The translations under genes and the position numbers were made by a program. Source: Candidatus Hydrogenedentota bacterium (GTDB taxonomy: Bacteria; Hydrogenedentota; Hydrogenedentia; Hydrogenedentales; CAITNO01). Taken from it: a stretch of 60,756 nucleotides of DNA. Where the stretch lies: NCBI GenBank assembly GCA_012730045.1, contig JAAYBR010000086.1, positions 1-60,756 on the forward strand. The letters run 5' to 3'. The notes beneath the pieces were generated by a model, which saw only the letters and a list, made by a program, of their open reading frames with translations, was not told the origin of the DNA and did not search any database. Of the stretch, positions 1-60,756 are shown one piece after another. Position 1 is the first letter of the stretch. Each line of letters begins with the position of its first letter.

Positions 1-1
1 C

Positions 2-83
2 CGAGGTGGCACGGGCTTCCAGCCCGTGTGTCTTGGGCTGCAGCCATGACCCAAGACACGGGCTGGAAGCCCGTGCCACCTCG
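2..83. repeat. Long palindromic hairpin repeat, copy 1
   Basis: Inverted repeat built on GGCACGGGCTTCCAGCCCGTG, with arms of about 28 perfectly paired bases, a 2-base bulge, about 8 more pairs, and a short loop around 40-47. A second copy, differing at about two bases, lies at 30788-30877. Each arm itself contains a smaller palindrome (CACGGGCT/AGCCCGTG). The size, intergenic position and near identity of the copies fit a REP-like dispersed element. No gene inside it is credible. Confidence 0.9.
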
Positions 84-194
84 AAGTCCGTCCCCGCCGT
101 CTTCCTTTCGATACGGCATTTCAACCACAAAATGCCCTAGCACGCGGGCGCGGGGGGCTTGCGGGGGCGCGGCGGGGGTGCGTATGATTCGTTT

Positions 195-410
195 ATGGAT
201 GACTTGGACGAAAAAAAGCGCCCGGAGGATGCGGCGGAGGACACATGCGTGGGCACCTGTTTTGCCTGCATTCCGGACTGCCCCCGCCGGAAACAGCCGT
301 CCCCTCTCGGCCGGAAGAAAGCCCCGGCGTCCGGGAAAAGCGGGAAACGGGGCGTTTCCGCATCTGGAAAGCGCGTCAGGGGGAAAGGACCGAAAGCAGG
401 ATCCGCCTGA
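195..410 (+). CDS. Possible small Cys-rich protein
   Basis: A 71-codon frame with an acidic N-terminus (MDDLDEKKRPEDAAED), a compact cysteine cluster (CVGTCFACIPDC, four Cys in 12 residues) and a Lys/Arg/Ser/Gly-rich basic tail. The Cys spacing could bind a metal or an Fe-S cluster, but I recognise no family. It overlaps the 3-prime end of the convergent TPR gene by 35 bases. There is no Shine-Dalgarno sequence before the ATG. A TATGAT hexamer at 183-188 sits where a -10 box of a leaderless transcript would be. It may equally be chance in GC-rich DNA. Confidence 0.3.
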   Translation: MDDLDEKKRPEDAAEDTCVGTCFACIPDCPRRKQPSPLGRKKAPASGKSGKRGVSASGKRVRGKGPKAGSA

Positions 411-1956
411 CCCACTCCGTCTCCTCCGACTCCAGCCCTGTGGTCAGCAGGGGAATCTGGTAGGGGTAGAGTCCCGCCACGAGGCGGTGCGCCACCGCCC
501 AGAGGCACACGGCGCAGAGGCACAGCCCCAGGAACGCGCCGATGTTGCGCCGGAAAAGCCCGATGGCCAGGCCGGTCCCCGCCAGCCACCGGCGCGCGCC
601 GGCCGCGGCGGCATGGCGGCGCCGGAAGTCCCCGGAGGCGTTGCGCCACTGCATCCACGCCGCAACGGGGGTCAGCGCCAGGGACGCCATGACGGCGGCG
701 TTCCAGAAGACCCCCGCAGCCGCCCCCATCCAGGCGGGACTCTCCAGGGGGGCGCCGCGGCTGAACAGCATCAGGGCGGCAAACCAGACGGCGGCGACGC
801 CGCCGTGCAGGGCGGAAGCGCGGAGGGGCGAGGGGATGTTTTTCGCGTCCGACGCGGCCGCGCCGAAACCGATGCCGGCGGCGCAGAGGAGGAGATAGAG
901 CGCCGTCAGCAGGGCGAGCGTCTTTCCAACGGCGGCCAAAGGGGCCTTGAGGCGGTCCGCGTGCGCCTTCAGCACCCCGCCGCGCCGGTTCTCGAAATCC
1001 GCCAGACCGTCCCGCGCCTGGGTGAGGAGGGCGTCGAGGGCGTCCAACGACGCGGCGGCGGCGGTGTCCCCGCGCGCCTCGGCGATGCGGCGGCGCAGTT
1101 TCAACGCCTCCGCCTGGATGCGCAGCCCCTCTTGGGCGCGGTCCGCGCGGAGAAGGCCTTCCGCCGTCTTGGGGTTTCCCGCGATCATGGCGCCCGTGGC
1201 GGCGATTTCGCGCAGCCAGGCGTCCCAGTCCCTGAAATCATTGCCCGCGATGTCCCGTTCCGCCCGTGACAGGATGTTTCCGGTCATGCGCCGCAGGGGC
1301 GCGAGGCACCGCGCGGCCAGCTCCCGCTCCCTGTCCGCGTGCCAGGCGCCCCGCCCGGGCAGGGTGGCGTGCCAGAGGGGCTCGGGAAAGAGCACGGGAT
1401 CCCCCGCGCTGTTGGTGCGCACGAGCAGCGCCATCACCTCGCCCAGGTCATCCTCCGGTCCGAGGGAGGCATGCAGGGCGGCGGCCTCCAGATAGCGGGG
1501 CAGGGCGTTGCGGGGGGGATGCAGGGCGGCGGCGCGGAAGCGCTCCCGGGCGTCCACCGGGCGGCCGGCGTCCAGCAGGGCGCAGCCGAACTTCACCAGG
1601 AGGAAGGCGTTGCGGGGGTCGAGGCGCAGGGCCTGCTCGTAGGCGGGCAGCACGAGGTCGGACTCCTCGACGTCTGCCAGCGCCTCCAGGTAGCGGGCCG
1701 TTGGCGGGTCGTTCACCAGGGCGTCCCGTTTCACGGCGTTGCGCAGGATGGGCCGGGCGGACTCCCGGGCGTGGCTCAGGGCCATGCGGTACTGGGTTTC
1801 CGACCGGTCAAAGCGGAGGTAGCCCTCGGCGAACCAAAGGGACAGGCAGAAGAAGACGCACGCGGACACACAGTAGCGGTAGGTGCGCCGGTTGCGGCGC
1901 AGCCGCGCCACGTCGCCGACGGAGGCGCCGTCGTGTCCGGGCGTCCCGGCGTCCAT
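376..1956 (-). CDS. TPR-containing multi-pass membrane protein
   Basis: Protein of 526 residues. There is one N-terminal membrane segment at about residues 28-46, then a soluble region with TPR-like helical pairs (about 85-160, including YEQALRLDPRNAFLLVKFG, a typical TPR consensus). A long helical, probably coiled region follows (about 230-335), and about four hydrophobic segments fill the C-terminal third. No catalytic motif is visible. The start codon lies 3 bases downstream of the pgi stop, so it is the last gene of the JAMM-dinG / pgi operon. Similar TPR membrane proteins are often scaffolds in envelope or secretion processes, but nothing here fixes the job. The family is not recognised. 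Confidence 0.8.
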   Translation of the reverse strand: MDAGTPGHDGASVGDVARLRRNRRTYRYCVSACVFFCLSLWFAEGYLRFDRSETQYRMALSHARESARPILRNAVKRDALVNDPPTARYLEALADVEESDLVLPAYEQALRLDPRNAFLLVKFGCALLDAGRPVDARERFRAAALHPPRNALPRYLEAAALHASLGPEDDLGEVMALLVRTNSAGDPVLFPEPLWHATLPGRGAWHADRERELAARCLAPLRRMTGNILSRAERDIAGNDFRDWDAWLREIAATGAMIAGNPKTAEGLLRADRAQEGLRIQAEALKLRRRIAEARGDTAAAASLDALDALLTQARDGLADFENRRGGVLKAHADRLKAPLAAVGKTLALLTALYLLLCAAGIGFGAAASDAKNIPSPLRASALHGGVAAVWFAALMLFSRGAPLESPAWMGAAAGVFWNAAVMASLALTPVAAWMQWRNASGDFRRRHAAAAGARRWLAGTGLAIGLFRRNIGAFLGLCLCAVCLWAVAHRLVAGLYPYQIPLLTTGLESEETEWVRRILLSVLSP

Positions 1957-1959
1957 TTC

Positions 1960-3330
1960 CTACGCCTCGCCGCCCATGAGCCTGCGGGCGATCTTCTTGC
2001 CCTCCTCCACGCCGGGCTGGTCGAAGGTGTTGACGCCGTAGAGCCTGCCGGCCACGGCGGTCTCCACCTCCATCATGTAGAGGAACTGCGCCACGGTGTG
2101 GGCGTTGAGCACGGGCAGCGTCACCTGGATCACGGGGCGCGCGGCCGCCTTGAGGGCGTCCATGGTGCCGCGCAGCTCGGCGGCCATCAGGCGGTTCATG
2201 CTCTTTCCGCGCAGGTAGTCCAGCCCGGGCACCTGGGGGAGCGTGTCCGCGATCTTGAGCGCGGTCCCGAACTTGGCCACTTCGATGACGTTGAAGACCT
2301 TGTTGTTCGGCCCCTCGCAGTAGAGCTGCACCTGCGAGTGCTGGTCCGTGGCGCCGAGGGCCTTGATGGGCGTCTGCCCGGTGAAGACCTCGTCCCCGCT
2401 CAGGCCGAAGCGCTTGCCCAGGCTTTCCGCCCACAGCTGGCGGTACCAGTCCGCCACGTCGCGCAGGCCGTCCGCATAGGGCATCATGACCGACATGGTC
2501 TTGCCCTTCCGCGTGTCGAGCAGGTACTGGAACACGGCGCGCAGGCAGGCCGGGTTCTCCTCCACGGAGGCCAGGGAGCACCGCGCGTCCATGGCGGCGC
2601 AGCCCTCGCGCATCGCGTCGAGGTCCATGTTCAGCATCGCCGCGGGGAACATGCCCACGGGGGAGAAGACGGAGAAGCGCCCGCCCACGTTGAGCGGGAT
2701 CGGGAAGGAGACGAGGTTGTACGCGTCCGCCACGGGGTGCAGCAGGCTCTTCGGGGCGTCGGGGTGGCGGGGGCTTGTGGTGACCACCAGATGGTCGGCC
2801 AGCGGCGCGCCCTTGAGCGCCTTCTCCAGCTGGTCCACCACGATCATGAGCTGGCTGATGGTCTCCGCCGTGCCGCCGGACTTCGAGATGACGTTGAAGA
2901 GGGTCTTCTTCGCCGGGCACAGGCGCAGCATGGCCTTGAAGGTCACGGGGTCAATGTTGTCCATGACAAACAGCCGGGGGCCGCGCCGTTTGCCCCGCGA
3001 AAGCAGGTTGTAATAGGGCGGGTTGAGGGCCGTCTGGAGGGCCGTCAGGCCCAGGGCGGACCCGCCGATGCCCAGCACCACCAGGTTCTCGTAGCCGAAT
3101 TGGGCGAAATGCGCCGCCTTCTCCTTCACGCCGGCGAAGGCCGCGTCGTCCTTGTACAGGTCGTAGAAGCCGTACTTTGCCGCCGCCCGCTCCCCACTGA
3201 GAATGGAGAGGATCTCCAGGGCGCGGGGCTCCAGTTCGGCGAGCTCCGCCGGACTCACCCCATGGGCGGCGCCCACGGCGGCGGCTTTGGCCCGGGCCAC
3301 ATTTACTTTGATGTCGAGAGGCTTGGTCAT
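1960..3330 (-). CDS. pgi: Glucose-6-phosphate isomerase
   Basis: Cytoplasmic enzyme interconverting glucose-6-phosphate and fructose-6-phosphate in glycolysis and gluconeogenesis. The 456-residue length fits the shorter bacterial type. Both classical PGI signatures are visible: LNVGGRFSVFSPVG and, near the C-terminus, FDQPGVEEGKK. The sugar-phosphate loop SKSGGTAET and the conserved GATDQHSQ segment are also present. The ATG overlaps the stop of the upstream helicase gene (ATGA), and AGGAA lies about 8 bases before it. The arrangement indicates cotranscription with the helicase and translational coupling. Pairing with a DNA helicase has no obvious metabolic logic and may only be operon economy. 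Confidence 0.96.
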   Translation of the reverse strand: MTKPLDIKVNVARAKAAAVGAAHGVSPAELAELEPRALEILSILSGERAAAKYGFYDLYKDDAAFAGVKEKAAHFAQFGYENLVVLGIGGSALGLTALQTALNPPYYNLLSRGKRRGPRLFVMDNIDPVTFKAMLRLCPAKKTLFNVISKSGGTAETISQLMIVVDQLEKALKGAPLADHLVVTTSPRHPDAPKSLLHPVADAYNLVSFPIPLNVGGRFSVFSPVGMFPAAMLNMDLDAMREGCAAMDARCSLASVEENPACLRAVFQYLLDTRKGKTMSVMMPYADGLRDVADWYRQLWAESLGKRFGLSGDEVFTGQTPIKALGATDQHSQVQLYCEGPNNKVFNVIEVAKFGTALKIADTLPQVPGLDYLRGKSMNRLMAAELRGTMDALKAAARPVIQVTLPVLNAHTVAQFLYMMEVETAVAGRLYGVNTFDQPGVEEGKKIARRLMGGEA

Positions 3331-5900
3331 GTGGTTTTTCCTGTTTTTCGGCGCGCGTCAAAGAAGCCGCCGAGTTTTGCCAGCACGGTCTCAGACGGTC
3401 CGGCGTCCACGGTCAGGTCGGGGAGGGACTTCAGGAAAATCCTCCCGTAGTATTTGGTTCTCACCCGCCGGTCCAGAATGACCACGGCCCCCCAGTCAGT
3501 CCGCCGCCGGATGAGGCGGCCAAAGCCCTGCCGGAACTTAATGACGGCCTGGGGCACGGAATACTCCATGAAGGCATTTCCTCCGGCGGCCTCAATCGCC
3601 CCGGCACGGGCCTCCTGAACAGGCTCCGTGGGCACCCTGAAGGGCAGTTTTGGCAGTATAACACACTGCAAAGCGTCCCCGGCAACGTCCACGCCCTCCC
3701 AGAAACTGTCCGTGGCGAAGAGCACGCTGGAGGTGTCGCGCCGGAACTCCTCCAGCAGCTGGGTGCGGGTGGCCTTGCCCTGGCAGAGGGCCGTGATGCC
3801 CGCCGCCCGCAGGCGGTCCTCCAGTTTCCGGTAGGCGTGGTTCATGGCGGCGAAGGAGGTGTACAGCACGAAGGCGTGGCCCCGGGTGTGCTCCAGCACC
3901 TGCCAGACCGCCTCCACCCCCTGCTCCAGGAAGGCCCGGTCGCCGGGATCGGGAAGGTCCGTGGGCACGCAGACCATGACCTGGCTCTTGAAGTCGAAGG
4001 GGGAGTCCAGGGCCAGGGTCTTGATGCGCTCTCCGGCGACCAGATTGAGCCCCAGCCGCTGGAAGAAGTAGGCGAATTTCCGCTCGACCGTGAGGGTGGC
4101 CGAGGTCATGACCAGGGTGGTGAACTGCGGGTACACCCACTCGGCGAGGGGTTTCCCCACCTCCAGGGGGCAGCGCACGACGCGCACGTACCGGTCATTG
4201 TCGCTGTCCATCTCCACCCAGCGCACCGTGTTCTCCTGGAGCGTCTCGCTGGTGCACTCGGCCAGCGTGTTCGCCACCGCCTCCAGCCGCATCCGGCAGG
4301 CGTTCAGCTCCAGCGCCTCCGACACCAGCGGCGGCTCCGCGTCGTCCGGACCCCGCGGGATGTCGCCCAGTCTCCGGACCAGCGCCTCCAGCACCCGCGA
4401 CAGCGCGCGGACGGCCTCCACGGCGGGCAGGGTGCAGACCGTGTGCGCCTCCCGGAGTTCGGGCTTTGCCAGCACCTCCTCCGTGAGCCGCCACTTGATC
4501 TCCCGGCCGATCTGGCCGCTGAGTGCCCCCGCCAGGTCGCGCAGGGTGGTGAAGACCGTCTCCAGCGCGTCGCGCGCCGCGTCCAGGGCCGGCGCGGCAT
4601 CCTTTTCCAGCAGGTCCAGCAGCCGGGCATAGTCCTCCGCCGGGAGCTGGAAGCACTCCCGGGCCAGTTTGAAGCGCACCAGCGGGAACAGCCCGCGCTC
4701 GCGCCCGCCCTCGGTGCGGTGGAGGCGGTTCAGCTGCATCCGCGCGCCCAAGCGCGTGGCCGACACGCCGAGGTACTCCGTGGCCGAGTCCTCCACGGAG
4801 TGCGCCTCGTCCAGAATAAGCCGGTGGAAGGCCGGCAGCACGGCCATGGACGTGAAGTCGTCCGCCTCCTTCTTCACCGCCAGGTCGGAAAAGAGCATGT
4901 GGTGGTTGACCACCAGCACGTCCGCGCCCGCCATGGCGCGGCGGGCCTTCCCCACGAAGCACTTCTGCTGGTTGGGGCAGCGCCCCATGGCGCAGGTGTC
5001 CGCCTCGCTGCGGATTTTCTCCCACAGGTCGCGCGACGGCACGAACGACAGGTCGGACAGGCTGCCCTCCTCCGTCGTGCGCGCCCATTCGGCCACCGCC
5101 TCCAGCTGCACCTTCGCGGACTCCTCCTCGAACAGCGTCATCTCGGCCAGCGCGTTCCCCAGTTTCCGCAGGCAGAGGTAGTTGTTGCGGCCCTTGACGA
5201 GGCACGCGGCGAACTCCAGCCCGAGTGCCCGCCGGATCAGCGGGATGTCCTTGTGGATGATCTGCTCCTGGAGGTTGATGGTCCGCGTGGAGATCACCAC
5301 GCGCTCCTTGTTGCGCAGGGTCCACAGGATCGCGGGCAGCAGGTAGGCGAAGGTCTTGCCGACCCCCGTGGGCGCCTCGATCACCGCGAAGCCGTCCCCG
5401 TTGAAGGCCTCCGCGATGGCCTCCATCATGGCCGACTGCTGGGGCCGCAGCTCAAAGCCGGCCAGATGCCGCGCCATGGGGCCGTCCGGCCGGAAAAAGG
5501 CCTGCAACTCCGCCGCCGCCAGCCGCGCCGCCTTCTTCCGCGTGAAGGGCTCCACCACCACATAGACCGAGTGCGCCTCATTGTCCACGATGAACATGCC
5601 GTGGCCGTGGGCGGCGTAGGCCGACGCCAGCGCCAGGTCCGGCCCGCTCGGCGACAGGTTGCCCGACGGGTGGTTGTGGATCACCACATCCCGGATGTCC
5701 AGCCCCTCAAACAGCGCGGGCACCGTGTCGCTGTTTCCCCGCGCCAGCACCCGCACCGCCGACACCCGCCCGTCCTCCGCCAGCGTGCCCGCCAGAAAAA
5801 CCTCCTGCCCGCCGGCCTCGGCGACGGCCTCCTGCGCCTGCGCCAGCGCCTCCGGATGGAAGCGCCGCAGGCTGTCTTCGCCTATGCTGTCGCGGGGCAT
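3327..5900 (-). CDS. JAMM-domain / DinG-type Fe-S helicase fusion
   Basis: Protein of 857 residues from the ATG at 5898-5900; the frame extends upstream only into repeat DNA. Residues 1-130 are a RadC/JAB-type JAMM domain with a complete metal motif: Glu33, His75-x-His77 in HNHPSGNLSPSGPD, Ser85 and Asp88. The remainder is an XPD/DinG superfamily-2 helicase. Walker A is APTGVGKT (176-183). Four cysteines are placed as in the Fe-S domain (Cys243, 303, 308, 314). A DEAH box lies in LILDEAHSVED (364-367), and helicase C motifs follow near the C-terminus. DinG proteins unwind 5-prime tails, D-loops, R-loops and G4 DNA. JAMM domains are metallo-isopeptidase or nuclease-like folds whose role in RadC is unclear. 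It heads an operon with pgi and the TPR gene. Confidence 0.9.
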   Translation of the reverse strand: MPRDSIGEDSLRRFHPEALAQAQEAVAEAGGQEVFLAGTLAEDGRVSAVRVLARGNSDTVPALFEGLDIRDVVIHNHPSGNLSPSGPDLALASAYAAHGHGMFIVDNEAHSVYVVVEPFTRKKAARLAAAELQAFFRPDGPMARHLAGFELRPQQSAMMEAIAEAFNGDGFAVIEAPTGVGKTFAYLLPAILWTLRNKERVVISTRTINLQEQIIHKDIPLIRRALGLEFAACLVKGRNNYLCLRKLGNALAEMTLFEEESAKVQLEAVAEWARTTEEGSLSDLSFVPSRDLWEKIRSEADTCAMGRCPNQQKCFVGKARRAMAGADVLVVNHHMLFSDLAVKKEADDFTSMAVLPAFHRLILDEAHSVEDSATEYLGVSATRLGARMQLNRLHRTEGGRERGLFPLVRFKLARECFQLPAEDYARLLDLLEKDAAPALDAARDALETVFTTLRDLAGALSGQIGREIKWRLTEEVLAKPELREAHTVCTLPAVEAVRALSRVLEALVRRLGDIPRGPDDAEPPLVSEALELNACRMRLEAVANTLAECTSETLQENTVRWVEMDSDNDRYVRVVRCPLEVGKPLAEWVYPQFTTLVMTSATLTVERKFAYFFQRLGLNLVAGERIKTLALDSPFDFKSQVMVCVPTDLPDPGDRAFLEQGVEAVWQVLEHTRGHAFVLYTSFAAMNHAYRKLEDRLRAAGITALCQGKATRTQLLEEFRRDTSSVLFATDSFWEGVDVAGDALQCVILPKLPFRVPTEPVQEARAGAIEAAGGNAFMEYSVPQAVIKFRQGFGRLIRRRTDWGAVVILDRRVRTKYYGRIFLKSLPDLTVDAGPSETVLAKLGGFFDARRKTGKTT

Positions 5901-5962
5901 GGGGGTCCTTCGGGATGGCGCCGGAAACACCTCACGGCGCAAACGGGTGAAAAACAGGCCGT

Positions 5963-5968
5963 AGTATA
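5963..5968 (-). promoter_or_regulatory. Candidate -10 box for the JAMM-dinG operon
   Basis: On the minus strand this reads TATACT, about 63 bases before the helicase ATG and outside the repeat block. I see no good -35 at the right spacing, so the call rests on the hexamer and its position. Confidence 0.3.
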
Positions 5969-6042
5969 GCCGAAAGGCGCGACCGGGGCGCAGTGCGCGC
6001 GGAGCGCGCTGCGGAACCCTGAGACACCCCGTTGGCCCCAGT

Positions 6043-6360
6043 GGCGCGCAGAGCGAAGCTCCTTGGAGTGCGGCAGCTTGCTGCCGCCTTTCTCCGCGCG
6101 GGCTTGCCCGCGCGCGGGGGCTCCGTGACGAAACTGGGCGGGACGTTTTTCCGAATCTTGCGCGGGCCCCGGTCTGAAAGGCGCAAGCAAGCTTGCGCAC
6201 TCCAAGGCGCGCTGCGCGCGCGCGCGGGGAGCACGGGCAGCGTCCCGTGTTCCCGGCCCTCTTTGGCCAACCATCTCAACCCCGGCGGTGCACAGAGCGA
6301 AGCTCCTTGGAGTGCGGCAGCTTGCTGCCGCCTTTCTTCGCGCGGGCTCGCCCGCGCGCC
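6043..6360. repeat. Cluster of double-hairpin dispersed repeats
   Basis: Three copies of one family: 6043-6121 (plus), 6167-6228 (minus, degenerate) and 6291-6360 (plus). The core is two consecutive hairpins with two-base loops, CGGCAGC-TT-GCTGCCG then CGCGCGGGC-TT-GCCCGCGCG, preceded by GAGCGAAGCTCCTTGGAGTG. Further copies are at 13628-13690, 29534-29605 and 60072-60147. The block fills the divergent gap between the helicase genes on the two strands. No gene is supported inside it. Confidence 0.88.
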
Positions 6361-6371
6361 AAACGAAAAAG

Positions 6372-6401
6372 TTGATGCCGGGCGTACTAGCGGGCTACCA
6401 T
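6372..6401 (+). promoter_or_regulatory. Candidate sigma70 promoter of the PLD-helicase/methyltransferase operon
   Basis: TTGATG (6372-6377), 18-base spacer, TACCAT (6396-6401), just after the repeat cluster. It would start transcription near 6408 and leave a leader of about 75 bases. An in-frame ATG at 6400 would then lie inside the -10 box, which favours the ATG at 6484 as the real start. Confidence 0.4.
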
Positions 6402-6483
6402 GGCTGAACGGGGCGGGTGGCCCGAAAATGACCACCACAAGCGCGGGGGCCTGACCGGTCCCAAGAGTCAAGGGCGGACAGGC

Positions 6484-9400
6484 ATGGAAGAAAACAGGGT
6501 TGCGGCGAATTCGGGGATCATTGACAACCAGCGCAGGGGGAAAGTGGCGGAGTTTCTCAAGGCGCACATTGTCGAAGGCAGTGCCCTGTCCGTTGTTTCC
6601 GCGTATTTCAACATTTATGCCTATGGGGCGCTGTCGGCCCATCTGGACCGGATTGGCGGCATGCGTTTCCTCTTCGGGGAGCCGGGCAACGTCACCACTG
6701 TGGACCCAGAGCGCTCCGAGAGCAAGGCTTTCACAATCCAGGGGCGGGGATTGTCCCTTGAGAATCAGCTTCACCAGAAGGAAGTCGCCCTCCGGTGCGC
6801 CCGGTGGATCGAGGATAAGGCCGAAATCCGCTCCATACGCGAGTCCAACCTTCTCCACGGGAAGCTCTACCACATCCACGACGGCCACCGGGAGCACGCC
6901 CTCCTCGGCAGCTCCAACTTCACCCTCCGCGGGCTGGGCGTGGCCGCCACCCCGAACATTGAGCTGAATCTGGTGGTGGACGGCGACCGCGACCGGGCGG
7001 ACCTTAAGGCCTGGTTCGACGAGCTGTGGGGGGATGCGGACCGTGTCGAGGACGTCAAGCAGAAGGTGCTCGAAACCATCGCGAAGCAGTACACGGACCA
7101 CTCCCCGGAGTTCGTGTACTTCAAGACGCTCTTTCATGTGTTTGATCGGTTTTTGCAGGAGGGGGACGACGACGCCCGGCTCTTCGACCGGACCGCCATC
7201 GTGGACACGGACATCTGGCGCGCCCTCTACGACTTCCAGAAGGACGGCGTCAAGGGCGCCATCAACAAGATCAACGCCCACAACGGCTGCATCCTCGCCG
7301 ACAGCGTCGGCCTCGGCAAGACCTACACCGCCCTCGGCGTCATCAAGTATTTCGAGCTGCGCAACCACCGCGTGCTCGTGCTCTGCCCCAAGAAGCTCAA
7401 GGACAACTGGACGGTCTACCTCGCCCAGAACAACAGCACCCTGAACCCCTTCCTGCGCGACCGCTTCGCCTACACCGTCCTCGCCCACACCGATCTCTCC
7501 CGCGACGGCGGCCAGTCCGACGGCATAGACCTGGGCACCCTCAACTGGGGCAACTACGACCTCGTCGTCATTGACGAGTCCCACAATTTTCGCAACAACA
7601 CGCGGGGCCGCCAGGACGAGGACGGGAATGTCATCCGAAAGAGCCGCTACGAGCGCCTCATGAAGGACATCATTGAGGCGGGGGTCAAGACCAAGGTGCT
7701 CCTTCTCTCCGCCACGCCGGTCAACAACGACCTAAGAGACCTGCGCAACCAGATTTACATCGCCACCGAAAACAATGACAACGCCTTCTCGGAGTCCTTT
7801 GGGGTGCCAAGTATCAACGCAACCCTCTCCACCGCGCAGAAGACCTTTACGGAATGGGCGCGCGGCCAGGGCGACAAAGACGTCCGGGTGCTCATGGACC
7901 GCCTGCCCGCCGGTTTTTTCACCCTCCTCGACGAGCTGACCATTGCCCGCTCCCGCAAGCATATCCAGCGCTACTACAAGGCCACGCTGGCGGAGATTGG
8001 CAGTTTCCCCCGCCGCCTCAAGCCGATTTCCCTCATCTCGGAGATAGACCTGAAAGGGCGCTTCCTCTCCTACGACCGCCTCAACGACGAAATTGCAAAC
8101 TACCAGCTCTGCCTGTTCAATCCCTCCCGATATGTCCGGGAGAAGTTCCAGGCGATTTACCAGGAGGACAAGTACAAGAACTTGTCCCAGGCCAACCGCG
8201 AGCGTTTCCTCATCGGCATGATGAAGGTCAACTTCCTCAAGCGTCTCGAAAGCTCCGTCCACTCCTTTGCCGTCACCATGGCGCGCACCGTTGACAAGAT
8301 TGAAGTCTTGGAAAAACGCCTGAGGGCGGCCAAGGAACAGGGTTCGCGCGCGGTCACGCTGACGGTCCAGGAGGATATGTTCGCCCCCGAGCAGCTCGAA
8401 ATAGAAATGCCCGGAGATGAGTGGGAATTGTCGAACGTCTCCGAGGTCATTGGCCGCCGAGAGTTCCAGATAAAGCACCTTGATGTGGACCAGTGGCTCA
8501 AGGACCTGGCGAAGGACAAGCAGCAGCTCTCCATGCTCTCCAGCCACGCCCAGGCCGTCACCGCCGACCGCGACGCCAAGTTGCGCGACCTGCGCGGCAT
8601 TATCGAGGAAAAGGTCAAGCACCCGACGGTCAACAGCCGCGGCGAGGCCAACCGCAAGGTGATTGTGTTCTGCGCCTTTGCCGACACGGCGGCCTACCTC
8701 TACGAGAACCTCGAGACATGGGCCAGGGAGGAGCTGGGCATCCACATCGCCCTCGTGTCCGGCGGCACCCGGCCCAACCGCACCACCCTGGGCCGCCCCA
8801 ATTACACGGATATCCTCGTCAACTTCGCGCCCCGGGCCAAGCAGCGCGACAAGATGCCCGCCTTCCCGCAGAACGAGGAGATTGACCTCCTCATCGCCAC
8901 CGACTGCATCAGCGAGGGCCAGAACCTCCAGGACTGCGACCTCCTCGTCAACTACGACATCCACTGGAACCCCGTCCGCATCATCCAGCGATTCGGGCGC
9001 ATTGACCGAATCGGCAGCCTGAACAAGGAAATCCAGCTCGTCAATTTCTGGCCCACCCCCGACCTCAACAAGTACATCAACCTCAAGAACCGCGTCGAGG
9101 CCCGCATGGCCCTCGTGGACCTCTCCGCCACCGCCGAGGACAACATCCTCCAGGCCGACGACCTCCGCGAGCTGATCCAGGCCGACCTCCGCTACCGCGA
9201 CCGCCAGCTCCTCCGGCTCAAGGACGAAATCCTCGACCTCGAGGACTTCAACGAGTCCGTCGCCCTCAGCGAGTTCAACCTCAACGACTTCCGCATGGAG
9301 CTTGCCAACTACATCGCCGCCAACCGCGAGCGCCTCGAAAAGGCCCCCTTGGGCCTCTACGCCCTCGCGCTCCCGGACTCCGAATATCCCCAGGTCCGCC

Positions 9401-9816
9401 CCGGCGTCATCTTCTGCCTCCGCCACACCGGCGAGGGCCGGGGCAACGAGGCCGTCAACCCCCTCCACCCCTACTTCCTCGTCTACATCCGCGACGACGG
9501 CGAGGTCCGCTACACCTTCACGAGCCCCAAGCAGATTCTCGAAATCTACCGCTCCCTCTGCCTCGGCGTCGGCGAGCCCTGGCGCGGTCTCTGCGACCTC
9601 TTTGACCGCGAGACCGACAACGGCCGGGACATGGCGCACTACAGCGCGCTCCTGCAAAAGGCCGTCGCCTCCATCGCCGCCACCTTCCGCAAACGCGCCG
9701 CCTCCGGCCTTCAGTCCGGCCGCGGCTTCGTCCTGCCGAACGCCCGCGAGCAGGTTCAAGAGGACACGGACCTCGAACTCATCACCTGGCTGGTCATCAA
9801 GGAGGACATTGCATGA
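6484..9816 (+). CDS. PLD-nuclease-like / SNF2-family helicase
   Basis: Protein of 1110 residues. Residues about 20-190 are a phospholipase D-like domain with one HKD-type motif (His125-Gly-Lys127, then GSSNFT at 142-147). This is the layout of PLD-family nucleases, although the usual Asp is one place late (Asp133). Residues about 260-950 form an SF2/SNF2 ATPase: motif I SVGLGKT (274-280), motif II DESH (364-367), motif III SATP (409-412), motif V IATDCISEGQNLQ and motif VI IIQRFGRIDRIGS. The long insert between the helicase lobes (about 520-730) is charged and helical. The gene overlaps the methyltransferase by ATGA, implying coupled synthesis of a complex. Likely role: translocase plus nuclease of a restriction-like defence system, inferred from domains and partner. 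An alternative start is 6400. Confidence 0.87.
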   Translation: MEENRVAANSGIIDNQRRGKVAEFLKAHIVEGSALSVVSAYFNIYAYGALSAHLDRIGGMRFLFGEPGNVTTVDPERSESKAFTIQGRGLSLENQLHQKEVALRCARWIEDKAEIRSIRESNLLHGKLYHIHDGHREHALLGSSNFTLRGLGVAATPNIELNLVVDGDRDRADLKAWFDELWGDADRVEDVKQKVLETIAKQYTDHSPEFVYFKTLFHVFDRFLQEGDDDARLFDRTAIVDTDIWRALYDFQKDGVKGAINKINAHNGCILADSVGLGKTYTALGVIKYFELRNHRVLVLCPKKLKDNWTVYLAQNNSTLNPFLRDRFAYTVLAHTDLSRDGGQSDGIDLGTLNWGNYDLVVIDESHNFRNNTRGRQDEDGNVIRKSRYERLMKDIIEAGVKTKVLLLSATPVNNDLRDLRNQIYIATENNDNAFSESFGVPSINATLSTAQKTFTEWARGQGDKDVRVLMDRLPAGFFTLLDELTIARSRKHIQRYYKATLAEIGSFPRRLKPISLISEIDLKGRFLSYDRLNDEIANYQLCLFNPSRYVREKFQAIYQEDKYKNLSQANRERFLIGMMKVNFLKRLESSVHSFAVTMARTVDKIEVLEKRLRAAKEQGSRAVTLTVQEDMFAPEQLEIEMPGDEWELSNVSEVIGRREFQIKHLDVDQWLKDLAKDKQQLSMLSSHAQAVTADRDAKLRDLRGIIEEKVKHPTVNSRGEANRKVIVFCAFADTAAYLYENLETWAREELGIHIALVSGGTRPNRTTLGRPNYTDILVNFAPRAKQRDKMPAFPQNEEIDLLIATDCISEGQNLQDCDLLVNYDIHWNPVRIIQRFGRIDRIGSLNKEIQLVNFWPTPDLNKYINLKNRVEARMALVDLSATAEDNILQADDLRELIQADLRYRDRQLLRLKDEILDLEDFNESVALSEFNLNDFRMELANYIAANRERLEKAPLGLYALALPDSEYPQVRPGVIFCLRHTGEGRGNEAVNPLHPYFLVYIRDDGEVRYTFTSPKQILEIYRSLCLGVGEPWRGLCDLFDRETDNGRDMAHYSALLQKAVASIAATFRKRAASGLQSGRGFVLPNAREQVQEDTDLELITWLVIKEDIA

Positions 9817-12800
9817 GCGGTGGCGCCCCCGTGACAGCGGCCCTCGCCCAGTTCCAGACCCTCCCGCTCAAGGATGCCGCCCGCCAGCTCTTTGCGAAGC
9901 TGGGGTACGAGAGCGACCGGTTCCTCGCCGGCGCGGGCTCCACGCCGCAGGACTTCCTCGGTCACTTCGCCGCCGGCCGCCCCTTCGACCAGGCCAAGGC
10001 CCTCGTCCCCGAGTGGACATCCGCCGACCTCCTCTTCCAGCTCACGGACCAGGAGCTCAGCCGCGAATACAGCCTTTTCACCGACGACTCCGTCCAGCGC
10101 GGCCTGCTCAAGTCGTACGTCTTCGTCGCCATCGGGCTCAAGGGCCGGGACTACGCCCGCGGCAAGTTCTCCGCCGTCGCCCGCCAGATCAACCGCCTCT
10201 TCCCCATGCCCGTCATGGTGCTCTTCAGGCACGGCGACCGCCTCACCATCGCCGTCATCAACCGCCGCCGGAACAAGCTCGACGACAGCAGGGACGTCCT
10301 GGAAAAGGCCACCCTCATCCGCGACATCAGCTTCGCCCAGCCCCACCGCGGCCACCTCGACATCCTCGCCTCCCTCGCGCTGCCCAATCTGGTCCACCCG
10401 CAGAAGAAGCCCATCACCGACTTCGACACCCTCCACGCCGCGTGGGAGCAGATATTCAACGTCGAGCTGCTCAACGAGCGCTTCTACCGCGAGCTGGCCA
10501 ACTGGTACTTCTGGGCGCTCCCGCAGGTCAAGTTCCCCGACGACCTGGAGCCCAATGAGGAGAAACGCCGCGCCACCGGCCTCATCCGCCTCCTCACCCG
10601 CCTCATCTTTTGCTGGTTCATCAAGGAAAAGGACCTCATCCCGGAAAAGCTCTTCCACCCCGCAGACCTCGCAGGAATCCTCAAAGACTTCGATCCCGAG
10701 AGCGAGACCAGCTCCACGTACTACCTCGCCATCCTCCAGAACCTCTTCTTCGCCACGCTCAACCAGCGCATGGGCAGGGACAGCACCGGCAAACCGTACC
10801 GGTTCTTCGCCCGGGACGAGGGGTTTCAGAAGAACCGCGCCACCTATGACGTCAACACCCTCTACCGCTACGAGAGCCTCTTCGCCGTTTCCGAGGAGGA
10901 GGCGCTCGCCCTGTTCGAGGACATCCCCTTCCTCAACGGCGGCCTCTTCGAGTGCCTAGACCGCACCGAAGACGGCACCGACCGAAAGCTTTACCTCGAC
11001 GGCTTCTCCCGCATCGCCAGGAAGCGCCCGCATGTCCCCGACCGCCTCTTCTTCGACAGCGGGGAAACCGCCGACCTCTCTGAAGTCTATGGCGACAAGA
11101 AACGGAAATCCGAAAAGGTCACCGGCCTCATCACCCTCCTGAACCGCTACAAGTTCACCATCGTTGAAAACACCCCCATAGACCAGGAAATCGCCCTCGA
11201 CCCCGAGCTGCTCGGCAAGGTCTTTGAAAACCTCCTCGCCTCCTACAACGAGGAGACCAAGACCACCGCCCGCAAGCAGACCGGCTCCTTCTACACCCCG
11301 CGCCCCATCGTGGACTACATGGTGGACGAGTCCCTCAAGGCCCACCTCACCCGCGCCCTCGTGGAACAGGCCACCATGAAGGAGCCCGACGCCCGCGCCG
11401 GACTGGACATTCTCTTCGCCTACACCGAGAGGGAGCACGCCTTCTCCGACGCCGAAGTCGCCTGCCTCATCGCCGCCATTGATTCGCTGAAAGTCCTCGA
11501 CCCCGCCTGCGGCTCCGGCGCCTTCCCCATGGGCGTCCTCCACAAGCTCGTCTATATCCTGGGCAAGCTCGACCCCGAGAACGACCTTTGGAAGCGGACC
11601 CAATTGGCCAAGCTCGACTCCGCCCCCATGCGCGAGGAGCTGGAGCGCGCCTTCGCCGACAACAACGACGACTACGGACGCAAGCTCTACCTCATCGAAA
11701 ACTGCCTCTACGGCGTGGACATCCAGCCCGTCGCCATCCAGATCACCAAACTCCGCTTCTTCATCTCCCTCGTCTGCGACCAGCGGACCAACCGGAACAA
11801 GAAGGAAAACCACGGCATCCGCCCCCTGCCCAACCTGGAGACCAAGTTCGTCGCTGCGAATAGCCTTATCGGACTGCCGGAGTTGGATCAGATGGAACTG
11901 GTCGATTCCCGTGTTTACGAAATCGAAGCGGAGATCGAATCCCTCTACCACAGTCACTTCTCAATCCAGCGACGCGACCAGAAGCTTACCCTCCAGCGCC
12001 AGATCAAAGCCCTCCGTCAAGACCTCGCCACGCTCCTCGCCGACACTGCCATGTCTCCGTCGAAGTCCAAACTCGTCGCCGGGTGGGACCCCTTCGATCC
12101 GCAAACCTCCGCAGGCTTCTTCGAGCCGCACTGGATGTTCGGCATTTCAGTAGCCGACGGGTTCGACGTCACCATCGGGAACCCACCCTATGTCCGCGCA
12201 GACGAGCAAAGCGAGGCAAACATAGCTCAGCGAGCCGCTATCCTTGCCAGCAAACAATACGAGACTCTTTGGGAAAAATGGGACCTTTTTGTCCCGTTCC
12301 TTGAACGCTCCTACAACCTACTCCGCCCGGGCGGTGTTAGCACCATGATCGTCTCAGATGCCTTTTGCCATTCCAAATATGCACAGAAGGCTCAGAATTG
12401 GTTCCTGCAAAACGCCCGCATCCTTCGCCTCGACTTCTGCGGTGAAGTCAAAATTTTCGACGCGGCCGTTCACAACGTCATCACCTGCTTCCAAAAAGCC
12501 GACAGCGCAAACTGGAAGCCTGAGAGACGCTTGCATCGGGATGTATTCGGTGAAGTCGTTAAGCTTTCCAGCGATGAACAGGCGAAGTCGAGCTATCGCG
12601 CGTTTTTCCCGCACGATGACGAGCATGACGGCTTTACCAGCCCAACGTTGCCTATCTGTGAAATTTGCTACCTCAGCTACGGTCTCGCGGCTAGCAGCGA
12701 TGAAAAGCTGCACAAAGGGGAGTTCGTCACCCAGGATGTAACGCAAGATTTCAACGATGACAGACATCCGAAGCCTTGGGTGGAGGGAAAACTTCTAGCT

Positions 12801-13418
12801 AAGTGGCTGCCTCTTAGCAACCGCTGGCTTGAGTGGGGGACAAGGCGCGCGCCGAGCCACTTCAGGCGAATCACTTTCGAGGAACTCTACGAAGTGCCGG
12901 AGAAGATTCTCATTATGAGGGTTGCCGGAAGCGATCTGCGCTCCTGCTATGATACAAGGCAGCTCTACACGAATCACACTTCGATTATCGCGGTGCCCTG
13001 GCACTTGCTGCGCGGCGTCCGAAATAACTCACTAAAAAAAGCCGCTCGCTATCGTGGCGAGAAGCCGCTTCGCCCCGACCTCCCGAAACGCGAGGAACTG
13101 GAGGCCACCAGCCGTCGTTTCCCAGTGAAATACCTGCTTGGCGTGATGAACTCCGCCAGCGCCCGCGATTTCCTTCGCTGCAACAGGCGCAGCAATACAG
13201 ACCTTTACCCCGACGACTGGAAGAAGCTCCCTATCCCCGATGTTTCCGCCGATCAGCAACAACCGATCATCGATCTCGTCGATCATATCCTCAGCCTCAA
13301 ACGCGTCAATCCAGTCGCCGACATCGACGCCCTAGAAACCCAAATCGACGCCGCCGTAGCCTCCCTCTACGGCCTGACGCCGGAGGAAATCGCCATCGTG
13401 GAGGGCACCGCCCCATAA
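9813..13418 (+). CDS. Eco57I-like adenine-specific DNA methyltransferase with N-terminal domain and TRD
   Basis: Protein of 1201 residues. The N-terminal part (about 1-480) resembles the regions fused to type IIG/Eco57I-like enzymes; I do not see an unambiguous PD-(D/E)xK triad in it. The methyltransferase core has the SAM motif I VLDPACGSGAF (561-571), QTGSFYTPRPIVDYMV upstream of it, and the N6-adenine catalytic motif NPPY (790-793). A target-recognition region follows to about residue 1180. GGAGG lies 7 bases before the ATG, which overlaps the helicase stop. From roughly 11,850, and clearly from 12,190 to 13,250, codon use is less GC-biased than in the first half. This fits exchange of the recognition domain. 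Probably methylates host DNA and supplies specificity for the PLD-helicase; could instead act alone as a type IIG-like enzyme. Confidence 0.88.
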   Translation: MSGGAPVTAALAQFQTLPLKDAARQLFAKLGYESDRFLAGAGSTPQDFLGHFAAGRPFDQAKALVPEWTSADLLFQLTDQELSREYSLFTDDSVQRGLLKSYVFVAIGLKGRDYARGKFSAVARQINRLFPMPVMVLFRHGDRLTIAVINRRRNKLDDSRDVLEKATLIRDISFAQPHRGHLDILASLALPNLVHPQKKPITDFDTLHAAWEQIFNVELLNERFYRELANWYFWALPQVKFPDDLEPNEEKRRATGLIRLLTRLIFCWFIKEKDLIPEKLFHPADLAGILKDFDPESETSSTYYLAILQNLFFATLNQRMGRDSTGKPYRFFARDEGFQKNRATYDVNTLYRYESLFAVSEEEALALFEDIPFLNGGLFECLDRTEDGTDRKLYLDGFSRIARKRPHVPDRLFFDSGETADLSEVYGDKKRKSEKVTGLITLLNRYKFTIVENTPIDQEIALDPELLGKVFENLLASYNEETKTTARKQTGSFYTPRPIVDYMVDESLKAHLTRALVEQATMKEPDARAGLDILFAYTEREHAFSDAEVACLIAAIDSLKVLDPACGSGAFPMGVLHKLVYILGKLDPENDLWKRTQLAKLDSAPMREELERAFADNNDDYGRKLYLIENCLYGVDIQPVAIQITKLRFFISLVCDQRTNRNKKENHGIRPLPNLETKFVAANSLIGLPELDQMELVDSRVYEIEAEIESLYHSHFSIQRRDQKLTLQRQIKALRQDLATLLADTAMSPSKSKLVAGWDPFDPQTSAGFFEPHWMFGISVADGFDVTIGNPPYVRADEQSEANIAQRAAILASKQYETLWEKWDLFVPFLERSYNLLRPGGVSTMIVSDAFCHSKYAQKAQNWFLQNARILRLDFCGEVKIFDAAVHNVITCFQKADSANWKPERRLHRDVFGEVVKLSSDEQAKSSYRAFFPHDDEHDGFTSPTLPICEICYLSYGLAASSDEKLHKGEFVTQDVTQDFNDDRHPKPWVEGKLLAKWLPLSNRWLEWGTRRAPSHFRRITFEELYEVPEKILIMRVAGSDLRSCYDTRQLYTNHTSIIAVPWHLLRGVRNNSLKKAARYRGEKPLRPDLPKREELEATSRRFPVKYLLGVMNSASARDFLRCNRRSNTDLYPDDWKKLPIPDVSADQQQPIIDLVDHILSLKRVNPVADIDALETQIDAAVASLYGLTPEEIAIVEGTAP

Positions 13419-13717
13419 ACCCACCGAGCGAGCGCCGGTTCCCCCGCCTCCCGTTGGCCAAAGCCGATGCCGGAGCCAGCCCCGACCTCCTGGCTGTCAT
13501 CAAACAGGAAGGCCGGGTTGGGTAGTCCGCAGATTGCGCAGATGTTCGCAGATTAGGGGGAGAGGGAAGATGCCGATCGGGAGATCGGCGTTCCCAGGGG
13601 GGCGCTTCCGCTGGGGTTCATCATGTGCCCCGGTCTGGAAGGCGGCAGCAAGCTGTCGCACTCCAAGGCGCGCTTTGCGCGCGGAAGGGGCTCTCGGATT
13701 GCGCAGGGACCCTGTCT
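13419..13717. other. Gap with one double-hairpin repeat
   Basis: Convergent gap between the methyltransferase and the polyferredoxin. It holds a minus-orientation copy of the double-hairpin repeat (13628-13690), whose second hairpin is decayed. A short open stretch (13424-13525) ends at a TAG but has no plausible start. I see no strong terminator. Confidence 0.6.
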
Positions 13718-15427
13718 TCAGTACGGGGACGCGTTTCCGGCGCCGGTGGTCTCGCCGCCGCCGTAGGGGCCGGCCGGCGGGGGGGCGGCCTCTGCGGGCG
13801 GGGCGGCCGGGGGAATCCCGGGACCGGGCAGAATGGGCTGGTTCTTCGCGTTGCGGGACTCGTTGGCGCTGTAGATCCGGATGGCGGCCTGGTCCTGGAA
13901 GAGGCAGGACCATTCGCAGATGCCGCAGCCGGTGCAGAGGTCGGCGTCCACGCGGGGTTGCTTGATGACGCGCTTGGAGCCGTCGCGGAGGGTGACCTCG
14001 ACGGGGACGACGTAGATGGCCTTGGGGGAGAGGGGGCAGTGCTCTTCGCACACGATGCACTCGCGGCCGTAGGCGTAGGGCAGGCAGCGGGACACGTCGA
14101 AGGCGGCCAGGCCGACCTTGACTTTTTTCTTTTCCTCCAGGGGCAGGTGCTCAATGGCGCCGGTGGGGCACACCTGCCCGCAGAGGGTGCATTCCTGGCG
14201 GCAGTACCCGATCTTGGCCACCATGCGGGGCGTCCAGAGCCCCTCCAGTCCCGCCTCGAGCGCCGAGGGATGCAGGGCGTTGGTCGGGCACACCCGCATG
14301 CACGCCCCGCACTGGATGCAGCGCTGGAGGAATTCGCGTTCGGCGCGGGCTCCGGGCGGGCGCAGCAGGGTGGACGGGAAGGGCTGCTCGCCCCGGGTCT
14401 CCGGGGCGATGCGGAACCCGGCGAGGGCCGCCACGCCGCCCACCCCCGCCGCCATGGTGGCGCGGCGCGAGAGGTCCACCCGCCCCGCGGCCGGCGGGGT
14501 GAGGGGGGACTCGAGGGCGAAGGCCACGGCGTCGGAGCGGCACTCCGCCGCGCAGTTCCAGCACACAAAGCACTCGGAGGGGAGCCACTTCCCCGGCTCA
14601 TGGGGCTGGGCGGCGGCGGGGCAGGTTTTCGCGCAGCGCCCGCAGTTGCGGCAGGCATCCTTGTCGTTTTTGAGCCGCAGCGCGGGGCGCCGCGAGAAGA
14701 GGCCGAGCAGCCCGCCGAGGGGGCAGACATACCGGCACCAGAAGCGCGGCCGCACGAAATTGAGCGCCACGATCAGGACGAAGAAGGCCAGCACGGGCAG
14801 GCCGCCCGCAAAGGTCTGCCGGTTGACGCGGAACACGTCGTCGCGCGCGAAGCGGTAGGCGGGCTCGGTGAGCAGGGTGAGGCGCAGGGGCCCGAGACGC
14901 GGGTCGGCGTCGTAGACGGCGTTCGCCCCGTCGGCGACCAGGTACTGCGCGGCGGGGAAGGCGAGGGTGGTCAGGCTGCGGCACATGATCGAAAGGGGAT
15001 CGAACACGCCCACCCAGTGCCCCCCGAAGAGGGACATGACCAGCAGTGCGGCCAGGAGGAAATACTTGGCGCGTTGCCAGCGCGAGAAGCCCTCCGCGTC
15101 GGCCCGGCCGCGTTTCTTGGGGCGGAGACGGGAGGCGATGTGGTGCACCGTGCCGAGCGGGCATATCCAGCCGCAGAACACGCGCCCGAGCAGGGCGGTG
15201 GCGGCAAGCGTGAGCAGGGCCAGCAGGGACCCGGCGGCCAGCGACCGCGCGCTCAGCCAGGTGGACAGGGAGATCAGGGGGTCCAGGTCAAAGAACAGCT
15301 CCAGGAGTTGCGGCGGGGACTCGCTGAACCCCGTCTCCAGGACCAGCCAGGTGAAGAGCGCCAGAAACACGCCCTGACTCACCCGCCGGAGCGCGCGCAT
15401 GGGGGACCGGGGGCTCTTCGCCTTCAC
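13718..15427 (-). CDS. NapH/NapG-like membrane polyferredoxin fusion
   Basis: Protein of 569 residues from a GTG that overlaps the upstream stop (GTGA). The N-terminal half (about 1-270) is NapH/NosR-like, with about four membrane helices and two Cys motifs at their ends (CGWICPLG, CRYVCPLG). Two ferredoxin-type groups follow (CRNCGRCAKTCP and CFVCWNCAAEC). A short Arg-Arg-hydrophobic stretch (SRRATMAAGVGGVAALAG) then looks like a Tat signal sitting mid-protein. The C-terminal NapG/MauM-like half has further 4Fe-4S motifs (CIQCGACMRVCP, CRQECTLCGQVCP, CIVCEEHCP, CTGCGICEWSC). It probably carries electrons between the quinone pool or cytoplasm and an extracytoplasmic partner. The DUF362 neighbour is a candidate partner. 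The acceptor is unknown. Confidence 0.9.
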   Translation of the reverse strand: MKAKSPRSPMRALRRVSQGVFLALFTWLVLETGFSESPPQLLELFFDLDPLISLSTWLSARSLAAGSLLALLTLAATALLGRVFCGWICPLGTVHHIASRLRPKKRGRADAEGFSRWQRAKYFLLAALLVMSLFGGHWVGVFDPLSIMCRSLTTLAFPAAQYLVADGANAVYDADPRLGPLRLTLLTEPAYRFARDDVFRVNRQTFAGGLPVLAFFVLIVALNFVRPRFWCRYVCPLGGLLGLFSRRPALRLKNDKDACRNCGRCAKTCPAAAQPHEPGKWLPSECFVCWNCAAECRSDAVAFALESPLTPPAAGRVDLSRRATMAAGVGGVAALAGFRIAPETRGEQPFPSTLLRPPGARAEREFLQRCIQCGACMRVCPTNALHPSALEAGLEGLWTPRMVAKIGYCRQECTLCGQVCPTGAIEHLPLEEKKKVKVGLAAFDVSRCLPYAYGRECIVCEEHCPLSPKAIYVVPVEVTLRDGSKRVIKQPRVDADLCTGCGICEWSCLFQDQAAIRIYSANESRNAKNQPILPGPGIPPAAPPAEAAPPPAGPYGGGETTGAGNASPY

Positions 15428-16344
15428 GAGACTTCAATTTCCCGGGCGGGCAGCTTCCGGTAGTCCATCTCGCCCAGTCCCAGTTTCACCCCCGCCGCGA
15501 TGGAGCTGATGTCGGCGGGCTTGTAGCCGAGCAGCTCGGCGCCGAAGGCGTCCAGGGCGATGATGTCCGTGCTGGCGGCCACCACGTTGCACCGCTTCAC
15601 GTCCTTGGGGTCGCCGCCCGTGGGGCCGTTCGCCGTGAGGATGCGGATGCCGTCCAGCACGCTGATGCGCGGCTTGAGGAAGGCCGTCAGGTCCGCGAGG
15701 CATCCGGGGATGTTCTGGTGGAACTTCTCGCGGCTTTCAACGACGCCCATGTAGTTCTTCATGGCCAGGGTGACCGTGGACAGCCCGTGGTGCTTGGCCA
15801 CGGGCACACTGATCAGCAGGTCGCTCTCAACCATCCCCGGCCAGACGGGGATTTCCTTCAGGATCTCCCCGCCGATCTTCATGGAGCGGAACCGGTCGCG
15901 GTCCACGTACACCACCTCGGCGCCCGCGTCCTTCGCGGCCGCCTCGATGCCGCTCGCGACGTAGGACTTCTTGGCGTCGTGGCAGGTGTTGTCGCCCACC
16001 TTCACCGTCTTCGCCCCGGCTTCCAGGCACATCTTCACCAGCGCCGCCACCAGGTGCGGGTTCGTGTTTGCCGCCAGCTCGGGCGGCTGCTCCCACGCCA
16101 TGTTCGGCTTGATCCAGACCACGTCGCCCTTCTTGACGAACCTCCCCATGCCGCCGACGGCGTCCAGGGCGGCGCGGGCCAGTTTGGGGGCCATCACGTC
16201 GGTCGGCTCGTCCATGACCGGCTCGCCCTTCCAGCGCGCAATCGCCATCGCTGCCGGGGCCTCCTGCGCGCGGGCGAGCCCCGCCGCGAACACCGCCCCG
16301 CCCACGGAAGTCCCAATGAACTGACGCCTGGTCTGCTTTGCCAT
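15424..16344 (-). CDS. DUF362 family Tat-exported protein
   Basis: Protein of 306 residues. The start is at 16342-16344, where AGGAGA lies 8 bases upstream and a twin-arginine signal begins at once (MAKQTRRQFIGTSVGGAVFA, then a cleavage region near GLARAQEA). The body shows DUF362 hallmarks: KKGDVVWIKPNMAWEQPP, an NTNPHLVAALVKMCLEAGAK segment, VPVAKHHGLSTVTLAMKN and a conserved late Asp/Gly region. DUF362 proteins are commonly encoded beside ferredoxin-type proteins, as here, where its stop overlaps the polyferredoxin start. A periplasmic redox or maturation role with that polyferredoxin is inferred. No cysteine cluster is present in this protein. Confidence 0.88.
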   Translation of the reverse strand: MAKQTRRQFIGTSVGGAVFAAGLARAQEAPAAMAIARWKGEPVMDEPTDVMAPKLARAALDAVGGMGRFVKKGDVVWIKPNMAWEQPPELAANTNPHLVAALVKMCLEAGAKTVKVGDNTCHDAKKSYVASGIEAAAKDAGAEVVYVDRDRFRSMKIGGEILKEIPVWPGMVESDLLISVPVAKHHGLSTVTLAMKNYMGVVESREKFHQNIPGCLADLTAFLKPRISVLDGIRILTANGPTGGDPKDVKRCNVVAASTDIIALDAFGAELLGYKPADISSIAAGVKLGLGEMDYRKLPAREIEVS

Positions 16345-16382
16345 TGCTGCCGTCTCCTGTTGGTTCCAAAGGGTTGACCGTA

Positions 16383-17474
16383 TCATACAATATTCCGGGC
16401 TGAACGCAGGGCCGCCGCCCGGTCGAATATCTCCTCCCGGGGGATGCCCGCGACCTCGTACATCGCGAAGATGTTCTCGTCAGGCGTCTCCGGGGGGATG
16501 GTATGGGAGGCGGCGAGGATGTAACCGCCGCCGTCGGGGGTCATGTCGGCGATGAGGCGCTCCGTGGCGCGGCGCACCTCGGCGGGGGTGCCGTTGGGCA
16601 GGACGCCCTGGGTGTCCACGCCGCCCATGAAGGTGAGGTGCTTTCCGAAGTCGCGCTTGAGGCCCGCGGGCTCCATGCCCGCGCAGGCGCACTGGACGGG
16701 ATTGAGCACGGACACGCCGATCTCGATGAGGTCGGGGATGATGTCGCGCAGGGCGCCGCAGCAGTGGTGCGCCACGGGCAGGCCGTGGCGCAGGCCCACG
16801 TCGGCGGAGCGCTTCAGGTGGGGCTTCACCAGGGCGCGCCAGAGGTCCGGGCTCATCATGAGGGACTGCTGTCCCGCCACATCGTCCCCCAGCCACAGCC
16901 AGTCCAGGTCAAACCGCTCGCACGCCGCCGCGGAGAGCATGACGGAGAAGTCGCCGCAGCGCCCCAGCATCGCGTCCGCGAGCTCCGGGTCCGCCGCCAT
17001 GTCGAGCAGGGCGTCCTCCATCCCGCGCAGGCGCCAGTACATCTCGAACACGCAGGGGGACACGTCCACGCCGATAAAGGCGTCGCCCCGGTCCGCCAGC
17101 AGGGGCGCCATCCGGGCGAGCAGAAACTCCAGGTGCTCGGCCGGGAACCGGTAGGCGCGTACTTCCTCCGGGGAACGGCCCGCGAGGGGAAACCCCTCGA
17201 TCTGGTTGAAGGCTCCCCGTTTCGCCCAGTGGACGCCCCAGAAATCCGTGTGGGCGTCGCCCTCCCGCTCGTGGACGATCCCCTCCATGGCGTAGTTGTT
17301 GTTCACCCAGGTCTGACGGATGTCGTTGCCCATGGCCTCGCCCACGAGTGCCGGGGGAATGTTCAACAGCGCGCCCAGCCGCGCCGCCGTGTCCGGATGA
17401 AACCACATGAACACGGGAATCCGGTCGGCCGGTTCCCGGCGAAGCGCGGCCATCACCCGTTCACGGGAATTCAT
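16383..17474 (-). CDS. Uroporphyrinogen decarboxylase-family protein (probably not HemE)
   Basis: Protein of 363 residues with AAAGGAG before the ATG. The URO-D fold pattern is clear: N-terminal NSRERVMAALRREPADRIPV, central DWLWLGDDVAGQQSLMMSP, HHCCGALRDIIPDLIEIGV and late LTFMGGVDTQGVLPNGTPAEV. The HHCCG and GGVDTQ positions correspond to the metal/corrinoid region of MtaA/CmuA-like methyltransferases rather than the Arg/Asp porphyrin site of HemE. A corrinoid-dependent methyl transfer or related C1 role is therefore more likely than heme synthesis. It precedes the DUF362 gene by 38 bases on the same strand and follows the Fic gene by 76. The substrate cannot be told from sequence. Confidence 0.85.
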   Translation of the reverse strand: MNSRERVMAALRREPADRIPVFMWFHPDTAARLGALLNIPPALVGEAMGNDIRQTWVNNNYAMEGIVHEREGDAHTDFWGVHWAKRGAFNQIEGFPLAGRSPEEVRAYRFPAEHLEFLLARMAPLLADRGDAFIGVDVSPCVFEMYWRLRGMEDALLDMAADPELADAMLGRCGDFSVMLSAAACERFDLDWLWLGDDVAGQQSLMMSPDLWRALVKPHLKRSADVGLRHGLPVAHHCCGALRDIIPDLIEIGVSVLNPVQCACAGMEPAGLKRDFGKHLTFMGGVDTQGVLPNGTPAEVRRATERLIADMTPDGGGYILAASHTIPPETPDENIFAMYEVAGIPREEIFDRAAALRSARNIV

Positions 17475-17550
17475 GGAAACTCCTTTCCGCCGCCGGTTCT
17501 CCCGCCCGCGCGGCGTCCCTATGAAACCAAATTGCCCTGCGGGAAAACAA

Positions 17551-18729
17551 TCAGACCCGGTTTCCGTCTGGCGGCTCCGTGCCCCGGTTCATGATCGTGA
17601 TGTAGCCCGTGTAGCTGAACAGGCGGTTGCGTTTTTGTGCGGTCAGCTCCCTGACGATGCCGAGCCGCTGCAGGTGGCCGAGCGCCTTGTTGACGGTGGC
17701 TGGCGTAAGGCCGGTCCTGGCCGACAAAGAGCCCGAGGTGGCGATGGGGTGCTCCATGAGCGCCCGGTGGATCTGAAAGGCCGACGCCGCCGCCCGGCCC
17801 AGACCGCCGATCCGGTCGCGGTCCCGGTTGGACAGGTCGAGAAGCTGCCGCGCCGTTTCCACCGCCTGGCCCGCGGTGACGGTGACCGCCTCGGCGAAGA
17901 AGTCCAGCCAGGCCTCCCAGTCCCCGTGCAGGCGCACATGGTCCAGAAGTTCATAGTAGCGCCGGCGGTGCGTCTTGAAATAGAGGCTGAGATAGAGCAT
18001 CGGCTTCCGAAGCACTTTCTGCTCGCACAGAAGCAGCGTGATCAGCAGACGGCCCAGACGGCCGTTGCCGTCGAGGAACGGATGGATGGTCTCGAACTGC
18101 ACATGCGCCAGCGCCGCCTTGAGCAGCACCGGGGTCGGCCCGGGCCGGTCATGGAGGAAGAGCTCCAGCCTGCCCATGCACTCCGGCACCGCTTCGGCGG
18201 GTGGCGGAACAAAGGCCGCGTTGCCCGGCCGGGTGCCGCCGATCCAGTTCTGGCTGCGCCGGAATTCGCCCGGCGCCTGCGCGCTTCCCCGGCCCCGGGC
18301 CAGCAGCACACCGTGTATTTCCCGGAACAGCCGCAGGGACAGCGGCAGGCCGCCCTCCAGCAGGCGCAGGCCGTGATCCAGGGCGGCGACATAGTTGCTG
18401 ACCTCCCGCACATCATCCAGCGGCACCCCGGGCGCCTGGTCCAGTTCGAACAGCAGCAGGTCCGACAGCGACGACTGGGTCCCCTCGATCATGGAGGAGA
18501 GCACCGCCTCCTTGCGGACATACATGTAAAGAAACAGCGACGTGTCCGGAAGCAATGTCGAGACACTGTCCAGCCGCCCCAGCGCCAGCAGCGCCTGGTC
18601 GAACTTGCCCCGCAGTTCGGGCGTCCAGAGGATCGGCGGGCGCGGCGGCAGCGGCGCGGGCACAAAGGCCCGGGCCTTTTCGCCCACCGTGCAGATGGTC
18701 ACATATCCGCCTTGAAGACCCCGTTTCAT
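17551..18729 (-). CDS. Fic family AMP-transferase with N-terminal inhibitory helix
   Basis: Protein of 392 residues. The chosen start (18727-18729) has GAGGAA 8 bases upstream and gives the usual Fic_N beginning MKRGLQGGYV, with FVPAPLPP shortly after. The inhibitory motif is SSMIEG (78-83, Glu82), as in Fic proteins that inhibit themselves in cis. The active-site motif HPFLDGNGRLGR starts at His216. The C-terminal 100 residues look like a winged helix (SGSLSARTGLTPATVNKALGHLQRLGIV). Such Fic proteins transfer AMP to a hydroxyl of a target protein. The DNA-binding-like tail suggests a link to its own regulation or a nucleic-acid target. No separate antitoxin gene is seen. A palindrome and AT-rich promoter-like DNA lie just upstream. 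Confidence 0.93.
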   Translation of the reverse strand: MKRGLQGGYVTICTVGEKARAFVPAPLPPRPPILWTPELRGKFDQALLALGRLDSVSTLLPDTSLFLYMYVRKEAVLSSMIEGTQSSLSDLLLFELDQAPGVPLDDVREVSNYVAALDHGLRLLEGGLPLSLRLFREIHGVLLARGRGSAQAPGEFRRSQNWIGGTRPGNAAFVPPPAEAVPECMGRLELFLHDRPGPTPVLLKAALAHVQFETIHPFLDGNGRLGRLLITLLLCEQKVLRKPMLYLSLYFKTHRRRYYELLDHVRLHGDWEAWLDFFAEAVTVTAGQAVETARQLLDLSNRDRDRIGGLGRAAASAFQIHRALMEHPIATSGSLSARTGLTPATVNKALGHLQRLGIVRELTAQKRNRLFSYTGYITIMNRGTEPPDGNRV

Positions 18730-18784
18730 CGCGTGTTCCTCGAACCTAAAATAAGCCACCCCGTTATTTTACCATAAAGACTTA

Positions 18785-18797
18785 TCCTATAATAGGA
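18785..18797. promoter_or_regulatory. Perfect palindrome upstream of the Fic gene
   Basis: TCCTATAATAGGA, 56 bases before the Fic start, in an AT-rich island of otherwise GC-rich DNA. The minus strand also contains TAAAAT nearer the gene. It may be an operator over the fic promoter, possibly bound by the winged-helix tail of Fic itself. The rest of the gap to 18,968 is purine-rich and shows nothing else. Confidence 0.4.
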
Positions 18798-18975
18798 GAA
18801 AGAAGGGGGGCGGGAGGAGATGGGAGGTGTGGGAAGGAGGGGAAGTATAAGGAGGATGGGAGGAGAGTCACCGGAGTATCGTTCCCAAGAGGGCGGCTCC
18901 CTCGGCAAACCCGGTCATTCCCAGCCTCCCATACCTCCCCTACTTCCCATAATTCCCATCCCCCGCCTTGAAAAG

Positions 18976-18991
18976 CTGAATATATTTTCAG
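18976..18991 (+). promoter_or_regulatory. Inverted repeat over the DnaE promoter region
   Basis: CTGAA-TATATT-TTCAG, ending 12 bases before the DnaE ATG. The spacer TATATT could serve as the -10 box, so the repeat would be an operator overlapping the promoter. It does not match the LexA boxes of E. coli or B. subtilis, but a lineage-specific damage operator is possible. No good -35 is visible. Confidence 0.4.
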
Positions 18992-19003
18992 TATCCTGAG
19001 GGC

Positions 19004-21988
19004 ATGATACCCCTGCATGTCCACAGTCATTATTCCCTCTGCGAGGGGCTGGCCGCGCCGCGCCAACTGGTGGCGCGGGCGGTGGAGCATGGCATGAAGG
19101 CCCTCGCCCTCACGGATACCGGGGGACTGTACGGCACGGTTCCTTTCTACCAGGCGGCGCGGGAGGCTGGGGTGCGGCCCCTGCTGGGCGCGCACCTGGG
19201 GGCTTGCGTGGTGCTGGCGCGGGACCGGCAGGGCTATGCGGACCTGTGCGCCCTGGTGACGGCGGCGCATCTGGACGGCGCGGCATGGCTGGAGCCCTGG
19301 CCGGAGGCGGTGGACCCGTCCCGCCTGTTCCTCCTGTGCGCGGACCCAGCGCTGCTGCGGCGGCTGGTCCGGCGGGGGCTGTCCCCCCTGGCGGCGGTGG
19401 AGCATTACGGGGATGCGGCCTCGCATGGCCGCGCGGGGGCGATGGTGGCGCTGGCGAAGCGGCTGGGCGTGCCCGCCGTCGCCGTGGCGCCGGTGCATTT
19501 CGCGGACCCGTCCCACCACGCGGCGCACCGGGTGCTGGCGGCGATCCGGCACAACACCCTGCTGGACACGCTGCGTCCGGAGGACGCCGCGCCGCCCGGG
19601 GCGTGGTTTCGGTCGCCACGCCAACTGGAGCGGCTCTTTGCGCTCTGGCCGGAGACGCTGGACAACGCCCTCTGGGTGGCCGGGGAGTGCGATGTGGAAC
19701 TGGAGCTGGGCCGTCCCCTGTTCCCGGCCTTTCCCCTGCCGCCGGGGGAGACGCCGGAAAGCCGCCTCGAGCGGCTCACCTTCGAGGGGCTGCGGCGGCG
19801 CTACCCCCGGGTGCGGCGCGCGGCGGTGCGGCGCGCGCGGCACGAGTTGGACATCATCGCCCGGACGGGCTTCGCCTCTTATTTTCTCATTGTGGAGGAA
19901 CTGGCGGCTTTTGCGCGGTCGCGGGACATTCCGGTGGTGGGGCGCGGGTCGGCGGGAAACAGCCTGGTGGCCCACGCGCTGGGCATGACCCGCTGCGACC
20001 CCCTGCGCTACGGTCTCTATTTCGAGCGGTTTCTGAACCCCGGCCGGTCCGACTGCCCGGACATAGACCTGGACTTCTGCTGGCGGCGGCGCGACGAGGT
20101 CATCGCCCATGTCTATGAGGTCTACGGCGCCGACCGCACCGCCATGATCGGCACCTTCAACACCTTCCGGGGCCGGGCGGCGGCGCGGGACATCGGCCGG
20201 GTCTTCGGCTATCCGGAGGAGGAACTGGGCCGCATGACGCGCCTGCTGCCGCATGTCGGCGCGGGGGACCTGCGGACGGCCCTGCGCACGCCGGAATGCC
20301 GCGCCCTCCATCTGGCCGAGGGCCCCCTGCGGGAGCTGTTGGACCTGTGCGCCGCCCTGGACGGGTGCCCCCGCCACATGTCCGTCCACGCGGGCGGCGT
20401 GGTGGTCGCGCCCGACGCCCTCACCCGGCATCTGGCCCTGCGGCGGGCCGCCAAGGGGATCGTTGTCACGCAGGGCGACATGCACGCCGTGGAGGCCCTG
20501 GGGCTGGTCAAGATGGACCTTCTCGGCAACCGCGCCCTCAGCGTGCTCCACGACACCGCGGCGGCGGTCCGCGCGCGCCGCGCGCCGGCGTTCGACATCG
20601 AGACCGTGCCCTGCGACGACCCCGCCACCGCCGAAACCCTCCGGACGGGGCGCACCCTCGGCTGTTTCCAGATCGAGTCGCCCGCCATGCGCGGGCTCCT
20701 GCGCCGGGTGGCGGCGGGCGACACCAACGCCGTCATCCAGAGCATCGCCCTCGTGCGGCCCGGCGCCTCGGGCAGCGGCATGAAGCAGCACTTCATAGAC
20801 CGCCGCCTTGGCCGGGAGTCCGTGGCCTACGAGCATCCCGCCCTGGAGGCGGTGCTTGGCGAGACCCACGGCGTCATGATCTACCAGGAGGATGTGCTCA
20901 AGGTCGCCCATGCCGTCGCCGGGATGGACTTGGCGGAGGCCGACGCCCTCCGCCGCGCCATGGGCAAGAAACGCGGCCCCCACGAGATGGCCCGGCACAT
21001 GCGCCGCTTCCTGGAGATGGCGGAGGCAAACGGCGTGGACGGGGCGCGGGCCCGGCGCATCTGGGAACTCATCGCCCAGTTCGCGTCCTACGCCTACTGC
21101 AAGGCCCACGCCGCCGCCTACGGCGAGCTGGCCTGGCAGGCCGCCTACCTCAAGACCCATTTTCCCGCCGAATTCTTCGCCGCCGTCCTCGCGAACCGGG
21201 GGGGATTCTACGCCCCGGCGGTCTACGCGGAGGAGGCCAAACGGTGCGGGGTAATCCTGCTCCCGCCGGACATCAACCAAAGCGGGGCGGTGTGCGCCGC
21301 CGAGGGCGCGTCCCTGCGGGTGGGCCTGCTGGAGATCAAGGGGTTGGGCCGGGAGACCATCGCCCGGCTGCTGGCGGCGCGGGACGCGGACGGCCCCTTC
21401 GTCTCGGAGGGGGACTTTGGGGCGCGGGTGCCCGCCGCCCGCGACGAGCGCGAGGCCCTGTCCCGCGCCGGCGCGTTTGACGCGCTGGATCCCGCCGCCT
21501 CCGGACCGGCGCCGCTTTCCTCGTCCGTCCGGGAACACGGGGGTCAGGGAACCCTTTGGGGGACAGGCACGGTGGCCCCGGCGCGGCCCCGGCGTTCCGA
21601 ACGGGGCCGCGCCGATGACGAGCGGGAGGTGCTGGAGATTTTCCTGCGGGGGCATCCCCTCCGGGAGGCCGCGCCTTGGCTGCAGGACCGCTGTCTCACC
21701 CCGAGCGCCCTCCTGGACCGCTATGCGGGCCGGACCGTGGTGCTGGCGGGATGGCCCGTGGCCGAACGGCGGCTCGCCGTGCGCACGGGCACCGACGGCT
21801 GCATGAAGTTCATCAGCCTCGACGACGGCTGGGGCGTCTGCGAGACCGTTCTCTTTCCCGAGACCTACCGGCGGCTCGGGGCTGTCCTCGCGGCGGGCGG
21901 TCCCTGGGTGGTCACGGGCAGGGTGGAGGCCGATGACGGCAACCCCGTCCTGGTGGTCGAGGGCATGGAATGCGCGCGGCGCCGGTAG
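19004..21988 (+). CDS. Short DnaE-type DNA polymerase III alpha (error-prone DnaE-like)
   Basis: Protein of 994 residues, shorter than replicative DnaE (about 1160). In order it has a PHP domain (1-220, beginning LHVHSHYSLCEG), palm with the catalytic aspartates in PDIDLDF and the third acidic site in LVKMDLLGNRALS, fingers with MIYQEDVLKVAHAVAGM and RRAMGKKRGPHEM, tandem helix-hairpin-helix, and a C-terminal OB domain ending in GRVEADDGNPVLVVEG. There is no tail after the OB fold for clamp-loader tau. In the PHP domain the usual TDH metal ligand reads TDTGG, so PHP exonuclease activity is doubtful. Size and isolation from replication genes suggest a repair or mutagenic polymerase. imuA and imuB are absent nearby. 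Preceded by the inverted repeat at 18976-18991. Confidence 0.88.
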   Translation: MIPLHVHSHYSLCEGLAAPRQLVARAVEHGMKALALTDTGGLYGTVPFYQAAREAGVRPLLGAHLGACVVLARDRQGYADLCALVTAAHLDGAAWLEPWPEAVDPSRLFLLCADPALLRRLVRRGLSPLAAVEHYGDAASHGRAGAMVALAKRLGVPAVAVAPVHFADPSHHAAHRVLAAIRHNTLLDTLRPEDAAPPGAWFRSPRQLERLFALWPETLDNALWVAGECDVELELGRPLFPAFPLPPGETPESRLERLTFEGLRRRYPRVRRAAVRRARHELDIIARTGFASYFLIVEELAAFARSRDIPVVGRGSAGNSLVAHALGMTRCDPLRYGLYFERFLNPGRSDCPDIDLDFCWRRRDEVIAHVYEVYGADRTAMIGTFNTFRGRAAARDIGRVFGYPEEELGRMTRLLPHVGAGDLRTALRTPECRALHLAEGPLRELLDLCAALDGCPRHMSVHAGGVVVAPDALTRHLALRRAAKGIVVTQGDMHAVEALGLVKMDLLGNRALSVLHDTAAAVRARRAPAFDIETVPCDDPATAETLRTGRTLGCFQIESPAMRGLLRRVAAGDTNAVIQSIALVRPGASGSGMKQHFIDRRLGRESVAYEHPALEAVLGETHGVMIYQEDVLKVAHAVAGMDLAEADALRRAMGKKRGPHEMARHMRRFLEMAEANGVDGARARRIWELIAQFASYAYCKAHAAAYGELAWQAAYLKTHFPAEFFAAVLANRGGFYAPAVYAEEAKRCGVILLPPDINQSGAVCAAEGASLRVGLLEIKGLGRETIARLLAARDADGPFVSEGDFGARVPAARDEREALSRAGAFDALDPAASGPAPLSSSVREHGGQGTLWGTGTVAPARPRRSERGRADDEREVLEIFLRGHPLREAAPWLQDRCLTPSALLDRYAGRTVVLAGWPVAERRLAVRTGTDGCMKFISLDDGWGVCETVLFPETYRRLGAVLAAGGPWVVTGRVEADDGNPVLVVEGMECARRR

Positions 21989-22061
21989 GCATTGTTCCCG
22001 GCCCCGGGCCGATTTAAGGTATCCTGCCGTCCAAGACCCCAGGCATTTTGGAGGACAGGCA

Positions 22062-22574
22062 ATGAAAAGACTCGGGCCCGGCGGGGTCAAATGGCTCAAG
22101 ACGCTGCATCTGCTGGCCGTGTGCTGCTGGATCGGGGGCGCCGTGTCCCTGCTGGTGCTGCACGGGGGCAGGGAGGCCCTGGACGGCGGCGCGCTGTACG
22201 GCGTCAACCACAGCATGCACCGGGTGGACATGGCCGTGGTCGTGGTTCCCGGGGCGTTTGGCTGCCTGGTCACCGGACTTCTGTACAGCCTTTTCACGAA
22301 CTGGGGCTTCTTCCGGCACGGGTGGCTGATTTTCAAGTGGGTCGCCACCGTGGGGGCGATTCTTTTCGGGACCTTCTTCCTCGGACCCTGGGAGACCCGG
22401 ATGCTCGACCTTTCCCGCGACCTCGGTCTCGCCGCGCTGGAAAACGCAGAATACCTGCGCAGCGCGCGGCTGAACCTCGGCTTCGGCATGGCCCAGGTGG
22501 CCCTGCTGGCGGTCATGGTCTGGCTGTCGGTGTTCAAGCCCTGGGGCCGAAAAAAGGGAAGCGGCCGCGCCTGA
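22062..22574 (+). CDS. Four-helix membrane protein (DUF2269-like)
   Basis: Protein of 170 residues; GGAGG lies 6 bases before the chosen ATG. About four hydrophobic segments are visible: LKTLHLLAVCCWIGGAVSL, AVVVVPGAFGCLVTGLLYSL, LIFKWVATVGAILFGTFFLG and VALLAVMVWLSVF. Conserved-looking His (KTLHLL, NHSMH) and Gly residues in the helices resemble the small integral membrane proteins of the DUF2269 / CopD-like type that may bind heme. It sits 73 bases after the polymerase gene on the same strand. The function is not known and a shared role with the polymerase is not evident. Confidence 0.75.
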   Translation: MKRLGPGGVKWLKTLHLLAVCCWIGGAVSLLVLHGGREALDGGALYGVNHSMHRVDMAVVVVPGAFGCLVTGLLYSLFTNWGFFRHGWLIFKWVATVGAILFGTFFLGPWETRMLDLSRDLGLAALENAEYLRSARLNLGFGMAQVALLAVMVWLSVFKPWGRKKGSGRA

Positions 22575-22680
22575 ACGGTGTTACTCTCAGGGCAATCGCA
22601 CTAAAATCCGTGGGGGCTTTCTGGATGGAGTCCGGTAATTGCCCGTTGTACGACCGCTTCAACGCTGAAAGCGTTGCCGA

Positions 22681-22980
22681 ATATAGCCCAGGCCAGGCCG
22701 CCGCCCGAAGGGCCAGGCCTGGCCTGGGTTACCGGGAAAGAAGGATCATGCCCCAACGGGGCAGCCGAAATTGCAGCGGGCACCCAAAGACAAGGCAGGC
22801 GGGACGCCTGCGGTGCGAAGAAGACCTCCGGGGCGCGGTTCCGTACCGCAGGCGTCCCGCCTGCCGTGTCTTCTTCCCGGCGCGCAAATTTCGGATGCCC
22901 TTTCAGGGCAAAAAGTGCTTTGGGACGTGCAACCCAGGACAGGCCTGGCCCTTCGGGCGGCGGCCTGGCCTGGGCTATAT
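22681..22980. mobile_element. 300-bp MITE-like element with 50-bp terminal inverted repeats
   Basis: The first 50 bases (22681-22730, beginning ATATAGCCCAGGCCAGG) and the reverse complement of the last 50 (22931-22980) differ at a single base. Inside is a second perfect 21-bp inverted repeat (22794-22814 and 22845-22865, GGCAGGCGGGACGCCTGCGG core) and small hairpins TGCCCCAACGGGGCA and TGCCCTTTCAGGGCA. It encodes no protein. The structure is that of a non-autonomous miniature element or a composite of REP-like palindromes. I could not identify a target-site duplication. 22,575-22,680 holds nothing recognisable. Confidence 0.8.
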
Positions 22981-23091
22981 GCGGATGTCCCGTTGGGACA
23001 ACAAAGACAGAATCGCATAACCGAGAGAGGTTCATGCCGCCCACAGGCGTTTCTCGAGGGGCTTTTTAGTGTGATTGCCCTGGTGTTGCGA

Positions 23092-23122
23092 TGGACAAGG
23101 ACCCGGCGGAGGCGGGTATAAT
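23092..23122 (+). promoter_or_regulatory. Sigma70-like promoter for the 23165 gene
   Basis: TGGACA (23092-23097), 19-base spacer, perfect TATAAT (23117-23122). Transcription would begin near 23130, 35 bases before the small His/Cys-rich gene, and could continue into the prepilin-like gene. Confidence 0.55.
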
Positions 23123-23164
23123 GACGGAAGTGATTTCTGACAGGACGTGACGGCGGGTGGCCAA

Positions 23165-23536
23165 ATGAAGACATTGCGGCACAGCATGGGGGTGATTCGG
23201 GACCGGCGCTTCCGGTGCCGGGCGCTGCTGTCGCTGGGAGTGTGCTTCGTGGCGGTGTTCGGCCACAGCCACCATCTCACCCATGACTATTGCGGGCTGG
23301 CGGCCTGCCACCATGCGGAGCATCTGGAGGCCGCCCCCGATCCCCATGTGGGGGATGCCTGCCCGCACTGCACCCCCGCCCATCCGCCCTGCCCCCAGAC
23401 CCTGCCTGAGTTTGCGGCGGACCAGGACCTGCCCCCCTGTGTTTTCGCCGCGGAGCCCCCCGTGGGGACCATTCGCCCCCATGGCAGGGAGTCCATCCCG
23501 CCCGACCGGCCCCGTGGCCCCCCTTCCGGCTGCTGA
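23165..23536 (+). CDS. Small His/Cys-rich probably exported protein
   Basis: Protein of 123 residues. A basic start (MKTLRHSMGVIRDRRFRCR) and hydrophobic stretch ALLSLGVCFVAVFG form a likely signal or anchor. A region very rich in His and Cys follows (HSHHLTHDYCGLAACHHAEH, then DACPHCTPAHPPC), and then a Pro-rich tail. The clustering of His and Cys suggests metal binding outside the cytoplasm. No family is recognised. A good promoter precedes it, and the prepilin-like gene starts 72 bases after its stop, so the two may be cotranscribed. Confidence 0.6.
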   Translation: MKTLRHSMGVIRDRRFRCRALLSLGVCFVAVFGHSHHLTHDYCGLAACHHAEHLEAAPDPHVGDACPHCTPAHPPCPQTLPEFAADQDLPPCVFAAEPPVGTIRPHGRESIPPDRPRGPPSGC

Positions 23537-23608
23537 GACGCGTTTTTTCACCCCCCGTTCATTCATGGGAGGGTCGTGTCTTCATGCAACCGAAAGGAAT
23601 TCATCCCC

Positions 23609-24601
<993 letters not shown>

Positions 24602-24609
24602 AACGCAAA

Positions 24610-24657
24610 CCGCCGGGGAGCGGCGCAACCGGCCGCTCCCCGGCGGAAAGTTTCTTT
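24610..24657 (+). terminator. Intrinsic terminator after the prepilin-like gene
   Basis: Perfect 15-bp stem (24610-24624 with 24632-24646, CCGCCGGGGAGCGGC) and a 7-base loop, followed by AAAGTTTCTTTC. It lies between convergent genes and may also stop transcription arriving from the minus strand. Confidence 0.75.
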
Positions 24658-24663
24658 CGGCGT

Positions 24664-25296
24664 TCAGACGGCGCGGTTTGCGCATCCGTCGCGCCGCAGG
24701 CGGGCGAAGCACACGGCGGAGACGCACAGCTCGCCGAAGACGAGGACGGCGGCGCAGGGACCGAGGGTGGCGTAGTCGTAGAGCACCTCCTCCGGGATGC
24801 CGAACCACCCGCCCACCGTGGCGAAGGCGAGCAGGTCGTAGCCCGCCTTGAAGGGCTGGGTGTACCCCTGGGTGATGATGCCGCACCACGCGATGTCGTG
24901 GATGTTCGACGCGGCGCAGCCCAGCCCGAAGCCCGCCAGCATGACCAGCGCGAGGTCGGAAATGCGGGTGCGCTCGCCGCGCACGCCCCGGGCCAGCGCC
25001 CACACGCCCCCCGTGAGCAGGGGGATCGTCAGCGGGATGCCCAGGAACGAGGACAGCATGAAGAGCCAGTCAATGGCCTCCTTGGACAGGTTCAGCCGGG
25101 GGCTGTCCACAAAGGTGAGGCACACGCCCATGGTGACCACCCAGAGGACGGTGAACACATGGAACACGGGCATGGACGCGACGGTGCGGCCCTTGCGCGC
25201 GGGGAGGGCCCACGCGGCGGCGGACACGGCGGCGAAGAACGCGAGAAAGGCCAGGCACAGCGGCCAGGTCAGGACGAACCCCTTCAGAAACAGCAT
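24664..25296 (-). CDS. Multi-pass membrane protein, partner of the transporter
   Basis: Protein of 210 residues with about six hydrophobic segments (for example WPLCLAFLAFFAAVSAAAWAL, VFTVLWVVTMGVCLTF, WLFMLSSFLGIPLTIPLL, LALVMLAGFGLGCAAS and YATLGPCAAVLVFGELCVS). GGAGGAA precedes the ATG and overlaps the end of the transporter gene, whose stop lies 3 bases upstream, so the pair is translated from one message. No family is recognised. A role as accessory subunit or sensor for the OPA-type transporter is inferred from position only. Confidence 0.7.
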   Translation of the reverse strand: MLFLKGFVLTWPLCLAFLAFFAAVSAAAWALPARKGRTVASMPVFHVFTVLWVVTMGVCLTFVDSPRLNLSKEAIDWLFMLSSFLGIPLTIPLLTGGVWALARGVRGERTRISDLALVMLAGFGLGCAASNIHDIAWCGIITQGYTQPFKAGYDLLAFATVGGWFGIPEEVLYDYATLGPCAAVLVFGELCVSAVCFARLRRDGCANRAV

Positions 25297-25299
25297 CTT

Positions 25300-26625
25300 C
25301 TATTCCTCCCGTTTGGCCGCTTTCCGGTGGGCGCGCCGGTAGCTCCATGACACGACCAGCATCATGACCGCCAGCATCACACTCATCGAAAGGGCGAGAA
25401 TGTTCGTGTTGCGGATGCCCTCGTTCACATCCCCGCGCATCAGCCAGCCGATGACCTGCTCCTGCACCACCGGGCCAATGCTGCCGATGCCGTTCACGAG
25501 CCCGGCCACGGCCACGGCGTTCGCCCCGCCGGCCACGGAGATGGCGGCCGCGCCCGTCAGCAGGCTGTCGGGTCCGTAGACCATGAACCCGACAAACCCG
25601 AAGCACAGGGCGATGGTGAGCGGGTTGGTGCCCGCGTACATGACGGCGATGTATCCGAGGATGGCGCCGACGGACATGGTGAAGCAGAGCATGGGCCAGT
25701 TGCCCCGGAACCACTTGTCCAGGGCATACCCGGCGACGATGGTGCCCCCGATGCCCGCCCAGTCGAAGATGGTGGAGTAGTAGCTGGCCTGGTCCACGGC
25801 CAGCCCCTGGAGGTTGAGGAAGGCCGGCAGCCAGGAGTCGAGGGCGTAGCGCAGAAACTTCACGCAGAAATAGCTGCACCCCATGATGAGGATGAGGGGG
25901 TTGAAGGCCACCTTGAGGTACTCCGAGAGGGACACATGCTCCTCCTCGGAGGACTGCACGGCCCGGTTCGCCTCGCGCGACGCGTCCACGATGGGCGGCA
26001 GCCCCACGTCCTCCGGCTTGTCCCGCTGCCAGAAGAACAGGAGCCACCACACGGCCAGGGTGAGGGCGCTCATGCCGAAGAAGGCCCAGCGCCACCCCGC
26101 GTGCCAAAGCAGCAGCCCCCCCGCATACTTGAAGAGCAGGTTCCCGACGATGTGGTTTGTCGTCCAGATGCCCATCACCGTGCCGCGCTCCTTCTCGCGC
26201 AGCCACCGGGAGACCCCGCCCACGGCGCCCGGCCAGCCGCTGGCCTGCACCAGCCCGTTGATGAACATGAACACCATGAAGGTGGCGAAGGAGTTGGCGA
26301 AGCCGAAGACGGTGTTGCACACGATGGAGACGCCCAGCCCCCCCAGCATGATGACCCGGGGACCCCACTTGCGGCCCACAAAGCTGTTGATGAACTGCCC
26401 GAGCATGTAGGCGAACAGGAAGGCGGTCCAGATGTGGGCCGTGTCGCTGACCTCCCAGTTCATCTGCGCGGCGATGGAGGTCTTGCAGATGGTGAAGACC
26501 TTGCGGGTGAGGTAGTAGCCGGCATAGCCGGTGTAGGTGGCGATGAGGATGCGCCAGCGCCATTTCCACTGCTCGGAGGTCAGGGGGGGCATTTCGGCGC
26601 TCTCGGGACCGGGTACTGCGGGCAT
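25300..26625 (-). CDS. Organophosphate:Pi antiporter-type MFS transporter
   Basis: Protein of 441 residues from the ATG at 26623-26625, which has GGAAGGAA about 8 bases upstream. Twelve hydrophobic segments are discernible, in the MFS pattern. The opening YAGYYLTRKVFTICKTSIAAQ, the GRKWGPR loop between helices 2 and 3, and the sequence LVQASGWPGAVGGVSRWL are characteristic of the GlpT/UhpT (OPA) family, which exchanges sugar phosphates or glycerol-3-phosphate for phosphate. The second half contains QGLAVDQASYYSTIFDWAG and the GPDSLLTGAAAISVAGG segment, also OPA-like. The substrate cannot be told. It is cotranscribed with the 210-residue membrane protein. Confidence 0.88.
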   Translation of the reverse strand: MPAVPGPESAEMPPLTSEQWKWRWRILIATYTGYAGYYLTRKVFTICKTSIAAQMNWEVSDTAHIWTAFLFAYMLGQFINSFVGRKWGPRVIMLGGLGVSIVCNTVFGFANSFATFMVFMFINGLVQASGWPGAVGGVSRWLREKERGTVMGIWTTNHIVGNLLFKYAGGLLLWHAGWRWAFFGMSALTLAVWWLLFFWQRDKPEDVGLPPIVDASREANRAVQSSEEEHVSLSEYLKVAFNPLILIMGCSYFCVKFLRYALDSWLPAFLNLQGLAVDQASYYSTIFDWAGIGGTIVAGYALDKWFRGNWPMLCFTMSVGAILGYIAVMYAGTNPLTIALCFGFVGFMVYGPDSLLTGAAAISVAGGANAVAVAGLVNGIGSIGPVVQEQVIGWLMRGDVNEGIRNTNILALSMSVMLAVMMLVVSWSYRRAHRKAAKREE

Positions 26626-26796
26626 GATGTGGTTCCTTCCGGGCGCACAGTCTGCCATACCTCACCGGGGAAAACAACCCGCCCCCATCGCCCGGAGGCC
26701 CGGGCACCGGACGAAGGGCGGTGTTCCGCACCTTTGTTTCCGATCCACGCGGGGGGCTTCTGCCGGGCAAAGCGTATGCCGGACAAAGGGTTCCGA

Positions 26797-26817
26797 AATG
26801 CCCGGAATCCGGGCATT
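26797..26817. promoter_or_regulatory. Perfect inverted repeat next to the tRNA-Leu promoter
   Basis: AATGCCCGG-AAT-CCGGGCATT, ending 3 bases before the -35 TTGACA. It is placed as an operator or activator site would be. A related palindrome (TGCCCGAATCGGGCA) lies beside another TTGACA at 55937-55957. The rest of the gap from 26,626 shows nothing further. Confidence 0.45.
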
Positions 26818-26819
26818 CC

Positions 26820-26849
26820 TTGACACACGGGGCCTTTTTCTGTCATAGT
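26820..26849 (+). promoter_or_regulatory. Promoter of the tRNA-Leu / tig / clpP unit
   Basis: Perfect -35 TTGACA (26820-26825), 18-base spacer, CATAGT (26844-26849). Transcription would begin near 26856, about 105 bases before the tRNA. No terminator is evident between the tRNA and tig, so read-through into the chaperone-protease genes is likely. Confidence 0.6.
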
Positions 26850-26963
26850 ACCCGGCACTGCGGACCCTGCCTTTGCGTTTCCGGGAGATGCGTTTCATCC
26901 AAACTAGGCTCCGGCGGGCATGTTTCCGCGTTTTTCCCGTGTTTTGCACAAATGAGACGGCCC

Positions 26964-27048
26964 GGGCGAGTGGCGGAACTGGCAGACGCGCTGGATTTAG
27001 GTTCCAGTGCCGAAAGGTGTGCGGGTTCAAGTCCCGCCTCGCCCACCA
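26964..27048 (+). tRNA. tRNA-Leu (UAG anticodon), CCA encoded
   Basis: 85 bases. The acceptor stem GGGCGAG pairs perfectly with CTCGCCC, then discriminator A and encoded CCA (27046-27048). The anticodon arm CTGGA-TTTAGGT-TCCAG shows anticodon TAG. The long variable arm (TGCCGAAAGGTGT region) is that of a class II tRNA, and GGGTTCAAGTCCC is the T arm. It is 32 bases before the trigger factor start. Confidence 0.97.
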
Positions 27049-27080
27049 GATGAAGAACAACTTGGAGCGGATCCCCCACA

Positions 27081-28544
27081 ATGAGCGACATGGACAGCAA
27101 GAACGACGCCCTGGAAAACAACGAAGCCGCGGTCGAGCCCGAAGGGAAGACGGTCGCCGCTCCGGAGGAGACGGACGAGGTTTCCGGCGCGGAGGGGCAG
27201 GAGGAGGAGAAGTTCGTTTTCACCGTGGCCCCGGTCTTTGACCTTCAGTACAAGGGCGACTGCGCCTACGAGGTCAAGATCACCGTCGCCGCGGCGAACC
27301 TGGAGAAGGAGACCACCACCCAGTTCGACGAGCTGATGGAGATGGTGGAGCTTCCCGGTTTCCGCAAGGGCAAGGCCCCGCTGAAGCTGCTGCAGAACAA
27401 GTTCGGCCGCAACGTGAAGGCCGAGGTGGTCGGCAAGCTGGTGGAGGAGTCCTTCAAGAAGCTCGTGGAGGACGAGAAGCTCCGCGTCTGGCAGACCCCG
27501 CAGGTCGAGAAACTGGAGGAGCTCATCGAGGGGCTCAAGGAGGGCGACGACCTCGTCTTCTCCCTCTCCTTCGACGTGGCCCCGCGCTGCGACCTGGGCA
27601 ACTACCGCGGCCTGGAGGTGGAGAAGCCCGTCGTCACCGTGACGGACGAGGAGCTGGCGCAGGCCATGGACAGCGCGCGCGAGCGCATGCTCACCTTCGT
27701 GAGCGTCGAGGACGCCGTGCAGGCGGAGGACCAGGCGCTCATCACCTTCGAGGGAACCATTGACGGCGCGGCCTTCGAGGGCAACACGGCCGAGAACTAC
27801 CCCTACATGATGGGCTCCGGGCGCCTGCCCGAGTTCGAGGGGGCGCTGCTCGGGAAAAAGGCCGGCGACACCGCCGAGGCCGACGTCGCCTTCGGCGATG
27901 ACTGGCACAACAAGGACCTGGCCGGCAAGACCGCCCGCTTCACCATCACAGTGAACGAGGTCAAGCGCCGCCAGCTGCCGGAGATCACCGAAGACCTGGC
28001 CAAGGAACTCGGCTATGAGTCCCTTGAGGCCTGGACCACAAGCACCCGCGAGCGCCTCCAGCGCGCGAACGACGACTACTCCCTGCGCCTCGCCCGCGAG
28101 GACGCCCTCCAGAAGATCGTCGCCGCGTCCACCTTCGAGGTCTCCAAGGCCATGCTGGACGAGATGGTCCGCGACGTCCTCAACAACAAGCGCCTGAGCC
28201 GCGAAGTCCTTGAGGACGACGCCGCGATGGAGAAGGAGCGCGGGGAGGCCCGCGAGGAGGCCATGAACGAGATCCGCCGCTTCTCCGTCATCCAGGAGAT
28301 CGCCGACACCGAGGGCGTCGAGGTGACCGCCGAGGACTTCGAGAAGGAGGCCGCCACCGTCGGCGCCTCCCTCAACCTGCCCACCGAGGCCGTCCTCTCC
28401 TACTACCAGCGCGAGGGCCAGATGTCCGACCTGTACTCCCGTCTCATGAAGGAAAAGGTCCTGAACACCGTCCTGGAGCACGCCAAGATCATCGCGACGG
28501 AGCTCAAGGACGACGACAAGGCCGGGGAGACGGAGGAAGCATGA
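27081..28544 (+). CDS. tig: Trigger factor, ribosome-associated chaperone and prolyl isomerase
   Basis: Protein of 487 residues. An unusual acidic extension of about 45 residues ([21 protein letters not shown] and on) precedes the ribosome-binding domain, which carries the signature GFRKGKAP. The FKBP-like isomerase domain (about 215-300; [53 protein letters not shown]) and the long helical C-terminal domain follow. It binds nascent chains at the ribosome exit tunnel through the L23 contact. clpP overlaps its stop (ATGA), the common tig-clpP-clpX arrangement, but clpX is not next. It lies downstream of tRNA-Leu and probably shares the promoter at 26820. Confidence 0.97.
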
Positions 28545-29194
28545 GCGAGACGCGCCCCCACATCGCCGGAACGCCCCCCTGGGGCGGCGCGCCGGTGGAC
28601 CCGCAGATGGTCACCATCTACCAGCAGACCAGCCGCGGCGAGCGCGTCTATGACATCTACTCCCGCCTGCTGGAGGACCGCATCGTCTTCCTCGGCATGC
28701 CCGTGACCGACGACGTGGCCAACTACATCATCGCCCAGCTTCTCTTCCTCGAGGCCGAGGATCCGGAGAAGGACATCAACCTCTACATCAACTCGCCGGG
28801 AGGCAGCGTGACCGCCGGCCTCGCCATCTACGACACCATGCAGTTCATCCGGCCCGACGTGGCGACCATCTGCCTCGGCCAGGCCGCCAGCATGGGCGCC
28901 GTCCTCATGGCCGCCGGCGCCAAAGGCAAGCGCTTCGCCCTCCCCTACTCCCGCTTCCTGCTCCACCAGCTCATGGGCGGCGTGCGCGGCCAGGCCACGG
29001 ACATCGAGATCCAGGCCCGCGAAATCGTCCGCATCGGCGAGATGGTGGACGAGATCCTCGTCAAGCACACCGGGCGGACCGTCGAGGACATCCGCCACGA
29101 CAGCGACCGCGACTTCTTCATGAGCGCCGAGGAGGCAAAGACCTACGGCCTCGTGGACGCCGTCCTCACCCGCCACCCCGCCGCCGCGAAGTAA
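28541..29194 (+). CDS. clpP: ATP-dependent Clp protease proteolytic subunit
   Basis: Protein of 217 residues, slightly longer than usual owing to a Pro/Gly-containing N-terminus that may include a propeptide. The Ser-His-Asp triad is complete: Ser117 in QAASMGAVL, His142 in [10 protein letters not shown], Asp191 in DSDRDFFM. The [18 protein letters not shown] segment forms the oxyanion region. It assembles into a 14-mer barrel with ClpX or ClpA/ClpC. GGAGGA precedes the ATG, which overlaps the tig stop. A 13-bp hairpin follows, closing the operon without clpX. tmRNA, whose tagged products ClpXP degrades, lies about 27 kb away in this window. Confidence 0.98.
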
Positions 29195-29210
29195 CGCCAA
29201 AGACAACGCG

Positions 29211-29241
29211 AACGCCCCGCGCCCACCCGGCGCGGGGCGTT
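29211..29241 (+). terminator. Terminator of the tig-clpP operon
   Basis: Perfect 13-bp stem AACGCCCCGCGCC / GGCGCGGGGCGTT with a 5-base loop, 17 bases after the clpP stop. The following TGCTGTTT is only a weak T-tract. Confidence 0.65.
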
Positions 29242-29261
29242 GCTGTTTCCACCAAGAATCT

Positions 29262-30006
29262 CCGCCATGCCCCGGCGTGCCCCCCCCTGGGACCGCCAGG
29301 CTCCAGCCTGGCCCCGCGCGCCCAAGCGCGCGTCCCCTTTTCTTCCTTCGCGCGTTCCCAAGTTTTACTTGGGAATGCGCTTGCCAGCGAAGCTCCGCTT
29401 CGCGCCTCCTGAGGGTGAGGAAAGGACCGGGGTGTCCGCCGCAGACAGCGGCCACAGGATGAGCGGATATATCCTGCGCCAGAGAGAGGCGCAGAAAGGG
29501 GCGGTTTTCCCCGGAAAACCTGTCCTGCCACAACCCCGCGCGGGCAAGCCCGCACGAAGAAAGGCGGCAGCAAGCTGCCGCACTCCAAGGCGCTGCGCGC
29601 TGTGCGGACCCGGGGCTGCGGGAGGGCCGGAAACGTGGACGCGTCCTCTTGGCGCGTTCTTCGGGTCAACGAAAAACCCCTCGAACACGTCCGCGGCCGT
29701 TGCTGATCCGGCGATTTCCCTGATCGCCGGATGAGGCATCGCGAGAACCGAATCCGTCGCGGGAACGAGATTGCCGCGCTTCGCTCGCAATGACGGGAAA
29801 ACACGCGTCACTGCAATGACGGGAAAACGCGCGTCATTGCGAGGCGGCCGCCCCGGGCCGCCGCGGCAATCTCTTGTCGGAAGACCTCAGGTTCTCCACA
29901 CCTCATGGGTGATCACGCCCCTTTCCCACCGCCGCCGCTTTCAGCGTGAACCCCCAAGGTGTGCCTTCCCTCGAACACGTCCGCGGCCGTTGCTGATCCG
30001 GCGATT
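29262..30006. repeat. Composite region of dispersed repeats
   Basis: There is no credible gene between clpP and 30091. It contains a CCAGGCTCCAGCCTGG hairpin (about 29292-29307), a TTCCCAAG-TTTTA-CTTGGGAA hairpin (about 29356-29376), and a minus-orientation double-hairpin repeat (29534-29605). It also has a 39-base direct repeat present exactly twice, 290 bases apart (29678-29716 and 29968-30006). Between these lies a palindrome-rich block (about 29765-29880) carrying repeated CAATGACGGGAAAA units and GAGATTGCCGCG near its start, whose complement CGCGGCAATCTC closes it. That block is the kind of intergenic repeat seen in many GC-rich genomes. Confidence 0.75.
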
Positions 30007-30090
30007 CGGGTGATGTGGAAGGAGGCGGAGCGGTGCGCTTACACTGTGACGCTGTGGTTTCCTGCGGCCTTAGACAGGGAGGTGTGTTCG

Positions 30091-30738
30091 ATGCGTCTGT
30101 CGAAGAAGAGCATCCTTTTGGGTGTGCTGCTCGCGCTCCTGCTGGTGGGGGGCGGGGTGGTCTGGCGGGTCGGCTTCCACAACGGGGGGCTGAACCGCGA
30201 TTTTGACCCGTCGCTACTGGCGGCGTCGGAGACGCGGATGTGGCAGGCCTATTACACGCGTAACCACACCGACCTGGCGATGGAGATGGCGGCGCTCCTG
30301 CGGGAGCAGATGGGTGTCTCCCTGTGGACCGCCCGGGAGATCATCGAGCCCATGGCACGGGGGGCCATGATCTTCGCGGGAGACCGCGAGGGACGCCGCG
30401 AGGCGGAGGTGCTGTCGGAACTGGAAACGGCCTACGCCCGCCTCGGGGAGGCCGCCGGCGAAGACTGGGACCCCCGGGCGGCCGCCCGGGCCGAGCTGGC
30501 CTGGTGGGTCGCCCGCCGCACCCCGGGACAGGACAGCCCGGAACAGGTGGGCGCCCTGATCGCGGCGCTCTACGCCCTCCTCTACGGCGGCAGCAACGCG
30601 GAAGTCCAGCAGGCGGGCGTCCTCCGCGCGCGGGCGGCCGCCCTCCGCGACGCGGGCGGCCCAAACGCCGACTGGCCCGCCGTCGAAAGACTGCTGAAAG
30701 CCTCCTATGCCGCCCTCCGCCGGGGGGTGGAACGGTAG
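30091..30738 (+). CDS. Single-pass membrane-anchored protein of unknown function
   Basis: Protein of 215 residues. The ATG at 30091 has GGGAGGT 7 bases upstream. Residues about 7-26 (ILLGVLLALLLVGGGVVW) form a signal anchor. The rest is a soluble, mostly helical region rich in Ala and Glu, including RMWQAYYTRNHTDLAMEMAALLREQMG and WDPRAAARAELAWWVARRTPG. Helices of this kind with conserved-looking Trp and Tyr suggest a small periplasmic bundle. No family is recognised. It is followed by the long hairpin repeat. Confidence 0.75.
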   Translation: MRLSKKSILLGVLLALLLVGGGVVWRVGFHNGGLNRDFDPSLLAASETRMWQAYYTRNHTDLAMEMAALLREQMGVSLWTAREIIEPMARGAMIFAGDREGRREAEVLSELETAYARLGEAAGEDWDPRAAARAELAWWVARRTPGQDSPEQVGALIAALYALLYGGSNAEVQQAGVLRARAAALRDAGGPNADWPAVERLLKASYAALRRGVER

Positions 30739-30787
30739 CATCGGTCGGGAATGCCCTTCACCTGTGCGGAAGAAGACCGGATGCACG

Positions 30788-30877
30788 GCACCGAGGTGGC
30801 ACGGGCTTCCAGCCCGTGTTTCTTGGGCTGCATCCATGACCCAAGACACGGGCTGGAAGCCCGTGCCACCTCGGTGC
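30788..30877. repeat. Long palindromic hairpin repeat, copy 2
   Basis: Same element as at 2-83, differing at about two bases, both near the loop. The arms extend here to GCACCGAGG / CCTCGGTGC. It lies between convergent genes and could double as a transcription stop for both. Confidence 0.9.
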
Positions 30878-30932
30878 CCGCGCTCGACGTCCTCTCGAGA
30901 AGATCAAATCTCAACCCGGGATTGCCCCACCG

Positions 30933-31331
30933 CTACCGGCCGGGCTCCTGCCAGGCCAGCTCGCGGATGCCGGGGTCTGACGTGAGGATTTCGTCCAGGA
31001 CCGCAACCAGCCGTCCCAGCGGTTCGGTGAAGTCCACCTTGCGGAAAAGTTTCCGGACCACCGGCGTTGCGGGTTCGGTGAAGCAGAGGAATTCATCGTC
31101 ATCGTCGTTGTGGTGCCCGCAGCAGACGGCGAGCCGGGTGCCGTTGACGGTGACGGGCAGGTAGCACCCCCAGTCCTCGGTCACATAGCCGTCGGTGCCG
31201 ATGCCCCGCTCCCCGAGTTTTTCCACGAGATACTCCGCGAGGCGTTTCCCCCAGAGACCGGGGTTGATCTCCTCCTCCTCGCCGTCATAGGGCGGGAAGG
31301 CGCCGGAACGGAACGTGACCTGCGTTTTCAT
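30933..31331 (-). CDS. Small acidic hypothetical protein
   Basis: Protein of 132 residues. The start at 31329-31331 has GGAGGAGAGG just upstream. It is acidic, beginning MKTQVTFRSGAFPPYDGEEE, with WGKRLAEYLVEKLGERGIGTDGYVTEDWGCYLPV, a CCGHHNDDDDE stretch and a C-terminal helix. The helix-then-strand order with EDWGC resembles small cytosolic proteins found singly in many bacteria and sometimes beside immunity genes, but I cannot name the family. It sits 39 bases upstream of the end of threonine synthase, on the same strand and downstream of it in transcription. Confidence 0.65.
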   Translation of the reverse strand: MKTQVTFRSGAFPPYDGEEEEINPGLWGKRLAEYLVEKLGERGIGTDGYVTEDWGCYLPVTVNGTRLAVCCGHHNDDDDEFLCFTEPATPVVRKLFRKVDFTEPLGRLVAVLDEILTSDPGIRELAWQEPGR

Positions 31332-31370
31332 AGACCTCTCCTCCAAAAGGTGTCCGAAACCGTGGAAGCG

Positions 31371-32468
31371 TCACACCCCGGCGGGGGCGGTGTATCCGAG
31401 GATCTCGAGGATGGCCTCCTCGACGGCGTCCACGGTGTAGGGCTGCTGGGCGGAGGCGATGGCGCTGTCCGGATCCTTGAGGCCGTGGCCGGTGAGGATG
31501 CAGACGAGGCGGATGCGGTCGCCGGTGCGGGGGGTGACGGCGTCGAAGTAGCCCTGCTTGGCGAGTTTGATGACGCCGGCGACGCTGGCGGCGCTGGCGG
31601 GCTCGCAGAAGACGCCCTCGGTGCGTGCGAGGAGGCTGTAGGCCTCGCGGATCTCGTCGTCCGTGACCATGTCAATGAGCCCGCCGGACTCGTCGCGGGC
31701 GGCGACGGCGGAGGCCCAGCTGGCGGGGTTGCCGATGCGGATGGCGGTGGCGTAGGTCTGGGGCTGCTCCACGGGGTGGCCGAGGACGATGGGCGCGGAG
31801 CCCGCCGCCTGGAACCCGAGCATCTTCGGCAGGCTGTCGCTCTTGCCGCAGGCGTTGTACTCCCTGTACCCCTTCCAGTAGGCGGTGATGTTGCCCGCGT
31901 TGCCGACGGGCATGGCCTGGAAGTCCGGGGCGACGCCGTCGAAGTCGTCGAGGATCTCGAAGGCGCCGGACTTCTGCCCCTCGATGCGGTAGGGGTTGAC
32001 GGAGTTCACGAGGGCGATGGGGAAGTGGTCGCAGATTTTTCGGACGAGGTTGAGGGCGTCGTCGAAGTTGCCCTTGATCTGGATGACCTTCGCGCCGTGG
32101 ACCATGGCCTGGGAGAGCTTGCCGAAGGCGATCTTGCCCTCGGGGATGAGGACGGCGCACTGGATGCCCGCGCGGGCGGCGTAGGCCGCCGCGGAGGCGG
32201 AGGTGTTGCCCGTGGACGCGCACATGACGACCTCGTACTTCTCCTCCACGGCCTTGGTGATGGCCATGGTCATGCCGCGGTCCTTGAAGGACCCGGTGGG
32301 GTTGAGCCCCTCGTACTTCAGGTGGATCTCCAGGCGGGGATGGATGGCGGCGCTCAGGGAGCGCGCGGCGACCAGCGGGGTGGACCCCTCGTTCAGCGTG
32401 ATGACGCGGGTGTCGGAGGACACCGGCATGTGGCTTCTGTACCGCTCGATGATGCCCGGGTTGCGCAT
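31371..32468 (-). CDS. thrC: Threonine synthase
   Basis: Protein of 365 residues converting O-phosphohomoserine to threonine, PLP-dependent and cytoplasmic. The PLP lysine is Lys62 in [11 protein letters not shown]. The phosphate loop GNAGN and the [17 protein letters not shown] segment match the threonine synthase branch of fold-type II enzymes. The usual beginning [24 protein letters not shown] supports the start at 32466-32468. The frame stays open further upstream, but without family similarity. The Shine-Dalgarno is weak. It is divergent from the M28 gene. It probably has its own promoter, and TATGCT (minus strand, 32556-32561) is a weak -10 candidate. Confidence 0.95.
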
Positions 32469-32673
32469 GGCTGAATGATCCCCGCGTTGGCGGCGCACCA
32501 CGCCGCCCCTGACGACCGAAACCCCGCGCCGGGACACCCCCGGCGACCGGACGGTAGCATAGCATCCGGAAACGCCGCGTTTCACGCCGCTGGACTCCGG
32601 AGGGGGCGGGGCGGTAGGCTGTTGCGGAGGGGCCCCCGTGCGGGGGCCGCCGAAAACCACGGGGAACCGGACG

Positions 32674-33678
32674 ATGAACCAGAACGGCCCGCCGGCGATT
32701 AAGTTCATCGCCGTCTTTGGGATCGGCATCTTCGTGCTGCTGTGGGCGGTGTCCGCCATGCTCCGCCAGGCGGTGCAGCCGGCGGAGAAGCAGCTGGTGG
32801 CCGTCGCGGAATCGCATTCGCCCTTCGACCAGCAGCGGGCCTGGGCCGGCCTGGAGCACGTGGTCGGGCTGGGGCCGCGTCCGGCGGGGTCGGAGGCCGC
32901 CGGGGCGCTGCGCGAACACCTGCGCAAGGAGCTGCTGACGGCGGGGCTGGTGGTGCGGGAGCAGGCCGTGGACGCCGCCGGGCCGGAGGGCCCTGTCCGC
33001 CTGGTGAACCTGTTTGCCGAGTGCCGGGGCGACCTGGACGGCGTCATCGTGCTGGCGGGCCACTACGACACCCGCCATTTTGACGACTTCCCCTTTGTCG
33101 GGGCGAACGGGGGCGGCGCGGAGACGGCCTGGCTGCTGGAAATGGCGCGCGCACTGGGCCCGGAACGGAAAGGCTGCTCGGTGTGGCTGGTATGGCTGGA
33201 CGGCGAGGAACTGCCGGAAGAGGCCCCTCCAGAGAACGGTCCGCCCGGGGGCAGGGCCTTTGCGGACCATCTGCGGGAAGTGGGCATGTTTGAAAAAGTG
33301 GCGGCGGTTGTCATGGTGGACGGGATTGGCGACGCCTATCTGGGGGTCCCGCGCGACCCCGGCGCGCCCCGCTGGCTGGGAAACGCGGTGTGGCGGACGG
33401 CCCTTCGGCTGGGCTACGGCGCCCACTTCCTTCATCAGGAACGGCCCGCAGGGGGAAGCCTGCTTTCGTTCCGCGGGGCGGGCCTGCCCGCCCTGGGGGT
33501 GGCTGACCTGTCCTACGGGGGGTCGCTGACCTCCGACCAGCGCCTGCGGCACACGGCGGAGGACACCCTGGACCGGGTGCGCGCGGAGAGTTTGAAGGCC
33601 GTCGGCGATGTCCTTTATCATGCTCTCAGTGCGGTGGATGAGGACTGGAAACGCCGGCGACCCCCGGGAGCGCAATGA
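32674..33678 (+). CDS. M28 / glutaminyl-cyclase-like metallopeptidase, one metal ligand missing
   Basis: Protein of 334 residues with an N-terminal anchor ([19 protein letters not shown]) and an extracytoplasmic M28-type domain. The first ligand is in [11 protein letters not shown], the acidic base region in [14 protein letters not shown], and the last His in [13 protein letters not shown]. At the bridging-Asp position, where relatives read GANDGG or ATDSA, this protein has GANGGGAE. The zinc-bridging Asp is therefore absent, and activity may be lost or changed. Relatives cleave N-terminal residues or cyclise N-terminal Gln. Its stop overlaps the kinase start (ATGA), making it first gene of the 32.7-36.8 kb operon. 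GGGGAA lies before the ATG. Confidence 0.82.
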
Positions 33679-34946
33679 GCACACCCCTTCAAGAAGGTTT
33701 TCCCTGGCTGGACGGCGCCTCGCATGAGGACATGCGGCGCGCCGTGGGGGCCCTGTACCGCGTGCATTCCCTGCTGGGGGCCATCACGGACCCCGACGCC
33801 CTGCTGGTCCGCATCAGCGAGGAGAGCCGCACCGTGGCCTCGGCCGAGGCGGCCTCCGTCATGCTCTACGACGCGGAGACGGACGAGCTGTATTTCCAGG
33901 TGGCCCTGGGCGACAGCGGCGACCAGGACGCCCTCAAGCGCGAGGTGCGCCTGAAAATGGGCCAGGGCATCGCCGGGCTCGCCGCGCAGACCCGCCGCGC
34001 GGTCTCGGTGCCGGACGTCACCAAAGACCCCCGCTTCTTCAGCGACGCGGACGCGGCCTCGCGTTTCCAGACCCGCAGCCTGCTGGCCGTGCCCATGATG
34101 GACCGCGACCGGCTCATCGGCGTGCTGGAGGTGGTGAACAAGGTGGGCGGAGACGCGTTCTCCGAGATGGACGAGCATGTGATGGCCATGTTCTCCAACG
34201 TGGCGGCGACCGCCATGGTCAACGCGCGCCTCATCGGCCAGCAGATCCGCAACGAGCGTCTCGCCGCCATCGGCGAGGCCATCGCGGGCCTCACCCACCA
34301 CATCAAGAACATCATCACCGGCCTGGGCAGCAGCACGGAGCTCATCCAGATGGCCCTGGACCGGGAAAACACGGAGATGGCCCTGCGCACCTGGCCCGTC
34401 CTCAAGCGGAATGTGGCGCGCATGTCCTGTTTCGTGCAGGACATGCTGGCCTTCGCCAAACCCCGCGTCCCCGTGCGGCGCCCCGCCGACCTGTCGGCCC
34501 TCGTCCGCGACGCCGCCCAGTCGGTCAAAGACGCCCTGACCGCGCGGAACGCCGCGCTGGAACTCGACCTGGAGGGGGTTTCCGGTCCGGTCTCCGTTGA
34601 CGAGGACGGCATCTTCCGCTGCCTGCTGAACCTCCTTCAAAACGCCGTGGAGGCGCTGCCGGAGACGGGCGGGCGGGTGTCTGTCACCGCGTCCGTCACC
34701 CCGTGCGGCGCCCTGGAAATCCTGGTGGCGGACAACGGCCCGGGCGTGCCGCCGGAGATCCGGAAGAACCTCTTCCAGCCGTTTTTCTCGACCAAGGGCG
34801 GGCGGGGCACCGGACTCGGCCTCGCCACGTCCGAGAAGATCGTCAAGGAGCACGGGGGCAGCCTGGTGCTGGCCCCCTCCGTGTCCGGGGCATGCTTCCG
34901 CATGCTGGTCCCCGACGCCGCGGTCAAGAGCGAAGACAGGGAGTGA
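33675..34946 (+). CDS. GAF-domain sensor histidine kinase
   Basis: Protein of 423 residues without membrane segments, so cytoplasmic. A GAF domain spans about 25-190 (SVMLYDAETDELYFQVALGD, MGQGIAGLAAQTRRAVSVPDV, LLAVPMMDRDRLIGVLEVVNK). The dimerisation/phosphoacceptor helix contains GLTHHIKNIITGLGSS with His208 as likely site; the Glu that usually follows is His209. The ATPase domain has N box LLNLLQNAVEAL, G1 DNGPGVP, F region FFSTKGG and G2 GTGLGLA. No response regulator is adjacent, so its partner is elsewhere or absent. It is coupled to the M28-like gene by overlap, and the signal sensed by the GAF domain is unknown. Confidence 0.93.
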   Translation: MSTPLQEGFPWLDGASHEDMRRAVGALYRVHSLLGAITDPDALLVRISEESRTVASAEAASVMLYDAETDELYFQVALGDSGDQDALKREVRLKMGQGIAGLAAQTRRAVSVPDVTKDPRFFSDADAASRFQTRSLLAVPMMDRDRLIGVLEVVNKVGGDAFSEMDEHVMAMFSNVAATAMVNARLIGQQIRNERLAAIGEAIAGLTHHIKNIITGLGSSTELIQMALDRENTEMALRTWPVLKRNVARMSCFVQDMLAFAKPRVPVRRPADLSALVRDAAQSVKDALTARNAALELDLEGVSGPVSVDEDGIFRCLLNLLQNAVEALPETGGRVSVTASVTPCGALEILVADNGPGVPPEIRKNLFQPFFSTKGGRGTGLGLATSEKIVKEHGGSLVLAPSVSGACFRMLVPDAAVKSEDRE

Positions 34947-34952
34947 GAGCGC

Positions 34953-35243
34953 ATGCAGAAGTGGTCCGCCGCCTTCAAGAAAGCCTGGAAAAACGAGGAC
35001 GTCCGGGGCTGGATGCTCTGGGCGGCCGCCACGCTGCTGCTTTTCTGGCCCTGCGCGCGCTTTCTCTACACCTACACCTACTCCACCATGGCCCCGGCAA
35101 CCAAGCTGTCCTCCGCGGCCTTCATGGCCGCCATCCTGGGCGGGGTGATTTCCTGGGGCATTAACGAGGCGGCCTTCCGGATGCGGAAACGCCGCGCGGC
35201 ATTGGAGAAGAAGAAGAACCGGAAGAAAGACGGGAAGCGCTGA
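34953..35243 (+). CDS. Small two-helix membrane protein
   Basis: Protein of 96 residues with two hydrophobic segments (WMLWAAATLLLFWPCARFLY and SAAFMAAILGGVISWGI) and a very basic C-terminus (RMRKRRAALEKKKNRKKDGK). It begins 6 bases after the kinase stop and the next gene follows 43 bases after it, so it is part of the operon. No family is recognised. The small size and basic tail would suit a membrane anchor or regulator of the neighbouring kinase or TPR protein; this is inference. Confidence 0.75.
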   Translation: MQKWSAAFKKAWKNEDVRGWMLWAAATLLLFWPCARFLYTYTYSTMAPATKLSSAAFMAAILGGVISWGINEAAFRMRKRRAALEKKKNRKKDGKR

Positions 35244-35286
35244 CCCCCCCGCCGGGGCGGGCCCCGGCGCGCAGAGAAGACGATTC

Positions 35287-36774
35287 ATGGCAGAAATTTG
35301 GGACATGCTCGACCATCTGGACCGGAATCCCGGCGACCACGAGGAACGCTGGAAGCTGGCGAAGAAGTTCTACGCCGCCTGGGAATACGAGCAGGCCCTT
35401 GAGCAGCTGCTGGTCCTCAAGAAGGAATGGGAGCCCCGGCTGAACGTCAGCCGGTATCTGGCGGCGACCTATTACCGGCTCGGGAAGAACGAAGAGGCCC
35501 TCGAAGAACTGCGCGACGCCCTGAACCGGTGGCCGGACGAGTTGTCGCTGAAAGAGCAGATGACGCGGGTGCTGGAGACGCTCAAGGACTACGCCGGCGC
35601 GCGCGGGGCGTGGGAGGAAATCCGGGAGGCGCAGCCCGACCATCCGCTGGCGGAAAAGGCCCTGGAGCGCCTGAAGCGCAGCGAGCGCAAGGCGGCGGAG
35701 CGCACCAAGCGCAACAAACCCCCCGGGGCTCTGGCCTTCGCCGGCGCCACAAAGGTCTGCCCGGTCTGCGGGGCCGCCAACCTCGATGACGCGACGGAGT
35801 GCTGGCAGTGCGGGGAGGGCGGCCGGGGCGTGAAGACGCCGGAGCCGCGCACCGCCCCCGCGGGCGCGGCGGGAAGGACGGTCACCCTGAGCCCGGAAAC
35901 CGCCGCGGTCGCCGCGGTCACAGTGGTCGCGCTGCTCCTGCTGGCCGGAGGGTATGGGACCGTGCTGATGCTGCGCGACGCGGGGGCCGCGGTGGAGGAT
36001 CCCCGCCCCGTCGCGACCCTGGCCGACGTGTGGGCCCGGCAGATGCCGGCCAGCCGGATTTTCGCCGGCATCGCCATCATCTTCCTGTGGCCGCTTGTCC
36101 TGCGGCTGGCCCTGCGGCTGGTCCGCCAGGCCCGCCCGGCCCCGCCCGTGGTGGTAAACCTCTCGGCCGTCTTTCTGGGCGCCCTGGGCTACGCCCTCTC
36201 CTTCCTGCCCCATCCGGCAAATGTCCTCGCCCTGCTGCTGCCCGCGCTGGTGTCGCTGGTGCTGCTGCTCACGCTTTTCAGGCTGACCCCGCCCAAGGCC
36301 GCCGCAGCGTGGGGCATCCAGTGTCTTCTGGTCTTTGGCGCGGGCACGCTGCTGTTCTTCGCGTCAGAGTCGCTCCAGCTGGGCATGGCGGTCAACCCCC
36401 TGCGCGAGCTGCACACTGTCGCCCGCCACCTCGGCGACGCGGGCCGGCACGGCAACCCGGGCATGTACCAGATGCCCGCCGAAACCCTGCCCTGGGAGCA
36501 GCGGGTCGTCTGGCGGGAGACAGGTTCCTCGTGGCTGGACCGGCGGGCGGGGCCCGTCGCGTTTGTGGTCGTTCCGGAGGGGGACGTCCCCGAGGTCAAA
36601 TTCCAGATTTATGACGAGACGGGGGTGCGGGTGTTTGACTATGTGACGGAGCGCCCCTACACGCGGTTCTTCGAGGTGGAGTCTGGAAAGGAGTACCGGA
36701 TCGTCGCAGAGGGCCCCCCGGGAAAAGCCGCCCGGGTCATCGTGCAGAGCCTGCTGATCCCCGAGTTTCTATGA
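35287..36774 (+). CDS. TPR / zinc-ribbon / membrane protein
   Basis: Protein of 495 residues. There are three or more TPR-like repeats (about 15-135: YEQALEQLLVLKKEW, YYRLGKNEEALEELRDALNRWP, YAGARGAWEEI). A zinc ribbon lies at about 158-178 (CPVCGAANLDDATECWQCGE, four Cys as two CxxC knuckles). About six hydrophobic segments follow (about 205-385), and then a C-terminal beta-rich domain of about 110 residues. The order suggests a cytoplasmic protein-interaction head on a membrane body with an outer domain. It is last in the operon with the M28-like protein and kinase, and overlaps the end of the convergent Wzy-like gene by 6 bases. The function is unknown. Confidence 0.82.
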   Translation: MAEIWDMLDHLDRNPGDHEERWKLAKKFYAAWEYEQALEQLLVLKKEWEPRLNVSRYLAATYYRLGKNEEALEELRDALNRWPDELSLKEQMTRVLETLKDYAGARGAWEEIREAQPDHPLAEKALERLKRSERKAAERTKRNKPPGALAFAGATKVCPVCGAANLDDATECWQCGEGGRGVKTPEPRTAPAGAAGRTVTLSPETAAVAAVTVVALLLLAGGYGTVLMLRDAGAAVEDPRPVATLADVWARQMPASRIFAGIAIIFLWPLVLRLALRLVRQARPAPPVVVNLSAVFLGALGYALSFLPHPANVLALLLPALVSLVLLLTLFRLTPPKAAAAWGIQCLLVFGAGTLLFFASESLQLGMAVNPLRELHTVARHLGDAGRHGNPGMYQMPAETLPWEQRVVWRETGSSWLDRRAGPVAFVVVPEGDVPEVKFQIYDETGVRVFDYVTERPYTRFFEVESGKEYRIVAEGPPGKAARVIVQSLLIPEFL

Positions 36775-38547
36775 CCCTTTCGCCTCCCGCGCCCGCCGCC
36801 GCGCCTCCCAGTGTTCCCATTCCCCCGCGCGGCCGGTGACCCGGAGAATCTCCCACGCGCGCGCGTTGCCCGGCCACCGGAACACGCATTCCACCGCCGC
36901 CGCCCGCGCCTCCTCCCCCCGGCCCAGGGCGTGCAGTGCCTCCGCCCGCAGCAGGTGCAGCCGCCCCGTGTCGGCGTCGCGGCGGCCCGCCGCCAGACGG
37001 CCGAGGGCCTCGGAGGGCCGCCCCTGCGAAAGCAGCAGGATGGCGTGGTCCTCCCCCGCCTGCGGCGGCGGCCATGCGCCGGAAAACACCCGCCGGTAGG
37101 CCGCGTCGGCGCCTGGATCCCCCGCGAGATGCAGGTCTTCCGCGTGCCGCAGCAGCCGGCTGGGCCGCACCACGCCCCAAAAACACCCCGCAACCGCCGC
37201 GCACACCAGCAACGCCGCGGCGCACCGAAGGCCCCCCTCCCCCGCCCGCCCTCCGGAGACGGCCGTCTCCGCCGGCCTTTGGGTGCCGGCGCCGCAAAGC
37301 AGCAGCAGCCCCGCCCAGGCGTGCGGGACGCTCTTGAGGCCCGCGTTCATGCAGCAGAACACGGCGAGCGCGGCCAGCGCGCCGAGAACCCCTGCGGAGG
37401 GCCTCCGAAAGCGGCCCCGGCGCAGGTTCCCGAGCCAGAATGCGGCAAGCGCGGCCAGCGCCGCAGCCCCCGCGAGGCCGTTCTCCGCCAGAAACTGGAG
37501 CGGCTCACCGTGGGCGTTGTCCGCGTGCAGCTCGTTGTGCGTGTGCCGCCCGCCGCCGTCCGCCCACAGCACGCGCCCCAGATGCCAGGGGCTTTCGCGG
37601 GCGAAATCGCCCAGCCCCGCGCCGGTCGCCGGGCGGTCCAGAAACATGTCCCACGCCCCCGCCCACAGCCACCGGCGGACATGGTAGCCCGTGTCGCCCG
37701 CGTCAAACGTGGCGTCCACCCGCGCCAGCACGGGGGACAGCACGGGAAGCGCGGGCAGCACCAGCGCCGCGAGCACAGCCCCCGCCGCGATCCGCCGCCG
37801 CCAGGGGATTCCGCGCCGACACAGGGCGGAAGCCGCCGCCACCGCACCGCCCACGGCCGCCGCCAGCCAGGCGGAGCGGCTCATGGACACCGCGAGCCCG
37901 CCGGTGCAGCACAGGGCCGCTAAAAGGTCCGCAAAGGCGCCTGTCCGGCCCGCCCGGCACCCCTCCGCCAGACGGCGTGACAGGAGCCCGATGCCTGCGG
38001 CCAGCGCCAGGGCGGCGTATCCGCCGAGCAGATCCTGGTTGCCGAACACGGAATAGGCCGGCTGGTCGTAGCCCGGAAAGACGGGAAAGAGCCGGGGGAG
38101 CCTCCCGGCGTATTGCAGCACCGCCAGCGCGGACACCGCCGCGCCGGACAGCAGCACCGCCCGCAGCAGTCCCTCGTCGCTGTCCCGGCCCAAGAGGTCC
38201 GCAACCAGCAGCAGGCCGGAGATGAGGAGCCCCGCCCGCACGAGGGCGGCGCGGGTCCACCAAGTCAGCTCTCCGGATTCCAGGAAGGCCATGCCCGCGA
38301 GAAACACAAAGAAGGCCGCCAGAGCCAGGGCGAAATCGCGCCCCGCCGCGCGCGGGGGCCGCGCCGCCAGCCACAGGGGCAGCATGACCAGCACCCACAG
38401 GGCAAGCGCGGCCTCCTTGGCATGAAGGAAGGAGGTCAGGCCATAGGACCACGGACAGGCGACCAGCACGGGGGATGCAAACAGGAAAACGGTCCGGAGG
38501 CGGGCAAGCTTTCCGTCCTGGGGGGGAATGTCGGGTTCAGGGATCAT
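36769..38547 (-). CDS. O-antigen ligase / polymerase family membrane protein with TPR tail
   Basis: Protein of 592 residues with about eleven hydrophobic segments. The Wzy_C signature region is clear: MSRSAWLAAAVGGAV, then a large outer loop with YHVRRWLWAGAWDMFLDRPATGAGLGDF, the conserved THNELHADNAHGEPLQFLAENGL, and further helices. The C-terminal 130 residues are TPR-like (YRRVFSGAWPPPQAGEDHAILLLSQG, LHLLRAEALHALGRGEEA). Proteins of this family join sugar polymers or transfer glycans to lipid or protein acceptors on the outer face of the inner membrane. The TPR tail is typical of PglL/Wzy-like members in this group of bacteria. No glycan gene cluster is adjacent. The Shine-Dalgarno is weak. 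Confidence 0.88.
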   Translation of the reverse strand: MIPEPDIPPQDGKLARLRTVFLFASPVLVACPWSYGLTSFLHAKEAALALWVLVMLPLWLAARPPRAAGRDFALALAAFFVFLAGMAFLESGELTWWTRAALVRAGLLISGLLLVADLLGRDSDEGLLRAVLLSGAAVSALAVLQYAGRLPRLFPVFPGYDQPAYSVFGNQDLLGGYAALALAAGIGLLSRRLAEGCRAGRTGAFADLLAALCCTGGLAVSMSRSAWLAAAVGGAVAAASALCRRGIPWRRRIAAGAVLAALVLPALPVLSPVLARVDATFDAGDTGYHVRRWLWAGAWDMFLDRPATGAGLGDFARESPWHLGRVLWADGGGRHTHNELHADNAHGEPLQFLAENGLAGAAALAALAAFWLGNLRRGRFRRPSAGVLGALAALAVFCCMNAGLKSVPHAWAGLLLLCGAGTQRPAETAVSGGRAGEGGLRCAAALLVCAAVAGCFWGVVRPSRLLRHAEDLHLAGDPGADAAYRRVFSGAWPPPQAGEDHAILLLSQGRPSEALGRLAAGRRDADTGRLHLLRAEALHALGRGEEARAAAVECVFRWPGNARAWEILRVTGRAGEWEHWEARRRAREAKGS

Positions 38548-38583
38548 TTGCCGGTGCTGCGTGCCTGCGGGGGTGTGGTCCGC

Positions 38584-39876
38584 TCATTCGGACACGCGGA
38601 CATCATACCCCAAACGCGCCACCGCCTGTGCGAGGGCCTCCGCGGGCAGGTCTCCGCCCGTGACCGTCGCGCGGCCCGCCGCCAGGTCCACCACCACCTC
38701 GGCGCCCGCCGCAGCCCCGCGCACCGCGCGCGCCACGGCGTTCGCGCAGTGGCTGCACGTCATGCCGCCCACCTCCAGGGTGACCGTGGCCGCCCCCGCA
38801 GGGACGGGACGTTCCCCGGCGGCGCGGGAAACCCGCCGCAGCACACGGGGCTCAAGCACGCTCCACACCAGCACGCCCACCAGCACGGCCGCCCACAGGG
38901 GGCCGCCCCCGGCCTCCGCGCCGTGCATCGCGTGGGCCGGGTCCAGGGTGCCGCCGGAGAAGCCCAGCGAGAGCGCGTCAAAGCCGAGTCCCGCGCCCAG
39001 GGCGGTCAGCACGACGGCCGCCAGATAGAGGAGTGCGGTCCGCCGCCCCATCATTTTCCACACCGTCGCCAGCGTCGCCGCATTGGTCGTGGGGCCCGCG
39101 ATCAGAAAGGCCAGCGCCGCCCCCGGCGAAACGCCCAGGTGAACGAAACTGACCGCCAGTGGGATGCTCGCCGTGGCGCAGACATACAACGGCACGCCCA
39201 CGGCGATCATGACGAGCATGGCCGGAAGCCCTTCCCCCAGCGAGGGGCCCAGCACCCCCGGTGGCGCGAGGGCCGAGACGGCCCCCGCGATCACCATTCC
39301 AACCGCGAGCGGCCGCGCAATGTCGCCCGGCAGCGTCACCAGCCCGTAATGCAGCGCGTGCAGCGTCTTCGCCCACGCCCCCGCCGGCGGTGACGCGTCC
39401 CCGTCATGGCAGCCGTCCGGGCAGCATTCCGCTTTGCGGTCCGCCGCCCGCGCGGTTTCCTCCGGCTCACCGAAGAGCATCACCAGCGCGCCGCCCAGCA
39501 GGCCGCTCAGCAGGGCGATCACCGGGCGGAACACGCCCATGAGCGGCCCCAGCATGCCCCAGGTCGCCAGAATGGAGTCCACCCCGGTCTGCGGCGTGGA
39601 CAGCAGGAAGCCCGTGGCCGCGGCGCGGCTCGCCCCGCGCGCGCGGATGGACGCCGTCACAGCGATCACCCCGCAGGAGCACAAAGGCAGCGGCACGCCC
39701 AGCAGCACGCTCTTGAGAACGGGTCTGAAGCCGCGTCCGCCGAGATGGCGCTCAAACCATTCCGGCGACACAAAGGCGCTCAGCCCGCCCGCCACAAGGA
39801 ACCCGAAAAGCAGGTAGGGGGACATCTGTCCGGCCACCACCCAGGTTTCCCGCGCTATGTCCAGAATCACGGCCAT
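38584..39876 (-). CDS. SO_0444-type metal efflux permease with C-terminal HMA domain
   Basis: Protein of 430 residues. The permease part (about 1-330) has about eight helices in two halves with conserved pairs LLGVPLPLCSCGVIAV and AVGVPLYVCATASIPLAVSF, followed by a GPTTNAATL motif. This is the pattern of the ArsP_1/DUF318 permease family to which SO_0444 Cu/Zn efflux proteins belong. A Cys/His insert (ECCPDGCHDGD) and a His-containing loop (HAMHGAEAGGG) may bind metal. The C-terminal 70 residues form a heavy-metal-associated domain with GGMTCSHC. Likely function: export of a soft metal across the inner membrane, with the HMA domain receiving it. No metal-sensing regulator is adjacent. It is 97 bases downstream of the glycosidase-like gene on the same strand. 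Confidence 0.9.
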   Translation of the reverse strand: MAVILDIARETWVVAGQMSPYLLFGFLVAGGLSAFVSPEWFERHLGGRGFRPVLKSVLLGVPLPLCSCGVIAVTASIRARGASRAAATGFLLSTPQTGVDSILATWGMLGPLMGVFRPVIALLSGLLGGALVMLFGEPEETARAADRKAECCPDGCHDGDASPPAGAWAKTLHALHYGLVTLPGDIARPLAVGMVIAGAVSALAPPGVLGPSLGEGLPAMLVMIAVGVPLYVCATASIPLAVSFVHLGVSPGAALAFLIAGPTTNAATLATVWKMMGRRTALLYLAAVVLTALGAGLGFDALSLGFSGGTLDPAHAMHGAEAGGGPLWAAVLVGVLVWSVLEPRVLRRVSRAAGERPVPAGAATVTLEVGGMTCSHCANAVARAVRGAAAGAEVVVDLAAGRATVTGGDLPAEALAQAVARLGYDVRVSE

Positions 39877-39973
39877 CGTTTGTCACACCATTTCTCTTTC
39901 AACGGAAACCCGGCTTCTTGCGCGGTCATTCCCCCCCGCACGGGCACGGACCCGCCTTCGCGACCCGTCCCTG

Positions 39974-42397
39974 TCATTTTCCCCTGTAGTCCGTGGTCAA
40001 TTCGTCCGCCGTGATGGGCCGCTGCGGCAGTGCGCCCGCGCCCGTATCGGACACCGCGGCCGTTTCCAGGCGCACCGGCCCCCGCGCGAAGGTCACTTTT
40101 CCATGGACCAGCCCGCGCCCGGGATCGGCGAAGAACTCCGCCGGTTTCCCGTCCACAGTGACCCGCCCAAGGGTGTTTCCGCCCGTGCCCAGCACGACCA
40201 CCCCTTCCATGCCGCCCGGGCCCTGGAGCCGCAGCGAGAGCCTGCGTCCGTCCGCGTCCCACGCCTCCGAGATGCGTTTGCCGCCCCACTGGTGATAGGC
40301 CGCGCCCGCCGAGACCTTCCGGACATGGAGCAGCCGGACCTCGTTCGGCTCAAGGGGAACATTCACAAAGGACGCCTCCGCCCGGCCGTCACCAGCCACC
40401 ACGGCGCTGCGGGCGTGGATGTCATAGACAACCGTCGGCCCCGTCTCGCCTGGCAATGCCAGCGGCGCGCCGGGATCAGCCAGCGAACAGGCCGCCGCGT
40501 CCTGGTTCATGTTCGCGAGCACAACCAAGTTCTCGTTCCATACGCGGTTGTGATAGAGCGTCCCGTAGAGCCCCGCGGCGGTGGTTCCAAGCTCGGCCAT
40601 GGGCCCGCACTCGTACAGGCCGAAATCGTACTGTGCCAGATTGTAGGTCCTCACAAAGAGCGGCTCGTGGGCGCTGACGCCCGACGCATGGGGGAACTTT
40701 TCGGGCCAGAGCCGCCAGTCGAGGTAGCAGTACTGCCCGCCCCCCGTGAGCAGGTCGAACGCGTAGGCCACCTCGGCGCCGCAGCGCGTGGTCTCGCTGT
40801 CGCCCGCGAAAAGGCAGCCCTGCGCGTGCATGTTTCCATACGTGCCGAACGTGGCGCGAAACGCCTCCACGGACGGGAAGCTGTAGCCCTCACCGAAGAG
40901 GTGGCAGTCAAACGCGGAAATGGCCGGGAGAATGAACCCGTGGCTCGAATGGTCAATCAGCACGGCATGGGGGCATTTTTCGCGCAGCACCTGCCTGCGC
41001 CGCCAGTTCATGTCATGCAGCTCGATGAGGCAGTCGTAGACCGGCTGCGGGTGCCCGTGCTCCCTCCAGAGCGTGCAGTTCGCATACGGCAGATTGTCGT
41101 CTATGTACATGCCGTCAACCGGATACCGTTCGAGCATCTGCCTCTTGCATTCGATCCGGTAACCGGCCAGTCCGTTCGGCGCCGCAAGGCACGTGGCCAG
41201 CGTGTTGCAGAAGCCGTCCATCGCGGCCGTGTACTTCCCCCCGTAGTTGAATCCCCGCCACAGGTCCCACCTGCCCTCCGCGACCAGTTCCGCGACACGC
41301 TCCGCATGGGCGTACTGGAGGTCGGCGTTCGCCGTCCAAATGAACAGCATGCCGGCGTCATGAACCGTCCGGATGACGCGGTCCAGTTCCTCGGCGGGCG
41401 GGCGCGGCTGTCCGGGCGGCCCCAGGCGGTGCATCTGAAACAGGGTGAAACCGAGCCGCGCCGCCGTGTTGATCTCATCGTCGGACGGGTAGGGATGCTT
41501 CCCGTCACCCACCCAGATGAACATGCGCAGGTCCGGCCGGCGCGGGTGGGGCAGGCGGTTCGGCGCGACAGCCAGCCCGACGCGGAAGGTGAACGGCTCG
41601 CCCGCGCGCATGGTGAACGGCTCCGCATCCGGGCCGACATGGATGAGATGCTGGTGCAGCCCGAGGGTGGCCTCCCCTTCCCCGCCGGAATCAACGCGGA
41701 CCGCGGCGGTGTCAAGCTCCGCCGGCGCCCGGTGGAAGTCGCCCATGTCGGTGAACATGGCCAGCGCCGCCTCGGCGCTGAACACTTCGAGGCAGGAGGT
41801 GGGCGTGTGCATGCGCGCCGTTTCGCCCGGCTCCGGCAGCGCCCCCTGGAAGCAGTCCATCCCCTCGGTGTCGCGGCGCTTGTGCAGATAGCCGGTGAAC
41901 CGGCCGGCCGCTTCCAGTTCATGGCGGATCCCCTGGCGCAGGACCAGGTCCGTCTCGGGCGTCAAAGTCACTTCCGAGACCAGCACGCCGTCGTTGTAGA
42001 GGACATGGCGGATTGCGCACGCCACACCGGGACACCACACGCCTTCCGTCCGAAGAATTACCTGGTCCTTTTCCTGTTTCAGGATCTTGGTGGCGCCCCT
42101 GGCCGACACCGCCATACTGGCGTCATCGAGCCAGAGCGTGGCCGGTTTGCTGAGCCTGACTACCTCTTTGCCGTCACGCATCGCCTGCAGTTCGGAGACC
42201 GCGCCGGTGGCCCGGTCAACGACGTAACGGAACGTCGGCCCCTGAACGGTGATCGCCGTGTCGCTTTCAGTGCAGGCCAGATCCTCCGACGGGAGCGGGT
42301 CGCGCAGGACCTCCGTGGCCGGCCTGCTCACCGGCCCGGCGCCCGCGGAAAGCGCGAGGAACAGAAGGACAATGGAAAGCGGCAGGCTCTTCTTCAT
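39974..42397 (-). CDS. Secreted glycoside-hydrolase-like protein (TIM-barrel type, unassigned)
   Basis: Protein of 807 residues with an N-terminal signal peptide (hydrophobic LPLSIVLLFLALSAGAG after MKKS). A beta-sandwich N-terminal region (VVDRATGAVSELQAM, TLWLDDASMAV) precedes a barrel-like centre with MFIWVGDGKHPYPSDDEIN, LFIWTANADLQYAHAERV, YPVDGMYIDDNLPYANC, HAVLIDHSSHGFILPAI and YSFPSVEAFRATFGTYG. A C-terminal beta domain follows. The Asp pair in MYIDDN and the strand order recall families such as DUF6259 or alpha-galactosidase-like GH proteins, but I cannot place it surely. It overlaps the upstream Kelch gene (ATGA), so the two are coproduced, presumably for an external glycan. Confidence 0.7.
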   Translation of the reverse strand: MKKSLPLSIVLLFLALSAGAGPVSRPATEVLRDPLPSEDLACTESDTAITVQGPTFRYVVDRATGAVSELQAMRDGKEVVRLSKPATLWLDDASMAVSARGATKILKQEKDQVILRTEGVWCPGVACAIRHVLYNDGVLVSEVTLTPETDLVLRQGIRHELEAAGRFTGYLHKRRDTEGMDCFQGALPEPGETARMHTPTSCLEVFSAEAALAMFTDMGDFHRAPAELDTAAVRVDSGGEGEATLGLHQHLIHVGPDAEPFTMRAGEPFTFRVGLAVAPNRLPHPRRPDLRMFIWVGDGKHPYPSDDEINTAARLGFTLFQMHRLGPPGQPRPPAEELDRVIRTVHDAGMLFIWTANADLQYAHAERVAELVAEGRWDLWRGFNYGGKYTAAMDGFCNTLATCLAAPNGLAGYRIECKRQMLERYPVDGMYIDDNLPYANCTLWREHGHPQPVYDCLIELHDMNWRRRQVLREKCPHAVLIDHSSHGFILPAISAFDCHLFGEGYSFPSVEAFRATFGTYGNMHAQGCLFAGDSETTRCGAEVAYAFDLLTGGGQYCYLDWRLWPEKFPHASGVSAHEPLFVRTYNLAQYDFGLYECGPMAELGTTAAGLYGTLYHNRVWNENLVVLANMNQDAAACSLADPGAPLALPGETGPTVVYDIHARSAVVAGDGRAEASFVNVPLEPNEVRLLHVRKVSAGAAYHQWGGKRISEAWDADGRRLSLRLQGPGGMEGVVVLGTGGNTLGRVTVDGKPAEFFADPGRGLVHGKVTFARGPVRLETAAVSDTGAGALPQRPITADELTTDYRGK

Positions 42398-43461
42398 GGT
42401 GCGGACTCCCTCACCCGTTCCAGTTTCCAGACATCGGACTCCATGTTGTTTCCGGTCACCATCCACAGGGCGTTCTTGAAGACAAAGACGCTCGCGGCAT
42501 GCCGGGGCTTCCAGGGCGTGTCCGGAATCTCCTCCCACTGAACGCCGTCGGCGGAACACCAGACGTCGTTCCGGTTCTCCCTGTTCCACCCCTCCATCAC
42601 CCACATTCTGCCGTCAAACACCGCCACGTCATGATACTCACGGGGATGCCACGGCGCGTGGCGGACGAGGCACTCCCACGAGACGCCGTCCGGGGAGCTC
42701 CACACATCATTGAAGAACCGGCGTTCCGGGACGGCGGGCGTGTCGTAGGTGCCCCCGCCCAGAATCCACATGCGGTCCTTGAAGACGGCTTGTCCGCCGA
42801 TCAGGCCGCGCGGACACCAGTGCTCCCCCTCCGGAACCACCCGGTTCCAGTGGATCCCGTCCTCAGAGTTCCAGATGTCGTTGTAAGACCGCTCCGCCGC
42901 CGGGGCATACTGCGGGGTGGTCTGCCCGCCCATCACCCATAGCTTGTCCCCAAAGACCAGTGTGTGGAAGAGGACCCGCGGGCCCCAGGGAACCGGCGCC
43001 CCCCGGTTCACCTGCGTCCAGCTCTTCCCGTCCGCCGAGTTCCACACGTCATTCTGGTAGTGGCCCTGCAGCGGGTCGCCGCCCACGATCCACATCTTCC
43101 CCTGAAAGACAACGCAGCCGGCGGTGTGGCGGCCCTCCCACTCGCGGGCGGCATCGAATTCCGGCCTGCCGAAGGTGTTCGGCCGCTCCATGACCCAGGC
43201 CGCGCCGTCGGCCGTGCTCCAGACGTCATTGACGCAGGTGCGCGGGAAATAGGCCTTGTCCACATTGTTCCAGCCGCCGATGAGCCACATTCTGTCCTTG
43301 TACACCAGGGCGCCGGCGCCATCGCGCGGCGTGAACGGGGCCTCCAGGGCAATCTTGACCCAGCGATACTCCGAAGTGGCGTCGGCCGCCGCCGGCAACG
43401 CCGGCGCGGTTCCAAGCAGGGCCAGTATGGCGGCGCATCGCCTCAGACACCGGATCGGCAT
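42394..43461 (-). CDS. Secreted Kelch-repeat beta-propeller protein
   Basis: Protein of 355 residues; GGAGGG lies before the ATG at 43459-43461. A signal peptide (CAAILALLGTAPALPAAA) is followed by about six Kelch-like blades, each with a strand such as GALVYKDRMWLIGGWN, CVVFQGKMWIVGGDP, TLVFGDKLWVMGGQT, QAVFKDRMWILGGGT, VAVFDGRMWVMEGWN or VFVFKNALWMVTGNN. Each of these is followed by NDVW-S-DG-W. The repeats are unusually regular. Propellers of this type bind carbohydrate or protein ligands outside the cell. The overlap with the glycosidase-like gene makes a shared substrate plausible. Confidence 0.9.
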   Translation of the reverse strand: MPIRCLRRCAAILALLGTAPALPAAADATSEYRWVKIALEAPFTPRDGAGALVYKDRMWLIGGWNNVDKAYFPRTCVNDVWSTADGAAWVMERPNTFGRPEFDAAREWEGRHTAGCVVFQGKMWIVGGDPLQGHYQNDVWNSADGKSWTQVNRGAPVPWGPRVLFHTLVFGDKLWVMGGQTTPQYAPAAERSYNDIWNSEDGIHWNRVVPEGEHWCPRGLIGGQAVFKDRMWILGGGTYDTPAVPERRFFNDVWSSPDGVSWECLVRHAPWHPREYHDVAVFDGRMWVMEGWNRENRNDVWCSADGVQWEEIPDTPWKPRHAASVFVFKNALWMVTGNNMESDVWKLERVRESAP

Positions 43462-43581
43462 ATCTGTCCCTCCAGATTTGGAAGCCTCAACCACCGCCGC
43501 ACGTCTGAATACTGTGCGCCTGTCACGGCTCCGGCATCAAGGCGTGCCATGGGCGGGTTCAAGCCCGGAACGTAGAACGCC

Positions 43582-43675
43582 CTCCCGGGCCGGCCCGGGA
43601 GTGCGTCGTTGCATTCAAGGCAATGGTGGGGGGGCGATGTTGAAAACGAAAAGGCGCCCTTCTTGATCATGCTTT
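43582..43675. repeat. ssrA-flank-like repeat, copy A
   Basis: A palindrome CTCCCGGGCCGGCCCGGGAG (43582-43601) is followed by GCGTCGTTGC, AATGGTGG and a G-run, then TGAAAACGAAAAGGCGC and CTTGATC. The last part is shared with copy B (54345-54453), and the hairpin/CGTT/AATGGTGG layout with both B and the tmRNA 3-prime flank (56038-56094). Between this and 43,844 I see no gene. Confidence 0.6.
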
Positions 43676-43844
43676 CTTGCATCCACAATCGCTTTGCCCT
43701 GAGACTCCCATCGCGTTCCGCCTAGACCTTGAATCCCGCCGCGCCGCTCTGGTTAAACCGTTCCACCATCATATTGCGCTACAATTGAGCACCGCGCCGA
43801 TATTTCCTAACGGCCCAGATCGTTGAGCTGAGGCCCGGTCGGAC

Positions 43845-43875
43845 TTGACGTGCGCGCGAGTTTGAGGCACACTAT
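43845..43875 (+). promoter_or_regulatory. Candidate promoter of the giant C25 gene
   Basis: TTGACG (43845-43850), 19-base spacer, CACTAT (43870-43875), about 68 bases before the start. The -35 is good and the -10 weak. Confidence 0.4.
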
Positions 43876-43943
43876 TCCTGTTGAAGTTGGGGTTTATCTT
43901 TTTCAAACGCCCTGAGGCCTTCGTCAGGGCAAGGAGACACAGT

Positions 43944-46900
43944 ATGACTTCCCTTGCCATGCCGCGCCCGTACGCCGTCGCCGCCGGCGTGATCATTGCG
44001 CTCGCCGTCGCCGCCGGCGCGGCGGCTCAGCCCGACGAACTCGTCGTCACCACGTCCCAGGCCGACTTGCGCCTGTCCGCGGAGAACGGCTTTGACATCG
44101 TCGAGATCGCGGGCGACAAGTGCTCCCTCGAGGGCGCCCCGGGCGCGCCGTGGCTGCCGGTGCGCAACGTCCATATTCTCATCCCAAGCGAGCGCGCCGT
44201 GGCGGCCGTCTCGGCGGAGGTGCTCGAGGAAGTCCCGCTCAAGGGCGCGCACATGCTGCATCCGGCGCAGCCGCCTGTGCCCACGAACGGCCTGCGCGAC
44301 GCCGCGTTCGTCCCGCCCGATCCGGCGGCCTACGCGGCCACGGGACCCCTGCATCCGGAAGCGGCCGTGCTGGTTGATACGGCGCTCGTGCGGGGCTATC
44401 GGATGGCGATTGTGCGGGTTTATCCCGTGGACTACGTCCCGGCCAGGCAGCAGGTGCTCCTGCGCACAGCGATCCGGCTGCGCCTTGAGTTTGGCGCCCA
44501 GGCGGCCCCGGCGACGCCGGCTGCGTACGCGGTGCCGTCGCCCACGTTCGAGCGCCTGGTCCGGGAGGACGTCATCAACCCCGAGGCCGCGGACAAGCCG
44601 GAATACGCGCCGATGCGGCCGCTGTCCATGACCGAATCCGGAGAGGTTCAGTATCTCCTCATCGGGGACGCGTCGATGTTCGGCGCGTTCCAGCCGCTGC
44701 TCGATTGGAAGACGAAGAAGGGCGTGCCCGCCGAGGCTGTGGACGTCCAATGGATCTGCGCCAACTACCCCGGGGCCGACACCCAGGAACGCATCAAGGC
44801 CTGCATCAAGGAGTATGTCGAGCGCAAGGGCACGCTATGGGTCGCGCTGGCCGGCGACGACGCCATCGTCCCGGACCGCGACTGCTATGTGAACATGGGT
44901 TCGGACAGCGACACCGCCATTCCCACGGACCTCTACTACGCGGGCCTGGACGACATGAACTGGGACGACGACGGCGACGGCCTGGCCGCGGAGACCACGG
45001 ACACCATAGACATGGGTCCGGACGTCTTTGTGGGCCGGCTCCCGATTCGCACGGTGGCGGACGCCGAGGCCGTGGCCAACAAAACGCTGGCCTATGAGAA
45101 ACACATCCCGGCCGGCGGGTTCGCGGAGGAGATGCTGCTGACCGGGGTGAAGCTGTGGAGCGCGGGCGACTCGGAAGGCAAGTCCGAGTCCATGTTCACC
45201 AGCTACATCCACCCGTACTGGTCCGGGGCCCGCTGGCGGTTCTACGACTCGAACACGGACTTCGCGGGCGGCGCGTGCGATGGGGAGCAGCCCTTGGCGG
45301 CCGGGCCGGGGTACGACGTGTGCACGCCCAACATGAACGAGCAGATCCTGCGGGGCTACAACTTCTACCACATGTCCACGCACGGCGGCGAGACGATCTT
45401 CGCCACGGAGCGTGGTGAGGGGTACTCGGCCGATGCGGCCGGGGCTGTCGGCAACACAAACGCCTATACGAACGTCCTTACGATCGCGTGCTCGACGAAC
45501 GCGTTCGACATAGCCGAGCCGAGCCTGAGCGAAGGCTTCATGCGGAATCCGCACGGCGGGGCTGTGACCTACATCGGCGGCAGCCGCTTCGGATGGGACA
45601 CGGGCGGGTCGTCGCACGGCACGTCGTTCCTCTACGACCGGACGTTCTACGAACTCCTGTTCCAGGGCCTGCCCGCGGCGTATCCGGGCCACGTCGGGTC
45701 CGTGTTTGCCCGCACGAAGGAATACTGGATCGGCAGCTGTTCCTATGACGGTTCGATGCGGTGGGTGCAGTTCTCGCTCAACCTCATGGGCGACCCCGAA
45801 CTTCCCCTGTACACGGCCGACCCGGCCACGGCCCACCCGACCCACGCCACAGCCATTCCCCTGGGCCGCCAGACGTTCGCGGTCGAAGGCTGCCCGCCCG
45901 GCGCGCGCGTCTGCCTGTCCAAGGACGATGTGTACGCGCGCGGGATCGCGGACGCCGCCGGCCATTTCGAGGCCGAGATCGCCCCCGAATCCTGCGGGCC
46001 GTTGGCTGTCACGATCACCGCGGCCAATTACTATCCCTACGAGGGCGCGGCCGCGGTGGCCGGCGGGTCCGCCGGCCAGGTCTTCCTCGAACAGGCGTAC
46101 TGCTCCTGCGCCGACACGCTGGGCGTCAGCCTGGTGGACACGGACCTGGCCGGCGCCGGCAGCCAGAACGTCCTCTTGACGGCCACCGGCGGCGATCTTG
46201 AAACGCTGGCCCTAACCGAAACGCCCCCCAACAGCGGCGCGTTCGCCGGCGCCATCGCGACATCCGGCGCGGCCCTGTCCGTCGGCGACGGGACGCTCCA
46301 GACCGCCACGGGCGAGACGATCACGGCGACGTACGAGGACGCCGACAGTGGCGCGGGCCCGGCCACGGTTCACGACACGGCCGAGGCGGAATGCGATGCC
46401 CCGGCCATCGCCAGCGTCCACGTCTACGACATCGCCGTCCGCACGGCCAAGATCGGGTTCGCCACGGACCGTCCGGCCACGGCGCGCGTGCGCTACGGCC
46501 TGACGGCGGGCGGGCCCTACCCCTTTGAGGCGGCCGATCCGCTCCTGCGTGACGAGCACGTGGTCACGCTGACCGGCCTCGAATCCGACGCGGTCTACTA
46601 CTTCGAGGTAGACGTGTGGGACCGCGGCGGCAACGCCGTGACGGACGACAACGACGGACGGGCGTATCGGTTCAAGACGCTGGTGACGGCCTACTTCTTC
46701 CCGCTCGACACCGACCCCGGCTGGACCCGGGAAGGCAAGTGGCAGTTCGGCGCGCCCCTGGGCGGCGGGTCGCTCCATCACGACCCGGCCGCGGCGCACA
46801 CGGGCGCGAATGTCTACGGTTACAACCTCGCGGGCGACTACGAGCCCAATCTCGTGGCGCCGCACACCCTGACCACGGACGCGCTCAACTTCTCGGGCGC

Positions 46901-49900
46901 GCGACACGTGTGGCTCCAGTGCTATCGGTGGCTCGGGGTCGAGTCCGCCTGGGCGGACCACGCCCGGCTCGAGGTCAGCCCCGATGAAAGCGCCTGGACC
47001 GAGGTCTGGGCGAACGGCGCCGACCACGTCTCGGACGCGGCCTGGACCGAATGCGTCTTCGACCTCTCAGAGACCCTGGCCGACGCGGCCGCCGGGCGCG
47101 TCCGCTGGGCCATGGGCCCCACGGACAGCCTCGCGGACTACCCCGGCTGGAACCTCGACGATATCCGGTTCCTGCGCGACGTGCCCGACGCCCTCGCGGT
47201 GAGCCCTGAGGCCGGCGCGGACTTCGCGGGGCCGGCCGGCGGGCCCTTTGCCCCGGAATCCACGACATTCACGCTCGCCAACGTCGGCGCCGAGCCCGTC
47301 GAGTGGCGCGTCCAACACGTCCAGCCCTGGCTGACGGCCGTCCCGGACCACGGCGTGATTCCGGCCGGCGGCGCGCCCGTGGAAATTACGGTGAGCGTCA
47401 ACGCCGCCGCGGACGGCCTGCCCGCAGGCGCGCATGCCGACACGCTGACGTTCACGGACCTCTCGCTGACGCGCAGCGTCGCGCGGACCGTGACGCTCAC
47501 AGCCCGGCCGGCCGCGGCGTTCTCCTGGGAACCGGTCGCGTCGCCGCAGAACGCGGGCGCGGCGTTCCCTGCGACGATCGCGGCGGTGGACTCCGAGGGC
47601 ATGACGGTGACGGCGTTCGAAGCCCCGGTGACGCTTCAGGGCCTGTGCGGCCTGGGCGGCGGCCAGACCATCGGCACGGGAACCGCGGGCTGGGCCTATC
47701 CCATGGCCACGTTCTACCATGATGCCCGCACGCAGACCATCTACCTCCAATCCGAGATCGGCGGCGCCGGCGTCATTGACGCGCTCGCCCTCGAGGTCGC
47801 CGCCATACCGCCCCAGCTCATGAGCGCCTGGACCATCCGCATGAAGCACACGACCCTGAGCGCCTACGACGCATCGCCCCCATGGGAGAGCACAGACTGG
47901 ACCGTCGTATACCAGGGCAACGAGTCGGTCACGGCCACGGGCTGGACCCGTTTCGACTTCCAGACGTCTTTCGCGTACAACGGCGTAGACAACCTCATGA
48001 TCGATTTCAGTTTCAACAACAGCAGCTACTCTACCGACGGGTCGTGCCGCTATTCGACGCCCGGCGGGACGCGGTCGCTGTATTACCGAACCGACAGCGG
48101 TTACGGCGATCCGCTGACCTGGGCGGACCGGACGCCCGCGCCTTCGGCCACGGACGGCGTTCCCAACATCCGGCTATGGGGCGGGAGCCCCATCCCGGTC
48201 GCGCCGACCACCACGACGGACTTTGTCAACGGCGTGTGGTCCGGCGACGTGACCGTCCTCGGCGGCGCTCTTGCCATGCGGCTGCGGGCGGAGGACGCCG
48301 AAGGACACACGGGAGACAGCAACAGCTTCGATGTCCTGGGCGGCGAAGGCGAAGGTGAAGGCGAAGGCGAGGGTGAAGGCGAGGGCGAAGGTGAAGGCGA
48401 GGGCGAAGGTGAAGGCGAGGGCGAAGGTGAGGGTGAAGGTGAAGGCGAAGGTGAAGGCGAAGGCGAAGGCGAAGGCGAGGGTGAAGGCGAAGGAGAGGGC
48501 GAAGGAGAAGGTGAGGGTGAGGGCGGATACTGGTACGCCGTCCATTTCCTTCAAGACGGCGCTGGATACTATTGGGACTTCATCACGGACGGTGCCGTGG
48601 CGGACGGCAGTCCGACTATCGCCGAGACCGTTGACGCCTACGACCGCGCCGTGCGCCTGTCCGTGAACGGCGCGGTTTTCCCCCGGTCCGCGCTGACTAC
48701 GGACCTTGCCGGGCGCGTGGTCGTAACCGGCCCCGAGGCGCTCGGCGGACTGGTCGTCACGCGGCGCTGTTTCGTGCCCGAAACCGCCGGGGAAGGCTAT
48801 GCCTGCTTCCTGGAGTATCTCGAGAATCCCGGCGACGCGCCGATCGAGGCCGACGTCGCGATCTTCGGTGATCTGGGCGCGGACCAGGGCCAGCGCGTGA
48901 TCGCCACGTCCAGCGGCGACGCGGCGTTCACCCCCGGGGACCGTTGGCTGACGTCGGACGACGACGGCCCGGGCGGCGCGAGCCATGACCCCTCGCTCAG
49001 CTTCAACTTCTGGGGCGCGGGCGCGGGGGTGACGCCGGACGCCGTGGCGTTCCCGGTGGCGCCCTCGACATCCGAAGCGCCCTACTCCGTGTCGTACCCC
49101 GTGGTCGTTCCGGCGCACGCGGGCGTGCTGCTGATGCACTTCGCGGGCCAGCGCGCCAATGCGGACAACGCCGCCGCCCTGGCCAACGCCCAGTACCTGG
49201 ACGGCCTGCCCGCTCCTGCGCTGGCCGGCCTGGCCGCAGCCCCGGCCGCACCCATTGTCAATTGGAGTCTGGCGGGCGACCTCGAGGTGACTCCCGAGAC
49301 GCCCTTCGCGGCCGAGGGTATCGAACACGGCGTGTTCGCGCCCGACGAGGCCAGCTATGTCCTGACGAACACCGGCCTGGCCCCGCTCGATTGGGCCGTG
49401 ACCGGCGCGCCAGCCTGGCTCGCCGTGACGCCGTCCAGCGGAACCCTGGCCCCGGGCGGCACGGTCGAAGTCGCGGTGAGTCTCGTGGGCGCGGTCGCGC
49501 AGGCGCTGGCCCCGGGGCTGCACTACGAGAATCTCCTGTTCGAAAACATCACGGCCGGCGGGGCCTGCGTGCGCGGGGCCGCGCTCCGCGTGTCTCCGCA
49601 GCTGAACCTCGCGCCGCCGACGGGCTTCCTGGCCCAGGGCCGGGCAGGCGGCCCGTTCACGCCGGACACGGCGTCGTACGCGCTGACGAACGCCGGCCCC
49701 GACGGCGTGGCGTGGAGCGTTGCGGCCCCGGCGTGGGCCACGGCCGCGCCGGCCTCGGGTTCTCTCGCGCCGGGCGAGACGGTTGCCGTCACGCTGTCGG
49801 TGAACGCGAACGCCGAGACCCTGCCCGTGGGCGCGCACACCGGCGAGATCCTGTTCCAGAACGTCACGCTCGGCTCGGCCCAGGCCCTGCCCGCCGAACT

Positions 49901-52900
49901 GCGCGTGCGCGACGTCATCTACGTTGACGGCTCGGCGCCAGGCCCCCGCGACGGCACGTCGTGGGCCCACGCCTACGCAACCGTCCAGGAAGGGCTGGAT
50001 GCGGCCACGGCGGCTCCCGGCCCCGTCCGGCCGTGGGTGTGGACGGCCGAAGGCGTGTACCAGGAACACGTGGTCATGGCCGACGGCGTGGAGGTCTATG
50101 GCGGGTTCGCGCCCGGCGCCGCAACCTTGGCCGATCGCGTCCCCGGCGCGAACGTCTCCGTCCTCGACGGCGGCAACACGGGCACGGTCGTCACGTTCGG
50201 CGCGATCGCCGGGGCCGGGCTCGACGGTTTCACCGCGCGCAACGGGTTCAGCGAGGAGCACGGGGGCGGCGTCTCGGTCCACGGCGCGGCCGCCACGTGC
50301 TTTATCCGGAACTGCGTGGTCCGCGAGAACAAGTGCGCGTTCCGCGGCGCCGGGATCTATCTCGGGCCCGAGTCCCCGGTCGAGATCACGGACTGCACGG
50401 TCATCGGCAACATCGGCATGGGCACCGGCGACTTTGGCGGCGGCATCATGTGCGACCGCGCCGCGAATGCCCGCATCTCCGACTGCGTGATCGCGGCCAA
50501 CCGCAACCGTTACGGCGCCGGCCTCGGCTGCATCATGTCGTCCCCGACGGTCGTGAACTGCGTCATCAGCGGCAACGCGGCCGCCACGTGGGCCATGAAC
50601 GGAGCCACCCGGCACGGCTCGGGCGGCGGCGGCGTGTTCGCGCACGACTGCGCCAGCCCGACGCTGGTCAACTGCGTCATCAGCGGCAACTACACGGTCA
50701 ACTGGTGCGCCGGCGCGCTCTATTGCCAGGGCCACTCGAACCCGCGCCTCATCAACTGCACGCTCAGCCGCAACCGCAGCCATCACACGGACAATTGGGA
50801 GATTCCGAGCGGCGTGGTCGTCAACACGAACTCGAAGCCGAGCCTGACCAATTGCATCATCGAAGGCATGTGGAACGAAGGCATCCGCGAAGAGGACGCG
50901 ACCTCCGACGTGGTCGTTGACCACTGCATGTTCCGCAACAACGGCTGGGCCGACTTCGTTGACGAGGGCGCGACGGGCCTGACCGGCGGCCACGAAATTA
51001 GCCGCCGCGTCGCGGACTGCCACGACAACGCGCTCGGCAATCCCGATCCGCTCTTCGTGATGGGCCCCTCGGGCGCCTGGACGGAGCCGCCCGCGTATGA
51101 CGCGGCCCGCAACGTCACGGTTCTGACGACGTCCGGCGCGCCCTTCGCCCCCGGCGCGCTCGCCGGCCGGCTGATCAATCCCGACACGTCCCAGCCGCGC
51201 CAGGCCTACGTCATGGACAACACGGCCGACGTGGTCGAGGTCCTCGGCGACGTCACCAGCGCCACGGGCCCGGACGGCTACGTTGATGCCGGCGACGGCT
51301 TCCTCGTCATAGATTATCACGTCGGCTCCGGCTCGCCCGCGGGCGACGCGGGTGTTACGGCCGCCGCGGCCGGCGTGTCCACGGATTTGGGCGGCGGCCC
51401 GCGCGTCCTGGGCGGGGCAGTGGACCTGGGCGTGTTCGAGCATGACTCCGGCCCGCGCTTCTCGCTGCACCCGGCCGGGGCGGTGCGCTACCGCACGGAG
51501 GCGCACACGCTCTCCGCGCTCGCCGAGAGCGCCGGCCGCGCCGTCGCCTATCAGTGGCTGAAGGGCGGTGCGGACATCCCAGGCGCCACGGACGCCGACC
51601 TCGTCATTCCGTCGCTCACGCCGGCCGACGCCGGCGTCTACGCGTGCCGCGCCACGGACGACCATGGCCTGAGCGCCGTGTCGAACCCGGCCAGCATCGC
51701 CATCATCAACGCGCCGCCGGTCACCATCACGCTCCAGCCCGCCTCCGCGAACCGCTATAGGGACCAGTCGCACGTGTTCGACATGGCCGCGGAAGGCGGT
51801 CTCGGGACCCTGCATTACGAGTGGAGCGCCAACGGCGCCGTCGTGCCCGGCGCCACCACGTCCTCGCTCGCACTCGGCCCCTTGTCGGTCGGTGACTCCG
51901 GGGCCTATGTCTGCCGGGTGTATGACGACACGGCCGCGGACTGGATCGCGTATGACGGCCACTTCTACCGCCTGACGCCTTCCGCCATGACGTGGCCCGA
52001 GGCCGAGGCGTGGGCCCAGACTCTGGGCGGGCATCTGACGGCGGTCACGAGCGACGCGGAGAACGCGTTCCTGTTCGGCCATTTCGGCGGCGAGGACCTC
52101 TGGATCGGCCTTGCCGATCCCACAATGGAGGACGAATGGACCTGGGCCAGCGGCGAACCCACGGCCTATACGAACTGGGGCGACGGCGAGCCCAATCACG
52201 CCGCCGGCATCGAATGGTGCGGCCAGATGCGCGGCGACGGCCAGTGGAACGACCTCGCCGAAACCCACGTGCTGCGCGGCGTCGTCGAGATAGACTCACT
52301 CGGCGTCTCGACCCAGGAAGCCAGCCTTGTGGTCCGCGACGCCCTGCCCATCACCATCGTCACGCAGCCCGCGGGCGCCGTCAGGAACGTCGGCGACGCC
52401 CACGACCTCAGCGTGGTCGCCGAGAACGGCTACGGCCCGCTCAGCTACGTCTGGACCAAGGACGGCGCGCCCCTGCCGGGCCGGACAGATGCCTCGTGGT
52501 CCATCAACCCGGTCGCACCCGCCGACGCTGGCTCGTACGCCTGCATCGTGTCCGACACGGACGCTTCCGTGACGTCGGATTCCGCCGTGCTGGACGTGCG
52601 CACGGGCGCGGCGCTGGCGCTGGACGGCCAGCCCGCGGGCGCGACCAAGTATCGCGGCGAAACCCATGCGTTCACAGTGACCGTCGCGCCGGGTGGCGGC
52701 GTCGGCGTCATCCACTACCAATGGACCAAGGACGGCGCCACGCCCGTGGGCGGCGACGCGCCCGAGCTTGTGCTCGGGCCGTTGACCCTGGCCGACGCCG
52801 GCGCCTACGCGTGCCAGGTCTCGGACGACGTCACGAGCCTGTCCTCGGCTTCGGCCACGCTCGAGGTCCGCGACGCCCTTCCGCCCGTGATCTCCGCGCA

Positions 52901-54335
52901 CCCCGCGGGCGCGGTCAAGTACCGCACGCAGAGCCATACGCTCCTTGTGGCCGCTGAAGGCGGCCTGGGCACGCTCCATTTCCAATGGACCAAGGACGGC
53001 GCGGACGTGCCGGGCGCCACGACGCCCAGCCTCACCCTCGAGCCCCTGGACCTCCCGGACGCCGCCGCGTACGCCTGCCGCGTCCACGACGACGTCCCCA
53101 CAACCGTGGTCTCGGACGCCGCCCTGCTCGAGGTCCTCGACGCCGTCCCGTTGGCCGTCACGGCCCACCCCGCGAGCCTGACGTGCTACCGCGGCGCGTC
53201 CTATCCCGCGGCCGTGGCCGTTCAGGGCGGGTTCGGGCACATCAACTACCTCTGGACCCGTGACGGCGCGCCGGCCGGCCTGCCCAACGCCGCCGCGTTC
53301 AACCTCCCGTCCCTGACCCCGGCCCATAGCGGCGCCTACCAGTGCGTGGCGAGCGACGCCTACTCGGTCGCCGCGTCCAACTTGGGCACGGTCCTTGTCT
53401 ACGACGCCCTGCCCCCGGAGATCGCGCTCCAGCCCGCGGCCGCCACGCGCTACCGCACGGAATCGCACACGTTCGCCGTGCAGGTCGCCAACGGCTACGG
53501 GACCATCCACTATCAGTGGACCAAGAACGGCGTGGACGTGCCCGGCGCCACGGCAGCCGAGCTCACGCTGCCGGACCTGACCCTGGACGACGCGGCGGAC
53601 TACGCCTGCCGCATCCAGGACGATTTCCCGACGACGCTCACGTCGAACGCGGCCGCACTGACCGTGATCGACGCCGAACCCGTCCGCATCAGCGGCCAGC
53701 CCGTGGGCGCGGTGAAGTACCGCGGCGAATCGCATCTGTTCGCCGTGGCCGCCGAAGGGGGGCTCGGGGCGCTCACGTACGCGTGGCACCGCGACGACGC
53801 GGCCAAGGACCTCGACAAGGCCGAGACCCCCGTGCCTGGCGCGGACGGGCCCGAGCTTCTGTTCGAGAACCTCCAGCCGGGCGACTCCGGCGCGTATCGG
53901 TGCGCCATCACGGACCAGGTCCCCACGACCCTGTTCACCAGCCCCGCCGTGCTCGTCGTGGCCGACGGCGAACGCATCCGCATCACCCAGCAGCCCGCGC
54001 CCGCCGCGATACAGTTGGGCGAAGGCTGCGTGCTGTCCGTGGCGGCCGAAGGCGGCGTCGGCGCGCTCCACTACGGCTGGCTCCGCAACGGCGACACCAT
54101 CGCCGGCGCGCCCGACGCGCCAACGTACACCATCGCCGACGCCGTGCCCGAAAACGAAGGCGTCTACACCTGCGAGGTCTCCGACGACTACAGCGCCGAG
54201 CTGTCCGATGAGGCCTTTGTGGACGTCATCGAATCCCACAACCTGCCCGTCGCCGGCGCTCCGGCCTGCGCCCTGCTTGCCCTGCTCGCAGCCGTGGCCG
54301 GCGCGACCCGGATTCGGAGGGAAGGACGCCGCTAG
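43944..54335 (+). CDS. Giant secreted gingipain-family (C25) multidomain surface protein
   Basis: Protein of 3463 residues; AAGGAG lies 8 bases before the ATG at 43944. Order: signal peptide (to about residue 30); C25 propeptide-like region (to about 230); C25 catalytic domain (about 235-630) with His480 in YHMSTHGGE and Cys516 in TIACSTNAF; fibronectin-like and adhesion beta modules; three BACON-like modules; a 30-unit Gly-Glu linker (1467-1526); parallel beta-helix (about 1990-2500, opening YVDGSAPGPRDGTSWAHAY); nine Ig-like repeats (about 2506-3430). A C-type lectin domain (about 2665-2782, GEPN and WND motifs) lies inside the second Ig repeat. The C-terminus is LPVAG, a hydrophobic stretch and RIRREGRR, a sorting-signal shape. 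Probably a surface protease/adhesin for polymer or cell attachment. Confidence 0.92.
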   Translation: MTSLAMPRPYAVAAGVIIALAVAAGAAAQPDELVVTTSQADLRLSAENGFDIVEIAGDKCSLEGAPGAPWLPVRNVHILIPSERAVAAVSAEVLEEVPLKGAHMLHPAQPPVPTNGLRDAAFVPPDPAAYAATGPLHPEAAVLVDTALVRGYRMAIVRVYPVDYVPARQQVLLRTAIRLRLEFGAQAAPATPAAYAVPSPTFERLVREDVINPEAADKPEYAPMRPLSMTESGEVQYLLIGDASMFGAFQPLLDWKTKKGVPAEAVDVQWICANYPGADTQERIKACIKEYVERKGTLWVALAGDDAIVPDRDCYVNMGSDSDTAIPTDLYYAGLDDMNWDDDGDGLAAETTDTIDMGPDVFVGRLPIRTVADAEAVANKTLAYEKHIPAGGFAEEMLLTGVKLWSAGDSEGKSESMFTSYIHPYWSGARWRFYDSNTDFAGGACDGEQPLAAGPGYDVCTPNMNEQILRGYNFYHMSTHGGETIFATERGEGYSADAAGAVGNTNAYTNVLTIACSTNAFDIAEPSLSEGFMRNPHGGAVTYIGGSRFGWDTGGSSHGTSFLYDRTFYELLFQGLPAAYPGHVGSVFARTKEYWIGSCSYDGSMRWVQFSLNLMGDPELPLYTADPATAHPTHATAIPLGRQTFAVEGCPPGARVCLSKDDVYARGIADAAGHFEAEIAPESCGPLAVTITAANYYPYEGAAAVAGGSAGQVFLEQAYCSCADTLGVSLVDTDLAGAGSQNVLLTATGGDLETLALTETPPNSGAFAGAIATSGAALSVGDGTLQTATGETITATYEDADSGAGPATVHDTAEAECDAPAIASVHVYDIAVRTAKIGFATDRPATARVRYGLTAGGPYPFEAADPLLRDEHVVTLTGLESDAVYYFEVDVWDRGGNAVTDDNDGRAYRFKTLVTAYFFPLDTDPGWTREGKWQFGAPLGGGSLHHDPAAAHTGANVYGYNLAGDYEPNLVAPHTLTTDALNFSGARHVWLQCYRWLGVESAWADHARLEVSPDESAWTEVWANGADHVSDAAWTECVFDLSETLADAAAGRVRWAMGPTDSLADYPGWNLDDIRFLRDVPDALAVSPEAGADFAGPAGGPFAPESTTFTLANVGAEPVEWRVQHVQPWLTAVPDHGVIPAGGAPVEITVSVNAAADGLPAGAHADTLTFTDLSLTRSVARTVTLTARPAAAFSWEPVASPQNAGAAFPATIAAVDSEGMTVTAFEAPVTLQGLCGLGGGQTIGTGTAGWAYPMATFYHDARTQTIYLQSEIGGAGVIDALALEVAAIPPQLMSAWTIRMKHTTLSAYDASPPWESTDWTVVYQGNESVTATGWTRFDFQTSFAYNGVDNLMIDFSFNNSSYSTDGSCRYSTPGGTRSLYYRTDSGYGDPLTWADRTPAPSATDGVPNIRLWGGSPIPVAPTTTTDFVNGVWSGDVTVLGGALAMRLRAEDAEGHTGDSNSFDVLGGEGEGEGEGEGEGEGEGEGEGEGEGEGEGEGEGEGEGEGEGEGEGEGEGEGEGEGEGEGEGGYWYAVHFLQDGAGYYWDFITDGAVADGSPTIAETVDAYDRAVRLSVNGAVFPRSALTTDLAGRVVVTGPEALGGLVVTRRCFVPETAGEGYACFLEYLENPGDAPIEADVAIFGDLGADQGQRVIATSSGDAAFTPGDRWLTSDDDGPGGASHDPSLSFNFWGAGAGVTPDAVAFPVAPSTSEAPYSVSYPVVVPAHAGVLLMHFAGQRANADNAAALANAQYLDGLPAPALAGLAAAPAAPIVNWSLAGDLEVTPETPFAAEGIEHGVFAPDEASYVLTNTGLAPLDWAVTGAPAWLAVTPSSGTLAPGGTVEVAVSLVGAVAQALAPGLHYENLLFENITAGGACVRGAALRVSPQLNLAPPTGFLAQGRAGGPFTPDTASYALTNAGPDGVAWSVAAPAWATAAPASGSLAPGETVAVTLSVNANAETLPVGAHTGEILFQNVTLGSAQALPAELRVRDVIYVDGSAPGPRDGTSWAHAYATVQEGLDAATAAPGPVRPWVWTAEGVYQEHVVMADGVEVYGGFAPGAATLADRVPGANVSVLDGGNTGTVVTFGAIAGAGLDGFTARNGFSEEHGGGVSVHGAAATCFIRNCVVRENKCAFRGAGIYLGPESPVEITDCTVIGNIGMGTGDFGGGIMCDRAANARISDCVIAANRNRYGAGLGCIMSSPTVVNCVISGNAAATWAMNGATRHGSGGGGVFAHDCASPTLVNCVISGNYTVNWCAGALYCQGHSNPRLINCTLSRNRSHHTDNWEIPSGVVVNTNSKPSLTNCIIEGMWNEGIREEDATSDVVVDHCMFRNNGWADFVDEGATGLTGGHEISRRVADCHDNALGNPDPLFVMGPSGAWTEPPAYDAARNVTVLTTSGAPFAPGALAGRLINPDTSQPRQAYVMDNTADVVEVLGDVTSATGPDGYVDAGDGFLVIDYHVGSGSPAGDAGVTAAAAGVSTDLGGGPRVLGGAVDLGVFEHDSGPRFSLHPAGAVRYRTEAHTLSALAESAGRAVAYQWLKGGADIPGATDADLVIPSLTPADAGVYACRATDDHGLSAVSNPASIAIINAPPVTITLQPASANRYRDQSHVFDMAAEGGLGTLHYEWSANGAVVPGATTSSLALGPLSVGDSGAYVCRVYDDTAADWIAYDGHFYRLTPSAMTWPEAEAWAQTLGGHLTAVTSDAENAFLFGHFGGEDLWIGLADPTMEDEWTWASGEPTAYTNWGDGEPNHAAGIEWCGQMRGDGQWNDLAETHVLRGVVEIDSLGVSTQEASLVVRDALPITIVTQPAGAVRNVGDAHDLSVVAENGYGPLSYVWTKDGAPLPGRTDASWSINPVAPADAGSYACIVSDTDASVTSDSAVLDVRTGAALALDGQPAGATKYRGETHAFTVTVAPGGGVGVIHYQWTKDGATPVGGDAPELVLGPLTLADAGAYACQVSDDVTSLSSASATLEVRDALPPVISAHPAGAVKYRTQSHTLLVAAEGGLGTLHFQWTKDGADVPGATTPSLTLEPLDLPDAAAYACRVHDDVPTTVVSDAALLEVLDAVPLAVTAHPASLTCYRGASYPAAVAVQGGFGHINYLWTRDGAPAGLPNAAAFNLPSLTPAHSGAYQCVASDAYSVAASNLGTVLVYDALPPEIALQPAAATRYRTESHTFAVQVANGYGTIHYQWTKNGVDVPGATAAELTLPDLTLDDAADYACRIQDDFPTTLTSNAAALTVIDAEPVRISGQPVGAVKYRGESHLFAVAAEGGLGALTYAWHRDDAAKDLDKAETPVPGADGPELLFENLQPGDSGAYRCAITDQVPTTLFTSPAVLVVADGERIRITQQPAPAAIQLGEGCVLSVAAEGGVGALHYGWLRNGDTIAGAPDAPTYTIADAVPENEGVYTCEVSDDYSAELSDEAFVDVIESHNLPVAGAPACALLALLAAVAGATRIRREGRR
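48342..48521 (+). repeat. Gly-Glu codon repeat inside the giant gene
   Basis: 180 bases of alternating Gly and Glu codons (30 dipeptides) written with a mixture of GGC/GGT/GGA and GAA/GAG. It forms a flexible acidic linker between the beta modules and the following domain. The synonymous mixing shows the amino-acid pattern is kept by selection, although hexamer slippage is expected. It is not a CRISPR. Confidence 0.95.
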
Positions 54336-54344
54336 GAATACACG

Positions 54345-54453
54345 CGAACGGCGCTCCTTCGGAGAGAGTCTCCGAAGGAGCGCCGTTCGGAAAAGAAGAA
54401 TGGTGGAGGGTTCGGCGCTGAAAACGAAAAGGCGCTCTGCTTGATCGTTCTTT
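54345..54453. repeat. ssrA-flank-like repeat, copy B
   Basis: A near-perfect palindrome (21-bp arms 54345-54365 and 54369-54389, loop GAG) is followed by AAAAGAAGAATGGTGGAGG. This first part almost matches the sequence just beyond the 3-prime end of tmRNA. The second part (TGAAAACGAAAAGGCGC, CTTGATC) matches copy A. The hairpin may terminate the giant gene, but no T-run follows on the plus strand. Confidence 0.7.
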
Positions 54454-55072
54454 CCAAGGTGTCTTGTAGAAACGGTTTACGGAATCGCTGTCGGCGCACC
54501 GACGCGCCTCGCAAAGGAAGGGTTTTTGGGAGAGTGTCCTCTGCGTGGAATCGCGCGTGGGACTTTCCCGCATAAGCCCCTGTCATGCAGTGGGTTGTCG
54601 AAAGCACCGTCTGGCGCGACAGACGCAACGCGATGGCAAGCCGGCCACGCAGGTCGTCCCCTGGGTCGAGGGTCTCGACGATCAGAGGACGTCACGGTCT
54701 TGGCCAGGCTGCTGCTCGATTCGTTGCGCAACAGTGTCTTCCCCGGGGAAATCTTCGACCAGGACGTGCCCAAATTTCAGATACGATTCGCCAAAGGGGA
54801 AACGTGGTGAGACGCGGCGGGGAATCCGGCTTCGTAACCGTCGCTGTCGCTCGTGCCACGCTGCCGCTCGAATCTGCCTCAAAGGGGGGCGTGTCTCCAA
54901 ACGAGGAAAAATGAAACGGGACTGGCTCCCGTGATTCCCATTTCATGCCGCTGTCCTGTCCTTCGCGCGTTTGCAGACGCGGTGCGCTCCAAGTTACAGT
55001 TCACAGATTGACCTTGTCCGCAAACCACTTTACGATAGCCCGCGGCAGCTGCGAATGAGAAAGGCAGACGTA
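54454..55072. other. Gap with possible gene remnant
   Basis: Composition is less GC-rich and less codon-biased than the flanks. A frame ending at 54810 reads like a protein C-terminus (SEDVTVLARLLLDSLRNSVF, then GEIFDQDVPKFQIRFAKGE), but it has no credible start or family and may be a broken remnant. I see nothing else here. Confidence 0.4.
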
Positions 55073-55891
55073 ATGAGAACTCGACTGGTGACTGTCACGG
55101 TCCTAATGATGTGCGGCATGTTGGGTCCGATTGGCCCGGTCTCCGCGCAGGAAAAAGGACTCATTTTTGCCCATCGGGGCGGCGCGCACGAATTCGATGA
55201 GAACACACTGGATGCGTTTCGGTCGAGCTATGAGAAAGGGCTGCGCGGTTTCGAGACTGACGTTCGCATGACCAAAGACGGCATGCTGGTCATTTTGCAC
55301 GACGACAACCTTGAACGCACGCACAATGCGACAGGGGCGGTGGAGGACAAGACCGCCGCCGAGTTGCGCACCGTCACCAGCAAGAAGACCGGCCAACCCT
55401 TCCTGTTTCTGGAGGAACTCCTGTCCTACTTCGACGACAAACCCGGCGTGTATCTCGAACTGGAGATGAAGACCGGCGACAAAGCGTTGTATCCGGACAC
55501 GCGGCTTGACGAGTATTGCCGGAAACTCCACGAAGCCGTTAAGGCCCATGAGCCGGAAGGTTCGTTCTATGTTTGCACCTCCTTTGACGAACGGCCTCTG
55601 AAAGTCATCAAAACTCTGGATGCGGATGCGGATCTGCTGCTCACCACCGACTTGCCGTGTTCGCCGGACCTCGTGAAGCGCGCTCAGAACCTGGGAATCA
55701 GGCGAATCGGCTGCCGGATGGAAGAAACATCGCGGGCCGCAGTGCGGGCTGCCCAGGAAGCCGGGCTCGTTGTGACCGGCTGGCCCGGCCAAAGTCTGCA
55801 GGACTATCACCTTGCTGTCGGTCTGGGCGTGGACGCCTTCTGCACGGACATTCCTGTCGCGATCCAGACTTGGAAGGCGAAGCACGAGTAA
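55073..55891 (+). CDS. Secreted glycerophosphodiester phosphodiesterase
   Basis: Protein of 272 residues. The ATG at 55073 has AAAGG 9 bases upstream; an in-frame ATG at 55055 is the alternative. A signal peptide (RTRLVTVTVLMMCGMLGPIG, cleavage near VSAQE) precedes the GDPD barrel. It has IFAHRGGAHEFDENTLDAF (catalytic His, Arg and Glu), GFETDVRMTKDGMLVILHDD (metal-binding Glu and Asp, second His), LELEMK and the late TGWPGQSLQDY and VDAFCTDIP. It hydrolyses glycerophosphodiesters to glycerol-3-phosphate and an alcohol in the periplasm. Codon use is less GC-rich than neighbours, and the gene lies between two copies of the ssrA-flank repeat, suggesting acquisition. Confidence 0.93.
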   Translation: MRTRLVTVTVLMMCGMLGPIGPVSAQEKGLIFAHRGGAHEFDENTLDAFRSSYEKGLRGFETDVRMTKDGMLVILHDDNLERTHNATGAVEDKTAAELRTVTSKKTGQPFLFLEELLSYFDDKPGVYLELEMKTGDKALYPDTRLDEYCRKLHEAVKAHEPEGSFYVCTSFDERPLKVIKTLDADADLLLTTDLPCSPDLVKRAQNLGIRRIGCRMEETSRAAVRAAQEAGLVVTGWPGQSLQDYHLAVGLGVDAFCTDIPVAIQTWKAKHE

Positions 55892-55936
55892 CGGCGGCGT
55901 GTGGCGGTCACTGTGCCTGGCGTTTGTGTTGTTGGC

Positions 55937-55957
55937 TTGACATGCCCGAATCGGGCA
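55937..55957. promoter_or_regulatory. TTGACA with adjoining palindrome
   Basis: TTGACA (55937-55942) is immediately followed by the palindrome TGCCCGAATCGGGCA (55943-55957). The palindrome is close to that beside the tRNA-Leu promoter. No gene starts just downstream on the plus strand, so its role is unclear. Confidence 0.3.
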
Positions 55958-56037
55958 AAAATGCGGCGAGGCAAGTCCTGATCCCGCGGGGCGGGAGACT
56001 GCGGGAACCCCTGCAAATACACGGCGAAAACGCGAAA

Positions 56038-56094
56038 CGCTCCCGCGGAGAACCTCTCCGAAGGAGCGCCGTTGCGAAAAAAAGAATGGTGGAG
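56038..56094 (-). terminator. Terminator and 3-prime flank of tmRNA (repeat copy C)
   Basis: On the minus strand, after the tmRNA CCA, come TTCTTTTTTT, CGCAACGG and a hairpin (56038-56068, arms CGCTCC...GGAGA / TCTCC...GGAGCG with two mismatches), then GTTTCGCGTTTTC. The same hairpin plus flank recurs as copy B and, more weakly, copy A. Confidence 0.6.
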
Positions 56095-56439
56095 GCGGCG
56101 GGAATCGAACCCGCGTCCGAAGGTGCTTCCACATGGGCGTCTACGTGCGTAGTCTGTCCTTTGGTGATTCGCCCGGCGGAAACGCGTCAGACGCGCTTTT
56201 CCGCTTCGCTAGGCGACTGCTACTCGCACCGGGTCATCGCCACCCCCCGGCTTGAGGTCCGCTGGTTTGCACCCCGCATCCGCTAGCGGACAGTCGCGGA
56301 GGGGGCGCGTCGCCTTTATTTAGGCGGCGAGAGCGTAACTGTTGTTCGCAGTTATGTGGTTCCCGCTTTTTACGAGGCCAGCGGGTCCTCGGCACGCAGC
56401 CCATGCTTCATCCACCCCCGTCGAAACCTGGTCGCCCCC
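56087..56439 (-). ncRNA. ssrA: tmRNA (ssrA), tag peptide ANNSYALAA
   Basis: 353 bases, one-piece form. The 5-prime end GGGGGCGACCAGG and the 3-prime end CGCCTCCACCA form the 7-bp acceptor stem (one G-T pair) with encoded CCA. The T arm GGGTTCGATTCCC is next to it, and GTTTCGACGGGG lies near the 5-prime end. The tag frame (56349 down to 56320) reads GCG AAC AAC AGT TAC GCT CTC GCC GCC TAA, giving ANNSYALAA, nine residues ending in the protease signal LAA. Pseudoknot-forming segments lie between tag and T arm. It rescues stalled ribosomes with SmpB. The neighbouring repeats make its 3-prime end a likely insertion site. Confidence 0.97.
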
Positions 56440-56490
56440 ACAGTATCCTGCGGTTGCGCACCCTTCGGAGGGATGCCGCATGTCACGGGT

Positions 56491-56496
56491 ATTGTA
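56491..56496 (-). promoter_or_regulatory. Candidate -10 box of ssrA
   Basis: Reads TACAAT on the minus strand, 52 bases before the mature 5-prime end, implying a short leader removed by RNase P. No clear -35 is visible. Confidence 0.35.
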
Positions 56497-56598
56497 CCAT
56501 AAGACGCGGGCGCGCGGGAGAACCGCTTCCCCGCCCGCGCCAAACCGTTCCAAACGGCCCCTCTCCGGTCTCGCGGGAGAGGCGGCGGGAGCAGTGCC

Positions 56599-57783
56599 AT
56601 GCGGTTTCTCGGGCTGGTGACGGCGTTTCTGGGATGCGCGGCGGTGTGTGCGGCGGCGGACACGAAGGCGGTCTTTCCCGAGCCGGACCAGTTGCCGGTG
56701 CTGGGGGAGCTGCCCGACCCCTTCCTCCTGCGCGATGGCCGCCGCGTGGCCACCCGCGAGGAATGGGAAGCGCGCCGCGCCGAGATCACGGAGATGCTGC
56801 TGCATTACGCCTACGGAACCCCGCCCCCCGCGCCCGATTCCATGGCGGTGGAGAACGAGACGGTCCGCGACGCGTTCGACGGAAAGGCGCGGGTGCATGA
56901 GTTCGTGCTGCGCATGAACGGCAGGGACGGCTTCGCCATGCACGCCGGGGTGATCGTCCCCACGGAGGGCGGGCCGAAGTTTCCGGTCATCGTGGCCGTC
57001 AATCCGGTGTACGGGAAGCACAACGAGGAGACGGCGCGGCAGGTGATCGAACGCGGGTACGCGTTCGCGGGCTTCGATTACCATGACGTGGACAACGACC
57101 AGGACGACCGGTCGGCGGGCATCTATCCCTTCTATCCGGACAGCGACGGCGCGAGCCTGGTCATGTGGGCCTGGGGCGCCATGCGTGTGGCCGACTATCT
57201 GGCCACGCGGGGCGACATGGACCTGTCCAAAATGGCCGTCACCGGCCACTCGCGCTGCGGCAAGGCCGCCCTGCTCGCGGGCGCGCTTGATGAGCGGTTC
57301 GCCCTGACGGCGCCGCACGCCTCCGGCGCGGGCGGTTCGGGTTCCTTCCGCATCCAGCCCAAGAAAGCGGAAACGCTGGACTTGATCACCCGGCCCGAGC
57401 GCTTCCACTACTGGTTTTCCCCGCGCCTGCGCGGGTTCGTCAAGAGAGAGGACCGTCTGCCCTTCGACCAACATTTCCTGAAGGCGCTGGTCGCGCCGCG
57501 CGCGCTGCTCGACGTGATCGGGCTGGAGGACCTCTGGGCGAACCCCGAAGGCACCCAGCAGACCCTGCTCGCGGCGCTGCCGGTGTTCGAGTTCCTCGGC
57601 GCGGGCGACAAGGCCGCCCTGTGGCACCGCGACGGCGGACACGACGAGGAGCCCCGGGACTGGGCCGCCATGATGGACTTCGCGGACTTTGTGTTTTTCG
57701 GGAAGCCCCGGGGCGAACCCTTCAACCGCCTGCCCTTCCCCGACGCGCCCAAACCGTTCTCGTGGGGCGCGCCGCCGCACTGA
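56599..57783 (+). CDS. Secreted CE15-like glucuronoyl esterase
   Basis: Protein of 394 residues with a signal peptide (RFLGLVTAFLGCAAVCAAA). It is an alpha/beta hydrolase with nucleophile Ser218 in TGHSRCGKAAL, the GxSRxGK pattern of CE15 4-O-methyl-glucuronoyl methylesterases, and catalytic His348 in RDGGHDEEPRDW. The N-terminal LPDPFLLRDGRRVATREEW and central GAGGSGSFR segments are also typical of this family. CE15 enzymes cut the ester between glucuronic acid on xylan and lignin, or other uronic esters. A GAGC-type Shine-Dalgarno precedes the ATG. It is followed by the GH20 gene after a repeat-filled gap, giving a small carbohydrate-degrading group. Confidence 0.88.
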   Translation: MRFLGLVTAFLGCAAVCAAADTKAVFPEPDQLPVLGELPDPFLLRDGRRVATREEWEARRAEITEMLLHYAYGTPPPAPDSMAVENETVRDAFDGKARVHEFVLRMNGRDGFAMHAGVIVPTEGGPKFPVIVAVNPVYGKHNEETARQVIERGYAFAGFDYHDVDNDQDDRSAGIYPFYPDSDGASLVMWAWGAMRVADYLATRGDMDLSKMAVTGHSRCGKAALLAGALDERFALTAPHASGAGGSGSFRIQPKKAETLDLITRPERFHYWFSPRLRGFVKREDRLPFDQHFLKALVAPRALLDVIGLEDLWANPEGTQQTLLAALPVFEFLGAGDKAALWHRDGGHDEEPRDWAAMMDFADFVFFGKPRGEPFNRLPFPDAPKPFSWGAPPH

Positions 57784-58249
57784 GAATTTGGACTCGTGTG
57801 CCGTCGCCGTCGGGAAGGAAGAACCGGGGGCGCCCCCATGGAAACCTGTGCGGTTCCTCCCTGTCCCTGATCGCCGGGCAAGCGAGGCCTTCGTATCCGC
57901 TTCAGGGCGCGGCAAGCGGCGCCCCCACGGGGTCCGGACGGTAACATCGGAAGATCCGCGTGTACGGGGGTGTGGCGTGCGCCTTAAGAGGGCGCAGCAA
58001 GCGGCGCCCCTACGGACGGTGGTTCGGAGGGTTTTCGCATGCGCCCGGGCATGGGCAGGTAGGGGCGCCGCTTGCCGCGCCCTCTTCTTTCGAGACACGG
58101 CCCTCTCCGCCGCGCGCTGACATCACATGCCTGATCCAGTTCGTTCGCTTATCCGGCGATTCGTGCTTGTGCCCTTCCTTTGACTTTCCCCCGCAAACGT
58201 GATAGCTTGCGGGCGGAACGGGACGGGCGCGGGCGCAGGTAGACGGGTA
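57784..58249. repeat. Gap with three copies of a short GC palindromic repeat
   Basis: The motif GGGCGCGGCAAGCGGCGCCCC occurs, with small changes, at about 57908-57928 (plus), 57989-58009 (plus) and 58062-58083 (minus). It is always intergenic and followed or preceded by ACGG/CCGT-type sequence. It differs from the other repeat families in the window. No gene is supported before the GH20 start. Confidence 0.65.
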
Positions 58250-59851
58250 ATGATACTTTCCATGGCGTTGCTGAATGTGGCGGCTTTTGCGGCGGTGGAG
58301 GCGGCGCCGGCGGTGGTGCCGAAGCCGGTGAAGATGGAGTGTCTGGCGGGCGCGTTCACGCTGGATGACGCGACGCGGGTGACGTTTCCCGCGGGGGACG
58401 CCGCGGCGGAGGCGGCGGCCGCCATGCTCGGGGAGGCGCTGCGTCCGGCGACGGGTCTGCCGCTGGCGGCGGGCCCGGGGGAGGCGGGGCCGAACAGCAT
58501 CCATCTGCGCACGGAGGAGACGGGGCTGGGGCCGGAGGGCTACCGGCTCGAGGTGGCGGGGGACCGCGCGCTGATCACGGGCGCGGCGGGGCCGGGGCTG
58601 TTCTACGGCGTGCAGACGCTGCGGCAGCTTCTGCCCGCGGCGGTCTTTGGCGCGGCGCGGGCGGAGGGGACGGTGTGGGCGGTGCCGTGCGTGCGGGTGG
58701 AGGACCGGCCGCGCTTCGCCTGGCGGGGCATGCTGCTGGACCCGGCGCGGCATTTCATGCCCCCGGCCTCCGTGAAGAAGTTCGTGGACACGATGGCGCT
58801 GCACAAGATGAACCGGCTGCAGCTGCACCTGACGGACGACCAGGGCTGGCGGATCGAGATCAAGAAGCACCCCAAACTCACGGAGGTGGGCGCGTGGCGC
58901 GCCGAGACGCTCGTGGGCCATTATGCGAAGAAGCCCCGGACCTTCGACGGGAAACGCCATGGCGGCTTCTACACGCAGGACGAGATCCGCGACCTGGTGG
59001 CCCACGCCGCCGCGCGCCATGTGACGATCATGCCGGAGATCGAGATGCCCGGCCACGCGCAGGCCGCCATCGCCGCCTATCCTGAACTGGGCAGCGCAAC
59101 CGAACCCCTCCAGGTGCTCACCTACTGGGGCGTGAACCCGAACATCTTCAACCCGGAGGAGTCCACCATCCTCTTCCTCCAGGACGTGCTCGCCGAGGTG
59201 GCCGACCTCTTCCCGGGCGCCCACATCCACATCGGCGGCGACGAGGCCACGAAGGAGCAGTGGGAGAAGAGCCCGGCGGTCCAGAGGCGCATGGCCGATC
59301 TGGGGCTGGCGGACGAGGACCAAATGCAGAGTTACTTCATCGCGCGGATGAACGACTTCCTCAAGGCCCGCGGGAAGAAGCTGGTCGGGTGGGACGAGAT
59401 CATGGACGGCGGCCTCGGCACGGACGCCACGGTCATGGCGTGGCGCAGCGTGGAAAGGGGGATCACGGCGGCGAAGGCGGGCCACGACGTGGTGATGGCC
59501 CCCACGGCCTTCACCTACTTCGACTATTGCCAGGCCCCGGCGGAAGGCGAACCCCCGGGCATCGGCGGGTTCCTCCCCCTCAAAAAGGCCTACAGTTTCG
59601 ACCCCGTCCCCGGCGAACTCGACGCGGCCGCCGCCGCGCGCGTCCTCGGCGCGCAGGCCCAGCTCTGGAGCGAGTACATCCCCACGCCCGAACACTGCGA
59701 GTACATGGCCTTTCCGCGCGCCTGCGCCCTCGCCGAGGCCGTCTGGACCCCGCAGGCCGACCGCGACTACGAAGACTTCACCGCCCGCCTGGCGGAGCAC
59801 CTCAAGCGCCTCGAAAACGCGGGGGTCCATTTTAGGCCGTTGGACAAATAG
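58250..59851 (+). CDS. GH20 beta-N-acetylhexosaminidase
   Basis: Protein of 533 residues with a short hydrophobic N-terminus (ILSMALLNVAAFAAVEAAP), a probable signal peptide. A GH20b-like N-terminal domain (about 25-150) is followed by the catalytic barrel: RGMLLDPARHFMP, MNRLQLHLTDDQGWRIEIKK, MPEIEMPGHAQAAIAAYP and the active-site pair Asp331-Glu332 in HIHIGGDEATK. GWDEIMDGG and WSEYIPTPEHCEYMAFPR, which shapes the -1 site, come last. It removes terminal GlcNAc or GalNAc from chitin, glycans or peptidoglycan fragments by substrate-assisted catalysis. The start at 58250 has only a weak AGGT upstream. Another ATG at 58262 is possible. Confidence 0.95.
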   Translation: MILSMALLNVAAFAAVEAAPAVVPKPVKMECLAGAFTLDDATRVTFPAGDAAAEAAAAMLGEALRPATGLPLAAGPGEAGPNSIHLRTEETGLGPEGYRLEVAGDRALITGAAGPGLFYGVQTLRQLLPAAVFGAARAEGTVWAVPCVRVEDRPRFAWRGMLLDPARHFMPPASVKKFVDTMALHKMNRLQLHLTDDQGWRIEIKKHPKLTEVGAWRAETLVGHYAKKPRTFDGKRHGGFYTQDEIRDLVAHAAARHVTIMPEIEMPGHAQAAIAAYPELGSATEPLQVLTYWGVNPNIFNPEESTILFLQDVLAEVADLFPGAHIHIGGDEATKEQWEKSPAVQRRMADLGLADEDQMQSYFIARMNDFLKARGKKLVGWDEIMDGGLGTDATVMAWRSVERGITAAKAGHDVVMAPTAFTYFDYCQAPAEGEPPGIGGFLPLKKAYSFDPVPGELDAAAAARVLGAQAQLWSEYIPTPEHCEYMAFPRACALAEAVWTPQADRDYEDFTARLAEHLKRLENAGVHFRPLDK

Positions 59852-59939
59852 GCCGGGGGAGGCGAAGGGTGTGGGCGGCGATATGACGAAGGGGAAATAT
59901 GGCGGTCCAGAAAAACGCCGGGCATGCATGTCCCTTGCG

Positions 59940-60014
59940 ATGACGGCTGGGGGCGGCTGGCCTCGCGGGCGCAGGGGGCGTCCGAGGGGTGGGGAAGACC
60001 CAACGCAGAGTCGC
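59940..60014. repeat. 75-bp direct repeat, left copy
   Basis: Begins ATGACGGCTGGGGGCGGCTG and ends CAACGCAGAGTCGC. It recurs in the same orientation at 60682-60756 with two differences. The two copies bracket the small membrane protein gene at 60307. Confidence 0.9.
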
Positions 60015-60071
60015 GGAGAACGCAAAGGGCGCGGAGAGGTAAACAGTCTGCCAGCCCACCGTTTTCGATCC

Positions 60072-60147
60072 CCGCGCGCCACGCGCGCCTTGGAGTTCGG
60101 CAACTTGCTGCCGCCTTCCTTCGCGTGGGCTTGCCCGCGCGGGGTTG
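60072..60147 (+). repeat. Double-hairpin repeat, sixth copy
   Basis: CTTGGAGTTCGGCAACTTGC, then a CGCGTGGGCTTGCCCGCGCG hairpin. The first hairpin has decayed (CGGCAACTTGCTGCCG). Same family as 6043-6360. Confidence 0.8.
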
Positions 60148-60306
60148 AGGCAGGATAGGTGTCCAGGCGGAGACCCGCCCCGTCCAGAGCCGATCTGGAG
60201 TTGACAATCCATACAGGATGTGCTAGCCTGCTGTTCAGGAAGTGCACTCATGACGCTCGAGGCGCAAAAGCCCACAGTGACTCAGCCGACAAACCAGGAG
60301 GTACAC

Positions 60307-60612
60307 ATGAAGAATGTTGCCGGTGTGGCAGTTGTCCTTTCTCTTGTCGCATTGTCAAAAGTCTTGCTCTACTCGCTCCCAATGCTTGGCGTCAAGCATG
60401 TTGTTGTGCAAGCCCGAAGCTTTTCTGAAGTTGCGCTGGCGTCATTTGTTGATATTCTTGGAGTCACAGTGATCGCCGCCCCTCTTCTGATGGTTTTCTG
60501 GAATGTACTAATATCACCCGCTTTTAATGCCGATAAAATAAACTATTACAAGGCGCTGCTTCTTTGTCTCCTCGGGATTTTCGCGACGGCTTTTCTTGGC
60601 ACTCCGGTGTAA
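60307..60612 (+). CDS. Small hydrophobic membrane protein of foreign-like composition
   Basis: Protein of 101 residues. AGGAGGT lies 5 bases before the ATG at 60307, the best Shine-Dalgarno nearby, which favours this start over an ATG at 60250. There are three hydrophobic segments: GVAVVLSLVALSKVLLYSL, FVDILGVTVIAAPLLMVFW and ALLLCLLGIFATAFLG. Codon use (CTT, ATA, AAA, TTT, GTT frequent) is far less GC-rich than in the rest of the window. No family is recognised. It lies within a 742-bp unit bounded by 75-bp direct repeats, so recent acquisition or duplication of the unit is likely. Confidence 0.75.
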   Translation: MKNVAGVAVVLSLVALSKVLLYSLPMLGVKHVVVQARSFSEVALASFVDILGVTVIAAPLLMVFWNVLISPAFNADKINYYKALLLCLLGIFATAFLGTPV

Positions 60613-60681
60613 TAACCCACGCCGATGAGAATAAGCAGACGGGAATGGCGCTGAACGGCGGCACGGCGGAGGCGCGGACCT

Positions 60682-60756
60682 ATGACGGCTGGGGGCGGCT
60701 GGCCTCGCGAGCGCAGGGGGCGTCCGAGGGGTGGGGAAGACTCAACGCAGAGTCGC
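60682..60756. repeat. 75-bp direct repeat, right copy
   Basis: Matches 59940-60014 with two base differences. It runs to the window edge, so its true right end is not visible. Confidence 0.85.

Follow-up and report, generated by a model that had tools for sequence, protein, structure and literature searches.

Nucleases of the PLD type serve restriction in both SauUSI and CglI / NgoAVII, and in the latter it is the nuclease that carries recognition while the accompanying methyltransferase makes 5-methylcytosine. Both CglI and SauUSI belong to the restriction enzymes whose translocation is driven by ATP (PMC5737866, PMC7913695); the type ISP enzymes, such as LlaGI and LlaBIII, consist of one chain with an Mrr-like PD-QXK nuclease (PMC3874165); and the type-2 DUF499 BREX-related systems (Hma-like) need a DUF499 ATPase together with DUF3780 (PMC12839542). 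Here we describe a locus from a Candidatus Hydrogenedentota bacterium, lying in a stretch of 60,756 nucleotides (contig JAAYBR010000086.1, hereafter the window), where an SF2 motor, a nuclease, a methyltransferase and a recognition domain, the set of parts expected of the ATP-dependent restriction-modification (RM) class, are encoded together in two genes, A and B. We consider it likely, from their sequences and those of their relatives, that A and B are the restriction subunit and the modification and specificity subunit of a two-gene ATP-dependent RM system, for which the best reading by analogy is a type ISP enzyme split in two and fitted with a PLD nuclease.

Two overlapping genes and their domains

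Gene A encodes a protein of 1110 amino acids in which, by the list of open reading frames and by Pfam, a PLD nuclease domain (PLDc_2, 1.7e-7) is fused to an SNF2 motor (SNF2-rel_dom, 7.9e-10; Helicase_C, 2.2e-15). The initial annotation was right about this fusion, about the ATGA overlap with B and about the residues that it singled out (His125/Lys127, Walker A and NPPY), all of which are present in the alignments (Table 1). It had let the feature begin at position 6,372, slightly early for two genes that are indeed there, since homologues agree with a start of gene A at the ATG at 6484; an ATG upstream at 6400 is an open alternative. Motor motifs are kept in all 85 aligned A proteins, and the PLD motif in part of them. 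In PADLOC, A scores best against C3a139, 'HKD+Snf2', along nearly all of its length (9.4e-126), and the A family is thus already known to PADLOC under that profile.

Gene B encodes 1201 amino acids and combines an Eco57I-type adenine methyltransferase (Pfam Eco57I, 2.9e-28; N6_Mtase, 3.4e-5) with a C-terminal recognition region, as had been proposed; what had been called simply an N-terminal domain we amend to DUF4391, which B has in common with a type III sister system. The N-terminal part of B appears, by profile comparison and modelling, to be a diverged DUF4391 domain. Pfam places the family on residues 117-211 at 3e-5, which is under its cut-off, and hhalign aligned residues 59-214 with DUF4391 at 95.8% (7e-9), with 90.8% for a second alignment. 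Seven segments served as controls against DUF4391, six of them scoring 0.1-0.6%; the seventh, the methyltransferase core set against the C-terminal helices of DUF4391, scored 56%, which we read as coiled-coil similarity. AlphaFold2 models of B residues 1-462 (mean pLDDT 87) and of a free-standing DUF4391 protein (pLDDT 94) have a common order of strand-helix-strand-helix-strand-strand-strand, and neither model matched a solved structure at E <= 0.001. With no catalytic residues in common and no match in the PDB, we rejected a nuclease role for DUF4391 and treat it as an adaptor, which from gene order and homology we infer to couple the motor to the methyltransferase.

Table 1. Positions in the window of genes A and B and of the motifs and regions within them
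Feature	Position	Strand	Basis
Gene A, PLD-SNF2 protein	6484..9816	+	ORF, Pfam, PADLOC C3a139, homologue alignment
PLD motif H125-x-K127 ... GSSNFT 142-147 of A	6856..6924	+	kept or lost by partner type
Walker A DSVGLGKT, A 273-280	7300..7323	+	98-100% conserved, 85 aligned A proteins
SF2 motif II DESHNFR, A 364-370 (DESH 364-367)	7573..7593	+	96-100% conserved, A alignment
SF2 motifs V-VI CISEGQNLQD...QRFGRIDRIG, A 808-844	8905..9015	+	mostly 95-100% conserved, A alignment
Gene B: DUF4391-like domain, helical region, Eco57I-type N6-adenine methyltransferase, recognition region	9813..13418	+	ORF, Pfam, alignments
ATGA stop/start overlap of A and B	9813..9816	+	read from sequence
DUF4391-like domain of B, about aa 59-214	9987..10454	+	profile-profile comparison, AlphaFold2 models
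Helical region of B, aa 215-460	10455..11192	+	AlphaFold2 model of B 1-462
SAM-binding motif DPACGSGAF, B 563-571	11499..11525	+	conserved, 69 aligned B proteins
Catalytic motif NPPY, B 790-793	12180..12191	+	N, P, P in 69/69, Y in 66/69 aligned B proteins
Recognition (TRD) and C-terminal region, B aa 801-1201	12213..13415	+	variability, differing nearest relatives

Pairing of A with B and exchange of the recognition region

The B alignment was scanned against 84,980 bacterial and archaeal species genomes and found at least 521 relatives, of which the best 80 were used; being ranked by similarity to B, they are a non-random sample. These 80 come from Verrucomicrobiota, Planctomycetota, Pseudomonadota, Thermodesulfobacteriota, Chloroflexota, Poribacteria, Armatimonadota, Spirochaetota, Bacteroidota, Cyanobacteriota and others. 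A lies upstream of B on the same strand in 61 of the 67 loci with enough upstream sequence, and because full-length homologues of both proteins recur in many phyla, the architecture is not a product of chance: the A-B pair is a conserved unit. The distance between the genes is -21 to 77 bp in 32 of the 61 loci and 0.1-2 kb in another 26, often with a cargo gene inside. Among the readable intervening frames, DUF1016/YhcG-related genes occupy ten loci (two by Pfam, the others by mutual similarity), with Fic, ORF6N, Schlafen-AlbA, a Y1 transposase and a frame judged PIN-like by eye at one locus each; type I operons are known to hold cargo genes of similar kinds (DUF1016/YhcG, Fic, Schlafen-AlbA, ORF6N). 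In a Desulfobacula MAG (L122) the two genes form one frame of 1979 amino acids, which could reflect a genuine fusion or a deletion introduced in assembly. Directly after B, 18 of 58 loci with enough sequence have a SMC/RecF-like ATPase, in none of which a zinc hook (CxC/CxxC) was found; as no ATPase gene adjoins A-B in the window, we take this gene as optional. B can also exist without A, since at six loci, five of them in Poribacteria, no A lies within 5-9 kb.

These results bear on what had been expected of the locus. The split of nuclease, translocase and modification over two coupled proteins is borne out by Pfam and by the pairing, which, as the initial annotation had proposed to check, extends well beyond the lineage of the window. 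Its description as a compact two-gene unit does not extend to every relative, given the loci with an ATPase or a gap. The suggestion that the system is undescribed stands for the pair, which was not found as a unit in the literature searched (this covered few subscription papers), and fails for the A family, given its PADLOC profile. Nor does the locus lie in an obvious defence island: its neighbours are housekeeping genes, namely PGI, a DinG-like helicase, ferredoxin and URO-D. This setting and the six solitary B loci are counted against our best explanation.

Among 69 aligned B proteins, variability is highest over the last 400 residues, with pairwise identity per 50-residue block of 0.17-0.42, versus 0.31-0.85 before them. 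Different parts of the window locus have different nearest relatives: L078 for A (69%), L065/L075/L079 for the core of B (82-87%) and L064/L068 for its recognition region (61-63%). A congener (G001) has 95% DNA identity to the window in the flanks, 92% in A and the first part of B and 84% in the methyltransferase core, after which the recognition region fails to align; its B gene holds a Y1 transposase inserted in frame. Recognition regions are exchanged between otherwise similar B proteins, even within a genus, a pattern that would be expected of a specificity domain. Seven loci (L061, L062, L063, L064, L066, L068 and L076) have a common recognition region and are predicted to have a common methylation motif.

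A sister form joined to type III restriction

Relatives of A also occur in a second setting, in which A is followed by a free-standing DUF4391 gene, a type III Mod and usually a Res. This sister form is found on plasmids, in IMG/VR contigs and in E. coli, where A and DUF4391 are present in 54 of 5426 complete genomes in the same annotated order, with a helix-turn-helix regulator upstream. Plasmid relatives are 40-43% identical to the window A over its full length, and extra genes often lie between DUF4391 and Mod. The profile C3a139 covers most of A in both forms (9e-126, 8e-127, 1e-122); no PADLOC profile matched the free-standing DUF4391 protein that was tried. Searching plasmids by tblastn found 29 DUF4391 genes, of which 20 adjoin A by match coordinates and six more by annotated regions; two are on further Lactococcus plasmids, equal in length to one examined, and beside the one on a Sphingobium plasmid A is interrupted, with three fragments left. 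Where a split locus has enough sequence, Mod is nearly always followed by a Res homologue (the exception is L145). In Acetobacter, Desulforapulum and L161 the Res gene is disrupted or cut short, and that of Aeromonas carries an RE_endonuc domain.

The active site of the PLD domain follows the partner. HxK...GSxN is kept in all 50 aligned A proteins paired with B and lost in all 41 of the type III form, comprising 33 of 33 (two of which end before the partner) and 8 of 8 added from plasmids and E. coli; the nuclease motif is gone where Res supplies another nuclease. Because the two sets lie on opposite sides of one branch (SH-aLRT 99), they count as a single loss or gain in evolution and not as 91 separate instances. 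Two outgroup A proteins adjoining B-like methyltransferases, from Planktothrix and Parabacteroides, keep the motif, which makes loss in the type III clade the simpler reading on a tree whose root is unsure owing to long branches. It is conceivable, and we put it forward tentatively as a proposal with slightly less than even prospects, that SNF2 motor and DUF4391 form a portable restriction module serving more than one kind of methyltransferase: in fusion with an Eco57I-type enzyme, it would cut by an active PLD domain; in a single derived clade it would be joined through free-standing DUF4391 to type III Mod/Res, with Res cutting, the PLD site decayed and a motor-adaptor left.

Proposed mechanism, alternatives and relation to known systems

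The pairing, active sites, DUF4391 homology and recognition-region swaps computed above are consistent with the following scheme. The C-terminal region of B would recognise a DNA sequence, at which B would methylate an adenine (N6), while A, the putative restriction subunit, would be recruited to B by the N-terminal DUF4391 domain. Since each A chain has one HKD motif, its PLD domain probably pairs with a second copy to make an active site. At an unmethylated site, ATP hydrolysis would drive the A-B complex along DNA until it met a second complex, whereupon two PLD domains would join and cut, as in type ISP or CglI-like enzymes, presumably protecting the cell from phages.

We think it unlikely that the pair is a BREX- or DISARM-like defence, with self DNA marked by methylation and A acting on phage DNA other than by cutting at specific sequences, for instance through the detection of DNA ends or replication forks. 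A is distantly related to DrmD (PADLOC 3e-39, NCBIfam 1.1e-45) and to HmaA (2.2e-27), and B matches DrmMI and PglX profiles; yet all NCBIfam matches of A and B (DrmD, DpdE, PglX) fall under their cut-offs, that to DrmD far under it with 156 bits against 610, the PLD active site is strictly kept, and the exchange of recognition regions resembles that of site-specific restriction systems. The genome, 97% complete, has no match to PglZ or DUF499, for both of which controls were positive, and its single DUF1998/MZB match is a YprA-type helicase on another contig (C83), not a DISARM-type gene. Slightly less likely again is the view that B works by itself, as a type IIG-like enzyme or an orphan methyltransferase, while A assists separately, for instance by remodelling or by processing ends as a nuclease. 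The best PADLOC matches of B are indeed type IIG profiles (1.1e-57), and B does occur without A; against this stand the 61 pairs and the single A-B frame, the lack of any nuclease family in B by Pfam, and a DUF4391-like N-terminus with no catalytic residues in common and no PDB match. That A-B is a remnant, or an epigenetic regulator that methylates while a degenerate A lies inactive, is very improbable, for although the locus sits isolated amid housekeeping genes and its congener carries a transposase in B, the two genes of the window are undamaged, keep all their motifs and have intact homologues in many phyla.

Membership of the following described systems was rejected, in agreement with the initial annotation as to DISARM, BREX and type I. 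DISARM is excluded as its DrmA/DrmB (DUF1998) core and DrmC are absent from the locus and the DrmD cut-off is missed, BREX by the genome's lack of PglZ, and the DUF499/Hma group by its lack of the DUF499 ATPase. For Pbe / CxC-ABC, which join a PbeA-type HKD-SF2 protein to a zinc-hook ABC ATPase and DndE, the PbeA match is weak (2.9e-11), no ATPase adjoins the pair in the window, and the ATPases of relatives are without CxC/CxxC. Two genes with the recognition region inside B differ from the separate HsdR, HsdM and HsdS of type I, and two chains with a PLD nuclease differ from type ISP proper.

If A and B are such a two-subunit RM system, they would extend ATP-dependent restriction by a widespread architecture, point to a role for DUF4391, a domain named in one paper of the literature searched, and offer a case of nuclease replacement within one restriction-motor family; should the portable-module proposal also hold, a PLD-dead motor-adaptor would be at work in type III restriction. 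That sister form has the same A family and a DUF4391 partner, and differs in its Mod methyltransferase, separate Res nuclease and lost PLD site. With DISARM class 1 (DrmD and DrmMI; PMC9142583) the pair has in common an SNF2 helicase and an adenine methyltransferase, at distant similarity, although A scores under the DrmD cut-off and DrmA, DrmB and DrmC are not at the locus; with type-2 DUF499 systems (PMC12839542), an HKD nuclease N-terminal to a Swi2/Snf2 helicase and an adjoining N6-methyltransferase. SauUSI (PMC7913695) likewise has nuclease and helicase-like ATPase in one chain, dimerises through its nuclease domain and translocates, but is a type IV enzyme that reads methylated DNA with its own TRD, without a partner methyltransferase. 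CglI / NgoAVII (PMC5737866, PMC4267653) also pair a nuclease with a helicase-like motor in ATP-dependent restriction, but as separate proteins with a DEAD-family motor and a separate methyltransferase, whereas in A-B recognition lies in the methyltransferase. Type ISP has the same order of nuclease, SF2 translocase, N6-adenine methyltransferase and a single recognition domain, an ATP-driven collision mechanism that we infer for A-B by analogy, and a single chain that the L122 frame resembles; A-B differs in its two chains, PLD nuclease and extra DUF4391-like domain. In layout the pair is thus closest to type ISP, and in nuclease chemistry to CglI and SauUSI.

Repeats and other genes around the pair

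The unit formed by the PLD-SNF2 gene (A) and the DUF4391-like, Eco57I-type adenine methyltransferase gene (B) is flanked on either side by copies of a REP-like 29-base repeat, TTGGAGTGCGGCAGCTTGCTGCCGCCTTT, which bears a palindrome and occurs five times in the window with at most three mismatches (chance expectation 0). Near the unit is also a gene for a Fic family protein with a winged-helix domain. The window further encodes a DNA polymerase III alpha-type protein (PHP, DNA_pol3_alpha), possibly DnaE2-like.

Coordinates of repeats, neighbouring genes and the transposase insertion
Feature	Location	Strand	Pfam match
TTGGAGTGCGGCAGCTTGCTGCCGCCTTT copy 1	window 6063-6091
TTGGAGTGCGGCAGCTTGCTGCCGCCTTT copy 2	window 6307-6335
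TTGGAGTGCGGCAGCTTGCTGCCGCCTTT copy 3	window 13638-13666
TTGGAGTGCGGCAGCTTGCTGCCGCCTTT copy 4	window 29560-29588
TTGGAGTGCGGCAGCTTGCTGCCGCCTTT copy 5	window 60090-60118
Fic family protein	window 17551-18759	-	Fic_N, 3e-25
DNA polymerase III alpha-type protein	window 19004-21988	+
Y1 transposase insertion in B	L041 (G001:C418), about 1233-2045	-	3.2e-8

Variation in B and downstream of it

In the congener (L041), the B gene has gained a stretch that encodes a Y1 transposase domain; it keeps the reading frame, is free of stop codons and falls between residues 519 and 531 in the numbering of the window's B protein. At another related locus, L105, a single A precedes three B-like genes in tandem.

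Mutually related SMC/RecF-like ATPases, mostly of 460-640 aa, follow B in 18 loci (L054, L067, L069, L071, L072, L073, L075, L077, L079, L080, L086, L093, L094, L105, L122, L129, L131 and L133), many of which have an additional gene of varied kind after the ATPase, with weak matches to Argonaute profiles in L067 and L069. Large frames similar to one another lie downstream of B in L088, L066, L094, L112, L115 and L132, mostly from Poribacteria, and that of L088 combines a TIR domain with TPR repeats.

The sister type III form in E. coli

Among 5426 complete E. coli genomes, 54 (L174, L175 and 52 others) have on the chromosome the form that pairs a PLD-dead SNF2 protein with DUF4391, with a helix-turn-helix regulator upstream; in both E. 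coli loci examined (L174, L175) it is accompanied by type III Mod and Res.
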